A stretch of 64,000 nucleotides of DNA from Gonatopus flavifemur. Lineage: Eukaryota > Arthropoda > Insecta > Hymenoptera > Dryinidae. Location: NCBI GenBank assembly GCA_018340375.1, contig JAFFJZ010000071.1, positions 720,611 to 784,610 on the forward strand. Reading direction: 5' to 3'. A program made the translations under genes and the position numbers. Of this stretch, positions 1 through 64,000 are shown piece by piece. The notes under the pieces are model-generated. The model was not told the DNA's origin and searched no databases. It saw only the letters and a list, made by a program, of their open reading frames with translations. Positions within the stretch are counted from its first letter, which is position 1, and each line of letters begins with the position of its first letter.

Positions 1-231
1 ACTTCAACATTGGGGAATATGAGGTACCAAGTTGAGTCCTACAGAATATCTTCGATGCGCTACGTTCGTGGCACCAGTCATTTTTTTATGCATAATTGAA
101 TGCCAAGATAATTTGATATAATTGAAAAATCTCTCTGTGCATCAGACTTTTTTTAATAAGAAGAAATGGTCTGTACAGAGAGATTCATAAGAGTTTCCTT
201 AATGGGTTAATTGAAATTCTTATGGAACATA
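1..231. other. Flank without a gene
   Basis: No coding region is recognisable before the mariner element. A short inverted repeat (arms near 128-138 and 174-184, sharing AATCTCTCTGT) is the only structure seen. Confidence 0.5.
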
Positions 232-233
232 TA

Positions 234-2265
234 CAGGGTGGGGCATTTGAAGTGTCGCGGGCGTTTTTCCCAAAAATAGAGTGAGATACGAGAAAATTTT
301 TCGGACAAAAGTTGTAGGGTACCGAGGGGGACATCCGATGGTGGCCTTGGCTTTGACCTCAAATCTCATCTTCAAGGGCATTCTGAGATCAACTCTTGTT
401 TTTTAAATAGCATCTCATATTTTTTACTGCAGATTCGGATTCTAGGTCAAAAACCAAGAAACTTTTGTCCGAACCATTTTCCTGAAATCCGCAAAAATGG
501 CGCTCTAATCGATATTGTTCCATTTTGAATCTGACATTCGAATAACTCGAAAACGAAGGGCCTTGCAAAAGAATGTTTCGTACGAAAGTTGTCAATACAC
601 AACACATTTCAATCGTCTACATTACCACCATTCAGAGCTCACGCGATGTAAACAAACGACGGGGTTCAGTGAAAATTCACGATTTTGAAAGTCAGTTTGT
701 CAGTTACATTTGATTATTACTTGGTTTATGACAAATTGAAAATCATGGATATCCGATACACGGTTTCTGAAAAGATCGATATGATCTACATTTACGGTGA
801 AGTGCATAAGAACCCCAGACAAGCATATGACTTGTATGCAGAACGATTTCCTGAAAGAACAACGCCATCCATTAGGTATTTTCAACGCATTACAAAATTA
901 TTCTCAGAAACGGGAAGTGTTACAAGGGAAAAACGACATCGAATGAGAACTGTTAGCGGAGAAAATGCGGAAGTTAATGTACTAGCTGCAGTAGCCAATA
1001 ATCCACACGTGAGCTCTCGTGAAATTGAACTCCATTCGGGAATTTCTCGAAGAAGTGTTCTTCGAATACTGAAACGTCACAAATTCCATCCGTATCACAT
1101 TTGTTTGCATCAAGACCTTCACGGTGATGATTTCGAAAATCGTGTACAGTTTTGTCGATGGGGTCTAGCGCAAATGCACAATAACAACTTCATCAACATA
1201 TTATTTTCTGATGAGTCGACGTTCACCAATCATGGTCAAGTAAATCGACATAATATGCATCACTGGGCGACAGAAAATCCAAGATGGTTACGTCAAGTAG
1301 AGCATCAAAGACAATGGGCTGTGAATGTTTGGTGTGGTATTTTTCGATCTCGAGTAATTGGACCGTGCTTCATTGCAGATACGCTAAATGGAGAGAAGTA
1401 CAGACATTTCTTAGATCAAGTACTTCCAACATTACTTGAAGACATACCTATTCAGGAACGATTGAATATGTGGTATCAACACGATGGTTGTCCATCCCAT
1501 TATGCAGTCACAGCTCGAGAAATATTGGACAGAGATTATCCTGGACGATGGATAGGACGTCGTGGACCAGTTCATTGGCCTGCCCGTTCTCCGGATCTTA
1601 CTTCTCCAGATTTTTTTTTATGGGGATACATAAAAGATACAGTTTATCAACAAGCACCGACTACACCTGAGAATATGCGTCAACGAATCATCAATGCATG
1701 CGCGAGCATCAATGAAGATATTTTAGCACGAGTTCAGCAATCTTTTGTAAAACGTTTTGAAATGTGTATTGAAGTCGAAGGCCATCATTTTGAGCATCTA
1801 CTGCATTAAAATTATCCAAGTGATGTAGACGATTGAAATGTGTTGTGTTTTGTCTGTTATACCCCATCACCTCCGTTTCAGTTCAAGGAGTCCCCCTTGG
1901 AATCAGACAACTTTTGTCCGAAACATTCTCCTCCAAGACCCTTCGTTTTCGAGTTATTCTAATGTCAGATTCTGTATGGAACAATATCGATTAGAGCGCC
2001 ATCTTTGCGGATTTCAGGAAAATGGTTCAGACAAAAGTTTCTTGGTTTTTGACCTAGAATCCAAATCTGCAGTGAAAAATATGAGATGCTATTCAAAAAA
2101 CAAGAGTTGACCTCAGAATGCCCTTGAAGATGAGATTTGAGGTCAAAGCCAAGGCCACCATCGGATGTCCCCCTCGATACCCCACAATTTTTGTCCGAAA
2201 AATTTTCTCGTATCTCATTTTATTTTTGGAAAAAACGCCCGCGACACTTTAAATGACCCACCCTG
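234..2265 (+). mobile_element. Complete Tc1/mariner-superfamily transposon with very long terminal inverted repeats
   Basis: The element starts CAGGGTGGGGC and ends with the complement (CCACCCTG), flanked on both sides by the dinucleotide TA (232-233 and 2266-2267), the target duplication of this superfamily. The terminal inverted repeats are unusually long: 234-620 on the left and 1824-2265 on the right. The right arm carries about 55 extra bases near 1856-1912. The two arms match closely for most of their length and enclose a single intact transposase gene. Because the reading frame is open and the TA is clean, the copy looks young and may be able to move, although the unequal arms could affect that. 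Confidence 0.9.
745..1809 (+). CDS. Tc1/mariner-superfamily transposase, DD41D type, intact
   Basis: This encodes a 354-residue transposase that would cut and rejoin DNA at the inverted repeats of the surrounding element, inserting at TA. The reading frame is open from 685, but the first in-frame ATG is at 745, giving MDIRYTVSEK; I chose it because the preceding codons lie in leader sequence. The N-terminal ~120 residues form paired helix-turn-helix regions (SSREIELHSGISRRSVLRIL). The catalytic triad is visible: D156 in LFSDEST, D247 in QHDGCPSHY and D289 in SPDFFLW. Exactly 41 residues separate the last two, which matches the DD41D (rosa-like) group. No stop or frameshift is present. The length is normal for the superfamily. 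It lies alone between the terminal repeats, so it is a complete autonomous unit on paper. Confidence 0.92.
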   Translation: MDIRYTVSEKIDMIYIYGEVHKNPRQAYDLYAERFPERTTPSIRYFQRITKLFSETGSVTREKRHRMRTVSGENAEVNVLAAVANNPHVSSREIELHSGISRRSVLRILKRHKFHPYHICLHQDLHGDDFENRVQFCRWGLAQMHNNNFINILFSDESTFTNHGQVNRHNMHHWATENPRWLRQVEHQRQWAVNVWCGIFRSRVIGPCFIADTLNGEKYRHFLDQVLPTLLEDIPIQERLNMWYQHDGCPSHYAVTAREILDRDYPGRWIGRRGPVHWPARSPDLTSPDFFLWGYIKDTVYQQAPTTPENMRQRIINACASINEDILARVQQSFVKRFEMCIEVEGHHFEHLLH

Positions 2266-2684
2266 TATATAAATCACCATTTTTTGAATTATTGAAAATC
2301 ATGACATTTTTGAGAAGGGTGTGCTCCTTGTACCGCTCCTGCCCTATTCGCCGAAAACATAACGCTGATGGGCACTTGTTTTGCCGTTTGTTTACATTGT
2401 CGTTTCCTATACAATATTTAGTCATTCTTCCACTGTCTTTTGTAGTGTGAAGTGCGATCATTGTAACAATCTTGCGTATTGTGAACGAATAATTTTATCG
2501 AGGTTTGAAGGATCAAGGTTTAGAATTCAAGTTGTTCTATTGTGAATTATTGATTTTGTACTTTTTATTGTTCTTGTCATATTTTATTATATTATCTTCC
2601 TAGTTTTATGAACACCAATTTAATTATTTCAGTGCTTCTTTCGATTTCTGTGTTTTTTTGTGCATCAGGAATCCATGCATAAGC

Positions 2685-5388
2685 ATGGATTCTGACAAGC
2701 GGAAAAGCTATCCCAAATGTTCAAATTTGGCTAAGGAATCCGACGATTTAGAATTTTCCACTCACATCAGTGCGATCGATGGTGTAAGGACTGGGTCCTT
2801 TTGTAGCCTCTGTGCAAGGAATTATTCAGGGGGCAATTCTGAGGCTAAAAAGCATTTGCTTTCTGAAAAACACAAAGCTAACCTTCAGCCCTCTGCGGAA
2901 GTAAAAAAGCGTACAGTCCACGTTGAACAATTTTTCGGAAGTTTGGTCGCTGATGAACGATATTATCCGTAATAACATACGGTTCCTGGCTCAAAAAGCA
3001 ATTTTCATTGCTCAGCATGCTCCCAAACCTACTCTGGTGGGGCTAACGAAATTTCGGTTCATTTTAATTGCTCAAAGCATATCGCAAATACAAAAAAATG
3101 TATTAACGTCGGGACGAATGTTACGTTCAGTAATTTATCGTCAGCATCAGCTTCAGGGGTTACAGAAACAGAAGAATCAATAGTTGATCCTTATGATTTT
3201 CCATGTCACTCTCCTCTTCCCGTAGAATCATTATAAGAAACGAAACGACTCCCAAACATTGATTCGCAAATACTCTCTTTATCGGATCAATCCGTATCTC
3301 AACCTCCTACTGAAATTCTACAGGCATCTGCAGTTCCGTTGGCATCTAGTCCCGCAAATTCTAGTTGCAATAATGAATTTCCTTCAACTTCTGTATCAGA
3401 AGGCAATACATTTTCCGTTCCAATGGCTGCAGATATTGCAGATGATCCGAGTATTGCATTGGGATCTGCTAAAGTAGAAGAATCGAACTTGTATCGAAAT
3501 GTTGCTCGCGCTGAGATTTTACTGTCTACTTTTATTGGAGCGCATAATATGTCTGCTCATGCAGCCTCTGATTTAATTGATACGCTGAAAGCTGCATTCA
3601 CAGATTCCGAAATCGTGCAACAAATGCAATTAAAACGAGACAAAGTCACTAAAATAATCGTCAACAATATCGCAGCTGTTGAAACGGAGAAGTTGGTTGA
3701 AAAACTTCAAACAGTTCCTTTTGGAATTCACGTTGACGGATCGGTAGACATCGCCAATAAGGAAAATTTAACTGTCTGCGTGCGTTTGATCGATGATGAG
3801 TTAGGTACGCCAATTACTCAATTATGAGAAATTATTCAAATGAGAGCCACGGATTGTTCCCATAAGAAATTATTTGCCGCCGTGGAAAAATGTTTATGGA
3901 ATCATCAAATTCCTATAAGCAATGTAAGTTCATTGTCAACGGATAACGAAGCAGTAATGACAGCAGAAAACAATTCTGTAGCTGCACTGTTACAAAAAAA
4001 ATGTTCTGCGTATATTTCTCGATGTGTCTTCCATATTAGCGCATTAGCGGCTATGTATGCAGGGAAAAACATTCCGGAATCAGTTGAAAAATTGGTATAC
4101 GATTTGGCTACCTTTTTTAGGAAGAGTGCGAAACGCAGTGACATTTGTATCGACGTAGCTAAGGATACCGGCATCGCGCTTAAACGAATTCTATCTTTAT
4201 CTGTAACCCGATGGCTTGAATTGCAACATTGTATAGACCGAATTCTAGATCAATGGGAAACTATTATTCAAGCTTTGTACACATGTGAAGATCATGAAGA
4301 AAAAGGTTCAAGTAACTCTGCATCCTTGATATTAAAGCGCAAAAACACTCATCGCTCCAAAAAATCGCCGCCCACAGAGTTGCTTGCTACCATGAATGAT
4401 CCGAAATTGAAAGCTTATTTTCTGTTCCTGAAAGATGCTCTACATGATTTCAATATGTATAATGCCTCATTTCAAACGAACAAAAGTAAAATCCAAGATG
4501 TTCATGGGGATTGATTGGATTTGATGCACAAATTTGCGCGTAGATTTGTTCGTAAACCTTTCTTAGGAATCCGTGAGCAGATTTTGTATTTGGATTAGAG
4601 CGACGAAAATAATTTATGCACCGACAAATGCATAGATCTTGGGTGGGAATGCGAAGAATTCATAACTGAATCTTTGAAAAAGCGTGAGATGTTTGTCAAT
4701 GCCATAAGAAAATTAGAAGACAATGATGATGCAAATGAGGCTCAATTAGTCTATTTACAATCGGAATGTGAAAACATCTGGATTTAGATGATGTTGCTGA
4801 AATTAGAAGTAACTGCCTCAATTTCAGCCGAACGGCAATTTTGCGATTAGCTACGCGTCTCAAGTTCACGTCGGATTCCTTTTACCATCATGTCTCTGTA
4901 TTCAAAGCAGAATCCGCGTTTTTTGAAAACCGAGAGATGTCTTTTGAGTCCGTGTGTTTCGTGGCAGACCGACTTGGTGTCACTGTCACACCAGAACTTC
5001 GGGCTGAATGGGACGTCTTATCTCAATTGCCTAAAGAAGGTAGCACAAAAACGTTAATGACCATGGATTTTGACAATTTGTGGTCCTTAACTTTGGATTA
5101 CAAATCATCCCAGAGAGGCACAGATATCTTCCCAAATTTGGAACGATTGATAAATCGGATTCGAAGCATTGCACCTTCCAATGCAGAAGCCGAAAGAAGT
5201 TTTCTGTTGTAACTGATGTTGAAACTAAGAAAAGGAACAGGATGGGTGCAAAATTATTGGATGCCATCTGCATCATAAGGAGTGCATTGAAGGCATATGG
5301 GTTCAATTCTGCTACGATGCCTGTCACTGAATCCCACTATGAAAAAATGCATTCAAACACTTTATACGCCCAGAACGAACAGAATTAA
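2685..5388 (+). pseudogene. Decayed hAT-superfamily transposase with BED-type zinc finger
   Basis: Fragments in several frames line up as one hAT transposase. The ATG at 2685 opens MDSDKRKSYPK, followed by a BED-like finger (FCSLCARN, then H-x5-H near KKHLLSEKH). The frame is lost near 2970. A long middle piece runs 3339-4514 in one frame, interrupted by a single TGA at about 3826, plausibly a former TGG. It contains the RNase H-like core and an inserted helical region (LSVTRWLEL). After stops near 4515 the frame resumes at 4841. The C-terminal dimerisation motif (FPNLERLINRI, then SNAEAERSF) is present, with a final frameshift near 5205 before SVVTDVETKKRNRMG. At least three frameshifts and one stop make it inactive. 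I could not find its terminal repeats or 8-bp duplication. Confidence 0.85.
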
Positions 5389-5881
5389 TTTCAGACCATC
5401 CGCTCAGACAAAGAAATAATCGGGATTACCTTGGGGATAGTTAGGAAAAAACTGAACTATGACTGATGATAAGTCTTACTATTTCATAGTCTAAATAAAA
5501 ATATTGATTGTACAAATTGCTATTTGGGTTGGTTACGATTACGATGAAATACTTGGTGTAACTAACAATCAGCTAACTATATTCATAGTTCAGTCCTTTT
5601 CCAAGTATAACTATTGACTTACTAATTTTTTCTCCCAGTGTGCTATTATGCATACGAGGAATGTTTAATTTAAATTTATAAAGTTCGTGTTTTATATTGT
5701 TCATAGATTATCTTACAGATAAATCTATAGAATGTATCCATAAATACAAAACCAGAAAATTTACTTTTTTTTATGTATGGAACATTTAATGGTCGTATTA
5801 AATTTTTGGATTCAGCGAATAATTATCGCAGTATTTTCATGAAATTTGTAAGGAGGGTCGAATTGACAATATGCAGGCCCT
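5389..5881. other. Gene-free stretch with a weak inverted repeat
   Basis: No gene is visible. Imperfect complementary segments near 5436-5465 and 5577-5612 (both with AACTGAAC/GTTCAGT-like cores) suggest an old MITE. Its ends are unclear. Confidence 0.35.
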
Positions 5882-6014
5882 CACCCAGACAGCAATCCAA
5901 TATCGATTCAATGTCATATCGATATCAAACTCAAATTTCGAGACGATTTTGTTTCACCAGATATCAATTCGTTACCAAGTTGATATCGAGAAATTTTCGT
6001 TTCTGGTTGGGTAG
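5882..6014. mobile_element. Imperfect foldback MITE with ACCCA ends
   Basis: The left end reads CACCCAGACAGC and the right end GGTTGGGTAG, which are roughly complementary. The inside is rich in the self-complementary motif ATATCGAT/GATATC. The arms are diverged, so this is probably an old copy. Confidence 0.4.
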
Positions 6015-6103
6015 CTGAGGATATGTACATCCGTTTTTACCGAGAGCGAAATATACGCAGAAAAACAAAGAAGAAGGTTGAATTTCAATTTATTTTTAAT
6101 ATT

Positions 6104-6337
6104 ATGATAACATTTTCGAAATGTTTATTAATATTAAGTTCGCTGTATGCTTATGTATTTTTGCGCATAATTATGTACAAATTTCACTCATCTTTATTTG
6201 ACAACCCAATCATCGTCACAGCCTATGATATGCCATATGAGTGGAACATTCATCGACAATTTTGTCCGGATCAGTGGATTCTTTCAACCAGGGAGACTTC
6301 TAAGACTGCAAATGTAAAAATTCGTATCCTTCTATGA
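6104..6337 (+). CDS. Small hypothetical ORF with hydrophobic N-terminus
   Basis: An ATG-initiated frame of 77 residues begins with a stretch resembling a signal peptide or membrane anchor (MITFSKCLLILSSLYAYVFL), followed by a polar tail. A possible AATAAA lies about 75 bases downstream near 6415. I recognise no family. The frame could equally be random open sequence in AT-rich DNA, and no splice sites or repeats support it. Confidence 0.15.
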   Translation: MITFSKCLLILSSLYAYVFLRIIMYKFHSSLFDNPIIVTAYDMPYEWNIHRQFCPDQWILSTRETSKTANVKIRILL

Positions 6338-6925
6338 AAAATGTATTTGCTCGTGTAGTATAGATAATTATTCTGATAAAAATATGAAAAAACTTCACTT
6401 GAATGACATTTATTCAATAAATGTGCCATTGAAATTCAGAATTGCATACGACTGCTTGCGTACGAGATATATATCAATTACTTCACATACACGCATATGA
6501 AACCTTCCATCAAAACTTTGTATACAGTGTAAAGCATTATTAGCCTCTCTTCTTTTCATTTATATCTTGGTCATAAATGTTTTTAATATCCTAGTTAAAC
6601 ATGTTTTATACAATTTCTTGCGCATTATTAATGGACGTGGTTTGTAATAGTATATTTCAATCGTTCAACGATTGAAACATCAAATACGCACTTCATAAAG
6701 ACATTGGAAGAACTTTCGATTTAAGGAGGTATAATTTTGAGTCTACATCCATTGCAATGCAATACAAAATTTATTTTTTGAGGGCGAAAACATGAGCTTC
6801 AACGGATTAAAAATTATGCACATATAAACAATGATCGAATCGATAAAACACTGTTGCATAGAAAACAATTGAAACATGAAACGAATTGAAATGAGTAGAA
6901 ATTATTCAAATATACAACAATATTG
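6338..6925. other. Gene-free stretch
   Basis: AT-rich sequence. I see no gene, RNA or clear repeat in it. Confidence 0.5.
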
Positions 6926-7024
6926 CCCAAGTAACACCAATCTGCGTAAAATATTCTCCGGACGTTCCTGGAATATTCGAGTGTCATTTTAAGAACGTCT
7001 GAAGAAGGTTTTGTACTACTAGGG
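6926..7024. mobile_element. CCCAAGTA-family MITE, diverged copy
   Basis: It begins CCCAAGTAACACC and ends GTACTACTAGGG, imperfect complements. The same terminus (CCCAAGTAGCACC) recurs at 16070-16175 and 22900. The inside contains ACGTTC/GAACGT, as in the copy at 16070. Confidence 0.5.
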
Positions 7025-7907
7025 CGGAATCATGGTTGCTTCGATTCTGAGTAAAAATTATTAGAAAAATCATTGAGTTCGAAATGGAACATCCAAATCT
7101 TATGACACATACGATTCATAAGAACCTTTTTAAATGCATTGAAAGGTTTTCTTGATTCACGCATACAACTGGCAATAGTCTCAAAATGTTATTTAAAACC
7201 TCAGGGTCCTCTTGACGCTGAATTCTGAAATTTCAGATGGAATAAACATTCTATGAAAATGATTCTTGATCACTTCAAATCATGCATATTGATATAAATG
7301 CAGCTGAAATACTCCGTATGTATGATACATGTTATTATAATATGGTATATACAAAAATTAGGACAATATTCAGAAGTTAATCTGTTCAAATATTTTTTTA
7401 TTCCTCGGGAATAATATGACTTTATTACATCACTTTATATGACTGTTGAAAGAAGTTGCCGGTCGCAAGTTTTAGTTTGAATTATAATGACTGTATATGT
7501 TGGAGAAATTTTTTTGTGAAATGTTTAGAAAATATGATTTAAATGTAAGAGTTGAATATGATTTTTTTTTTATATAAGATGTTCAACAAAACGGTACAAT
7601 TGTTGATTGTGTAGTTATAATTTTATGAATGCATCAAAACACAATCTTGAATCCTTTAACACATTTTGTTAACGGTGGAACAAGATTCCCTTCCGAAAAC
7701 AAAGTAACTTCACTTAACTTAGACTGTGATAAATTTGTTGAGAAATACACAAAATTTATATATCGTATAGTGTACACTTTCGTTGGAATTTATAAAAGTT
7801 TACTGCAATTGGAGCAAACAAGAAAAACAGAAAAATAAATTTATATTACTTCGTAGCAAGTTTTGTTTATCCAACATACCTCCTCTTCGTAGCAGGCATA
7901 ATGTGAT
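7025..7907. other. Gene-free stretch
   Basis: No supported gene. An ATG-initiated 69-codon frame at 7629-7838 has no recognisable family and AT-rich composition, so I do not call it. Confidence 0.5.
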
Positions 7908-8035
7908 ATCCTTGGTAAAAATTTCCCATATAAACTGACAGGATGTTACATTTTACATTTGAATTATATATAATTCTATGGGAATCCAATATGGAAACAT
8001 CCTATCGATTTATATGGGAAATTTTTATCAGGGAT
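7908..8035. mobile_element. Foldback MITE ending in TGGTAAAAATTTCCCATATAAA-type arms
   Basis: The left arm (7908 onward) contains TGGTAAAAATTTCCCATAT. The right arm ends ATATGGGAAATTTTTATCAG, its imperfect complement. It resembles other elements of the window whose ends contain CCTGGTRAAAA. Confidence 0.7.
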
Positions 8036-8036
8036 C

Positions 8037-8179
8037 CTACTCGCACAGCACATCCACCGATGTCCACGTCGCATCTACGTAGAGGCAAGGTGGATAAAAG
8101 AGGGACGTGGATATAAGGTGGAGGAAACGTAGCAGCGACGTAGAGGCGACGGAGAAATGTCCGCGTGCTGTACGGGTAG
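8037..8179. mobile_element. MITE with CTACYCGYACAGCAC termini
   Basis: The left end is CTACTCGCACAGCAC and the right end GTGCTGTACGGGTAG, close complements. The inside repeats the motif ACGTAG/CTACGT and GACGTGG several times with irregular spacing. It directly abuts the preceding MITE. Confidence 0.65.
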
Positions 8180-8414
8180 TGATCTAAAATAATCCATAAT
8201 TTACGATATTTGAGTATGATTCAAGTACCAGAAGGTTAACCTTGGCAATTGCTCCTGGTACTATATCATAACTTCCCAAAAACCAGAACACCTTCCACTT
8301 ACCTTTCAGAAACGAGACTATCTTACATTTTATACACCTAATATTTGAAATGTAACTGTTAGCTCACTAACAGCTGGGAATAGCCTTCTTTCCCATTGAA
8401 TGTGTTCCCTCTGC

Positions 8415-8640
8415 TCAAAATGCCCTGACAGATCCAGACAGATTCCAGTTAAAATCCGGTTTGGTTTTGTCAGGCTGGGACAAAAACCGACAAAGTCCAT
8501 ACCAATGTTCGGTTTTGTTGAAATGCCAGACAAAACTGAACAGATCCTGACAGATTTCGGTCAAAATCCTGTCTGGTTTCGTCAGGAATCACCATGCCAG
8601 GGACAAAAACCGACCAAACCCTGACAGAAAATTATCTGTA
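8415..8640. repeat. Foldback-like block reiterating GACAAAAACCGAC / CTGACAG
   Basis: Variants of GACAAAAACCGACAAA and CCTGACAG, plus their complements (GGTTTTGTCAGG), recur about every 20-40 bases. Sequence on its left (8320-8410) is partly repeated on its right (8710-8815). Relatives lie at 9107-9200 and 24470-25100. Confidence 0.6.
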
Positions 8641-9106
8641 CGGCATTTTCAGCAGGATCTCAGCAGCACAACTCCTTGCAGTCCTTTCAGACTTTAAGAA
8701 GTAACCTTTTAGAACATTATCATCTGACATTTTATGCACATAACATTTGAAACGTAATAGTTGAGTTATAAACACCTTGCAGTTTTCATCTTTCCAATAT
8801 AATGTCAGATATATTTCAAAGTCATGCACGGAAAAAAATAATTTACTGTGGTAGCTATTGCGTGTATTTGATATTTTTTGCTATGGTACCTAATTTTCGG
8901 CTATCCAAATATCAACCACATCATTTTTTCCCGTGTGTGTATACGCATATCATAAGAAAGGTTCAATGGAATTTTTTGGATATCTTGGGAAGATTTACAA
9001 TAAAATTCAGTAACAGATTATCATGATTATTTTCGAAGCTTCATGTGTGAAGAATTTTTCTAATATATTTCTTACGTCGATGTTTCATCACCTTGCTTAA
9101 AATGTC

Positions 9107-9200
9107 AGACCAAACCGAAAGATTCTGAAGAAAACCGGGCAGAACCAGGCAAAGCCGGATAACTTCTTGGCCTGGCTCTGCCCGGTTTCTGTCCCAAAAT
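9107..9200. repeat. Small hairpin of the CAAACCGA/CCGGGCAGA type
   Basis: GAAAACCGGGCAGAACCAGGC is followed by its approximate complement GCCTGGCTCTGCCCGGTTTC within 70 bases. The spelling resembles the ACCGAC-rich block at 8415-8640. Confidence 0.55.
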
Positions 9201-9420
9201 GTACTGGTTTACCCTGGCATTCATAGCAAGGCAGACATTCACCCCCATACTGACGTGAACTGTTTTTCCGAAGATGTAGCATTTAGTAAAATTTACCACT
9301 TGAAGTAAAGAGAAACATCTCTCCCACGATCTACTCATGTTGTGTCTGAGAACATGGTGAATGAATTAGACTACATCTCACGGAACGATTTTTTAAAAAT
9401 TTTTTACGAAGGACTCGAGG

Positions 9421-9848
9421 ACTTGATGAAATTTTCAAATGCGCTTTTTAAGGAAACTTTCTCTCAAAGGGTATTTATTTTTTATTTGAAAAGACACTGA
9501 ATCGGTTGGTCTAGATTCTACAAGAACAAATTTTTGGAAATTTTTCTTCAATTCGCTTCAGCACTTGATGAAATTTACGAGTATGTTTTTTAAAAAAACA
9601 GTCTCTAAAGTAATGTTCATTTTTCATTTCAAGAAACTGAATCGATGCGTTTATATCCCTACGAGAACAAATTTTTGGGAATTTTTCTTCAATTTGCTTC
9701 AGTACTTGATGAAATTTACGAGAATTTATTTTAAAACAATTGTCTTTAAAGTGATGTTCATTTTTCACTTCAAAACACTCTGAATCGATTAGTCTACATC
9801 CTACTAGAACAAATTTTTGAAATCTCTCTTCAATTTGTTTCAGTACTC
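9421..9848. repeat. Tandem repeat, three copies of a ~142-bp unit
   Basis: ACTTGATGAAATTT starts at 9421, 9563 and 9704, with further shared blocks (AGAACAAATTTTTGG, CTTCAATTYGCTTCAG) at the same offsets. Periods are 142 and 141 bases and the units have diverged. The frames read across this block simply follow the repeat. Confidence 0.8.
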
Positions 9849-10011
9849 CACATTCCGTAATGTAATTGTTATAAAAACATTGTACATAATCCGTGTAGCA
9901 CAAAATATTGATGAGATTTATAAAATATATGAAAAATGTTCCTATAACCTTCGAGTGAGACTATTTTAAATCTCTATAGAATACAACCGATATTCATACA
10001 ACGAATATTTT

Positions 10012-10155
10012 ACAGACGTTTGTAATACAAATGCGAATTTGTGTCATTCATTTTTTGCCTCTTTTCCTTTCGATAGATTTCCTACTCCTTCATTGAATTT
10101 GAATGTACGCGGGCTTTCTAATAAGACCGCATGTTGTATACGAAAAGTGATAGAA
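10012..10155. repeat. Left copy of a ~145-bp direct repeat
   Basis: This segment (CCTCTTTTCCTTTCGATAGA, then GTACGCGGGCTTTCTAAT) recurs in the same orientation at 10991-11144 with few changes. The two copies bracket a tRNA-like sequence and a foldback element. Confidence 0.75.
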
Positions 10156-10309
10156 TTGATGCAGAATCTTGAAACTTCGCAGATTTGTAGAGCTTAGTAT
10201 TAAACTATGAACGTCCTCAACCCGTTCGGCGAAATGAGCGGTCGTTTTTCAGATATAAGCACTTTAAATATCTAACCTTGTTAAGTACGGCTATAATTTC
10301 ATGACATAC

Positions 10310-10398
10310 AAGCGAGCTGCGGTAGCTCAACGGTCAAGGTGAGTGTCTGCAACGCTGCAGACCTAGGTTCGCGTACCAGGGAAGATAATTTTTTTTCC
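10310..10398 (+). tRNA. tRNA-like sequence or SINE head (probably a pseudogene)
   Basis: The sequence contains a good Pol III A box (TAGCTCAACGG) and B box (GGTTCGCGTACC) at tRNA spacing. Between them lies an anticodon-arm-like hairpin, GTCTG...CAGAC. A run of eight T follows near 10389-10396 and could act as a Pol III terminator. The acceptor stem is not convincing and the anticodon loop looks one base too long. It is therefore more likely a tRNA-derived SINE or pseudogene than a working tRNA. Confidence 0.45.
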
Positions 10399-10409
10399 AT
10401 GATGTTCTA

Positions 10410-10990
10410 CTTTTTTTTTTCAATAAATGTAAATATTAATCTAAATCAACAAAATTCATGTGAATTAAAGAATAATGTAATTTGCTTTTTCATTTATCAC
10501 ACTTCACAATTACTTTGTTTCCATTCATCGCATGTCAATATGTGATTCATTCATATGTTGAAAATCTCGAATTGGAATATTTTATGTTTGAACCGTTCAT
10601 TAAAATCGTATCAAGAATTAATACGCGCAAATTAGAATCTGTCACGTTAACATTCTTGCAATGTTTTCTGCAACGAGGAATTGTTGTTGTAATGAATTAT
10701 TATTCCCTTGCACGATGGATCATTGCATTGCGGGAAACATATTCAAAGAGTATTGACTTGACTGGGTTTAATTTGCGCGTATTAATTCTTGATAAGTACG
10801 ATTTTAATGAAAAATAAAAATATAAAATATCCTAATTCGAGATTTTCAACAAATGAATGAATCACATAACATGCGATGAATGAATCAAAGTAATTGTAAA
10901 GTGTGATAAATGAAAAAATAAATCACATTGCTCTCTAATTTACTTGAATTGTGTTGATTCCAATTAATATTAACATTTAATGGAAAAAAA
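10410..10990. mobile_element. Foldback element with ~170-bp arms
   Basis: The left arm is 10410-10585 and the right arm 10823-10990. Shared segments include TGAATGAATCACAT and TCATTTATCACACTT with their complements. The loop holds about 240 bases with no coding signal that I trust. Confidence 0.75.
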
Positions 10991-11144
10991 GACTTACGAA
11001 CGTTTGTGATCAAAATGTGAATTTTTGTAATTCATTTTTTGCCTCTTTTCCTTTCGATAGATTTCCTACTCTTCATTGAATTTTGAATGTACGCGGGCTT
11101 TCTAATGAGACCGCATGTTTATTCACGAAAAGTGATAGAATCGG
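10991..11144. repeat. Right copy of the ~145-bp direct repeat
   Basis: Same orientation as 10012-10155, ending GTGATAGAAT in both. The copies may be remnants of one element interrupted by the foldback. Confidence 0.75.
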
Positions 11145-11310
11145 CTAAACCTAAACAGACGAGGAACATCGATACTTTTACTCTCTCGATTTGCCGAAGG
11201 TGAACGAAGCTCGGCGAACGGATCCGAGCGGCATGTGGGATTTTTCTTGCGCTATGACGTAGTGAATAGGGGTGGGGATAGACTCACCGATAATTTCACT
11301 CGTATGTGTT

Positions 11311-11434
11311 ATAGCGTTTTCCATTCGCTGCACTGAGTGCGCACTGGCATATTCTCATGTTTCTCAAACTTGTGTCAAAATGAAGGATAGAAATATCTTA
11401 GTGCGTACTCAGTGCAGTGGATGGAAAACGCTAT
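11311..11434. mobile_element. Hairpin MITE, 35-bp arms
   Basis: ATAGCGTTTTCCATTCGCTG at the left end is matched by its near-complement ending GGAAAACGCTAT. The target duplication is unclear. Confidence 0.7.
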
Positions 11435-11500
11435 TAGTGTGTGACGTAGCAGTCACGTGGTACTGGCACGAATTCCCAGCTTAAGGAATATCGCAACACT

Positions 11501-11702
11501 GGTGTAAAAAGTCCGTTTCCAGTTCTAACGGAAATATCTTCACAAAATATCTTATCACTGTTATTTGAACATTTTGTGCACTATAAGAATGATGAGAGAA
11601 ACATTCATAATTGTATACAGTCGAAGAAAAATATTTAATATCCATCAATAACAACGTATTCACAGATATTTCCGTTAGAGCTGGAAACGGACTTTTTACA
11701 CC
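11501..11702. mobile_element. MITE with GGTGTAAAAAGTCCG termini
   Basis: GGTGTAAAAAGTCCGTTTCC at the left and CGGACTTTTTACACC at the right are exact complements over 15 bases. The arms continue for about 40 bases (TAACGGAAATATCTT). Confidence 0.8.
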
Positions 11703-11897
11703 GACTGTACCAGATTCGAGACGGTAAGGGGACGTACCCATAGCACGTGACTCATTTTTGACGATTATTTTTACCGACTCAGCACGTTGGTTAGAAAAGG
11801 ATATGCCTATACGATAGACAGAGAGGTTTGATATTATCGCTGGTATCCCCTTAAGTAGTGAATCCTGAATTCTGATTGGTTGATTTTGGATTTAAAC

Positions 11898-12124
11898 GGT
11901 TGACCTCCGTTGGCCCGAAGGTCCGTTAGCCCGAAGCACCGTTGGCCCGAAATCTAAAATCCCGAACGAGAGTGATCCCGAAAAAGTTTTGGTGACGTTT
12001 CATCTTATTCGCACATGACTAGTAACGTGCAGTGACATTTCGGGCTTACTCTCGTTTGGGATTTCAGATTTCAGGCCAACGGTGCTTCGGGCTGACGGAC
12101 CTTCGGGCCAACGGAGGTCCACCG
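11898..12124. mobile_element. Foldback element reiterating CCCGAA
   Basis: Both ends carry CCTCCGTTGGCCCGAAGG or its complement, and the arms run about 60 bases. CCCGAA/TTCGGG occurs about eight times at irregular distances. A relative with the same ends lies at 30595-30753. Confidence 0.75.
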
Positions 12125-12221
12125 GTTTCCTGGTTCAAGTTTTGAACCGAGTTGATGGGATTGGCCCTTAAAAAGCAGTCGGGCTAACGCCAGTTGAGCT
12201 CTACCTACGGTCGGGCACATT

Positions 12222-12360
12222 AGCTTCGTTCGTTCTAAGCTGTTCTGAGCTGCCCCAACGTGCTCCAGATATTTTTGATTGGCTCTTCTAGTTATACAAA
12301 TGGATTCATTGGTTTGGTGCAAGTTGGGGCAGCTTAGAACACCGTAGAACGAACGAAGCT
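12222..12360. mobile_element. Foldback MITE with AGCTTCGTTCGTTCTA ends
   Basis: The left end AGCTTCGTTCGTTCTA is matched by TAGAACGAACGAAGCT at the right, with GAGCTGCCCCAAC and its near-complement further in. ATT on both sides may be a 3-bp target duplication. Confidence 0.7.
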
Positions 12361-12737
12361 ATTGTCGTTCGGGGTAGAGTGTCATAGCCCCGAAGTTGCA
12401 TAACCCCGAAAATCAAATTATAAATTATGGTTTAAATCTATCACTGGGTACTTTTATATAGCGCAAGAGGGAATTATAACCGTGTTAATGGTTCATCAAC
12501 ACACTTAGATTGTACAAAATATCCTACATGTGAGTCGAAACATAAATTATAATCAGAAATTCGGAGTTATGCACCTTCGGGCTTACGAACATTGAGGCAT
12601 ATGAAAATTCGGACCAGTGACTCTTCGGGCCTATGAACGATTCGTGTACCAAACGATGATATGGTCCCCCGATGTAAACGAAGCCAATTCCAATACGTGA
12701 TTGATCGATTCCGGTGGATCTAGCGACTTGCTGGCGA
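12361..12737. repeat. Degenerate CCCGAA-punctuated stretch
   Basis: CCCCGAA occurs at 12390 and 12404, and TTCGGG-like motifs occur near 12578 and 12626, within otherwise unstructured sequence. This looks like an eroded relative of the CCCGAA foldbacks. No gene is seen. Confidence 0.4.
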
Positions 12738-12869
12738 CCCTGGCGAAAATTTTTGTCATAATTTCTCATAGTCCCAATTCATGGAGAAAATACGAAAAAT
12801 TCTATTCTTTCTCATATTTTCTCCATGAATTGGAACTATGAGAAATTATGACAAAAATTTTCGCCAGGG
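12738..12869. mobile_element. Near-perfect hairpin MITE, CCCTGGCGAAAA termini
   Basis: The arms of about 57 bases are almost identical complements, starting CCCTGGCGAAAATTTTTG and ending CAAAAATTTTCGCCAGGG, with a short loop. GACC-like bases on both sides may be the target duplication. Confidence 0.85.
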
Positions 12870-12935
12870 GACCCTGCCGCGCGTTCAGCATCTGCAAACC
12901 CTAGTAATAATATTTAGTGATAAAATGTGACCGCA

Positions 12936-13043
12936 TGGGAGCTCCAGCATCAAGCGTCAACATCAGAAGAAAAGAGAGAACGTGTCGGACCACTCTTTTT
13001 TTCCAATGTTGACGCTTGATGCTGAAGCTCCCATGCGTTCACA
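12936..13043. repeat. Long hairpin, AAGCGTCAACAT family, copy 1
   Basis: An inverted repeat with arms of about 48 bases (CATCAAGCGTCAACAT in the left arm) and a small loop rich in AGAGAG. Copies 2 and 3 are at 24270-24402 and 31701-31818. Confidence 0.8.
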
Positions 13044-13052
13044 GCTATAGCC

Positions 13053-13196
13053 CAGTGTGCACAGATTTGAAACGCCAACTTTACTCATACAGGCACAACG
13101 GTAATACATGTGAAGATGTGTTGCGTACATGTTTTCACATGTATATACTTTTATGTCCGTGTGGGTAGAGTCGGCGTTTCGAATATGTGATCACTG
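13053..13196. mobile_element. hAT-type MITE with exact 8-bp target duplication
   Basis: The element starts CAGTGTGCACA and ends TGTGATCACTG, with imperfect inverted arms of about 42 bases (GAAACGCC...GGCGTTTC). CTATAGCC stands on both sides (13045-13052 and 13197-13204). The 8-bp duplication and the CAGTG ends together point to hAT. No transposase lies inside. Confidence 0.88.
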
Positions 13197-13204
13197 CTAT
13201 AGCC

Positions 13205-14421
13205 AACAGAACAAGCGACGCCTAGTTGTTTCTGGCACACCTCACATACTATTCCTAGAAATCTATTGTTTCCGCAGATGTTGAACACACGGCTGGTTAG
13301 CAGCGTGGCCAACAAAATACTACCAGATTCCGCTGATTGATTAATTCCTATGAGGACAAGAATGAGATTGGGTGGCTTTGCAAGAAGCAGCCAATCCTCA
13401 TGCGCTGGTAGGATTCATTGGCAACGCTGCTGGTTAGAGGTTGCAGTACCCTGTGGTAAAGACCGTGTGTCAACGTACTTCCCTATAGTCTCCCATTATT
13501 ATAACCAGAATATATGTTTCAGCATATTTTAAAATAACAAATTATTCAAAGAAAACATTGCCTTTCAAGTAAGTTGAACCATGCATCATATATTTACCAA
13601 ACTAGACGCTAGACGTTCGTTGAACGTCTTGTTTGACGTAGAAGTTTGAATTGTTTTTATTGAAACGGCTTTCTCATTGAATTAAATATTGAGACACACA
13701 TACCTTCTCTTTTTTTCAACTGTAATTTATCAGAATTTTTCATGGGAAAGAAATGAATCTTGAATTTGGTTAATTAGCTCAAAGTGGACTTTGTCATATT
13801 TTATACAAAATTCATTTCAACACACTGTTCAAGCTTGAACGACATCATCAATATGAAAATAAGAAAATAGCAATATTATGTATTATGATTGCAGGTTTTT
13901 GAGGACGTACTATGTTCAGTGCTGGGAAAATATATGACTGTGAAAGTTCTTTGTTGCAAGTTGTAATATCCCTACTCACTCATGCATTGTCCATACTCAG
14001 CGTAAGTAATAAGGTGGCCCTATATTGATCTTAAATAACTTCTGAGTGAAAATGTAACTCCTAATGAGGGACTTCCTCAAGGTTCAATGTATTTTCCCTA
14101 CGCTGAGCACAGTACTTCCACATGCTTCTGCGATTGTGCACTATATGAAGTCCTTATTTTCATATTAATAATTTATTTTAAACCTCTCAGACAGTGTATA
14201 AGAACCACAGTCAACTAAAGTGAAGCACATTTGTGGGTGTATCACCAATTCAGCAATAAATTTCACTTCATCGTTTTTCTCCTATGTATTGAATACACTT
14301 TCGATATCTTTTTCATATTTTGAAGGAGTAGTATTGTACTTTCTTACATTCAAAAAAATAGTCCTTAGAAACAAAATGGAAACAAGATATATTTGCTCTT
14401 ATGTTTACATCTTCTTTTTAG
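13205..14421. other. Gene-free stretch upstream of the DUF4806 gene
   Basis: No coding exon is recognised. A weak inverted repeat (GGTTAGCAGCGT near 13300, GCAACGCTGCTGGTTAG near 13425) is present. The promoter and any 5' untranslated exon of the following gene should lie here, because its first coding exon is preceded by a splice acceptor. Confidence 0.45.
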
Positions 14422-14626
14422 ATGACGTATTTCATAGTAGAATTTGAGGATAGAGTCGCATTAATACCAGACGGATGGGTATCAGAGAACAAGGATTATG
14501 CATACTGGCCGAATAATAAAACAAAATTACAAATAAATTCCATGATTTCAAAAATGATATCACCAACCCTGAATGATCTGGATGATTGGGATTTTGTTAA
14601 AATCATTCGTATTCTTGGTTCAGCAG
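14422..14626 (+). CDS. DUF4806 gene, exon 1 (first coding exon)
   Basis: It starts at ATG directly after a TTTTTAG acceptor, so an untranslated exon probably lies upstream. It encodes 68 residues beginning MTYFIVEFEDRV and ends GGTTCAGCAG before GTATGG, leaving phase 1. The YWP motif and aromatic-rich spacing are typical of the N-terminal module found in this family. Confidence 0.8.
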
Positions 14627-15007
14627 GTATGGTGATGAATTATTCATCTTTTTATATTTCTATATTATTATTCATGTAATATGATATATCCTTGTTGTAA
14701 AAACCTGATTCAAATACATATTGAACCGCATAGACTTTTGTAATTTATCTGAATCAATGGGATTTGATGAGGGATTCAGGTGCTAGATTAAATCTTATAA
14801 AACCTTATAGGTTTTATGAAATCTAACAAAATCTTGTAGATACTATCTCAAATACACGTATCAAACAAGTGGAATAAAAACTGATGAATTAAATTAAATA
14901 CTATAAAATTCATCTATGCGGTTTTACAGGAATATTTCAACAGAGTTAATCTTATTAATACACCTTGAATTCCAAAAATATCACCTCACTCTCTGCAATT
15001 CTCCTAG

Positions 15008-15311
15008 ATTCCTATGATGAAGGATTAAAGAAATTAAAATTAGCAGAACATTTTTCTGATCTGGAAAGTGGTAACGAAGCCCGAGTAAAAAGTACCAGAC
15101 ATGAAAGGGCCAAAATCCAGTTCTCATCTGACAGCGACAATGATGGAATTATTACTTCTGCTGATGAAAGTGGAATGAAGTATAAAAGTTCGAAGAGTCA
15201 TAAAACCAAATCTTCAGAATTCCCATCAGCACCACAATCTCTCGAGAAGCAATCGTCTGTCAAACAAATCATGGATCCACCAAGTTCTCTTTTTCTTCGT
15301 TAGTTCCAAAT
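15008..15311 (+). CDS. DUF4806 gene, exon 2, with a 1-bp deletion
   Basis: After CTCCTAG the phase-1 codon completes as GAT, giving DSYDEGLKKLKLAEHFSDLE and then a Ser/Lys-rich linker. The frame hits TAG at 15301 just before the GTAAGT donor at 15312. A missing T in the run at about 15290-15294 would restore the frame into SLVPN and the phase needed by exon 3. Confidence 0.75.
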
Positions 15312-15457
15312 GTAAGTATAATAAATAAGGATTTTCAGAGTTTGTGAATATTTTTCACTGAGAAGCATCCATATTCAATCAAAATATAGGGATTAACGTT
15401 CCAAATGCATATTCTTGTGAAAATTCATTGATCAACGATGAAAATTGTAATTTCTAG

Positions 15458-15596
15458 TTTGGAGAATGTTCAAAATCTGTTGCAAATCCACCAAAGGAAG
15501 ACCCGAATCCAATACAAACAGTCAAATCTATATCAATGTCTCAAAGTCTCAAAGAACCAAAGTGCCATGCAGGCGGTGATGATGATCTTGACAAAG
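15458..15596 (+). CDS. DUF4806 gene, exon 3
   Basis: It is bounded by TTTCTAG and GTAAAA and encodes a polar linker (FGECSKSVANPPKEDPNP) of 46 codons in phase 0 to 1. Low-complexity linkers of this sort separate the two conserved parts of the protein. Confidence 0.65.
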
Positions 15597-16069
15597 GTAA
15601 AATGTAATGAATTTCCAACAATACATAATCATATCATGATTTTGGGTGAATTATTTTTTCTATAATTTACTCTTTATCCATGGTCCTTTATACATGGTAA
15701 CCATACTCTATATGGATAGGATCATCGTTCGTTCTATGTGCTCTAAGTTGCACCAAATTGTACCAAATCAATAATTTTGTTTTTATAATTGGAAATATCA
15801 AATCCGAAGTATTTAGAGAAAGTTGAGGTAACTTGAAGTACCTTGAACAAATTTGTCTGATATTAGAATCAGACGGTTTCCAACATGCTTAGTAGGAAAT
15901 TTGAAAAATAATTCTACCAGCATCCCATGCAGCAAAACAGTTCAAAGGACATCAATTCAGTTAACTTCGGGTAAATGAACTTTCGGGATTGTGAGGGTCT
16001 ACCTCATGCATTCATTTTGCATTCTTATAGTTCCGAATGAGTTAATCATGAATCATTTCTGAATTGGTG

Positions 16070-16175
16070 CCCAAGTAGCACCAGAACGTTGTATACGTAC
16101 TATGCACGTTCATAGTATATCTAGATATACTATGCACGTGCATAGTACATATATAACGTTCGGGTACTACTTGGG
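16070..16175. mobile_element. CCCAAGTAG-family hairpin MITE in a DUF4806 intron
   Basis: It starts CCCAAGTAGCACC and ends GGTACTACTTGGG. The arms meet at CTAG near 16119, giving an almost continuous 106-bp palindrome that repeats TATGCACGT/ACGTGCATA. Relatives are at 6926-7024 and 22900. Confidence 0.8.
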
Positions 16176-16489
16176 TGTTCTGTTGGAATAAAGCCCTTTG
16201 GAACATTCTACGGATATAGATAAGATATTTGGATACATTCCGAGTATTCTATGGATGACGCACACAATATTTTTCTACTTAAAAATGTCCTATGAATGTC
16301 GTAGTCATTGATTAAAAAATAATTTTTCACGAAACAATTTATTGGAAAATATTGTGAGTTCTCGTTCATAAATATTCATGTGCAAATAAAAACTTACTAT
16401 GAATTTACTGGTTATGCAATTATTATCAGTGAAAAGTAATATATTCAGTTTTTAAAATCCGCTACATATAAATATGCGTCAAATTTCAG

Positions 16490-16698
16490 ATTTTAAAAGA
16501 ATGGTCCTTAGAAAACTCAACGCAATTCGCTGCGATATTCGTGAGGTGAGAGAAATAATTGACGACCTCAGAAAAACAAATCAGTCTTTCAATGATCATG
16601 TAGATGAAATGACTGACATTGAGCTTTCTTTAAAAAATGAGATTGATCTGCAAAATCTCAGTGAGAAAATAAAAGATGTTCATTTCGCAACATCGCTT
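16490..16698 (+). CDS. DUF4806 gene, exon 4 (start of the DUF4806 domain)
   Basis: TTTCAG and GTAAGT bound 209 bases encoding DFKRMVLRKLNAIRCDIREV and onward to KIKDVHFATSL. This is the helical first part of the domain. The entering phase 1 matches exon 3 and the leaving phase 0 matches exon 5. Confidence 0.85.
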
Positions 16699-17113
16699 GT
16701 AAGTTTTTCAAATATTGATCTTTCAATTATACAGTGTAGGACTCCTTATAATAAATACACGGATCAGTGTAATTTTTTTGTTGAAAATATCGAATAAACT
16801 CGGATAAAAAGGAGACAAAAATTGCAGCAAAACTGATAGAAGCAAATTAAATCGTAAAATTTTGGTCCGGGTTTGTAAGACATTTTAGCAGGGTTTATTG
16901 CTATAATTTTATAATTTCTCTAATGATCGATTGTACTACGTTCAGATACGGTGGATTCATACCCAAATAACATAAAAATGTTTTGAATGCATTATCGATT
17001 TAAGGTAAGATTTTTCGTAACAGAATCTCCATATATGTATATATTATTGATAGATCAAAATTCAAATATCATTCTCCAATCATTTTACAAAATAAAACAT
17101 TCACTTCAGGAAC

Positions 17114-17535
17114 CTACCCAGCAAAAAATCTTGGATTGAAAAGAATAGAAAAGAATTGAGATTGAGGAATCTGAATTCGAATTTTGAAGTCATAGAATTC
17201 ATTTTGAAGAAATTCTATTCTTGTCTATTCTAACCTATTTCAAGTGAAATCTTATTCCAAATCTGCTATTCAATTTTAATTTTTCTAATGTCAAATTCAG
17301 GATACAATCCCTATGTTGTGAATGAATGTTGTTGATGACATTGATATCGCGATTCTCAATTCTAGGGCGAGACTTCAAAGAAGAATAGCAACTGAATTCC
17401 AGACACAAAATCCAAATCCAAATATTTCTATTTCTTTCTATTCTTTTGTTACAAACTTCGAATTGAAAAGAATTGAGAATAGGATTTTTCTATTCTTTTC
17501 CAATTCTTTTCCATTCCAGATTTCTTGCTGGGTAG
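17114..17535. mobile_element. Foldback MITE, CTACCCAGCAA termini, studded with GAATAGAA-like motifs
   Basis: CTACCCAGCAAAAAATCT at the left and AGATTTCTTGCTGGGTAG at the right are near-exact complements. AAAGAATAGAAAAGAATTG and its complement TTCTATTCTTTTC recur through the 422 bases. It lies in the intron between exons 4 and 5. Confidence 0.82.
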
Positions 17536-17652
17536 CTTTCAAAAATCGTTTACAAATCTTGTAGTGTTTGAAAGAAAAAGTTTTTTATTTCTATTCGGAA
17601 ACTTTTGATGAAATATGAAATAAGTATTTATTCCTTTCCATAATTTTTGCAG

Positions 17653-18052
17653 GTTAACGTACTCAAAAAAATTGGAGGAAAAAATGTACATGATTTAACA
17701 AGTGGTATTATGAAGCATTTGATGACAAATGAATTAGCTACACGGAAAAAAAAGAATAGTTGCAGCAGCTACTTAAATAGTCGATTTTCGACCATCTACT
17801 TAAGTAGTTGCTGCAGCTACTTAGTAGTCAGGACAAGTAACCCGTTAGCTGTCTCAACTAATTCGAAATACCTCAGGTATTTACGTTAGTCAGTGCAACT
17901 ATCGAATTACTTATCCTGACTACCAAGTAGCTGCAGCAACTACTTAAGTAGATGGTCGAAAATCGACTATTTAAGTAGTTGCCGCAACTATTTCTTCTTT
18001 TCCGTGTATAGTTGGGCTGGAGCTAAAAAAAAAAATCTTTGGAGAAATATGA
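17653..18052 (+). pseudogene. DUF4806 gene, exon 5, split by a MITE
   Basis: After TTTTGCAG the frame reads VNVLKKIGGKNVHDLTSGIM and on to TNELA, the core of the domain. The coding sequence is then cut by the 266-bp palindrome and resumes as YSWAGAKKKNLWRNM before a weak GTTTTT donor at 18053. Removing 17742-18005 joins GCT-ACG-TAT in frame and leaves the phase 1 that exon 6 needs. Removing one TA repeat instead does not. Confidence 0.7.
17741..18006. mobile_element. Palindromic MITE inserted in a DUF4806 exon
   Basis: It runs CACGGAAAAAAAAGAATAG to TCTTCTTTTCCGTG with arms of about 115 bases repeating CTACTTAAGTAG-like and GCTGCAGC motifs. TA flanks both ends (17739-17740 and 18007-18008). 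Frame arithmetic would instead fit insertion into TACGTA without duplication, so the insertion type is unsettled. Confidence 0.85.
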
Positions 18053-18147
18053 GTTTTTTACCAATTATTCTACGTTTGTATCAATTCATTATTCATGAAT
18101 CCAATGTGCATGTATTTATAAATTTACGAATCCAATATTTTTTACAG

Positions 18148-18247
18148 GGAGTATTCGAAGTGTATATCCAGACACCACAGAGAGAGCTGTTGTGGGATCA
18201 ATAGGGAAATGGTTGGCAGGTGCTACTTTGAGAAGAACTAAAGAACT
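18148..18247 (+). CDS. DUF4806 gene, exon 6
   Basis: TTTACAG precedes GG-AGT, giving SIRSVYPDTTERAVVGSIGK and then WLAGATLRRTKEL, the C-terminal end of the DUF4806 domain. It ends CT before GTAAGA, leaving phase 2. Confidence 0.8.
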
Positions 18248-18394
18248 GTAAGATCCAAGTTTTTTGATAACTCCTTGCTTTTTTACAATAACAATAGAAC
18301 GTCGTTGAAGTTTGAATCACTAATCAAATCGAAGTATTCGTGAAATACTGGATTGATTCCAATATACCTCCTCATCATCATGAAGTAATCAGTC

Positions 18395-20482
18395 TTACGA
18401 CTGGTTTGATGAAACCCTCCACCCCTGTCTATTATCCGCCAAACGTTTAATTTCTACATATCTACTACATCCCTTGTCTTGTACGATTTGCTTCATATAA
18501 CTTGCTCTAGGTCTACCTTTACCAGTTTTACCATTCATTTTCCCTTCCAATATTGTTTTCAATAAACTCTCATGCCGTAATGTGTGTCCTATAAGATTGC
18601 TTCTCCTTTTCACGATGTGTTTCAAAAGATTTCTTTCTTCATTTATCTGCTCGAGTACTTCTTCATTTTTGACTTTGTCTATCCATTTTATTCTGAGCAT
18701 CCTCCTATAACACCACATTTCAAAAGCTTCAAGTCTTCGTTGATCAGTTTTCCCCATTGTCCAAGTTTCGCAACCATATAATGCTGTGCTCCAAACGTAA
18801 CTTTTCAAGAATTTCTTCCTTACTTCCAAGCTTATATTTTTTGAGCATAATAACTGTCTCTTTTGATAAAAAGCCTGTTTCCCTTGTGCTATTCTTGCTC
18901 TTATATCTCTTTCGCTTTTGCCGTTCTCTGTAATTATGCTTCCTAGATATTTGAATTCTTTCACCTGTTCAATTGTCTCGATATCTATTTTGATTCTCGT
19001 TCTTCTAGCTGTTTTCGCTGCTGTACACATCATGAATTTTGTTTTGTCTTTATTTATATTCATACAATAGTTTTCCAATAATATTGTTCTCATGGTGTTG
19101 AGAATATTTTCTAACTCAGTACTACTCGTGGCCAATATAGCTATGTCATCCGCGAATCTCAACATACTTATATTTTCTCCCTGGATCTGTAATTTCGATT
19201 GAATTTCCTCCTTCACTTCGTTCATTGCTTCTTCTATATATAAATTGAACATCAGTGGCGATAATGAGCATCCTTGTCTCATTCCTCTCCTTATTTGTGC
19301 TACCCCTTCCTGACCCTCTATGTCTATTATTGCACTTTGATTCTTATATAATTCGTATATTATTCTTCTATCTTTATAATTTATTCCCACCTTCTTCAGG
19401 ATCGCAAACATCTTCTCCCAGTCCACATTATCGGAAGCCTTTTGTATATCTACAAAACCTATGTACACAGATTTCTTCAGCGCTATCCTTTTCTCTATTA
19501 CTGCCCTGAGTGCTAAGATTGCTTCTCGCGTTCCCCTATTTTTTCTAAAACCAAACTGATCCTCTGCCAATCTACTCTCTATTTTATTTTCCATCCTCCT
19601 GTATATAATTTTGGTCAGTATTTTCGAAGCATGTGAAGTTAAACTGATCGTTCTGTAGTTCTCGCATTTGTCTGCCCCTTGTTTTTTTGGGATAGCGACA
19701 ATTTTATTCTTTTGGAAATCTTCCGGTACTTCTCCTTTTTCGTACATATCTCTAATCAATTCAAACAGTGCGTCGCGAGTTCCTTCACTGGAGGCTTTTA
19801 TAAGGTCCGCACTGATGCCATCTATGCCTGCCGCTTTATTATTTTTCAATTCTTTCAAAGCCTTGTCGAATTCTGATCTCAATATCGAATCTCCCAATTC
19901 TTCCTCATCTACATCCTCCTCCTTCTCTAATAGTGCTATATCATCGTTTCCTCTATACAAGTCTTCCAAATGATTGATCCACTGTTCTATTTTCTCTTCC
20001 GTTTTTATCAATTGTCGTCCTAGAGAGTTTCTAATCTTATTGCTTCTAGATTTCATTTGTCCGAAAAATCTTTTAATAATCCTATATGCTTTATCTATTT
20101 TTCCTAAATGCAATCTTATTTCTATTTCCTGACATTTCTCTTCTAACCACTGTTCTTTTGCTTCCCTTGATTCTCTTATTATTTTATTTCTCAATGATTT
20201 GTATCGTTGCTGGCCTTCTTGGCTATCATTATTCTTGTATTTTCTTCTTTTATTTATCAATTCTAAAATTTCTCCCGTTATCCATGGGTTTTTAGCTTCT
20301 ACTCCATCATTCTTCAAAATCTTATCCGCACATTCTCTTATATTCCCCTTCATCTTTGTCCATCTCCTTTCTATTCCCAAGTCTTTCTCTTTTTGATCTC
20401 CCAATTTTTCATCCAACATTTTCTCGAATGCCTCATGTGTTTGTTTTTGCTTGAGGTTCTTCAAATTCCATCTTTTCTGCAT
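18395..20482 (-). CDS. LINE reverse transcriptase half
   Basis: This 695-residue frame (coding sense continues upstream to about 20524) carries the reverse transcriptase that copies element RNA at the nicked target. Visible motifs are NYRTISLTS near residue 276, motif A FVDIQKASDNVDW with D345, QGCSLSPLMFNLYIEEAM near 404, and RFADDIAIL with D445-D446. The C-terminal region (SYVWSTALYGCETW, then GKGRPRASY) is typical of RTE-like insect and vertebrate elements. Motif A has S where F is usual (AFD to ASD), which may reduce activity. The listed ATG is internal, because in the intact element the frame was continuous with the endonuclease half now lying inverted beside it. Confidence 0.92.
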   Translation of the reverse strand: MQKRWNLKNLKQKQTHEAFEKMLDEKLGDQKEKDLGIERRWTKMKGNIRECADKILKNDGVEAKNPWITGEILELINKRRKYKNNDSQEGQQRYKSLRNKIIRESREAKEQWLEEKCQEIEIRLHLGKIDKAYRIIKRFFGQMKSRSNKIRNSLGRQLIKTEEKIEQWINHLEDLYRGNDDIALLEKEEDVDEEELGDSILRSEFDKALKELKNNKAAGIDGISADLIKASSEGTRDALFELIRDMYEKGEVPEDFQKNKIVAIPKKQGADKCENYRTISLTSHASKILTKIIYRRMENKIESRLAEDQFGFRKNRGTREAILALRAVIEKRIALKKSVYIGFVDIQKASDNVDWEKMFAILKKVGINYKDRRIIYELYKNQSAIIDIEGQEGVAQIRRGMRQGCSLSPLMFNLYIEEAMNEVKEEIQSKLQIQGENISMLRFADDIAILATSSTELENILNTMRTILLENYCMNINKDKTKFMMCTAAKTARRTRIKIDIETIEQVKEFKYLGSIITENGKSERDIRARIAQGKQAFYQKRQLLCSKNISLEVRKKFLKSYVWSTALYGCETWTMGKTDQRRLEAFEMWCYRRMLRIKWIDKVKNEEVLEQINEERNLLKHIVKRRSNLIGHTLRHESLLKTILEGKMNGKTGKGRPRASYMKQIVQDKGCSRYVEIKRLADNRQGWRVSSNQS

Positions 20483-20621
20483 TTTCCTTTTCTTCTTCAG
20501 AGATTTGAATTTCAGAGAACATTTCTACCTTGACATGTTTCAATACTTCCCGAGGAAATGAAACCTTTTTCCTAACCTGGAATATTATGTAACAAAAACA
20601 AACAAACAAATTAATAAATAC

Positions 20622-21490
20622 ATGATGGCGCTGTCTCGGGTAAAATATTCCGGAGGTAAACTAGTCTCCCGTTCGGATCTCCGGGTGGAGGCTGCTCGAG
20701 GAAGCTTCATCAGCAAGGAACGAAAACCGAAGAATAGGATAGGGAAAAGAAACAACATTCTTCGAGTCGGAGCGTGGAATGTTAGATCACTGAGGCAAGC
20801 GGGAAAATTAGAAAATTTGAAATTAGAAATGAATAGGTTGAATATAGACGTAATGGGGATTAGCGAAATGAGATGGCCACAAGAGGGCGATTTCTGGAGT
20901 GGGGATTATAAAATAATTCATACAGGATCAAAGAACGGTCAAGCAGGTGTAGGAATTGTAATGCATAAAAGAGTAGGAAATAGAATAGAAAATTATTTGC
21001 AACATAATGAACGTGTGATGATGGTTAGAATCAGAACAAAACCGGTAGACACAGTCATAGTCCAAGTATACATGCCCACATCTGCATATTCGGAGGAAGA
21101 TATTGAAAAAACGTACGAAGAAATAGAAGGAGTGATAGAATATGTGAAGGGAGAAGAGAATTTGATAGTGATGGGGGATTGGAATGCGGTAGTAGGACAA
21201 GGAAAAGAGGATCACATTATAGGAGATTTCGCGTTAGGGAGGAGGAACGATAGAGGACAACGTTCAGTCGAATTTTGTGAAAATCATAAGATGGTTATCA
21301 CAAACACTTTATTCGAAAATCATCCAAGAAGAATCTACACTTGGAAAATGCCAGGAGATACAGCAAGATACCAAATTGATTACATATTAGTGAAACAAAG
21401 ATTTAGAAACCAAGTGAAAAACTGTAAAACTTATCCCGGTGCAGATATAGATAGTGATCATAAGATGTTGATGATGAAATGTTCTCTGAA
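20622..21490 (+). CDS. LINE endonuclease half (APE-type), inverted relative to the reverse transcriptase
   Basis: An exonuclease-endonuclease-phosphatase domain starts at ATG 20622, preceded by a roughly 96-bp A-rich leader. The motifs are WNVRSLR with N53, GISEMRW with E82, VMGDWNA with D186 and N188, QIDYI with D253, and SDHKML with D279-H280, all as expected for an active nicking endonuclease. Element sequence ends about residue 289 (KCSL). The remaining 16 codons to the stop at 21539 are intron sequence of the host gene. In the original element the frame ran on into the reverse transcriptase. Confidence 0.92.
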
Positions 21491-21898
21491 TATACCTCCT
21501 ATTGATTCCTATCTTCAAAAAGTTTATCGTCTTTTTTAAAGAACCTTGTCCTTGAAGAAGAAGAGTTTCACTGCACCCTGATGGAAATCAAGCGTATGAA
21601 GCGAACTGGAAGCGTAATCAAGAAGGCATCTCAGCCCAATTTAGGAGGGAATTGAAACATTTTCACGCCTAATTTGTTCCGATTCCCACTTCTTCGAATT
21701 TTGATTTTCCCCACGGGAATGTTGTAATTTGTGTGATTTGAGATTTTTTGCGTTCTGCATGAATGATCTAAAATCGATTAAATACCTGATGAGACATGAA
21801 TTCTTGTATTTCTTGTATTTCGCTCTTCAAATATTCATTTTATGCTTCAACATCAATAATTATATGAAAAAATAATGATAATATAATTTTTTTTTCAG

Positions 21899-21980
21899 GG
21901 AAAGTCAGGAAAAGGCTGAGCAGAAGGAAACAAAAGATGGAAAGGCGAAGACAAACGGAACAGACAAGGAGCAAGAATAA
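21899..21980 (+). CDS. DUF4806 gene, last coding exon
   Basis: TTTTTTTTCAG precedes the G that completes the phase-2 codon. The exon encodes a charged tail (ESQEKAEQKETKDGKAKTNG) and stops at TAA 21978-21980. Although 3.65 kb of intron, mostly LINE, separates it from exon 6, the phase match supports the link. Confidence 0.7.
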
Positions 21981-22899
21981 TGAAGAATTTAAAAGTATCT
22001 ATGATCTCTGATGTGCATTATAACTGTGAAGATGGAATTCATTAGGTTTGAATGATATAATTTTATCCATGTTTTGCCCGGTTTTTTTTTATCAAAGTGG
22101 ATAATTTTTTTATCAAAGTGCATAATTCATATAATTAATCATTTAAACACTGCTTACTGATGAAACATAATATTTATTTGAATTTCTTTTAGTTTTTTCG
22201 TAAGTTGGATACTTTTTCGTGCAATACGCAATATTACGTATATTTGGGCGTATAGAGTCTATATAAATTACATCAAGCTGTTTTTGTTTTCATACGGTTT
22301 TTTATAGGCACTAAGCCATGATATTATATTATTGATAGTGAAGATGAATCTCTGCTCATGTGAATATTGAAGTATCTCTGGTAAAAAGAAACAATAAAAA
22401 TTGATTAACACTATCAGAAATTACCTGCAAAGTCTATTTATATCTATTTCTATTAGTTTCTGATCTTTTTAATCGACTTTTATCGTTTTCTCTTACTGAG
22501 GATTGGCACTCATTATGTGATAAACAAGTTTGATATTTCAATTACGATAACTAGTTTCATAATAAAATGCACAGAAGTTCCTATCTTGAAAATTGTTGGA
22601 ATAATTTTTCTTTCTCAATTTTTAAACCATTCTCTCCATCCATTTCCATAATAATTCTTCACTGATGAACATGAATTAATCCTGCTATTTGAGACAATAA
22701 TAAAATACGTGATGAACGGCTGTTTCCAATTCACCTTCAATACAGATGAAAAAAAAGTGGGAAATTTTTCGTATGTCCTCGTAGCTCACAAAGATTCAAA
22801 ATATCTTATAAATTTTCATTGAATGTATTCGGATATTTATATATTCTATGCATTTTCATAAAGCCTTCAAATGTTGATTGAGAAGGCCTGGATGAGATA
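21981..22899. other. 3' flank of the DUF4806 gene
   Basis: No further gene is seen. AATAAA-type hexamers occur near 22391 and 22698 and may mark the end of the transcript. Confidence 0.45.
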
Positions 22900-22925
22900 T
22901 ACCCAAGTAGCACCCGAGCGTTATA

Positions 22926-23492
22926 CAGGGTGTCCCAGATCAAATCATCCGCATTTCGGTGGCATATTCTGCGACCAAAATGCAATAATTTCCCGTATAT
23001 AAAAACTTTTTTCAAGGCTTGGTTCTCGAGATATGAGCATTTTTAAATTTTTTTTCAAACCTAAATCATTCAAAGACATTGTGTGCTACATACTAGAGCT
23101 TTGCACCATTCGCTGTCAGAAAACGGCGGATCTCTGAAAAAAAATCAAACTATTTTATCATGGATAGATCCAGAGCTATAGCGATTTGAAATTTTTCGGC
23201 TTCCAGTCAATCACAATTCAGCAACTTCAAATCGCTATAGCTCCGAAACTATCAATAATAAAATAGTTTGATTTTCTCCCAGAGATCCGCCGTTTTCTAA
23301 TTTAGCGAATGGTACAAAGCTCCAGTATGTAGCACACAATACCTTTGAATGATTTAGGTTTGAAAAAAAATCTGAAAATGCTCATATCTCGAGAACCAAG
23401 CCTCGGAAAAAGTTTTTATATACGGGAAATTATTGCATTTTGGTCGCAGAATATGCCACCAAAATGCGGATGATTTGATCTGGGACACTCTG
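22926..23492. mobile_element. Mariner-type MITE, 567-bp palindrome with TA duplication
   Basis: CAGGGTGTCCCAGATC at the left is matched by GATCTGGGACACTCTG at the right, with TA outside both ends. The arms of about 265 bases are near-perfect complements around a loop of about 25 bases at 23195-23220. It is inserted into a CCCAAGTAGCACC-type element whose left end is at 22900. Confidence 0.9.
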
Positions 23493-23621
23493 TATATATT
23501 TACTGCTATGAACATACATAGCACATATATCACATTCTTCAATAAAATGTATTTTTGAAAACTTACGTCAATTAGCTGCTAGTTTTGGGTTCCTAATTCC
23601 AGCTTTATTCAAAATGACCCT

Positions 23622-23940
23622 GCTTTAGGATCGGATTCAAACCTTTAAACTCGTCAATTAGTTTGAATCAGATTTTTGTCCGGAAATTTTTCTATTGGAT
23701 CTCATTTAGATCTGATCAATTTAAATAGGACCAAAACGGAAATTTCTCCTAAATCGAATATAATCAGAAAATTGCAATGTACACGATCCGAATTCTCTGA
23801 TTATATCTTATTTAGTAAAAATTTTCATTTTGGTTCTGTTCAAACTGATTAGATTTTAATAAAATTAAATAGATATTCCCGAACGAAAATCTGATTCCAA
23901 TTAATTGACGAGTTGATAAGTTAGAATCGGATTCTTAAAG
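23622..23940. mobile_element. Imperfect foldback MITE
   Basis: AACTCGTCAATTAGTTTGAA in the left arm pairs with CCAATTAATTGACGAGTT in the right arm, with further matches such as AAATAGGACCAAAACGGAAA. The arms are diverged. Confidence 0.6.
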
Positions 23941-24269
23941 TAGAGTATGCTGTGACAAGGTACAATTTGTTATATTTCAAATATAACAAAAACTGATTTT
24001 TGAAATATTCCAAAAATATTGCATGAAATATTCCTGTAACATTTCATGAAATATTTCAAGAATATTGCATGAAATGTAAGATTAGCGGACATTGCAATGT
24101 TACTGAAAGGACTTTGAAACTTCAATGTGACATGAAGCAATGTTGTAGAAATATTTCAATATTTCAGATGTCATATTTCTGCAATCTTTATGAAATCTTC
24201 GGTGCTGTATGGGATTGTAATTGAATTTTGTAATATCACTGTTGTAATTCTCATGACAGGTATTTTGAA

Positions 24270-24402
24270 GGTGTACACTGATGCAAAGCTAAACGACCTT
24301 TAGCTTTGAGCGTCAAACATTGGGAGAAAAGAGAGTGATTGTGTGAGCTCTCTTTTCTTCCAATGTTGACGCTCGACGCTGAAGCTTGTATGAAATTACA
24401 CC
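24270..24402. repeat. Long hairpin, AAGCGTCAACAT family, copy 2
   Basis: The left arm contains TTTGAGCGTCAAACATTGG and the right arm CCAATGTTGACGCTCGA, with a loop of AGAGAGTG...CTCTCTTTTC. The outer part is more diverged than in copies 1 and 3. Confidence 0.7.
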
Positions 24403-24721
24403 TTGAAGTTCGCATCAATATCGCTGCAATATTGATGCAAGGTTCTAACAGAAATGCTCAGTGGGGTCTTTGTTCCAGGAAATCCGGTCAAAAACTGACG
24501 AAATTTCTACCTAGTTTGGTCTGGAATCACCAAATTGGAATATCCTGTCACAAACTGACAGAAATTTTGTGCGACGGTTCTGTTTGGAATTCACAGACTG
24601 TGATATATCCAGTTCAAAATTGACGAAAACTTCTTTACCGGGTTTTGACAGGATGTTACAATTTGGTGGTGGAAAAAACCAGGTAGAAATTTTGTCAGTT
24701 TTTGACTGGGTTTCCTAAGAC

Positions 24722-24873
24722 GGTAAGGTAGCGAGTGCCCGAAAGGCCATCTACCCGAAAGCAATCAACACTGCGGCTATTTGAGGAGAGCTAGGAACTT
24801 CTGGTAATTTTCCTCAGATTCACAAATCATTGTCTTTCGGGTAAATGCAATTTCGGGCACTTGCTACCTTACC
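24722..24873. mobile_element. Nested CCCGAA foldback
   Basis: GGTAAGGTAGCGAGTGCCCGA at the left and the near-complement ending GCTACCTTACC at the right form arms of about 45 bases, with a second CCCGAAAG/CTTTCGGG pair inside. It splits the surrounding repeat. Confidence 0.75.
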
Positions 24874-24944
24874 TCTCAGACAAAAACCGATCAAACCCTG
24901 ACAATTATTTTCCTTCCGGATCTGCCTGGCATTTTCAGCTGGGC

Positions 24945-25055
24945 TTGGACCATGGGCAGTGAAACGTTTCCTCTATCTTTGTCTTCGTCTATTGACCTGC
25001 ATGTATGAATGGACGAAGAGAAAGACAGAGAAAAACGTTTCGCCGCCCGTGCTTG
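24945..25055. repeat. Hairpin with GAAACGTTTC core
   Basis: GGGCAGTGAAACGTTTCC...GTCTTCGTC is followed by GACGAAGAG...AAACGTTTCGCCGCCC, giving arms of about 36 bases. Confidence 0.6.
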
Positions 25056-25154
25056 GGACGAAAACCGTTCAAAGCCTAACAACTATTTTTTGTTCGGATC
25101 TGCCTGGCATCTTCAGCAGCGATATATTCCGAAATTTTATATTCTTGGTATGTG

Positions 25155-25285
25155 GGTGGTAATAAAAAGTTTTGGGACATAAAACTTCGGGATATAAACT
25201 TTCAAAATATAAAATTTCGCGATATTGAATTTTGGAGCAAAGTCACTTTGAGATATTGAACTTCGGGACATTGAGATGCTATCGA
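25155..25285. repeat. Degenerate TTCGGGA-punctuated stretch
   Basis: GGGACATAAAACTTCGGGATA and related phrases (CGCGATATTGAA, TTCGGGACATTGAG) follow one another about every 18-25 bases, without clear arms. Confidence 0.45.
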
Positions 25286-26030
25286 AATTTCTGAGCGGAA
25301 AACCGTTTGAAACCAGACATCAATTTTGTGTCCGGTTGTGTCTGGCATTTCGAACGTGATATTACACCCCGACCGACATTCCAAGTAGAGGGTGCTCTAA
25401 CCGATACTCTCATGAACGCAACTCTTTATCCAATACCCCACTATTCTGGTTTCACGTGATACGAAGTTCCTTTCCGCTTCTTCTCTTACGACGCCGACTA
25501 TCACAAGACATAGAAAATTTTGCAATTCTCGTTCAAACGAGATAAGTGTTGTGTATGATCCATCAGTTATATAATAATTAGATAGATTAATTTCTGATGA
25601 TATATTATAGTTTTATTTTGATTGGAATCATGATTGATTTAGTATTTTTCGAACGATATTGTCAGTCCTTTTGCAGGCAAAATTTTCAGGTTAATTCTTG
25701 AAAATTTTTATGGAACATTGAAGTAACTTTTTCCCTTGATACGAGCGGTTGCACCTGAGCTGAATTTTTCGGAACAAACTACGTAAAAGCGCATGCATTG
25801 ATTGAAAGTATCTTCCTATGCAGCATTTCCTCAGCTTCTCGGAGAATTTCTATTACCGTAAGTACCACGCTGCTCTTATACCTTTTCAGAAAACAAAAAT
25901 GAAATACTTATACATCATGAAATTCTCACACCATTCCAATCAGTTATATTGGCACGTATGAATTTCCAGGGAACAACTTAATAAGATACAATTCATTTTT
26001 GATTGTAGATGTTTGCGTATGTCAGGTCCC
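25286..26030. other. Gene-free stretch
   Basis: No gene or repeat that I can support. Confidence 0.5.
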
Positions 26031-29000
26031 CCCTGGTGGAACTGAACGACCACGGAACGACCATAGGGCGACTTTGAGAAAAATTCGTGTTTTTTAAGAA
26101 TAATTGAGCGTAGGGAAAGAATCAAAGAAGCATCATTGAGTGGAGGCTTTGATCTATCAATTGACATAAACATCATGCTGAAAATCGATGATTGAGGTAC
26201 TGTTTGGATCGTTTGAAAAAGAGGAATTTTTGGAAGGAAATCGGCTCGGTACAACGGAACACGTTGAGCGTGAGGGGCGGAGCTTGAGTGAAGGATACGT
26301 GGCGAAGAGGGGAGCGAGGGAGCAACCAATCACGCCTACCGAAGCAGTAACAAGAACGACGGAACGACCCTGGAACGACTAACAAACGACTTTCACGTAA
26401 TGTTCAGGTTGAATAAATTTGTCTTTCATATGATTGGTATTTCGGAATGCATGAGTATGTGTTCACTGAAGGGGCTATTGATAGGTGAATTGAACGGATG
26501 GATACTAATTACGGGAAAAACTCAGGAAGAGTTCATTTTGAATTGAACGAGAAAACGACCGTAAAGCGACCTTAAAACGACCAAAAGGTGACTTTTTCGG
26601 AGATTCACTGATACTTTCGTTTTTTGATTTGATCGCGATCTCGTTGACAACTTGTGGTTTATATCTTACTTCAGGAAGGCTGTAACCGCATCATGATCCT
26701 ATTGAAAGATTCACCTCAAGGTTAATTGTTCGCATATCGAGTGCGAACACACAAAGCGACTACGGAACGACCAACCGACGACTTTCGTATAAGTTTCAGG
26801 TTTCCCATTGTTTTTCATAATGTTACAATTTCAAATTGAATCAGCTGCTCACTGAGTGTCCTATGGATATGTAAATCACGCGCATGGATAACAATCACGG
26901 GAAGTAATCGGAAAGCATTGATTTCGTTTCGGAACCAGAAACCGACCATGGAGCGACCTCAAAACGACCAAACGGTGACTTTTTTCATGAATTCACTGAT
27001 ATTGTCATCTTCTAAATTGGTCGCGAGTTCGTTTACAAATGGTGAACGATTTCCGATTATTTTAACTCCAGATCGATCTTTTCAATATGGATTTCAAGTT
27101 GTTACACCCTTCCTCAATTAGGATTCAAATCACACATTACCAATGAACTCGCGAGCAATCGAGAGAACGGAAATATCAGGGAATTTATGGAAAAAGTCAC
27201 TTTCTGGTGGTTTTGCGATCCCCAATCAAAAGTGAACTCCTTCCTATTTCTTCCCGTAATTGTTGTTCATGCGCGTGTTTCACATATCAATAAACCTTCC
27301 AGTGAAAACCAGATCCAATTCGGAAGGATAGTCATATGAAAAACAATGGGAGGCTCACTGAATGTCCTATGGATATGTGGATCACGCGCATGGATAACAA
27401 TCACGGGAAGTAATCGGAAAGAGTTCATTTTGGATTGGAAACGAGAAAACGACCGTAAAGCGACCAAAAGGTGACTTTTTCGGAAATTCACTGATACTTT
27501 CGTTTTTTGATTTGATCGCGATCTCGTTGACAATTTGTGGTTTATATCTTACTTGAGGAAGGCTGTAACCGCATCATGATCCTATTGGAAGATTCACCTC
27601 AGGGTTAATTATTCGCAAATCAAGTGCGGACATATAAAGTGACTATGAAACGACCAACCGACGACTTTCGTATAAGTTTTGGGTTCCCCATTGTTTTTCA
27701 TATTGTTACAATTTCAAAGTGAATCAGCTGCTTACTGAATGTCCTATGAATATGTGAATCACGCGCATGGATAACAATCACGGGAAGTAATCGGAAAGAG
27801 TTCACGTTGGATTGGAAACGAGAAAACGACCGTAAAGCGACCAAAAGGTGACTTTTTCGGAAATTCATTGATACTTTCGTTTTTTGATTTGATCGCGATC
27901 TCGTTGACAATTTGTGGGTTATATCTTACTTCAGGAAGGCTGTAACCGCATCATAATCCTATTGAAAGATTCACCCCAAGGTTAATTGTTCGCAAATCGA
28001 GTGCGAACATACAAAGCGACTATGAAACGACCAACCGACGACTTTCGTATAAGTTTTAGGTTTCCCATTGTTTGTCATATTGTTACGAATTCAAATCCAA
28101 TCAGCTGCTCACTGAATGTCCTATGGATATGTGAATCACGCGCATGGATAACAATCACGGGAAGTAACCGGAAAGAGTTCATTTTGGATTGGAAACGAGA
28201 AAACGACCGTAACCTGGTGAAAATAAAGTGTTACACTGTAGTTACAGTGCAATGCGAGGTTCATCCGAATGTACCCGGAGTGTTGTTTCGCGCCGTGGAA
28301 TGCATCGCAAATGTATTTTGTTACACTTCGTTTTTCCCAGGGTAAGGCGACCTTGAAACGACCAAAGGGTGACTTTTACGGAAATTCACTGATACTGTCG
28401 TTTTTTTATTCGATCGCGATCTCGTTGACAATTTGTGGTTTATATCTTACTTGAGGAAGGCTGTAACCGCATCATAATCCTATTGAAAGATTCATCGCAA
28501 GGTTAATTGTTCACAAATCGAGTGCGAACATACAAAGCGACTATGAAACGACCAACCGACGACTTTCGTATAAGTTTTGGGTTCCCCATTGTTTGTCATA
28601 TTGTTACAAATTCAAATTGAATCAGCTGCTCACTGAATGTCCTATGGATATGTGAATCACGCGCATGGATAACAATCACGGGAAATGACCGGAAAGAGTT
28701 CATTTTGGATTGGAAACGAGAAAACGACCGTAAAGCGACCAAAAGGTGACTTTTTCGGAAATTCACTGACACTTTCATTTTTTGATTCGATCGCGATCTC
28801 GTTGCCAATTTGTGGTTCATATCTTACTTCAGAAAAGCTTTAACCGCATGATTATCCCATTGGAAGATTCACCTCAGGGGTTAATTATTCGCAAATCGAG
28901 TGCGGACATATAAAGCGACTATGGAACGATCAACTGCCGACTCTCGAAGAAGTCTGAGGCCTCCCATTGTTCTTCATATGACTATCCTTCCGAATTGGAT

Positions 29001-30218
29001 CAGGTTTTTACTGGAAGGTTTATTGATATGTGAAACACGCGCATAAACAACAATTATGGGAAGATATAGGAAAGAGTTCACTTTTGATTGGGGACCGCAA
29101 AACCACCAGAAAGTGACTTTTTCCATAAATTCCCTGATATTTCCGTTCTCTCGATTGCTCGCGAGTTTATTGGTAATGTGTGATTTGAATCCTAATTGAG
29201 GAAGGGTGTGACAACTTGAAATCCATATTGAAAAGATCGATCTTGAGTTAAAATAATCGGAAATCGTTCACCATTTGTAAACGAACTCGCGACCAATTTA
29301 GAAGATGACAATATCAGTGAATTCATGAAGAAAGTCACTGTTTGGTCGTTTTGAGGTCGCTCTATAGTCGGTTTCTGGTTCCGAAACGAAATCAATGCTT
29401 TCCGATTACTTCCCGTGATTGTTATCCATGCGCGTGATTTACATATCCATAGGACACTCAGTGAGCAGTTGATTCAATTTGAAATTGTAACAATATGAAA
29501 AACAATGGGAAACCCATAACTTATACAAAAGTCGTCGGTTGGTCGTTTCATAGTCGCTTTGTATGTTCGCACTCGATTTGCGAAGAATTAACCTTGAGGT
29601 GAATCTTTCAATAGGATTATCATGCGGTTACAGCCTTCCTCAAGTAAGATATAAACCACAAATCGCAACGAGATCGCGATCAAATCAAAAAACGAAAGTA
29701 TCAGTGAATTTCCGAAAAAAACACCCTTTGGTCGTTTCAAGGTCGCCTTACGGTCGTTTCCTCGTTTCCAATTCAAAATGCACTCTTTCCGGTCATTTCC
29801 GGTGATTGTTATCCATGCGCGTGATTCACATATCCATAGGACATTCAGTGAGCAGCTGATTCGGTAGGCGTGATTAGTTGCTCCCTCGCTCCCCTCTTCG
29901 CCACGTGTCCTTTACTCAAGCTCCGCCCCTCACGCACAACGCGTCCCGTTGTACCGAGCTGATCTCCTTCCAAAAATTCTTCTTCTTCAAAGGATCCAAA
30001 CAGTACCTCAATCATCGAATTTCAGCATGATGTTTATGTCAATTGATAGATCAAAGCCACTAATTAATGATGCTTTTTTGATTTTTTCCCTACGCTGAAT
30101 TATTCTTAAAAAACACGAATTTTTCTCGAAGTCGCTTTTTGGTCGTTCCTAGGTCGCTTTATTGAACAAAACGACGGTCGTTCCATGGTCGTTTCGTGGT
30201 CGTTCAGTTCCACCAGGG
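26031..30218. mobile_element. 4.2-kb foldback element made of CGACC-rich repeat units
   Basis: The ends are CCCTGGTGGAACTGAACGAC and its complement GTCGTTCAGTTCCACCAGGG. The outer ~330 bases and the segments 26918-27121 and 29192-29395 are mirrored about a centre near 28130. Between them lie units of about 380-390 bases, recognised by CGCGCATGGATAACAATCAC: five forward (near 26880, 27385, 27765, 28140, 28660) and two inverted (near 29430, 29810). ACGACC/GGTCGT recurs dozens of times at irregular spacing. Short frames in it follow the repeats and do not look like genes. The architecture resembles Drosophila foldback (FB) elements, but I cannot assign a superfamily and find no transposase. Confidence 0.85.
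28213..28342. mobile_element. CCTGGTGAAAAT MITE nested in the foldback
   Basis: CCTGGTGAAAATAAAGTGTTA at the left and TTTTTCCCAGGG at the right bound 130 bases. Neighbouring units show the empty site, and TAA flanks both ends (28210-28212 and 28343-28345). The same element in reverse orientation is at 33879-34009. Confidence 0.88.
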
Positions 30219-30594
30219 CTTATTCTACTTGGGATGTAATCTCATGTGAGGAAAAGACAAAGATGATGCCTAAATCGAGTCTACTGTATATCTAAATCAA
30301 TCAAGTGTTTCTTCGCGATAATTCAATCAAATATTTTATTGTTCTTGGAAATTGCTCCCCATTGTTGGGATTTAGATATCACTCAACCCGCGATTTAATC
30401 AGAACTCTTTGGGCTTTGAGCACCTAATTATTTGGAATTCATTCCATTCATATTGAATTCTTTCTGGTTGCTTTAACGGATTATTTTCTTGAACATAACG
30501 TATGATTTTTAGTAGCTATAAATAGCCTGTATTTCATTTTTTCCTGTATGAGAATAATTAGATTGTTCTAAATAATTTGAAGTCATTTTGGGAA
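30219..30594. other. Gene-free stretch
   Basis: No gene or structured repeat recognised. Confidence 0.5.
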
Positions 30595-30753
30595 GGTCGG
30601 TGAACACCCGTTGGCTCGAAGCACCGTTGACCCGAATTCTCATATCCCGAAATATAACTAGATATTACTAGCGAATAAGATGGGATGTTATCAAAACTTT
30701 TGCGGCGAGTTATCTATTCGGAATATTAGAATTCGGGCCAACGGGTGTTGACC
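30595..30753. mobile_element. CCCGAA foldback, relative of 11898-12124
   Basis: GAACACCCGTTGGCTCGAAG at the left and GGGCCAACGGGTGTTGACC at the right pair, with CCCGAA/TTCGGG four times inside. Confidence 0.75.
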
Positions 30754-31448
30754 ATTTCAATTCTAAATCATGTATAATGCCATACAAAAGTAATCTGACA
30801 AAAACTGCCGAAACCTCTCGTTATCTCCAATGAATTTTCCAATGCATAGATGAGATGAGATTTTGATTAATTTCTCACTTGAGTGGATCGCGTAAATACA
30901 TTATTTTTGCCCACACCTGCACGGAAAGTTGATGTTTTCTGACCTATCTTTAGGGAGAAAGTGCTGAATTCCAAGCGAATGTGTCACAGCAGGAGGGAAA
31001 TATTTTCCGCCCGCTCGCAGCGAGAGGAAAATACAAACTATCTTTTCGTTCTGAAATATGCATATGAATATTTTATATGCAATTAAACAGATGATTTTCA
31101 CTTTCCTTGCAGTTGTGGGGAAAAATAGTATGTTCACCTCGGGGAGAAATGGGAAATTTCCACTTTCCCCCCTTGATGAACAATATACTATTTCAAATAA
31201 AATGGATTGTTCATGCGAACATCGTTATTTACTGGAAATAATTGGAGAATGAGTGTTAAGTTTTGCTCATTCCAACGCAGAATTGCTGTACTGGTTGAAA
31301 TAAGACATATATGGGTTTCGAATGAAATCCTGACTATTCTATCATGAGATAGGGGAAAAATGACCAAATCGCTTGGGAAACTGGGGAAAGTCCGAGGATT
31401 TTGAAGAAAAACTAGTGGTCATCCTTCTTACATTGAAATCTGCGCGAC
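30754..31448. other. Gene-free stretch
   Basis: No gene supported. A short self-complementary region (TTCCGCCCGCTCGCAGCGAG near 31005) is the only feature seen. Confidence 0.45.
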
Positions 31449-31574
31449 GGGTGTATGTCAAAGATTCGAATTGTAAATGTTCCGAAACCTTAGTTGAAAA
31501 GAATAGCAACATACAACCTCTTCATCCAACCAAGATTTCGGAACATTTATAATTCGAATCTTTGAAATACACCC
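31449..31574. mobile_element. MITE with exact 8-bp target duplication TGCGCGAC
   Basis: The element begins GGGTGTATGTCAAAGATTCG and ends CGAATCTTTGAAATACACCC, near-perfect arms of about 41 bases. TGCGCGAC is present at 31441-31448 and 31575-31582. An 8-bp duplication fits hAT or P-type transposition. Confidence 0.9.
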
Positions 31575-31700
31575 TGCGCGACTATATTGACCTCTAGGAA
31601 ATTCAAAATTGCAACTGTGGTTAGTTTCAGGGAATTCGAGTATTTTTTGCGGATTTCGATTTTCTTTCAATCTACTTTGACCAAATAAAAAGCATAAAGC

Positions 31701-31818
31701 TGTAATTTCATGGGGCGTCGAGCATCAAGCGTCAACATTAGAAAGAAAGAGAGGTCACACAGTTCTTCTCTTTCCGTCTAATGTTGACGCTTGATGCTCG
31801 ACGCCCCATGAAATTACA
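31701..31818. repeat. Long hairpin, AAGCGTCAACAT family, copy 3
   Basis: Near-perfect arms of about 52 bases start TGTAATTTCATGGGGCGTCG and contain GCATCAAGCGTCAACATTA. The loop region again reads AGAAAGAAAGAGAG...CTTCTCTTTC. Confidence 0.85.
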
Positions 31819-32350
31819 TCTTAATGCGTTGCATTATGCACGTTTCATGTTAAGGGTGTCCCTTGGTTGATTTTTTCACTAGGAAACTACTAGATCGTTT
31901 CAACCATTTTACGTCATTAATACTCAATTATTTACATCGATCTTTAGATAAAAAAATTCAGAATAAATCAGAGGAGTCGGCTCTGGTCTCAAGATAATTG
32001 TACATGTGTTATATTTGTTATAATATCAAAAAAACTGAATAGAGGTTTCTTATTGGCTGATAACGAAATTTCGTTCTAATTATTTTCAACGAGTTAATTG
32101 AACAACAAGCAGACCAGACGCGGATTGTTTGATTAATCCTGAATCTTCTGATGCAAAGTTTGATGCAATTGATTGAATATTTTTGACGTCAAATGGTTGA
32201 AATGATCTAGTAGTTTTTTAGTGAGAAAATCGACCTGAGCACTCCCTGAAATTCCTTATTCTCGAATATTGTTGAATTATTTCATTCAGTACTCCGTTTT
32301 TTAGGGCTATTGATTTCTTTTATAAAGAAGAAAACGTAAAAGTGCTTACA

Positions 32351-32455
32351 CCCACATAGCACTGAAAGTTCTCTAAACGTTGTCAAAACTTTTAGAGAAC
32401 TTTAAACGTTTTAGAAACGTTCTCAGAATGTTCTCAAAACTTTCATGCTATGTGC
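32351..32455. mobile_element. MITE with CCCACATAGCA ends and AACGTT motifs
   Basis: CCCACATAGCACTGAAAGTT at the left pairs with AACTTTCATGCTATGTG at the right. GTTCTC/GAGAAC and AAACGTT recur inside. Confidence 0.7.
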
Positions 32456-32756
32456 GCAATGACTGCCAGCAATTCATCTTCTAAGAGGATTAATAAAGTT
32501 TATTTGACGTCCGGTTGGGATGATTCTGGTGTATCTGATAAAACACGTGCACGTTGGGCAACATCACAAGATGAAAGTTGATATTGATAATCTTCATAAA
32601 CATACATACTATCCATCAAATGAATTCTTTGAATCTTCACTGCAAAGTTTAACATTACATGTCAATGAAATTGGTGGAATTGGTGTTTCTTCCGATACGA
32701 TTAACATACTTCAAATATACGTGCGGACTACTCTCAATATTTCACTTTACGCTGGG

Positions 32757-33462
32757 TCCCAGACAGCATTGGGACGTTTTCTGTACGTTCAAAAAACGTA
32801 CTAGGTCACAAGAGAAACGTTCAAAAAATGTTCCAGGACGTTTTAAAAATGTCGCATAGACATTCCTGGGACGTACAAATGTCCGCTGATGTCTTATTCA
32901 GGTTTTCATGGGATGTTTATGAGACATTTAAAATGTAAATTTGATAATGATCAAACTTGTGCCAAATCCTTCAATATTCTTCATTTTGAACAGATGAAGA
33001 TGAATTGCGGTGGAGCCAGTATCGATACGTTTGATAAATTACACTTGCATCTCTTTAATACATTACATGTAGTGACTTTTTCTTTCGTTTCAATTTGTAG
33101 GTTATGTGAATCTTAATATATTGACTTCATTCTTGATGATCTATATTTTCCGCATAGTTTCGATCTTCTGAACTGGAATCTTTTCAAATATCCAAGACAA
33201 AATGTATTCTTATATTTGTTTGATCTTTTCATCCCTTGTAAAGCTATAAATACATATTTGTACAGGTTAGGAATGAAATAGTTGGTTCACATATAATGTT
33301 CCGGGGACATTCTGAGAACGTACCAAAGCATGTGCAAGGAATGTCCCCCACACGTGTGTATCTCAGCATATTAAAGAAATGTTTTCAAGACGTTTGGAAA
33401 AAGTACTTCCGGAAACTAAGATCTGCGGAACTATGGACGCATTTTCGGTGCTGTTTGGGGCA
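32757..33462. repeat. Possible AACGTTC-punctuated element
   Basis: CCCAGACAGCATTGGGACGTT on the left may pair with GGTGCTGTTTGGGG on the right. AACGTTC/GAACGT and GGGACGT motifs recur near both ends. The middle is plain AT-rich sequence, so the extent is uncertain. Confidence 0.3.
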
Positions 33463-33878
33463 TACGCTAAAATCAACGTTCCAAATACTTCATGATCACA
33501 TTCCTAACATTTTCTAATACGCGCTTTCCTTTTACCACGAGACACCTTGAAGCTGTCTGAGTGTTATGTAGGATATTTTGAGTTTGTCGAGAATATATTT
33601 GAAGGGGTTATACGCAGTTAGAGTTAGAAAGGCGAAAAGAAGCAATTTTTGATTAATTTTTCCAAGATTGACATGTCAATTTCCTAACGTCCAAATTTAC
33701 TTACATATTGTGGTAACTTTGAACTTTGTCTTCATTCTTTATATTAGTGAACATAATGATTGAGCTGCTAAAGCCGATCTTCGAAAGCTCTTCTAGAGAA
33801 AGGTGTTTGACAGTGAGCACGATATCTCGGGATGATTTGACATTAGAGAACTAAAAGCATGTTGCTAATATGAGGTAT

Positions 33879-34009
33879 CCCTGGTAAAAACGAAGTGTAA
33901 CAAAATACATTTGCGATGCATTCCACGGCGCGGAACACTACTCCGGGTACATTCGGATGAACCTCGCATTGCACTGTAACTACAGTGTAACACTTCATTT
34001 TCACCAGGG
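33879..34009. mobile_element. CCCTGGTAAAAA MITE, inverted second copy of 28213-28342
   Basis: It is the reverse complement of the nested MITE at 28213 (shared GATGCATTCCACGGCGC, CATTCGGATGAACCTCGCA) with TAT on both sides. Ends are CCCTGGTAAAAA and TTTTCACCAGGG. Confidence 0.88.
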
Positions 34010-34915
34010 TATAATCTGATATGAAATCGAAAGAATAAACAAAATATCAATTTTCAATGAAATGGCAGGTTCTGAAGAAACAATTCAATTTTCGATGAAA
34101 ATTGTAGCTTTCAATTGTTTATGGAGTGAATATTTATCGGTAAGAAAAACCTTCGATCAATTGAAGGGCCGGACCTCTCGTCTAGTGCACCTGAAAGTAG
34201 GCAACCACCGCTAATCACGTTTCAGGGCTTTCATATTGAAAACATATAAGAAATTCGCGATACTAAAAAAGCTTCCAGTGGGAAAGTTGTTGCGAATGTA
34301 TTCAACAACACTCTGACGAATTTTGAGACAATTCCGTATGGTAGGTTAGAAATTATTGCAGGTTGAGTGAAAAAAATGCCATGTGCATCGATTGAGATGT
34401 TACAAAATGGGTGTTCTCAAAGGGGATGAAAATGATTAGATACATGAAGCTGTTCGAAAACAATTCTCGAATGCAGTTCACCCAAATCGATTGAATATTT
34501 CACACTTTTTTTCAATAAAACATAATCACATACATGTAAAAATGTATGATAGTTATTTGAACGTTTCATTGGAAAGAACCAATGATTGAATATTGATAAA
34601 TTTGAGAACATGAACGTTGCTGTTCATCTGACATGGCTGTTGAACGATGGTTTCGATCTAGAAACATCAATTTTGTGACAGTGGAATCCATAAACAACAC
34701 ATTTCCTCGTCTTTGATTTAGATTCCGTTTCAATGAACGATTCAAAGTTCAAGAATACAACCAGTATGCCTTTGAATTGAAAGAATTTTTATTTCAATAC
34801 ATCGTATAAATCTTTTCCATACATTAAAAAAATAACAAACCAAATATTATAGAATAAAAGATGAAATAATAAACTCAGAAATAAATCATACGAATTTCAA
34901 AATTTGTCCTATCAT

Positions 34916-35678
34916 TCACAGAAGCTCTTCATCGTTTTTTTTAAGATCACGAATTGTGTTTTTGAAAAGATTTTCATAAAAAGCCTGACCTTTCACGCTC
35001 AAATATTGCTGCAAACTTTTTAGATCTTTCAATTTTGCGCTTGAAATCCCTACTTCAGTTGCCGGTGCTGCATTTTCTAAATCATTCAATGAAGTATTCA
35101 CCCTGACGGAAATTGTTAACGGTTCCCCTTTGTACTGATGATACGCGTTAATTTGACCGTTTGGAAAATAATCAATTTCCACCGCAGATCCTATTTTGAT
35201 ATTGCGAATTTCAGAATTTTTTTGTAAAATCAATTCAAAATCTCTTACGTTGCATTGTGCAACGTCAATCATTTTAAAAGGAGGATTTCTAGAATTTTCA
35301 ATGATTTCAATGTACTCTTCGGGTGTTTTAATGGTTTCTTGCATTTTTTTCTTCTGACCGTATCTACCAAAATTCCTATCACATTCACAATACGAGTGTC
35401 CACGGACAGGGTAGAGAGGTTCAATATAAACCTCGAAGTTTTGAGAGAACATTGACAAAAAACGGACCATCATATGATTTCTATTTTGACCTCCTGCAGC
35501 ATCGGAATATAAAAAGATTTTGTTATACCCCTTTTTTTGTAATCCAAGGCGCGAAGCATAATATAACGAATTACAAACTGTGTTTTTTCCTTTCCTGAGC
35601 ATTCCTTCAATGAAATGAAACATATAAGTCGATTCTGAATGAAGAATATGTTTCATTTCATTGAAGGAATACTCAACA
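34916..35678 (-). CDS. DUF7869-like transposon protein, C-terminal part
   Basis: The frame encodes about 253 residues of a protein I recognise as DUF7869-like, a family found in high copy in insect genomes and probably transposon-derived with an RNase H-like fold. Key phrases are KKGYNKIFLYSDAAGGQNRN, PVRGHSYCECDRNFG and YFPNGQINAYHQYKGEPL. The aspartate of YSD and the GGQN motif are the likely core. The N-terminal part is missing, because element X begins at 35677 and supplies the first dozen codons of the open frame (including its ATG). No stop interrupts the rest. Broken copies are at 36779-37060, 39076-39525, 40629-40908 and 42012-42461. The enzymatic role is inferred, not shown. Confidence 0.7.
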
Positions 35679-36778
35679 CTGTAAAAAAAAACTGGAAATT
35701 TACTGTGCAACTGGACTGGAAATTTCCAGTGCTAGTACTGGAATATGGATATTCCAGTACATGTACAGAGATTTTGTTGTTACGTTACTGAAAATTTACC
35801 AAGCATAACTGAAAATTCAGTCATTGTACTGGAATTTTCAAGTTTGAGATGATGTACTGAAATTTTGCCATGATTTCGCGAAAATTTTACCGGCTCGTAC
35901 TACAATTTTATAGTTCTTGTGCACCAAAAAAAAATATTCCCTCAAAAAGGACTTGAGAAAAAATTTGGAATTTAGAAAAAAAAACCTAATCGTTGGTATA
36001 CTGGAATTATACAGGTTTTTAACTGCAATTCTTAGGTTTGTGATGGAATTTTCCAGTTACTATGCAATTGAATTATACAGGTTTTGAACTGCAATTTTCA
36101 GGTCGTGTGATGGAATTTTCCAGTTGCTATGCAACGGAATTTAATCACTGTTGCACTGAAATTTTCCACTTCTATTGGACTTCGTCATTTCTGGCAGGAA
36201 AAATTTCAAGTCTTTATATTAAAAATTTCCTGATTGAGATTTTGAATAATAATTGTAATTGTAGCCAATGAAATTGATATATGAGGTTTTTCCAAGACTT
36301 ATCCTCTTGTGTTCTAGATATGAAGCATATGTAGTAACCCAAGCTGGCCTTCCAACATGTCGCGCTATAGCTCATCGGTTAGGTCTTAGGTTTCAGTTGG
36401 TAGGCAGGTAGAAAAGTGTGGGTTCAAATCCTGTTAGGTAGACATGAGTTTCTGTCCATCCAAATGAACGATCAAAAGTTTCTCAATCATCTTGGAACAC
36501 AAGGACCCTGCAAAATCACTTTGCGTGAGCAATTTTTTTTCAATTTTCATGGATATTTTCAGCATTAATTTTCCAGTACATGTCCTGGAAAAGTCCAGCT
36601 CGTGTACTGAAAAATTCCAGTACCGAGGCTCAGAAAATTTCCAGTTTTGATGCGGAAATTCCATAACGTTTGCACTGAATTTTTGCAGTACAAATGTGCT
36701 GAAATTTTCCGGTACATGTACAGGTTAATGACTTCCAGTACATGTACTGGAATTTTCCGGTGAAATTTTTTTACAGTG
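35677..36778 (+). mobile_element. Element X, copy 1 (1.1 kb, CACTGTAAAAAAA termini)
   Basis: It starts CACTGTAAAAAAAA and ends TTTTTTTACAGTG. The inside repeats CCAGTA, TACTGG and GTACATGTAC, with AACTGGAAATTT phrases, throughout and on both strands. A tRNA-like segment lies at 36359-36443. Identical-looking full copies are at 39526-40628 (same orientation) and 40909-42011 (opposite). A truncated one is at 37061-37465. There is no transposase, so it is non-autonomous. Confidence 0.88.
36359..36443 (+). tRNA. tRNA-like sequence inside element X
   Basis: GTCGCGCTATAGCTCATCGG contains an A box (TAGCTCATCGG), and GGTTCAAATCC about 55 bases later is an excellent B box. The 85-base segment ends in GTAGAC, partly complementary to its start. 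The anticodon arm is not convincing. It is best read as a tRNA-derived Pol III promoter carried by element X. It recurs at 40209-40293 and, inverted, at 41244-41328. Confidence 0.5.
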
Positions 36779-37060
36779 AAGAAAGGAGCAAACACAGTTT
36801 GTAATTCGTTACATGATGCTTCGCGCCTTGGATTACAAAAAAAGGGGTATAACAAAATCTTTTTATATTCCGATGCTGCAGGAGGTCAAAATAGAAATTG
36901 TATGATGGTCCTTTTTTTGTCAATGTTCTCTCAAAACTTTGAGGTTTTCATTGAACATCGTTACCCTGTCCGTGGACACTCATATTGTGAATGTGATAGG
37001 AATTTTGGGAATACCGCCAGAAGAAAAAAATGCAAGAAACCATTAAAACACTCGAAGAGT
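36779..37060 (+). pseudogene. DUF7869 fragment between X copies, plus orientation
   Basis: It encodes KKGANTVCNSLHDASRLGLQ to about CDRNFGNTARRKK, with a frameshift where RYGQKKK stands in the fuller copy. It is flanked by X copy 1 and truncated X copy 3. The same 280-base segment occurs at 40629-40908 in the opposite orientation between the same two X orientations. Confidence 0.8.
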
Positions 37061-37465
37061 ACACTGTAAAAAAATTTCACCGGAAAATTCCAGTACATGT
37101 ACTGGAAGTCATTAACCTGTACATGTACCGGAAAATTTCAGCACATTTGTACTGCAAAAATTCAGTGCAAACGTTATGGAATTTCCGCATCAAAACTGGA
37201 AATTTTCTGAGCCTCGGTACTGGAATTTTTCAGTACACGAGCTGGACTTTTCCAGGACATGTACTGGAAAATTAATGCTGAAAATATCCATGAAAATTGA
37301 AAAAAAATTGCTCACGCAAAGTGATTTTGCAGGGTCCTTGTGTTCCAAGATGATTGAGAAACTTTTGATCGTTCATTTGGATGGACAGAAACTCATGTCT
37401 ACCTAACAGGATTTGAACCCACACTTTTCTACCTGCCTACCAACTGAAACCTAAGACCTAACCGA
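37061..37465 (-). mobile_element. Element X, copy 3 (truncated)
   Basis: It starts CACTGTAAAAAAATTTCACC and follows X for 405 bases, then breaks at CTAACCGAT inside the tRNA-like segment. There it joins the outer edge of the giant palindrome. Confidence 0.85.
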
Positions 37466-39075
37466 TTTTCGTGAAGGTCCCGTCATCCAATCTCATTTCA
37501 ACAGGAAACCACACGAATGAATCACTTTACTCCGAGAGGTAAATTCACCCTCAAACAGTCGGAGGGTCGCTTTTCCAAATTGTTGATTCCGATGAATGTT
37601 CGAACCTTCTCAATTCCCCCTTCTCCGATGTGGAATTCTTCCAATTATATCGCGATGCGCATCCTATTTCCAGTGTTTCCTGCCCTAAAATAAACATCCC
37701 GACTCCAGCATCAACTTCTCTTTGCATTACATATATCTTCATCCCAGTCATTTTTGTATCCATTCTATTCAGTATACAAGTGATCAGTTCTCCCAATTAC
37801 GTGATGTAATCACGTGTGCATGCATATATAATTCGTTGGATATATGTATCCCATCCGCTTCATGTGCTTACGCAGCTTCTTCTCTTCCCCTCTTGCCGTC
37901 TGTTTGAATATACATGTTAAGAACGGATCAAGGGGCGACCAGCTACCCCCCTACCCTGGATGCTGGGTACGCCCCTGAATTCTTTGGTTATCATATCTCC
38001 CGCAATGTCATAATCTTTCGTCAAACCCGACCACAGAGACATCTGTGTTTACAATCCCACGAGGCCGTTGCCTCTCAATGTATCGCATTGTCATCGAACT
38101 TCAAGTTAGTGACTTTTCGGCAAAATGAAATTTCTGCAGAATCGACCCTTACCATTTTGCACACAAGCTTGATAAATATATTTTCAGTAATTGAAGGGCC
38201 GGATCGAGTAATCGGTTGTGCGCGTGACCTCTCTTCTAGTGCACCTGAAAGTAGGCAGCCACCACTAATCACGTTTCAGGACTTTCATATTAAAAACATA
38301 CAAAAAATTCGCGATACTAAAAAAACTTCCAGTGAGAAAGTTGTTGCAAATGTATTCAACAACACTCTGACGAATTTTGAGACAATTCCGTATTGTAGGT
38401 TAGAAATTATTGCAGGTTGAGTGAAAAAAATGCCATGTGCATCGATTGAGATGTTACAATATGGGTGTTTTCAAAGGGGATGGAAATGATTATGTACATG
38501 AAGCTGTTCAAAAAAAATTCTCAAATGCAGTTCACCCAAATCGATTAAATATTTCACACTTTTTTTCAATAAAACATAATCACATACATGGAAAAATGTA
38601 TGATAGTTATTCAAACGTTTTATTGGAAAGAACCAATAATTGAATATTGGCAAATTTGAGAACATGAACGTTTTTGTTCCTCTGATATGGCTGTTGAATG
38701 ATGGTTTCAATCTGGAAACATCAATTTTGCGACAGTGGAATTCATAAACAACACATCTCCTCGTCTTTAATTCAGATTCCGTTTCAATGAACGATTCAAA
38801 GTTTGAGAATACAAGTATGCCTTCCCACTGGAAAAAATAATAGGAACTCGTACGTTTTATTAAAATCTGATAAAAGTGTCCAAATGCCACTATTGAACCT
38901 GATAAAATCTTATAAACATGTATGGGGATTCTAGAGCGTTATACAAAGTCTATGGGATTTCTTCAACGGTGTCTGAATTGAAAGAATTTTCATTTCAATA
39001 CATCGTACAAATCTTTTCCATATATTGAAAAAACAACGAACCGGATATTATAGAATAAAAAATGGAATAATAAAC

Positions 39076-39525
39076 CTAAAAATAAATCATACGAATTTCA
39101 GAATTTTCCTTATCATTCACAAAGTTATTCATCGTTTTATCGTTTTTGTTAGGATTACGAGTTGTCGTGTTTTTGAAAAGATTTTCATAAAAAGCTCGAC
39201 CTTTTACGCTCAAATATTGCTGCAAACTTTTTACATCTCTCGATTTTGCGCTTGAAATCCCCACTTCAGGCGCCGGGGGTGCATTTCCTAAATCATTGAA
39301 TCAAGTATTCACCTCGACAAAAATTTTTAACGGTTCTCCTTTGTACTGATAGTACATGTTAATTTTACCGTTTGGGAAATAATCAATTTTCACCGCAGAT
39401 CCTATTTTGATCTCGCGAATTTCAGAATTTGTTTTCAAAATCGATTCAAAATCTCTTACGTTGCATTGTGCAGCGTCAATCATTGTAAAACGAGGATTTC
39501 TAGAATTTTCAATGATTTCAATATA
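39076..39525 (-). pseudogene. DUF7869 C-terminal fragment, left palindrome arm
   Basis: IEIIENSRNPRFTMIDAAQC through FVEVNT, a stop near 39302, then GISSAKSRDVKSLQQYLSV. Relative to the copy at 34916 it has an in-frame stop after NT and small changes. X copy 2 is inserted at its upstream end with TA on both sides, and the intact copy at about 35315 shows the empty site CAATGTACTC. Confidence 0.82.
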
Positions 39526-40628
39526 CACTGTAAAAAAAAACTGGAAATTTACTGTGCAACTGGACTGGAAATTTCCAGTGCTAGTACTGGAATATGGATA
39601 TTCCAGTACATGTACAGAGATTTTGTTGTTACGTTACTGAAAATTTACCAAGCATAACTGAAAATTCAGTCATTGTACTGGAATTTTCAAGTTTGAGATG
39701 ATGTACTGAAATTTTGCCATGATTTCGCGAAAATTTTACCGGCTCGTACTACAATTTTATAGTTCTTGTGCACCAAAAAAAAATATTCCCTCAAAAAGGA
39801 CTTGAGAAAAAATTTGGAATTTAGAAAAAAAAACCTAATCGTTGGTATACTGGAATTATACAGGTTTTTAACTGCAATTCTCAGGTTTTGTGGTGGAATT
39901 TTCCAGTTACTATGCAATTGAATTATACAGGTTTTGAACTGCAATTTTCAGGTCGTGTGATGGAATTTTCCAGTTGCTATGCAACGGAATTTAATCACTG
40001 TTGCACTGAAATTTTCCACTTCTATTGGACTTCGTCATTTCTGGCAGGAAAAATTTCAAGTCTTTATATTAAAAATTTCCTGATTGAGATTTTGAATAAT
40101 AATTGTAATTGTAGCCAATGAAATTGATATATGAGGTTTTTCCAAGACTTATCCTCTTGTGTTCTAGATATGAAGCATATGTAGTAACCCAAGCTGGCCT
40201 TCCAACATGTCGCGCTATAGCTCATCGGTTAGGTCTTAGGTTTCAGTTGGTAGGCAGGTAGAAAAGTGTGGGTTCAAATCCTGTTAGGTAGACATGAGTT
40301 TCTGTCCATCCAAATGAACGATCAAAAGTTTCTCAATCATCTTGGAACACAAGGACCCTGCAAAATCACTTTGCGTGAGCAATTTTTTTTCAATTTTCAT
40401 GGATATTTTCAGCATTAATTTTCCAGTACATGTCCTGGAAAAGTCCAGCTCGTGTACTGAAAAATTCCAGTACCGAGGCTCAGAAAATTTCCAGTTTTGA
40501 TGCGGAAATTCCATAACGTTTGCACTGAATTTTTGCAGTACAAATGTGCTGAAATTTTCCGGTACATGTACAGGTTAATGACTTCCAGTACATGTACTGG
40601 AATTTTCCGGTGAAATTTTTTTACAGTG
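39526..40628 (+). mobile_element. Element X, copy 2
   Basis: Full length, with TA flanking at 39524-39525 and 40629-40630. Here the DUF7869 reading frame on either side shows that X inserted into a TA site. Same orientation as copy 1. Confidence 0.88.
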
Positions 40629-40908
40629 TACTCTTCGAGTGTTTTAATGGTTTCTTGCATTTTTTTCTTCTGGCGGTATTCCCAAAATTCCTATCACATT
40701 CACAATATGAGTGTCCACGGACAGGGTAACGATGTTCAATGAAAACCTCAAAGTTTTGAGAGAACATTGACAAAAAAAGGACCATCATACAATTTCTATT
40801 TTGACCTCCTGCAGCATCGGAATATAAAAGATTTTGTTATACCCTTTTTTGTAATCCAAGGCGCGAAGCATCATGTAACGAATTACAAACTGTGTTTGCT
40901 CCTTTCTT
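40629..40908 (-). pseudogene. DUF7869 fragment forming the palindrome spacer
   Basis: Minus-strand counterpart of 36779-37060, with small length differences in A runs. It is the only non-palindromic segment between the two arms. Confidence 0.82.
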
Positions 40909-42011
40909 CACTGTAAAAAAATTTCACCGGAAAATTCCAGTACATGTACTGGAAGTCATTAACCTGTACATGTACCGGAAAATTTCAGCACATTTGTACT
41001 GCAAAAATTCAGTGCAAACGTTATGGAATTTCCGCATCAAAACTGGAAATTTTCTGAGCCTCGGTACTGGAATTTTTCAGTACACGAGCTGGACTTTTCC
41101 AGGACATGTACTGGAAAATTAATGCTGAAAATATCCATGAAAATTGAAAAAAAATTGCTCACGCAAAGTGATTTTGCAGGGTCCTTGTGTTCCAAGATGA
41201 TTGAGAAACTTTTGATCGTTCATTTGGATGGACAGAAACTCATGTCTACCTAACAGGATTTGAACCCACACTTTTCTACCTGCCTACCAACTGAAACCTA
41301 AGACCTAACCGATGAGCTATAGCGCGACATGTTGGAAGGCCAGCTTGGGTTACTACATATGCTTCATATCTAGAACACAAGAGGATAAGTCTTGGAAAAA
41401 CCTCATATATCAATTTCATTGGCTACAATTACAATTATTATTCAAAATCTCAATCAGGAAATTTTTAATATAAAGACTTGAAATTTTTCCTGCCAGAAAT
41501 GACGAAGTCCAATAGAAGTGGAAAATTTCAGTGCAACAGTGATTAAATTCCGTTGCATAGCAACTGGAAAATTCCATCACACGACCTGAAAATTGCAGTT
41601 CAAAACCTGTATAATTCAATTGCATAGTAACTGGAAAATTCCACCACAAAACCTGAGAATTGCAGTTAAAAACCTGTATAATTCCAGTATACCAACGATT
41701 AGGTTTTTTTTTCTAAATTCCAAATTTTTTCTCAAGTCCTTTTTGAGGGAATATTTTTTTTTGGTGCACAAGAACTATAAAATTGTAGTACGAGCCGGTA
41801 AAATTTTCGCGAAATCATGGCAAAATTTCAGTACATCATCTCAAACTTGAAAATTCCAGTACAATGACTGAATTTTCAGTTATGCTTGGTAAATTTTCAG
41901 TAACGTAACAACAAAATCTCTGTACATGTACTGGAATATCCATATTCCAGTACTAGCACTGGAAATTTCCAGTCCAGTTGCACAGTAAATTTCCAGTTTT
42001 TTTTTACAGTG
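40909..42011 (-). mobile_element. Element X, copy 4
   Basis: Full-length X in the orientation opposite to copies 1 and 2. It is the mirror of copy 2 in the palindrome. Confidence 0.88.
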
Positions 42012-42461
42012 TATATTGAAATCATTGAAAATTCTAGAAATCCTCGTTTTACAATGATTGACGCTGCACAATGCAACGTAAGAGATTTTGAATCGATTTT
42101 GAAAACAAATTCTGAAATTCGCGAGATCAAAATAGGATCTGCGGTGAAAATTGATTATTTCCCAAACGGTAAAATTAACATGTACTATCAGTACAAAGGA
42201 GAACCGTTAAAAATTTTTGTCGAGGTGAATACTTGATTCAATGATTTAGGAAATGCACCCCCGGCGCCTGAAGTGGGGATTTCAAGCGCAAAATCGAGAG
42301 ATGTAAAAAGTTTGCAGCAATATTTGAGCGTAAAAGGTCGAGCTTTTTATGAAAATCTTTTCAAAAACACGACAACTCGTAATCTTAACAAAAACGATAA
42401 AACGATGAATAACTTTGTGAATGATAAGGAAAATTCTGAAATTCGTATGATTTATTTTTAG
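42012..42461 (+). pseudogene. DUF7869 C-terminal fragment, right palindrome arm
   Basis: Mirror of 39076-39525. One visible change is TRNLNKND instead of TRNPNKND. The same in-frame stop is present, so the stop predates the duplication. Confidence 0.82.
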
Positions 42462-44044
42462 GTTTATTATTCCATTTTTTATTCTATAATATCCGGTTCG
42501 TTGTTTTTTCAATATATGGAAAAGATTTGTACGATGTATTGAAATGAAAATTCTTTCAATTCAGACACCGTTGAAGAAATCCCATAGACTTTGTATAACG
42601 CTCTAGAATCCCCATACATGTTTATAAGATTTTATCAGGTTCAATAGTGGCATTTGGACACTTTTATCAGATTTTAATAAAACGTACGAGTTCCTATTAT
42701 TTTTTCCAGTGGGAAGGCATACTTGTATTCTCAAACTTTGAATCGTTCATTGAAACGGAATCTGAATTAAAGACGAGGAGATGTGTTGTTTATGAATTCC
42801 ACTGTCGCAAAATTGATGTTTCCAGATTGAAACCATCATTCAACAGCCATATCAGAGGAACAAAAACGTTCATGTTCTCAAATTTGCCAATATTCAATTA
42901 TTGGTTCTTTCCAATAAAACGTTTGAATAACTATCATACATTTTTCCATGTATGTGATTATGTTTTATTGAAAAAAAGTGTGAAATATTTAATCGATTTG
43001 GGTGAACTGCATTTGAGAATTTTTTTTGAACAGCTTCATGTACATAATCATTTCCATCCCCTTTGAAAACACCCATATTGTAACATCTCAATCGATGCAC
43101 ATGGCATTTTTTTCACTCAACCTGCAATAATTTCTAACCTACAATACGGAATTGTCTCAAAATTCGTCAGAGTGTTGTTGAATACATTTGCAACAACTTT
43201 CTCACTGGAAGTTTTTTTAGTATCGCGAATTTTTTGTATGTTTTTAATATGAAAGTCCTGAAACGTGATTAGTGGTGGCTGCCTACTTTCAGGTGCACTA
43301 GAAGAGAGGTCACGCGCACAACCGATTACTCGATCCGGCCCTTCAATTACTGAAAAATATATTTATCAAGCTTGTGTGCAAAATGGTAAGGGTCGATTCT
43401 GCAGAAATTTCATTTTGCCGAAAAGTCACTAACTTGAAGTTCGATGACAATGCGATACATTGAGAGGCAACGGCCTCGTGGGATTGTAAACACAGATGTC
43501 TCTGTGGTCGGGTTTGACGAAAGATTATGACATTGCGGGGAGATATGATAACCAAAGAATTCAGGGGCGTACCCAGCATCCAGGGTAGGGGGGTAGCTGG
43601 TCGCCCCTTGATCCGTTCTTAACATGTATATTCAAACAGACGGCAAGAGGGGAAGAGAAGAAGCTGCGTAAGCACATGAAGCGGATGGGATACATATATC
43701 CAACGAATTATATATGCATGCACACGTGATTACATCACGTAATTGGGAGAACTGATCACTTGTATACTGAATAGAATGGATACAAAAATGACTGGGATGA
43801 AGATATATGTAATGCAAAGAGAAGTTGATGCTGGAGTCGGGATGTTTATTTTAGGGCAGGAAACACTGGAAATAGGATGCGCATCGCGATATAATTGGAA
43901 GAATTCCACATCGGAGAAGGGGGAATTGAGAAGGTTCGAACATTCATCGGAATCAACAATTTGGAAAAGCGACCCTCCGACTGTTTGAGGGTGAATTTAC
44001 CTCTCGGAGTAAAGTGATTCATTCGTGTGGTTTCCTGTTGAAAT

Positions 44045-46447
44045 GAGATTGGATGACGGGACCTTCACGAAAAATCCTAATTCGGTCGGTTTGAGCATAT
44101 ATCCAAGGGCCGAGATCGTACGAACAACCCTCTCCTTCTTAGGGGATGATTTTCAGTGGTAGAATAAGTGAATTGACCTGGATTTTTTCTGTGAAAGATT
44201 AAACGACGAGATCTTCACTGGAAATCCTGATTCGGTCAGTTCAAGGGCATATCCAAAGCACAAGGTCGTCAGAACAACCCTCTTCTTCTTAGGGGATGAT
44301 TTTCATTGGTAAATTAAGTAAATTGAGCTGTCATTCTTTCTATGGAGGATGAAACGACGAGATCTTCACTAAAAATCCCAATGTGGTCAGGTGGAGAATA
44401 TATCCCAAGCACAAGGTCATAAGAACGATCTTCTTTCTTTTAGGGGATGATTTGCATTGGGAAAATGAGTAAATTGAGCTGTAATTTTTTCTATGGGTGA
44501 TGAAACGACGAGATGTTAACTCAAAATCCTTATTCGGTCAATTCAAGCATATATTCGAAGCACAAAGTCGTAAGAACAACCCTCTCCTTCTTAGGGGATG
44601 ATTTCGATTGGTAAAATAAGTAAATTGAGTTGTAATTTTTTCTATAGGTCATGAAACGACGAGTTCTTCACTAAAAATCCTAATCCGGTCAGTTCAGGCA
44701 TATATCCGGAGCACAAAGTCGTCAGAACAACCCTCTCCATTTCAGGGGATGATTTTGATTGGTAAAATGAGTGCATTGAGCTGTAATTTCTTCTATGAGT
44801 GATGGAACGACGAGATCGTGCTTGAAGATCCTAATTCTGTCAGTTCAAGCATATATCCAAAGCGCAAGGTCGTCAGAACAACCCTCTCCTCTTTAGGGGA
44901 TGATTTTCAGTGGTGAAATAAGTAAATTGAGCTGTAATTTGTTGTATGGGTGATTAAACGACGAGATCTCCACTAAAAATCTTAAATCATTCAGCTCGAG
45001 CATATACCCGAGGCGCGAGGTCGTCAAAACAACCTTCTTTTTTTTAGGGGATGATTTTCATTGGTGAAATACGTGAATTGAGCTGTGATTGTTACTATGG
45101 TTGATTGAACGACGAGGTCTTAACTGAAAATCCAAATTCGATCAGTTCAAGCATGTATCCGGAGCACAAAGTCGTCAGAACAACCCCTCTCCTTTTCAGG
45201 GGATGATTCTCATTGATGAAAAAAGTAGATTGAGGTGTAATCTTTTCTATGGGGGATGAAACGACGAGATCTTGCTCCAAAATCCTAATTCTTCCAGTTC
45301 AAGCATATAGCTGCAGCACAAGGTCGTCAGAACAACCCTCTTCTTTTTAGGGGATGATTTTCATTCGTAACATAAGTGAATTGAGCTGTAATTTTTCCTA
45401 TGGATGATTAAACGACGAGATCTCCACTAAAAATCCTGATTCGTTCGGTTCAAGCATATATCCGAAACGCAAGGTCGTCAGAACAACCCTCTTCTTTTTA
45501 GAGGATGATTTTCATTGTTAAAATGAGTAAATTCAGCTGTAATTTTTTCCATGGGTGATGAAACGACGACATCCCAACTAAGGATCCAAATTCGGTCAGT
45601 TCAAGCATGTATCCGGAGCACAAAGTCGTCAGAACAACCCCACTTCTTTTTAGGGGATGATTTTCATTCGTAACATAAGTGAATTGAGCTGTAATTTTTT
45701 CTATGGGTGATTAAACGACGAGATCTCCACTAAAAATCCTGATTCGTTCGGTTCAAGCATATATCCGAAACGCAAGGTCGTAAGAACAACCCTCTTCTTT
45801 TTAGGGGATGATTTTCATTGTTAAAATGAGTAAATTCAGCTGTAATTTTTTCCATGGGTGATGAAACGACGAGATCTCAACTAAGGATCCAAATTCGGTC
45901 AGTTCAAGGATATATCTTGAGCACAAGGTCATCAGAACAACGCTCTTCTTTTAAGGGGATGATTTTCATTGGTAAGATAGGTAAATTGAGCTGCAATCTC
46001 TTCTATGGATGATGAAACGACGTGATGTTGCCTCAAAGTCCTAATTCGGTCAGTTCAAGCATATATCCAAAGCACGAGGTCGTCAGAACAACCATCTTCT
46101 TTTTAGGGGATGATTTTCATTAGTAAAATAAGTAAATTGAGCTGTAATTTGTTGTATGTGTGATTAAACGACGAGATCTCCACTGAAAATCCTGAATCAT
46201 TCAGTTCAAGCATATATCCAAAGCGCAAGGTCGTCAGAACAACCTCCTTTCTTTGAGGGGATGATTTTCATTGGTAAAATGAGTAAGTTGAGCTGTCATT
46301 TCTTCTATGATTGATTCAACGACGAGATCTCAACTAAGGATCCAAATTCGGTCAGTTCAAGGATATATCTTGAGCACAAGGTCATCAGAACAACGCTCTC
46401 CTTTTAAGGGGATGATTTTCATTGGTAAGATAAGTAAATTGAGCTGC
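44045..46447. repeat. Satellite array, about 16 copies of a ~150-bp unit
   Basis: AACGACGAGATC and AGGGGATGATTTTCATTGG recur every 150-152 bases from about 44074 to 46447 (GGGGATGATTT counted 16 times). Units are about 80-95% alike by eye. The first, diverged unit overlaps the outer edge of the right palindrome arm (GATGACGGGACCTTCACGAAA), and its mirror is at 37466-37490. The array ends abruptly at GAGCTGCACACACATTGAGG. Confidence 0.92.
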
Positions 46448-47260
46448 ACACACATTGAGGTATTTTACAATTTTATTTATCAATTGATGATGAGATTAGA
46501 ATAATTAATATAATCTATGAATGTCTCAAAAATCTCTGGATAATTCCATCTCAGCGTAGGGGAAGGTTGGTGAATGGCGCGCCCTTGAGGGGCTATGTTC
46601 ATAATTTCACCCAAGCTAGATAAAAATGAATATAATCAGTGTTCATGGAGACAGTAGCGTGGTGAGAACATTTCTATCCTCTTTCAATTCGCGTGAAAAC
46701 AAAATCCCGCCTCTTATCCTCTGTTTCGTGTCAGTTGAAGAAAGACAGACAAGCTCTCACCCCGCCACTGAATGGAGAGAACGTCAATTGAATCACATAC
46801 TGTGTGTAGCAAAATAATACAAAATCTAAATGGAAACACGCTGCAGATGAAAATTAAAACCCTTGCAAAGCGCGGTATTATCAACCGCGTATGATGATAC
46901 CGTGCCTTAATAAACAGTATGCTCTGTCAGCTGCTTTTTTTTCTCACAACAAAGATGCTCCTTGGTCCAAACTAGGATCATGATATCTTCCTCCTTTCAA
47001 TCTATCACTCATGAAAAACTTTTATAGCATAAAAGTTTTTTGAATTTCCTCTGTTTTTCTACTACCATTCACAATCTCTAACGTAACTTTCATTTTGTTC
47101 TCATCTTGTGATCCTTTTGAGTTTTTTAGTGTAATTTGAGTGATCTGAGATGTTAATATACTGTTTATCATGTATTTTTATGCATTTCACACTGCCGCGT
47201 GCTCATTTGATAAGACTACGTCTTGAGCACGTAATTAAGAAACCTTGATATTTTGTTTTA
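46448..47260. other. Gene-free stretch
   Basis: No supported gene. GCGCGGTATTATCAACCGCG near 46867 is partly echoed by GCGCGGTATCAACAACCGCG near 49595, outside the following foldback. Confidence 0.45.
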
Positions 47261-49300
47261 CAATTGAGGGTCCCCATGCAATAACCACGTAGGCGCTCGA
47301 GAAGCGGCATAAGTATTGTCCAAGCCATGACGTCAAGGGTCGAACAAAAAATTCGGAATTTCGAAAATCTATAAATACTGGACAATAGGGCTTGAAAAAT
47401 GAATATGAGTCTTCGTTGACGATTTTTTTCTAGGATCAGTAGTTTTCGAGAAAAAAAATAAAAACTATCTATTCTTTCGCACCACAAATCAATGTTTTCC
47501 AATATTAAACTCGTTCAAACTCGATCATTTTTCGATGTATCTTGATGAATCTTCCAGATTCTGATTCGTAAGACTTCCCCGAAGACAACAGTGTATAAAA
47601 AATTCATAAAAGTTGATAATAAATCACCAATTTTTTAATCCGAAGTGAAAACCCTGTTTTCCATGCTTCGCATTGAAAAAGTGTCAGGGGAAGTATGAGC
47701 TACAAAAAACTTCCAGCGACAAAGTTGTTCACTAGTATATGGACAAACTTTGTGGAAAGTTTCAGATCGATTGGACTCTTAGTTCGCGAAATACAGCGGT
47801 TTATTTATTAACGCGCGACCGAAATTTTTCACCATTTTGCGTCATTCATCAATTAAATATCAAGGTCCGTAGGAAAGATTGTGTTCGCTCAATATTTGAA
47901 CCTGGGTTTATGGTTTTGGGGTCAGAAAATTCGAATATCGAACTATTTTCGCAAAATTCTGTATTCATTTCTCTTGAATGAACAATTCAATTGTTTATAA
48001 CGTTATTATGGAAATACTATTAACCAAAGAGAAACATTTGCTTGACAAGAAAAGTTTCAACATAATTATTATGAAAATCGGGACGGTACAACATTTTCCA
48101 TAGAACAATCATTAACCGTGCAGCATTTAGACGGAGCACCAGTCACTGAACCAGTGGGCAGGATGGAGGCCAAATCAACGAAACCGTTAGTTGGAAAAAA
48201 TGAGACATCATACATTATACATCTCTTCCTCTTCAACCAATGGTTTCGTTGATTCGTCCTTTCGTTGATTCGGCCCCCATCCAGTGGGCATTCCTAAAGA
48301 GAAACAGAATGATTTAAATTATCTTATGAAATATCTCTCTCCAAAGGGAAAAGAATTTTCTGATGCATCAATAGCTAGAGTTGAGGAAAAGGTGTAAAAA
48401 TAATCGATTTGTGAAAGGCACAACATTACAAAGTTAATTGCAAACGTATTAGGAAAATGTATTATAAAATGTATTGTTTAAAAAACAATACATGTATTGT
48501 TTGTTTGCTGTATAATGTGTTGCTTAAAAAATTTGATACTTTATGTAATACAGGCCATGTGAATTTATTCAAATATACTTATGATACTCATGAAAATACA
48601 GGTGTTTCAATAAAAATTTTTGTGTGCAAAATCTAATTATCGCAGGATAAGAAACTTTTGTTGTCAAGAAAATGTTTCTCTTTGGTCAATAGTATTTCCA
48701 TAATAACGTTATAAACAATTGAATTGTTCATTCGAGAGAAATGAATACAGAATTTTGCGAAAATAGTTCGATATTCGAATTTTCTGACCCCAAAAACATA
48801 AACCCAGGTTCAAATATTGAGCGAACACAATCTTTCCTACGGACCTTGATATTTAATTGATGAATGACGCAAAATGGTGAAAAATTTCGGTCGCGCCTTA
48901 CTAAATAAACCGCTGTATTTCGCGAACTAAGAGTCCAATCGATCTGAAACTTTCCACAAAGTTTGTCCATATACTAGTGAACAACTTTGTCGCTTGAAGT
49001 TTTCTGTAGCTTATTCCTCCCCTGACACTTTTTCGAACGAGTTTGAACGAGTTTAATACTGGAAAACATTGATTTGTGGTGCGAAAGAATAGATAGTTTT
49101 TATTTTTTTTCTCGGAAACTACTGATCCTAGAAAAAAATCGTCAACGAAGACTCATATTCATTTTTCAAGCCCTATTGTCCAGTGTTTCTCGATTTTCGA
49201 AATTCCGAATTTTTTTTTCGACCCTTGACGTCATGGCTTGAATAATACTTATGCTGCTTCTCGAGCGCCTACGTGGTTATTGCATGGGGACCCTCAATTG
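47261..49300. mobile_element. Imperfect foldback element with CAATTGAGGGTCC ends
   Basis: The left end CAATTGAGGGTCCCCATGCA is matched by TGCATGGGGACCCTCAATTG at the right. The arms run 47261 to about 48065 and about 48640 to 49300. The left arm has about 150 bases (near 47525-47675) that the right arm lacks. An 80-codon frame (MDKLCGKFQIDW) is present in both arms only because they mirror each other. Confidence 0.82.
48161..48280. mobile_element. Mutator-like MITE nested in the foldback spacer
   Basis: GGATGGAGGCCAAATCAACG at the left and CGTTGATTCGGCCCCCAT at the right pair, and the exact 10-mer CCAGTGGGCA stands at 48151-48160 and 48281-48290. A 9-10 bp duplication is typical of Mutator-like elements. 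Confidence 0.8.
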
Positions 49301-50234
49301 CAGTAAATCACAGAAAATGAGATTTCGATAATCGAATCCTATTGTGTATGATTGTTTAGTATTTCTGATGAAAAAATACATCCACGCAATACAGATTAGT
49401 ATAAACGGAGTATTACATATCGTTAACGGAAATACAATGAAAATAATAACGTAAATGCCCAAAATGATATGACGTATATCATTTTTACATGGTCGCTCTA
49501 AATACACTGATGATGTGTGCATCGGAGAGGGGGTTATTGACCTACGATTTCACGAAACAGGTCGTCTCATAATATTCATGGATGTATTATTATGAGGGAG
49601 CGCGGTATCAACAACCGCGCGCCATTACCCGACTTTCCCCTATATTTAAAAGATTAAGAATCTTGATTGAAGAAGAAAATTAAATCTCCCCTGCTGTACG
49701 AAGTGAAATTTCGAATCTTTTACATGCACCCTGGTGAAAGACTTCGATAAAAATTCTAAAATGCCAGTCAGCCTTTTTCATAAATTGTGTGATGATTAGA
49801 AATTTTTCGTTTGTAATGATGGAGTATTCATTTGAGGATGCACGTTGAATATAAATTCAAGTCCGTTGATCGTTAATTCAAATTCGAATCTGATGCAATT
49901 GATGACCATTTAATTTGTTTGCATATTCAGTTTGTTCTATTGAATGATGAATCAAATTAATGAATTACAGGTACTTCCCGTACAACACATGACGTGTCAA
50001 GCTCATGGGAGGAACGTATTTTTGGGAACATAGGAACATGCCATACATGTGTGAGATCGTGCCATCCATATTCTAGGTACATCCATGCACATAGAAATGT
50101 CCGCCCAAATGACCTGAATTCAAGAATATGGGAGGCATCTTCTGTTGATCATCTCATACGCATCTAGTTTTCGTGTTACAAAAGAGGTTATGTATTTCTG
50201 AAAGACTTCTGTCAACATATTCAGAATGTCTTAT
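49301..50234. other. Gene-free stretch
   Basis: No supported gene. CTTCCCGTACAACACATGACG near 49975 resembles the end of the next palindrome and may be a relic of the same family. Confidence 0.45.
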
Positions 50235-50962
50235 CCCGTATAACACGTGATGTGTAAAACATATGTTCGGCATGTGAAAAATGCATAATCTCATGGAAAA
50301 CGGAATATTCTAAACAACATATTCCTGGCATATATCATTTCACATCATGTGGCAATATTGTAAGAATTATATTCAATCCACATAGCAGGAAGATTTTCAT
50401 GAACTCAGTAAACTATAACCTCTCATTTGCAAATAACCGATGAATTCATTGTTATGTGTATGCGAGTCGGAATGAAATGGTGATCTTTATCAACCTTTAT
50501 GAATTTGTATACTGTCTCAAAACTTTTTTTTAAGTTGTGTCGAATGCACGGAATTATCTCAGCCTTGTTTAGATTAATTTATCGGATTTTTATCCAAATC
50601 ACGGAGATACTCCGATAAATTAATCTAAATAAGGCTGAGATAATTCCGTGCATTCGACACAACTTAAAAAAAAGTTTTGAGACAGTATACAAATTCATAA
50701 AGATTGATAAAGATCACCATTTCATTCCGACTCGCATACACATAACAATGAATTCATCGGTTATTTGCAAATGAGAGGTTATAGTTTACTGAGTTCATGA
50801 AAATCTTCCTGCCATGTGGATTGAATATAATTCTTACAATATTGCCACATGATGTGAAATGATATATGCCAGGAATATGTTGTTTAGAGTATTCCGTTTT
50901 CCATGAGATTATGCATTTTTCACATGCCGAACATATGTTTTACACATCACGTGTTATACGGG
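50235..50962. mobile_element. 728-bp near-perfect palindrome, CCCGTATAACACG ends
   Basis: CCCGTATAACACGTGATGTG at the left is matched at the right by CATCACGTGTTATACGGG. The arms of about 350 bases are nearly identical around a 30-base loop near 50585-50615. It directly abuts the Harbinger coding sequence. Confidence 0.88.
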
Positions 50963-51889
50963 TTGAGTACAGGCGACCAGATAGCCTCAATCGCCATGGT
51001 CTATCGTCTTGGTATCTCAACCACCCATGCAATCGTTAAAGAAACCTGTTTCCATATATATGCAGCGTTGAAAGGGCTTTATTTGAAAGTTCCATCAGAG
51101 CAGGAATGGAGAGAAATCATGCAGGGATTTTGGGACGAATGGAATTTTTCCAATTGCATTGGTGCGATAGATGGAAAACATATCCAAATAAAAGCTCCTC
51201 TTCACTCCGGATCACAGTATTTTTGTTACAAAAAAGTTTTTAGTGTAGTACTAATGGCGGTCTGTAATCACCGGTATGAAATCAAATTATACGATACCGG
51301 ATCTTATGGTAGCCACTCGGATAGTCAAATCTTATCGCACAGTGTTATTCAAGACGCGTTAGAGAATGAAGAATTGAATATTCCTTCGGAGAGGATACAA
51401 TTACCTGGATCGGATCAAAGTACTCACTGTGTGTTTGTAGGGGATAATATTTTTGGGCAACATAAACACATGATGACTCCATATTCCGGAAGATTTTTGG
51501 ATGAAGCAAAGTCTATTTTCAATTACAGACTCTCTCGAGCACGTCGAATTATCGAAAACACTTTCGGAATTCTAGTACAAAGGTGGAGAATTTACAATCA
51601 ACCGATACCCGCGCATCCTCAAAATGTAGATGTAATTGTATTGTGTACATTAGCATTACATAATTATTTGCAAAGCACACAGTCACAAAATGTAATAGCA
51701 GATGGTTCAGTAAGTGAAAAAGAAAATTGTAGTGAAGCACACAATTATATTTCGGAGCTTAGTTCAATACAATCTAATAGTGCTAAATATCCTCTCCAAC
51801 AGCGGGATACCATGGCCAGATATTTTCTCACATCTCCAGGACAAGTGCCATGGCAGTACGAGTATGTCCGAAGAGGAAAGAACACATGA
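50963..51889 (+). CDS. PIF/Harbinger transposase, N-terminally truncated
   Basis: About 308 residues of a Harbinger-type (DDE_Tnp_4) nuclease begin LSTGDQIASIAMVYRLGIST. The frame is open from 50903, but the first 20 codons come from the palindrome. Candidate catalytic residues, numbered from 50903, are D90 in GAIDGKH, D140 in SHSDSQI and E218 in RRIIENTFG. The C-terminus RYFLTSPGQVPWQYEYV is complete and typical. The usual N-terminal 60-100 residues are absent and are not seen left of the palindrome. The partner Myb/SANT protein is also absent. The intact remaining frame implies recent truncation. Confidence 0.88.
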   Translation: MSTGDQIASIAMVYRLGISTTHAIVKETCFHIYAALKGLYLKVPSEQEWREIMQGFWDEWNFSNCIGAIDGKHIQIKAPLHSGSQYFCYKKVFSVVLMAVCNHRYEIKLYDTGSYGSHSDSQILSHSVIQDALENEELNIPSERIQLPGSDQSTHCVFVGDNIFGQHKHMMTPYSGRFLDEAKSIFNYRLSRARRIIENTFGILVQRWRIYNQPIPAHPQNVDVIVLCTLALHNYLQSTQSQNVIADGSVSEKENCSEAHNYISELSSIQSNSAKYPLQQRDTMARYFLTSPGQVPWQYEYVRRGKNT

Positions 51890-52094
51890 AACTTGTGAAA
51901 GAATTGGAAATTCAACAAAACGAGACTGAATTGTGATAATATATAGGTTCATTGAGTGTCGGAATTCGAGATGGAATAATTTGATATACATATTTTTTTG
52001 GAAGAATTATATTTAAGTAGTCTCAAATGCGAAATCGGTAGGATGAGTGAATGCCAGTGTCCGCATATGACCGCTGTTCCTATCTCGTGCCTCT

Positions 52095-53620
52095 TGTAAT
52101 GGAATAAATACATTTGATTGTAATAACAAAAAAGCCAAAGATCATACAGAAAACATCGAACTTTCCCTGCTAAGATATAATGTTATGTTTCCTGGTGAAA
52201 AAAGTCGGATAGGAATCCGAAGTAAACCCAGATAGGGTTCTCGGGTCTTCAACCGGGTTTATCCAAGTGCGTATACGGATTTTGCGGTGATTCTTTTGAT
52301 TCTTCATCCGGTTCTATCCGGACCCTACCTGGATTTCAATACTGAATATTTTTCGAAATCCCACGTGAAATTCAAATAGAACTCATTCGGTGTTTTGTTC
52401 ATCTTTCATTTCGCATTCCAAAGAATATCTAGTTCATATAAGATTCGGATAGAACCGGATAAAGGATCACCGCGAAATCTGGATATACCCGGATGATAGC
52501 CCGGAAGTTTCATCGGGATTCAATTCGGATTATCATCCGAATGAGTATCCGGATTTCATCTGGTTCCTTATCCGGTTTTTTTTACTAGGATTGAATTTCA
52601 ATGAAGTATTACATAATCTTGATGTGGTATATGTTTATGAGCTTGAAAATGAACTATATAAAATCGGTAAGTAACATTATGAAGGTAATCAAAGTCACGT
52701 ATAATTATTATCAAATAATGGTGAGGGATGGAACTCTAACATTTATGTATCTCATCTCACGGAAAGCAAAAATCACGTTAGCTCAACCATCATTACAGAA
52801 AAGTACTAGCGATGAATTATGTGTATCATATGATTATAGTATACTTTCACCAGCTTCAAAATGATTGATGCCACATTTTTAGAACTAAACGAGAAATCAA
52901 AATGGAACTCATTTTTGGTTTTAGTTCTCAAATAGAATAATTAAAATGAATACATGCCGTCGTAAATAAGTGAGATCAAACTCATACTAAAAAATATCTA
53001 ATTTTCCCTGCTGAACTATATTCATAGTATTAGACAATAGTGCTGTAATATATGTTTATAAGTTTTGAAGTTAACTGTATAGAATCAATGAATAACACTA
53101 GAAAGGTAATCAAAATCATACATATTGACTATCGAATAATACTAAGGAATAGAAATGTCACATTTATGTATCTCGTATCACAAAAAGGGAAACTTTTGTT
53201 CTACCTCTATCACAGACAAGTGTTATCGGTAAATTATGTGTCCCATATGATTTGTACTATATTTTCACAACTTTCAAGATGAGTAATGGAACATTTTTTA
53301 CAACCTAACGAGAAATCAAAATAAGATACATTTTTTTGGGATATAATGATTGAAATGAATACATTTTGTGAGTGGAAAAGCCCAAACTCATAAAAGAAAT
53401 ATCGTATTTCCCCTGTCGAAATATAATGGAATGTTGAATCTTACAAGTATTACATATCGTTGTAATATATGTTTACAAGCTTCCAACTAATATATATATA
53501 TCCAGAAAAAGGTACCATAAATAACAGTGAATCGAATATACGAAGGAATAGAAGCATAACATTTATATATCTTGTATCACGAAGAAAGAAACTCATTTTT
53601 GCTATAAAATCATCACAGAG
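52095..53620. repeat. Three diverged tandem units of ~410-440 bp
   Basis: AATGAATACAT-type starts at about 52108, 52947 and 53355, each followed by TTTCCCTGC and ATATGTTTA-AG phrases and by a block like CATTTATGTATCTC. The first unit is enlarged by a 399-bp element. Short frames in the units are not conserved in length. Confidence 0.6.
52191..52589. mobile_element. CGGAT-punctuated element, CCTGGTGAAAAA to TTTTTTACTAGG
   Basis: The ends are complementary and like those of the other CCTGGTGAAAA elements. ATCCGG/CCGGAT and GGATA motifs recur about 20 times in 399 bases with irregular spacing on both strands. Confidence 0.72.
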
Positions 53621-54084
53621 CTGCCGTGCCGAGCAAAAAAGTTGTTAACTCAATTTTTGTCGAAAATGAGTTTTTCATATCATTCGATTCAGAGAATCAA
53701 GGTGCATTTAACTGTGTTTACAGAAATCTGTTATTGCTCTTAATTTTTGAATAATTAACATTTTCCTTCTCTGAAAACGAAGTGAAAATCGAGCAATCAT
53801 CAGAAAAAAGCCGTAACTCACATAAAAATGAGAGAAACGATCGAATACGTCACCACTTTGCCAGGCGAAAAGACTGTAATTTGAGTTACGGTCTTTTTGC
53901 TTAGTAAATTCAGCGAGGATCAAGCCTCTTGTACTATTTCAAAGAATCTCTTCGGAGATAAGGTTTTCTTGGCTTGTAAATTGCTTGTGTCTGAAGCCAG
54001 TTCACTAGGGAAGAAAACCGTAAGTCCGGTTGTATATCTTCGGCACAATTCGGAAATCTTCGTGGCAGACGCTTCAAGATATCA

Positions 54085-54321
54085 TTGTGTACGTGAAGGG
54101 AATTGTCAAAAGTGAACATAAACGAGACAAAAATTTCATTTCATTCTGTCGGAAATCAACAAATTTGTCGAGGCATTCCGCTAGATAAAAAAACGGACAT
54201 CTTGGAAAAATTAGTACCTTTGATGCCCTCTAGTAGAAAACAATTTTGGCTCAAATTGCCCACGTCGAAAGTCAATGACTTAATCACTCATTACGACAAC
54301 GAGGAGACCGAAAAGTCCTGA
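54085..54321 (+). pseudogene. Transposon-related terminal exon fragment, left Y arm
   Basis: The frame after a stop near 54095 reads NINETKISFHSVGNQQICRG and then LPTSKVNDLITHYDNEE before TGA. The phrase spacing (RG-I-KK-DIL-KL-LMP-R-FW-LP) looks like the tail of a protein repeated in insect genomes, but I cannot name it. There is no usable ATG in frame. The mirror copy is 55888-56124. Confidence 0.4.
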
Positions 54322-55887
54322 TGCAGTCGTACAAGTATTTATATTGTAATGATTACTTTTCTTGAAGACTCAATTTATTTTTTCCTGTTTATTTGGAGAC
54401 TGAGATTACATGTGAAGCGAAAAAAAATACCTATACGGATTTGTTCAAATTTTTTATTTGTTTTCTGAAGAACAATATCGAGAATTTTATTTCAGTTCTT
54501 ATGTAAAAGATTGTTCATTTTTTCTTGTTGTTGCTTCAAATATATTAAATGAAAAGCTATTGAATCTGTTTTGTACTTTGCTGTATTTGATTTTTATGAT
54601 TATATTGACACGTTTGATAGGGATAATATTTTTGTCTGCTCCAAAAAACACTTCCACCTCAGGAATGATTACAAAACTTGTTCCTTCCATTGCATGTCAC
54701 ACAGTATGAACAAAGTTTGTACTCGATTGAAAACCTAAAAATTTCTGCAATCAAAAGTAAATCCTTTTTTTCTACCAATATTGTTATTCCACGTGAGAAA
54801 AATGTCAATTTTTGAGATATCGAATCCATAGATTTGGTAATCAAATCTTAAACTATGCTCATGTTATGCATAGCTGATTATATACTGATGTTTGTAAACG
54901 TCGCTGCACGGATACTGAGTTAACATGTTTCTCAGCTTGTAAAGCAAACGATCAAAGCATAATGTTTTGCCGTACCAGGCAAGAAAGTTGTTAACTTCAA
55001 ATCTAATAGAGAAAACCGAGAAAAACTATTCCACATTATAATCGTATGATGTAATTAATATTTCGAGATTATTAAAGCGGTTCTGGGGTAAATAAGGGGT
55101 GCTCTTTTCAATTATTTGAAAAAAAATCGATATTTTTAATAACAACCAATGAAGAAATGAGTTAAGGTTTTCCGTTGGGCAGAAACACTGACCAAAAGAA
55201 CCAAAACTCGGGTTACGGTCTTTTTCCGTGTAACAGCTCTCGAACATTATGCTTTGATCGTTTGCTTTACAAGTTGAGAAACATGTTAACTCAGTATCCG
55301 TGCAGCGACGTTTACAAACATCAGTATATAATCAGCTATGCATAACATGAGCATAGTTTAAGATTTGATTACCAAATCTATGGATTCGATATCTCAAAAA
55401 TTGACATTTTTCTCACGTGGAATAACAATATTGGTAGAAAAAAAGGATTTACTTTTGATTGCAGAAATTTTTAGGTTTTCAATCGAGTACAAACTTTGTT
55501 CATACTGTGTGACATGCAATGGAAGGAACAAGTTTTGTAATCATTCCTGAGGTGGAAGTGTTTTTTGGAGCAGACAAAAATATTATCCCTATCAAACGTG
55601 TCAATATAATCATAAAAATCAAATACAGCAAAGTACAAAACAGATTCGATAGCTTTTCATTTAATATATTTGAAGCAACAACAAGAAAAAATGAACAATC
55701 TTTTACATAAGAACTGAAATAAAATTCTCGATATTGTTCTTCAGAAAACAAATAAAAAATTTGAACAAATCCGTATAGGTACTTTTTTTCGCTTCACATG
55801 TAATCTCAGTCTCTAAATAAACAGGAAAAAATAAATTAAGTCTTCAAGAAAAGTAATCATTACAATATAAATACTTGTACGCCTGCA

Positions 55888-56124
55888 TCAGGACTTTTCG
55901 GTCTCCTCGTTGTCGTAATGAGTGATTAAGTCATTGACTTTCGACGTGGGCAATTTGAGCCAAAATTGTTTTCTACTAGAGGGCATCAAAGGTACTAATT
56001 TTTCCAAGATGTCCGTTTTTTTATCTAGCGGAATGCCTCGACAAATTTGTTGATTTCCGACAGAATGAAATGAAATTTTTGTCTCGTTTATGTTCACTTT
56101 TGACAATTCCCTTTACGTACACAA
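55888..56124 (-). pseudogene. Transposon-related terminal exon fragment, right Y arm
   Basis: Mirror of 54085-54321 with the same reading frame and stop. Confidence 0.4.
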
Positions 56125-56498
56125 TGATATCTTGAAGCGTCTATCACGAAGATTTCCGAATTGTGCCGAAGATATACAACCCAGGGGGTGGAAAGTACCA
56201 TGAAATATTGTTGAAACAAAAAATGTGGATTCAACCAGGTATGACATCTGGTGTTCTCCGGCATAACTGTCACCGCGCGCGGGATTCAAAATCATAAAAT
56301 TATATTTATTCATTTTTATCTCGATATCTCTCCATTACAACATTGTGAGAAACATTTTATCGTTTGTTTGTCATTTTTATGTTTCAGGAATCCTTATAAT
56401 TAACAGACTCCTAAAATATAAAAAGAAAAAGTTTTGATAAAACGATTCTGACAATGTTCCATCGTAAAGGTCTCGATGTATGAATATTTCTCCAAGCA

Positions 56499-56686
56499 CA
56501 CTGGGAAAAAAAAAAGATTGATCCAACCTGGAAATACGGTTGCGTTGGCATTGGTGACCAACGTAGTCAATTCCATGTTGGTGTGACTCCGAACAATGTT
56601 GAATCAACAGTTTTTCCCTGTTAGACGAACATGAAATTACAACATTGTTCATCAATGTCAACTCAACCACTTTATTTTTCCCAGTG
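56499..56686. mobile_element. MITE with CACTGGGAAAAA ends
   Basis: CACTGGGAAAAAAAAAA at the left and TATTTTTCCCAGTG at the right pair, with CA outside both ends. CCAAC/GTTGG and CAATGTTG motifs recur inside. Confidence 0.72.
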
Positions 56687-57012
56687 CAGAAACAGTTTGT
56701 TGAATTTCGTTTTAATAGATGATTTTAGTTTAGATTTCCCATTTCAACTGAAAGTGAATAGGGATCTTATTTGAATAATAATAAAAAAAAATGTTTTCAA
56801 TCAGGGTTGTTTATTATTACTAAAATATTTTTTTTTTCGCAAACTTTTTATAAACGTTCCCATAATGATCTCATCAGATGGTTTAGAAGAACTTGATAAA
56901 ACTAAAAAAGTGCAGAATGACTATTTTGAATTTGTAATGTGCATGAAATACGAACTATGGGATAATTTATTAATTTGGTTTTTAATAAAGATTGAAAATA
57001 AAACTTCACAAT
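56687..57012. other. Gene-free stretch
   Basis: AT-rich sequence. No gene or repeat is recognised. Confidence 0.5.
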
Positions 57013-57307
57013 ATACTTATTAGGGGTGTGCGGGTACCCGATTTCATCGGGTTTTATCGGGTCGGGTCGGGTTTTTCCATGTAGCCGAGTTTTCCGGGTA
57101 TCCGATCACATTCGGGTAATCCAAATATATTGAGGAAATAAGTTCAGTTGAATATCACACAGCGAGGATATTATTCAGTGACACAAACTAAAGAATTTAG
57201 TTTAATAGTCTTATAGCGGTCGAACATATGATTTACTTAATATACAATTGGATTCATATGAAATTGTCTTATTTCTACGGATGTTCAAGATAATTTCTCA
57301 GGCTTTT

Positions 57308-58326
57308 ACCCAGATAGGAGTTAACAAATGACCCAGGTTTGGTCTGACTTTGGCCCAATTATAGCTTATATTGGACCAGAACCTATGACAGAAAATGGGC
57401 CAAGCTTAGTAAAAGCTTGGTATGATAAGCTTGTGCCAGGCTTGGGCTTCAATATTGGGCCAGAATACAACACTAAACTTGACCCAATGTATAATAATAT
57501 GTGCTTAATATGTGTTTTCAGTTTTTTGAAGCTTGACTTATATAATCAAACCGGATCCTGCCCAAGTGTTGTATATTAACTCTTGTCAAGCTTACCCTGA
57601 TTCAACATACTTCGTAGAGGAAAAATGACTCCAATTTTCATGTCATTTGTAACATGAAAAATCACGTCACTTCATAATAATGATTAAGATTGCTGCAACT
57701 CTGAAATAATGGTAAGCAAGCACGAAGAAAAAAATCTAGGACCTAGCGCATGAGCACCGATCACTCATCAATCGCAAGAAGTTTCACTGGTTCATTCCGT
57801 AGAACTCCTTGGAATAAAAGTATGAACCTATGCATTTATTGCATTGTTCATTGAGATAAGCGGATAGGTTCATGCTTTCACTTCAAAAATGTCTTCTTGC
57901 GATTGATACGTGATCGGTGCTCAAGCACTAGTTCCTAGATTTTCTTCTCCATGTGAAGATGTGGTATAGGTTCACAAATAACCAATTGGTTTCACATTGG
58001 CCCAATATTGGTTCACCAGGCCTGTCAGTTCAATGTTTCACCTAGCTCCAATAACTTGCTGTGATAATGCGTGTCCTATGAAACGTGGTATGAGTTCTCA
58101 AATAAAAAATAGTTTTATATCGGGCCGATATTGGTTTGCCATGCTTGGCAGCCCAACATTTGTCCAAGCTTGCACCAGTGTCATATTGGCATTTCCTATG
58201 AAACCTGGTACGGGTTTGGAATAACCAACGGTTATGTATTGAATCAATATTGGTTCGCGATGCTTGGCAGCCCAGTATTTTGTCAAGTTTGAACCAATCG
58301 TCAGTATTGGCATTTCCTACCTGGGT
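57308..58326. mobile_element. Nested ACCCAG-ended element with CCAATATTGG motifs
   Basis: ACCCAGATAGGA at the left and TCCTACCTGGGT at the right pair. Phrases such as GGCCCAAT, AATATTGG, GCCAGGCTTGGGC and AAGCTTG recur irregularly. It interrupts the hAT-like element and itself carries a hairpin. Confidence 0.65.
57721..57953. mobile_element. Innermost nested hairpin MITE
   Basis: AATCTAGGACCTAGCGCATGA followed by GCACCGATCACTCATCAATC pairs with GATTGATACGTGATCGGTGC and the right end. The arms are about 60 bases. Confidence 0.75.
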
Positions 58327-58590
58327 ATTCCAAGTCGGTACACAAAGAGAAGGAAACAGTTACGGTGGCTGTTTCCTTTCCACCTTGTTGTACTGAAATC
58401 GATTCAATTATTGATACGTTGGGCGTAATTGATGGTTCAGTATCTCATGATTTGGGAATTTCCAAAAAAATTCGGGGAGCCCGAACTTGGAAAACCCGAT
58501 TGAACCGGGTACACGACCCGAAGGAGAATGAAATTACCCGAACCCGACCCAACCCGAAAAAAGTGATACCCGCACACCCCTAATACTTCC

Positions 58591-59212
58591 CCTAGTACTT
58601 ATCAATAAAGTATCACGCTGTATTATTATTATCTATTGATTCTTCTGAGATATAAGATAAAAGTACCAATTATGGACTTGATCACTGATGAGTGGTGGAT
58701 ATTGTCATGAGTCCAACAAGCTTTATGATCAATTTTTTGATAAAGTTAGTTCAAAAAATTCATCTACTTCTATCATTTTTCAATAGTGAGAACTGAAGAT
58801 GCATATCACTGATAATAGGCCTATGATCGATACTTTTACCTCAATTACATATGTATAAACTTATAATAGTATAAGGAACATTTGTTGAGAATTTGAGAAC
58901 ATTTCTGAATATAATATGTCGATATAAAATCTCATGAATACAACTATTCAACATCTCTGAAACCACATATAGAAGACTCAAAATACTTAACATTAATTCA
59001 ATATTGATGAACGAAATTGTTCATTAATTCGTGTCAAAATAAATACAATATGATGTCATATTTTCATCAATTTTTCTTCGCAAAATTCTCTAAATTATTA
59101 GGCAAAGACAATTAACAATATTATACTTCTAAGTATTGTTGTACTTGTAATAAATAGTTGTTTATCAGCCTTTCAATTCTCAAAATATCAATTAATATTA
59201 ATGAGATGAATA
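58591..59212. other. Gene-free stretch, 3' flank of the THAP transposase
   Basis: No gene is seen. The right-hand terminal repeat of the P-type element should lie here or just beyond, but I could not match it with the other side. Confidence 0.45.
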
Positions 59213-61593
59213 TTATAAAGCTTTAAATTTTTTAACTTTCTTCAGGTGTCCATTAGCAAGCTCAACTTGTGTCTTTGGTTTGTGTTTATCCGCAATATAT
59301 TGATGTATAAAAAATCGTACGCTTTCATTTAGAATCTCGAATCTGGGATGATGATCATCACAAAATACAATGGTATTATTTTGCTCAAGATATAATATTT
59401 TAAAATTGTCCTCTAAATTGTAGAGGTGTCCATATTCATCACGATATGTATAAAGACTTGAATGTATGTTTTCGACCATTTGCATGACTTCTTCACTGGC
59501 ATATATTGGAGTTCCTTCAATATTTTTGGTTTCATAAAAATGATTTAAAAGTGCATGTTTTTCTGTTTCAATTGAACATAGTAAAGTTGTGTGACACATA
59601 TGGCACTCTGCAATATTGATTCGTTTCAAGATTGTGTGTGCATAGTATGCTAATTCGTGAGCATCTGAGTTATTAATACCAGTCTCTTGTTCTTCAATAT
59701 TACGGTTGTATTCAGATAATTCATCTCGCTCATTTATAAAATTATTCTGTACTCCCAATAGATTTTCCCAATCATCTAAGACCTTACAATTATCAAGTTC
59801 ACAATTACCAGATGAAACAGAAGCATTCAAATGATTAATCACGCAAGTTTTTAAAGCAGCAATGAATTGATAACACGTGGGATTGATATTCGTAATTCCA
59901 TGCATTCTAATTTGTCCAAATAAATTCTCAACAGGATCCTGGTTCAATGATCTTATCGGTAGACGTTCAATATCATTTTCTTTGAAATAAGCCCAAATGA
60001 ACATAACGGACTTAATTACCATCAGCCAACCTTTGTTGAACGAGAATCGATTGGTATTATCTTCTGCAGTGTCAGAACTGAGAATTTTCCAAGTTTGTAT
60101 TTGTTGGAATAATCGACGCCAAAGTTCAAAATGCAATTTCTCGGTTTCAATTGTTAAAGGTTGTTTATACTTTTTACGATCTGATATTTCAGTGTTGGCA
60201 CCATTGAAAGAATCAAATAAAGAATCTATATCGTGAATAAATTCTGCAGTGTGTAACGCTTCAACCGGCATATCATCGGACAATACACAAAATTCAATAG
60301 CTGCTGCCATGGAGTTGCTGAGTTGACGAGCGGCTGTTATGACTTTCATTTTCACATATGAGTTTGAAAAATTGAAATCTCTGTCATTTAGATGTTCAAG
60401 GATTCTAAAGCGGCGTGTTTTGTCCATTTCGAAAGCTTTTCTAATGAATTCAAATCTTACTTGTTTATAATTATCGAATATTATAATCGACCTGAGTAAT
60501 GCATTTCGAGTATTCTTTAAGAGATGAGGGACGTCGTAAATGACACATACTGGTTTGTCTCTCACTAAAAAATAGCATTTTCCTTTTTCACAAAGTTTTC
60601 CCATGGCTGAAAAATTGGTGCTTCCTTGGTCGGAAACAGTTGCTACTACATTGAATCCAATATCCTGCAATTTCTCGATCAATGTGATGACTAGTGCTTG
60701 AAGATTTATAGTAGATATTGTGTTAGCCGTGAAATAGTATGCTATCACTTGTTTATAATTTTTCAAAATACCTCGAACCATAAATACTAGAGCATGATTT
60801 GCAGTATTGTTAGTTCGTCCTAAATGTCCTAAATCTTCGTAACCATATATTAATTGCTTATCCACGTCATAATGGAAACCTCTACTCAAAGACATCACAT
60901 CGAAGATCAGAGTGCAATATCGATCTTTGGGTTTCATTTTCTGGATTTTCAATTTCAAATTTTCCAAAATAGGCTGGTTAATTCCAGGTACAAAAGAAAT
61001 GTTAGATAAAACTTTTCGTATAGTTCTAGTAGAAGGTAATTGAAAATGACACGCCAGATATCTGTATAATTTTGGACTTCTTTTATACATAGAAAGAGCA
61101 AAAATCTTATCATCTATAGTCCATATTTTTCCCTTTGGTTTTTTATTGGCATTTCGTAATTGTGAATTGATGAAATTCTGCGTTATGGTATTAAGATGCT
61201 TTTCAATAAATTCAAACTTCCCATGGTCATACATTTTTTTCAAAGATTCTAATTGATTAGTTTTATGCTGTAATTTAGTACTTATTTCACATAATCTGCT
61301 TTTTAAATTTCTGTGCACTTTATACATCAATTGTTCTGTTGGAGATAATCCTTTCTTCGGTTTACCAATTTGTTTTAGGATACTCCTAGTGTTGTTTGAA
61401 AATTGATTTGTTGTAACAGAATGAATGTTAGATTTTGAGTTTGCAATACTTTCTATATGATTTTTTGATTCAATCAGTTCCACATTGTATGACGAAATCG
61501 CAATATTATTATTATTAGAATCATTATCGCCGTTGTTTATAACATTGAGGAAAGTATCTGGATGTCCATTGTTTGACAAAATCGCATTATCAA

Positions 61594-61629
<36 letters not shown>

Positions 61630-61812
61630 TATTAATAATAATAATATCACTAGAATCATTATCACCATCGTTAACATTGAGGAAAACGTACGGATGTCCA
61701 TTGTTTGACAAAATCGTATTATTATTATTATTTATAATATCACAAGAATCATTATCACCATCGTTGTTAACATTGAGGAAAATATCTGGATGTCTATAAT
61801 TTGGCAAAATCG

Positions 61813-61884
<72 letters not shown>

Positions 61885-62416
61885 CAGCGGAATCATTATC
61901 ACCATCGTTATTAACAATCAGGAAAGTATCTGGACGTCCATTGTTCGCATAATCAGTGACATTATTTGAACTGTCAACGTCAAATTCGGAATGTAAATTT
62001 TTTTCAACATTTTTGAATTTGGGAATATTTTCATTATTCACACTCTGTAAATCAAGTGATTTGTTTACACTCGAGTGATTTTGTTTGAAAGTCCAGTTTA
62101 TATTTGAGTGAGGAACAGCTGTATGTATCAATCGATGTTTACTTTGATTCATAAAATCAGCATCGGTGAAATGATCTTCACAGATATAATAGTGAGAACA
62201 ATTTATGTTAGCATCAATTTGACATACTATTTTCCACAAACGTAAAAGCTCATCTTTTCTTGGGAACCGATAGAAATGTTTATTTTTGTAACCTTCTTTG
62301 ACGATGGGTGAATAATACCCATTATTGCAATCAGGAAATTTACAAGAATACCTGCGGTGACCGTAATCCATGTTGTGATATGCCAATGAAGAAGTATGCT
62401 GTTCGTAATGATTCAC
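59213..62416 (-). CDS. THAP-domain P-element-type transposase, intact
   Basis: A single open frame of 1067 residues encodes a P-superfamily transposase (THAP9-like), a GTP-dependent DNA-cutting enzyme in known relatives. An N-terminal THAP zinc finger is complete: C25, C30, C79 and H82, with the RFP and AVP motifs at about 50-52 and 100-102. Residues ~188-305 contain Asn runs coded by ATT/AAT microsatellites. A coiled coil follows (~370-430). The RNase H-like core shows D506 in LIFDVMSLSRG, D596 in TVSDQGSTN, D628 in IYDVPHLLKN and E830 in NQDPVENLFG. D506, D596 and E830 are my best catalytic assignment. The length exceeds THAP9 (about 900) mainly because of the Asn-rich insert. No stop or frameshift is seen. 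Confidence 0.92.
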
Positions 62417-62580
62417 ATTTTCTTGAAGATTTTTTAGTGGAAGTTATAACCAAAACCACTTATAATACTACATTATAACTTATAATAGTGATTACTTGCT
62501 TGTAGTCCTATTCTATATCACAGCCAAGTTGTACGGGTATCAGTCAAACCATTAAGGTATTGTACGATGCATAAGCTGAT

Positions 62581-62590
62581 CTATATAAAT
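62581..62590 (-). promoter_or_regulatory. Candidate TATA box of the THAP transposase
   Basis: On the minus strand the sequence reads ATTTATATAG about 165 bases upstream of the ATG at 62416. A start near 62555 would give a leader of about 140 bases. The prediction rests on the motif and its position alone. Confidence 0.35.
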
Positions 62591-63338
62591 CCACTGTACT
62601 GAAGTAATTTGACATCTATCTACATGCGATCTGAAAATTATACATTTTATTGAAAAAGTTATGAAAAACATCATCAATGTTTATACTACTCAAAGTTCGA
62701 ATCTGATATATCGATGATTTATATTTACTTACGTTTTCAAACAAGTATCAACATTGTTCATCGAATTCCCCATTTTTCGTTGATGAAGTGTTAACAGAGA
62801 GTTTTGACTTGGAATTTGCATATACATCATTGATCAGCAATTGAAAATTAACAGACCAAAGTTTTTAGTTGCATACTGAGCTACTTGCTGAAAACATATA
62901 GGTTATGTTACAACATGTATATTCTTCACAATATTCTGATACAGGATAATAATATATTTGATATTTTTCAAAGTACATACTTACTGGGCATTCAAAGAAA
63001 ATAGTTTTATTGATGAAAATACTTGAAATATAATTATTCACGCGAATAATCTTTGTGAGAAAATCAACCGGCTTGTCGTTGGAAGCGTTCAACAATGGAC
63101 AGTCGGATGGCGTCAAGCATACTCGAACATTGAATACATATTAATAATATAAAAAAATTCGAAAAACGGATCTTTTATGGAAATAATTGTAAATGATTGA
63201 AAAATGAACTTCCCAATACATAGAATTATAATTGAACACAAGATAATTATAATATAACATCCAATAGAAGTTTTCACGATATTTCTCGTTTTATAATTTG
63301 GCAGCATATCGTACTATTGGTTGGAAGTTCCCCCGTTT
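62591..63338. other. Gene-free stretch
   Basis: No gene or clear repeat. Short minus-strand frames at 62865-63307 have no recognisable family. Confidence 0.45.
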
Positions 63339-63379
63339 TCGCCTGCAAATGTGTTTCCAATTTTCGTATATCGCTTTCC

Positions 63380-63999
63380 ACCCCCTGATACAACCGGACT
63401 TACGGTTTTCTTCCCTAGTAAACTGGCTTCAGACACAAGCAATTTACAAGCCAAGAAAACCTTAACTCCGAAGAGATTCTTTGAAATAGTACAAGAGGCT
63501 TGATCCTCACTGAATTTACTAAGCAAAAAGACCGTAACTCAAATTACAGTCTTTTCGCCTGGCAAAGTGGTGACGTATTCGATCGTTTCTCTCATTTTTA
63601 TGTGAGTTACGGCTTTTTTCTGATGATTGCTCGATTTTCACTTCGTTTTCAGAGAAGGAAAATGTTAATTATTCAAAAATTAAGAACAATAACAGATTTC
63701 TGTAAACACAGTTAAATGCACCTTGATTCTCTGAATCGAATGATATAAAAAACCCATTTTTGACAAAAATTGAATTAACAACTTTTTTGCCTGGCACGGC
63801 AGTGTTCGAGAGCTGTTACACGGAAAAAGACCGTAACCCGAGTTATGGTTCTTTTGGTCAGTGTTTCTGCCCAACGGAAAACCTTAACTCATTTTTTCAT
63901 TGGTTGTTATTAAAAATATCGATTTTTTTTCAAATAATTGAAAAGAGCACCCTTTATTTACTCCAGAACCGCTTTGATAATCTCGAAATATTAGAATAA
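63380..63999 (-). repeat. Partial inverted copy of element Y, running off the window
   Basis: 63398-63790 is the reverse complement of about 53630-54035 with few differences. 63782-63999 matches the palindrome spacer region near 55026-55247. The motif ACCGTAACTC/GAGTTACGG recurs. The copy departs from 54029 onward: instead of ATCTTCGGCAC it joins CCACCCCCTG. Confidence 0.8.
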
Positions 64000-64000
64000 T

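Follow-up and report, generated by a model that had tools for sequence, protein, structure and literature searches.

A near-perfect palindrome formed between two inverted MITE copies: a probable template-switch duplication with a strong artefact rival

Anatomy of the palindrome and its flanks

The window (the whole analysed stretch of 64,000 nucleotides) contains a palindrome in which arms at 37467–40628 and 40909–44073 enclose a 280-bp spacer (40629–40908) and are 99.9% identical. It had been described in an earlier note as a 6.6-kb near-perfect palindrome with a 280-bp asymmetric spacer, and it is present in the sequence: BLAST of 37466–40628 against 40909–44073 gives 99.905% identity over 3,165 columns, with one substitution and two one-base indels, a match far above chance expectation. 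Base 37466 is common to the palindrome and the left flank, so that the arm proper begins at 37467. What the earlier note overlooked is that the left flank (35676–37466) is an additional inverted copy of the centre (40224–42012) with 99.67% identity; the arm and flank matches are among those listed (60 of 93) in the self-comparison of the window. The spacer is present twice in opposite orientations (S' in the left flank and S in the centre), and the 405 bp at 37062–37466 are an exact direct repeat of 40909–41313. The sequence runs on beyond both ends of the palindrome without a hairpin stop, the edges of the palindromic unit being a cut inside the MITE copy M2 and a cut inside the minisatellite of element P. 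The contig measures 785 kb and ends about 20 kb away from the palindrome. The features are as follows.

34159–35633, + strand: left arm of element E (copy 1); begins AATTGAAGGGCCGGA and carries a DUF7869-like coding piece
34916–35731, − strand: DUF7869-like ORF in the E left arm (E 2.3e-5, 24.5 bits, slightly below the 26-bit cut-off)
35634–35676, − strand: inner end of the E right arm, reaching the M1 insertion (AA)
35677–36778, + strand: MITE M1, 1,102 bp, 2-bp target duplication AA/AA; private T (36033) and a one-base deletion
36779–37061, − strand: S', second spacer copy in reverse orientation, run lengths typical for the family
37062–37466, − strand: first 405 bp of M2, left side TA, broken off at junction 2
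37466–37467, no strand: junction 2, from M2 to the inverted P end, 1 bp (T) shared
37467–38153, + strand: P terminus, extra inverted copy (outer part of the left arm)
38189–39525, + strand: outer part of the E right arm, extra inverted copy
39526–40628, + strand: inverted copy of MITE M2, TA/TA, private G at 39893
40629–40908, + strand: spacer S, asymmetric, the piece of E between both MITEs, without three single run bases kept in S'
40909–42011, − strand: chimeric MITE with the M1 junction on the spacer side (TT), the M2 body (private G, 41644) and the M2 outer side (TA)
42012–43348, − strand: outer part of the E right arm; ends TCCGGCCCTTCAATT; one derived substitution at 42385
43385–44054, + strand: terminus of element P (GGTAAGGGTCGATT...)
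44055–46446, + strand: P subterminal minisatellite, 151 bp x 15.8; the palindrome ends 19 bp into it

With the exception of about 35 bp (38154–38188, mirrored at 43349–43384), the arms consist of three repeat families known elsewhere in the genome, namely the end of the long-inverted-repeat element P, one arm of the palindromic element E, and the 1,103-bp MITE M. The near-identity attributed to the arms stands, while the suggestion that it extends to non-transposon sequence does not, as the arms are almost wholly repeat-derived. M has 842 candidates in the genome, and all 40 that were scored are near-identical.

E is mostly a long inverted repeat. All 12 fetched loci, which had been picked from paired matches, contained both arms, and 11 of the 12 (not L019) showed a long inverted self-match. 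The ends show AATT or a close variant, but in most copies the outer flanks are different. Among the 63 tabulated matches to E, from a search in which 40 of 204 candidates were scored, there are at least 27 inverted pairs, so that such palindromes are not rare in this genome. The E palindromes are older than the one described here: their arms are 90–97% identical in 11 of 12 copies compared and 74% in the twelfth, where an insertion interferes. For 18 of the 24 arms the best match is an arm from some other copy and not the partner arm (locus L019 was excluded from this comparison). Both E and P are fold-back-like families in the genome. Placement of P in the P superfamily (THAP transposase at 59–62 kb) was considered and found unsupported by a protein search of P loci; the transposase had no match in twelve P loci, which hold only the ends (≤10 kb) of long copies. 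A Foldseek structure search with DUF7869 returned nothing at E ≤ 0.001, a literature search found no report linking DUF7869 with transposition, and Rfam, a tRNA scan and phage records gave no matches.

The chimeric MITE and the two junctions

M1 and M2 are inserted in one arm of E, in opposite orientation and 283 bp apart. M1 and the whole inverted M2 have matching 2-bp target duplications (AA/AA and TA/TA, respectively), as do all three M copies fetched elsewhere in the genome (CA/CA, TA/TA, CA/CA). The right-hand M has mismatched duplications (TT/TA), and the fourth copy at the locus is a cut 405-bp piece. Judged by its diagnostic bases, the right-hand M is a chimera of M1 and M2, because it combines the private G of M2 with the spacer-side junction of M1, and one junction must then lie inside the inverted repeats. 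This junction 1 is placed between 40909 and 41644, within the inverted MITE pair. Removal of 37467–41313 yields a seamless locus with an intact 1,103-bp M2 and its TA/TA restored, in the order palindromic E with M1 and M2 in its right arm, then P.

Junction 2 shows homology over 1 bp, which rises to 3 bp (GAT) on the assumption that the following run has lost one T. Being nearly without homology, it would not be produced by a misjoin on shared sequence, and a pure assembly-graph misjoin was rejected on this ground; some molecule carrying junction 2 would be needed.

Differences between the copies

Comparison of the extra segment and its spacer with their partners reveals six differences, five of which are one-base run-length indels and one a substitution. 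The run indels lie at 37999, at 38181 and at three sites in S. The direction of change can be assigned for four of the five, and each of these is a base lost from the extra segment. The arms of E, compared over rows of at least 600 nt, differ by 83 gap openings and 1,309 substitutions, a spectrum from which the 5:1 ratio departs with P = 5e-6 (P = 4e-6 when doubly counted self-palindrome rows are halved). Seven gapless near-identical repeat pairs in the window provide another control, with 0 gaps to 53 substitutions; the addition of one gapped pair changes this to 4 to 71 (P = 3e-5). Three differences between M1 and the M2 copies (two substitutions and a one-base indel) were excluded because the two are separate insertions; with these included the spectrum becomes 6 to 3 and is still unlike that of the E arms (P = 3e-6). 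The spectrum looks like consensus error, for which reason a chimeric molecule stays a strong rival to a chromosomal event.

The sole substitution between the arms (39152/42385) is derived in the right arm, since the left-arm base is found in all 24 distinct family arms from outside the window. These polarisation counts refer to distinct loci (n = 28) after overlapping loci were dropped; before that step the count for the substitution was 28 of 28 family matches. The window's own E copy 1 has the right-arm base and had pointed to a derived state in the left arm, a polarity reversed by the 24 family arms. A base derived in the right arm is what would be expected if both arms exist separately, and this single substitution could be a haplotype difference.

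Origin of the palindrome

We lean, with slightly better than even confidence, towards a recent two-junction inverted duplication that arose by template switching in the chromosome; the in vivo origin, the replicative repair and the recent date are all inferred. As reconstructed from the window, the locus would have begun as a palindromic E whose right arm carried M1 and M2 in opposite orientation, separated by 283 bp, with P following E. While a broken or stalled fork was being repaired, synthesis would switch between the inverted MITEs, creating the homologous junction 1, and would then copy back to front the outer arm of E and the end of P, as far as 19 bp inside the minisatellite of P. Either end-joining or another jump, with 1–3 bp of homology inside M2, would create junction 2 and restore the original direction, and the spacer would be the DNA formerly between the two MITEs. 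Several observations count against this scenario. The implied copying error rate is about 1.5 per kb, and error rates of break-induced replication lie far below this value. The run-loss spectrum is unlike the divergence of repeats in this genome, and the contig end is only about 20 kb away.

The locus pattern resembles human DUP-TRP/INV-DUP rearrangements attributed to template switching. In the cases described in PMC10766186, as at this locus, one junction lies in an inverted-repeat pair, the other mostly has 0–4 bp of homology, and an inverted copy stands between normally oriented copies; PMC4352052 describes a first junction within inverted repeats and, in 14 of 16 cases, 1–4 bp of microhomology at the second. 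Junction 1 in the MITE pair and junction 2 with its 1 (or 3) bp fit this pattern. The scale differs, the locus measuring a few kilobases in total whereas the DUP segments listed in PMC10766186 are between a few kb and thousands of kb long. Unlike in the human rearrangements, the inverted repeats here are young MITEs, and the triple part comprises only the first 405 bp of M2, within the repeat itself, with the rest present twice. In yeast, according to the experiments described in PMC6103520, inverted repeats near a break lead by fold-back single-strand annealing to break-induced replication via fold-backs or inverted dimers; there the outcome was measured for spacers of 12 bp and 1 kb, whereas at this locus the spacer is 283 bp and the product alone is seen.

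The earlier note had left the choice between a recent inverted duplication and a fold-back artefact, and the anatomy gives a formation route for either, namely a switch between two inverted MITEs. In a library or assembly artefact, to which we assign a substantial probability short of an even chance, a single-stranded end of M1 would have folded onto the inverted M2 in the course of amplification or library preparation and been extended. A second chimeric join (junction 2) would then have attached the product to the left flank, and a consensus with little support would have entered the contig, the true locus being the short one. The ratio of five run indels to one substitution, set against 83 to 1,309 in the E arms, the confinement of all four polarisable run losses to the extra segment, and the nearby contig end argue for this origin. 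Polymerases can make inverted-repeat chimeras at inverted repeats in vitro, and the strand-displacement amplification artefacts described in PMC9484634 share with the locus an inverted copy joined at inverted repeats; at the locus, run-length differences are moreover concentrated in one copy. Fold-backs occur in about 0.55–0.6% of the ONT genomic reads reported in PMC12870357. However, the sample of PacBio HiFi reads examined in that source had virtually none, and the chimeric reads described in PMC9484634 mostly consist of two alignments, that is, one junction. A simple fold-back yields one junction and a dead end after the inverted copy, whereas here there are two junctions with sequence continuing on both sides. 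An artefact would also have to win over ordinary reads that need to cross just about 2.5 kb. The copies differ by five run indels, but also by one substitution derived in the right arm. Errors alone are no proof of an artefact, because genuine inverted duplicates also reduce nanopore base-calling accuracy, as reported in PMC7229812.

Two other explanations carry much less weight. An old palindrome held identical by arm-to-arm gene conversion would account for the near-identity of the arms but is very improbable, as the arms of E palindromes diverge freely in the same genome and a copy external to the palindrome, that in the left flank, is equally similar (99.67%), a similarity unexplained by such conversion. 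The proposal of ongoing gene conversion is accordingly unsupported. That the palindrome itself is a fold-back transposon whose inverted repeats measure 3.16 kb would fit a genome with fold-back-like families such as E and P, yet we regard it as barely credible: the unit mixes three families, its edges cut inside M2 and inside the minisatellite of P, and searches with the spacer and the P end found 99–100% copies only in the window itself, the next being 93% and 92%.

If template switching in the chromosome is the correct reading, the locus would be a clean natural insect-like example of an inverted duplication that still preserves a readable record of its ancestral order, in which target-site duplications and private bases prove that the switch took place within a pair of transposons, and it would link palindrome formation to transposon bursts. 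A more doubtful speculation goes further. It supposes a genome that tolerates dozens of almost spacer-less E palindromes of about 3 kb and in which the near-identical MITE M (1.1 kb) has undergone a recent burst; breakage of palindromes would make adjacent inverted MITE pairs into switch points, and larger palindromes would form again and again. The window would then hold one caught before its arms diverged, in which the ancestral order, the switch in the MITE pair and junction 2 can still be read. If the palindrome is an artefact, it would instead warn that pairs of inverted MITEs can introduce near-perfect palindromes into assemblies, which may be betrayed by run-length errors restricted to one copy.

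The palindrome and the repeats that compose its arms

Self-comparison of the window recovers the palindrome reported in the earlier note, with arms at 37466–40628 and 40909–44073 around a 280-bp asymmetric spacer and 99.905% identity between the arms, which differ by one substitution and two one-base indels. The segment 40224–42012 recurs inverted at 35676–37466 (99.67%), which places a second copy of the spacer and of its neighbouring sequence left of the palindrome. In addition, 37062–37466 is an exact direct repeat of 40909–41313. Another copy of this material, diverged by about 7–13%, occupies 34159–35633. The window is the final 64 kb of the 784,610-bp contig C373 (assembly of 636 Mb in 402 contigs). 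A further inverted repeat is located at 54028–56181 (939-bp arms, 99%, 276-bp spacer; 9 substitutions, no indels), and pieces adjoining it recur inverted at 63388–63993.

The arms were said to include non-transposon sequence, which amounts to only about 35 bp per arm outside three repeats, here called E, P and M. For E, 67 matches to a 301-bp spacer query were obtained from 204 candidates, 40 of which were scored. The tabulation covers 63 of these matches, the other four being two of 29 bp and the pair of near-identical copies in the window. Fifty-four of the 63 form 27 inverted pairs, 22 of them spaced 92–100 bp; the nine without a partner include the window's copy 1 (34159–35633), whose partner was excluded from the tabulation. 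Both arms are present in all 12 fetched E loci, which were picked from paired matches, and the arm alignments stop at most 22 nt from each other in 11 of the 12. Because the matches pair in inverted orientation and the fetched loci carry both arms, E is, as read from these alignments, a nearly spacer-less palindromic repeat, about 3.15 kb in length and with ends of the AATTGAAGGGCCGGA type. Each E arm, copy 1 included, bears DUF7869-related sequence, possibly an RNase H-type transposase.

For P, the outer 0.7 kb of the palindrome's arms gave 39 matches (two being the window's own), many in facing pairs. A 151-bp minisatellite is present in 12 of 12 fetched P loci, and in nine an alignment runs from the P end far into it without a break, so the minisatellite at 44055–46446 is the subterminal repeat of P; the palindrome stops 19 bp inside that repeat. 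In family P (43385–46446 in the window, and L031–L042 elsewhere) the inverted ends are long and carry 151-bp tandem repeats in subterminal position. The family includes short fold-back copies of about 3–5 kb (e.g. L031 and L032), and facing end pairs lie roughly 11–40 kb apart, several at 15–20 kb.

M is a 1,103-bp MITE with CACTG ends. There are 842 genome candidates, and all 40 scored (two being the window's) align end to end and are listed as 100% identical; the three fetched copies all have 2-bp target duplications. Across these and the window's own copies, the duplications are AA, TA or CA. Judged by this uniformity, M looks like a very recent burst.

Pfam matches in the window comprise a DUF4817 helix-turn-helix accompanied by a below-cut-off Tc3-type domain, a reverse transcriptase, DDE_Tnp_4, and THAP and TNP-like domains. 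The THAP/P-type transposase is encoded by an open frame of 1,076 codons at 59213–62443 (− strand), inside which ATT-type repeats encode a stretch rich in asparagine; its best-scoring named relatives are from two beetles, Callosobruchus (46% identity) and Tenebrio (51%). The segment is possibly an intact mobile element.

Order of the pieces and a proposed mechanism

The pieces bearing on the origin of the palindrome are as follows.

E centre to 43348: right arm of E
35677–36778: M1, inside the E right arm, AA on either side
37062–37466: start of M2, TA before it, broken off at 37466
39526–40628: M2 at full length, inverted, TA on either side
40909–42011: right-hand M, TT on the spacer side (the M1 junction), TA on the other side (the M2 junction)

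The right-hand M has a private G of M2 that is found neither in M1 nor in the three fetched M copies, and two private changes of M1 are missing from it. Together with the target-site junctions (TT and TA), these private bases indicate that the right-hand M is a chimera: one of its ends is M1, the other is M2, and the switch falls somewhere from 40909 to 41644. When 37467–41313 is omitted, M2 is again intact, flanked by TA on either side, and a single E, the two MITEs and P form a continuous locus. At junction 2, where M2 is joined to an inverted P end (37466/37467), homology is limited to one base, or to GAT if the next run lost one T. In the M copy at 39526–40628, a stretch around 40215–40285 that reads TAGCTCATCGGTTAGG ... 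GGTTCAAATCC resembles tRNA promoter boxes, and it is in this part of M that junction 2 falls; ARAGORN found no tRNA in the window.

The chimeric M, the junctions and the seamless collapsed locus imply an order of events. The starting locus was an E carrying two MITEs in inverted orientation, separated by 283 bp, and then P; a first switch lies inside the inverted MITEs, and a second at almost no homology. DUP-TRP/INV-DUP rearrangements have the same grammar, with one switch in inverted repeats and the other almost without homology: PMC4352052 places junction 1 in inverted repeats and reports 1–4 bp at junction 2 in 14 of 16 cases. Yeast repair channelled by inverted repeats, as described in PMC6103520, resembles the window locus as well, and according to PMC9484634 the same first step, a switch at inverted repeats, also occurs in the tube.

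Chromosomal event or chimeric molecule

Near-identity of the arms had been attributed to recency, gene conversion or an artefact. Under conversion, homogenised E arms are expected to be nearest to their own partners. Among 11 of the 12 fetched E loci and the window (its right arm compared without its MITEs), the closest relative was the arm's own partner in 6 of 24 cases and an arm of another copy in 18. Since most E arms are nearer to another copy than to their partner, conversion is not supported, and near-identity of the palindrome's arms means recency or artefact.

Six differences separate the inverted copy and spacer from their partners: one substitution and five run indels of a single base each. 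We polarised them with distinct copies of the families from elsewhere in the genome. At 37999 the C run is shorter in the left arm, the longer stretch being present in 18 of 18 copies, and a shortened A run in the spacer is longer in 25 of 25. Adjacent C and T runs in the spacer have each lost one base; the exact unshortened form occurs in 12 of 25 copies and the double loss in none, and 5 of 25 are without one T, which means that the length of this T run varies naturally as well. For the T run at 38181 there are no relatives by which to polarise it. At the substitution, 24 of 24 copies have the left-arm base, which makes the right arm the derived one; the right-arm base is also found in the window's copy 1. 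Ordinary divergence of E arms comprises 83 gap openings against 1,309 substitutions (p = 5 × 10−6 against five to one), a count in which self-palindrome rows enter each difference twice; with those rows halved it is 49 against 832 (p = 4 × 10−6). Within the window, seven near-identical repeat pairs align without any gap and together have 53 substitutions (p = 1 × 10−6; 3 × 10−5 with the self-palindrome 50235–50962, which has 4 gaps).

Because the spectrum departs from ordinary divergence, consensus error is the most likely source of the run losses, the stretch being weakly supported or hard to read. Five run losses in about 3.4 kb are far above the error rates of break-induced replication. That process gives mostly one-base deletions in runs, in the frameshift-reporter results of PMC3039667. 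Inverted duplicates lower nanopore accuracy, as stated in PMC7229812, and the losses would therefore be compatible with a palindrome that is real. They would also be compatible with a single chimeric molecule, and an artefact of this kind has an appreciable, lesser chance of being the explanation; the lack of homology at junction 2, the continuation of the flanks past the palindrome and the one substitution speak against it. We lean slightly towards the inverted duplication being a chromosomal event. With the artefact as its alternative, the palindrome of the window is a known kind of rearrangement, and an unusually legible one.
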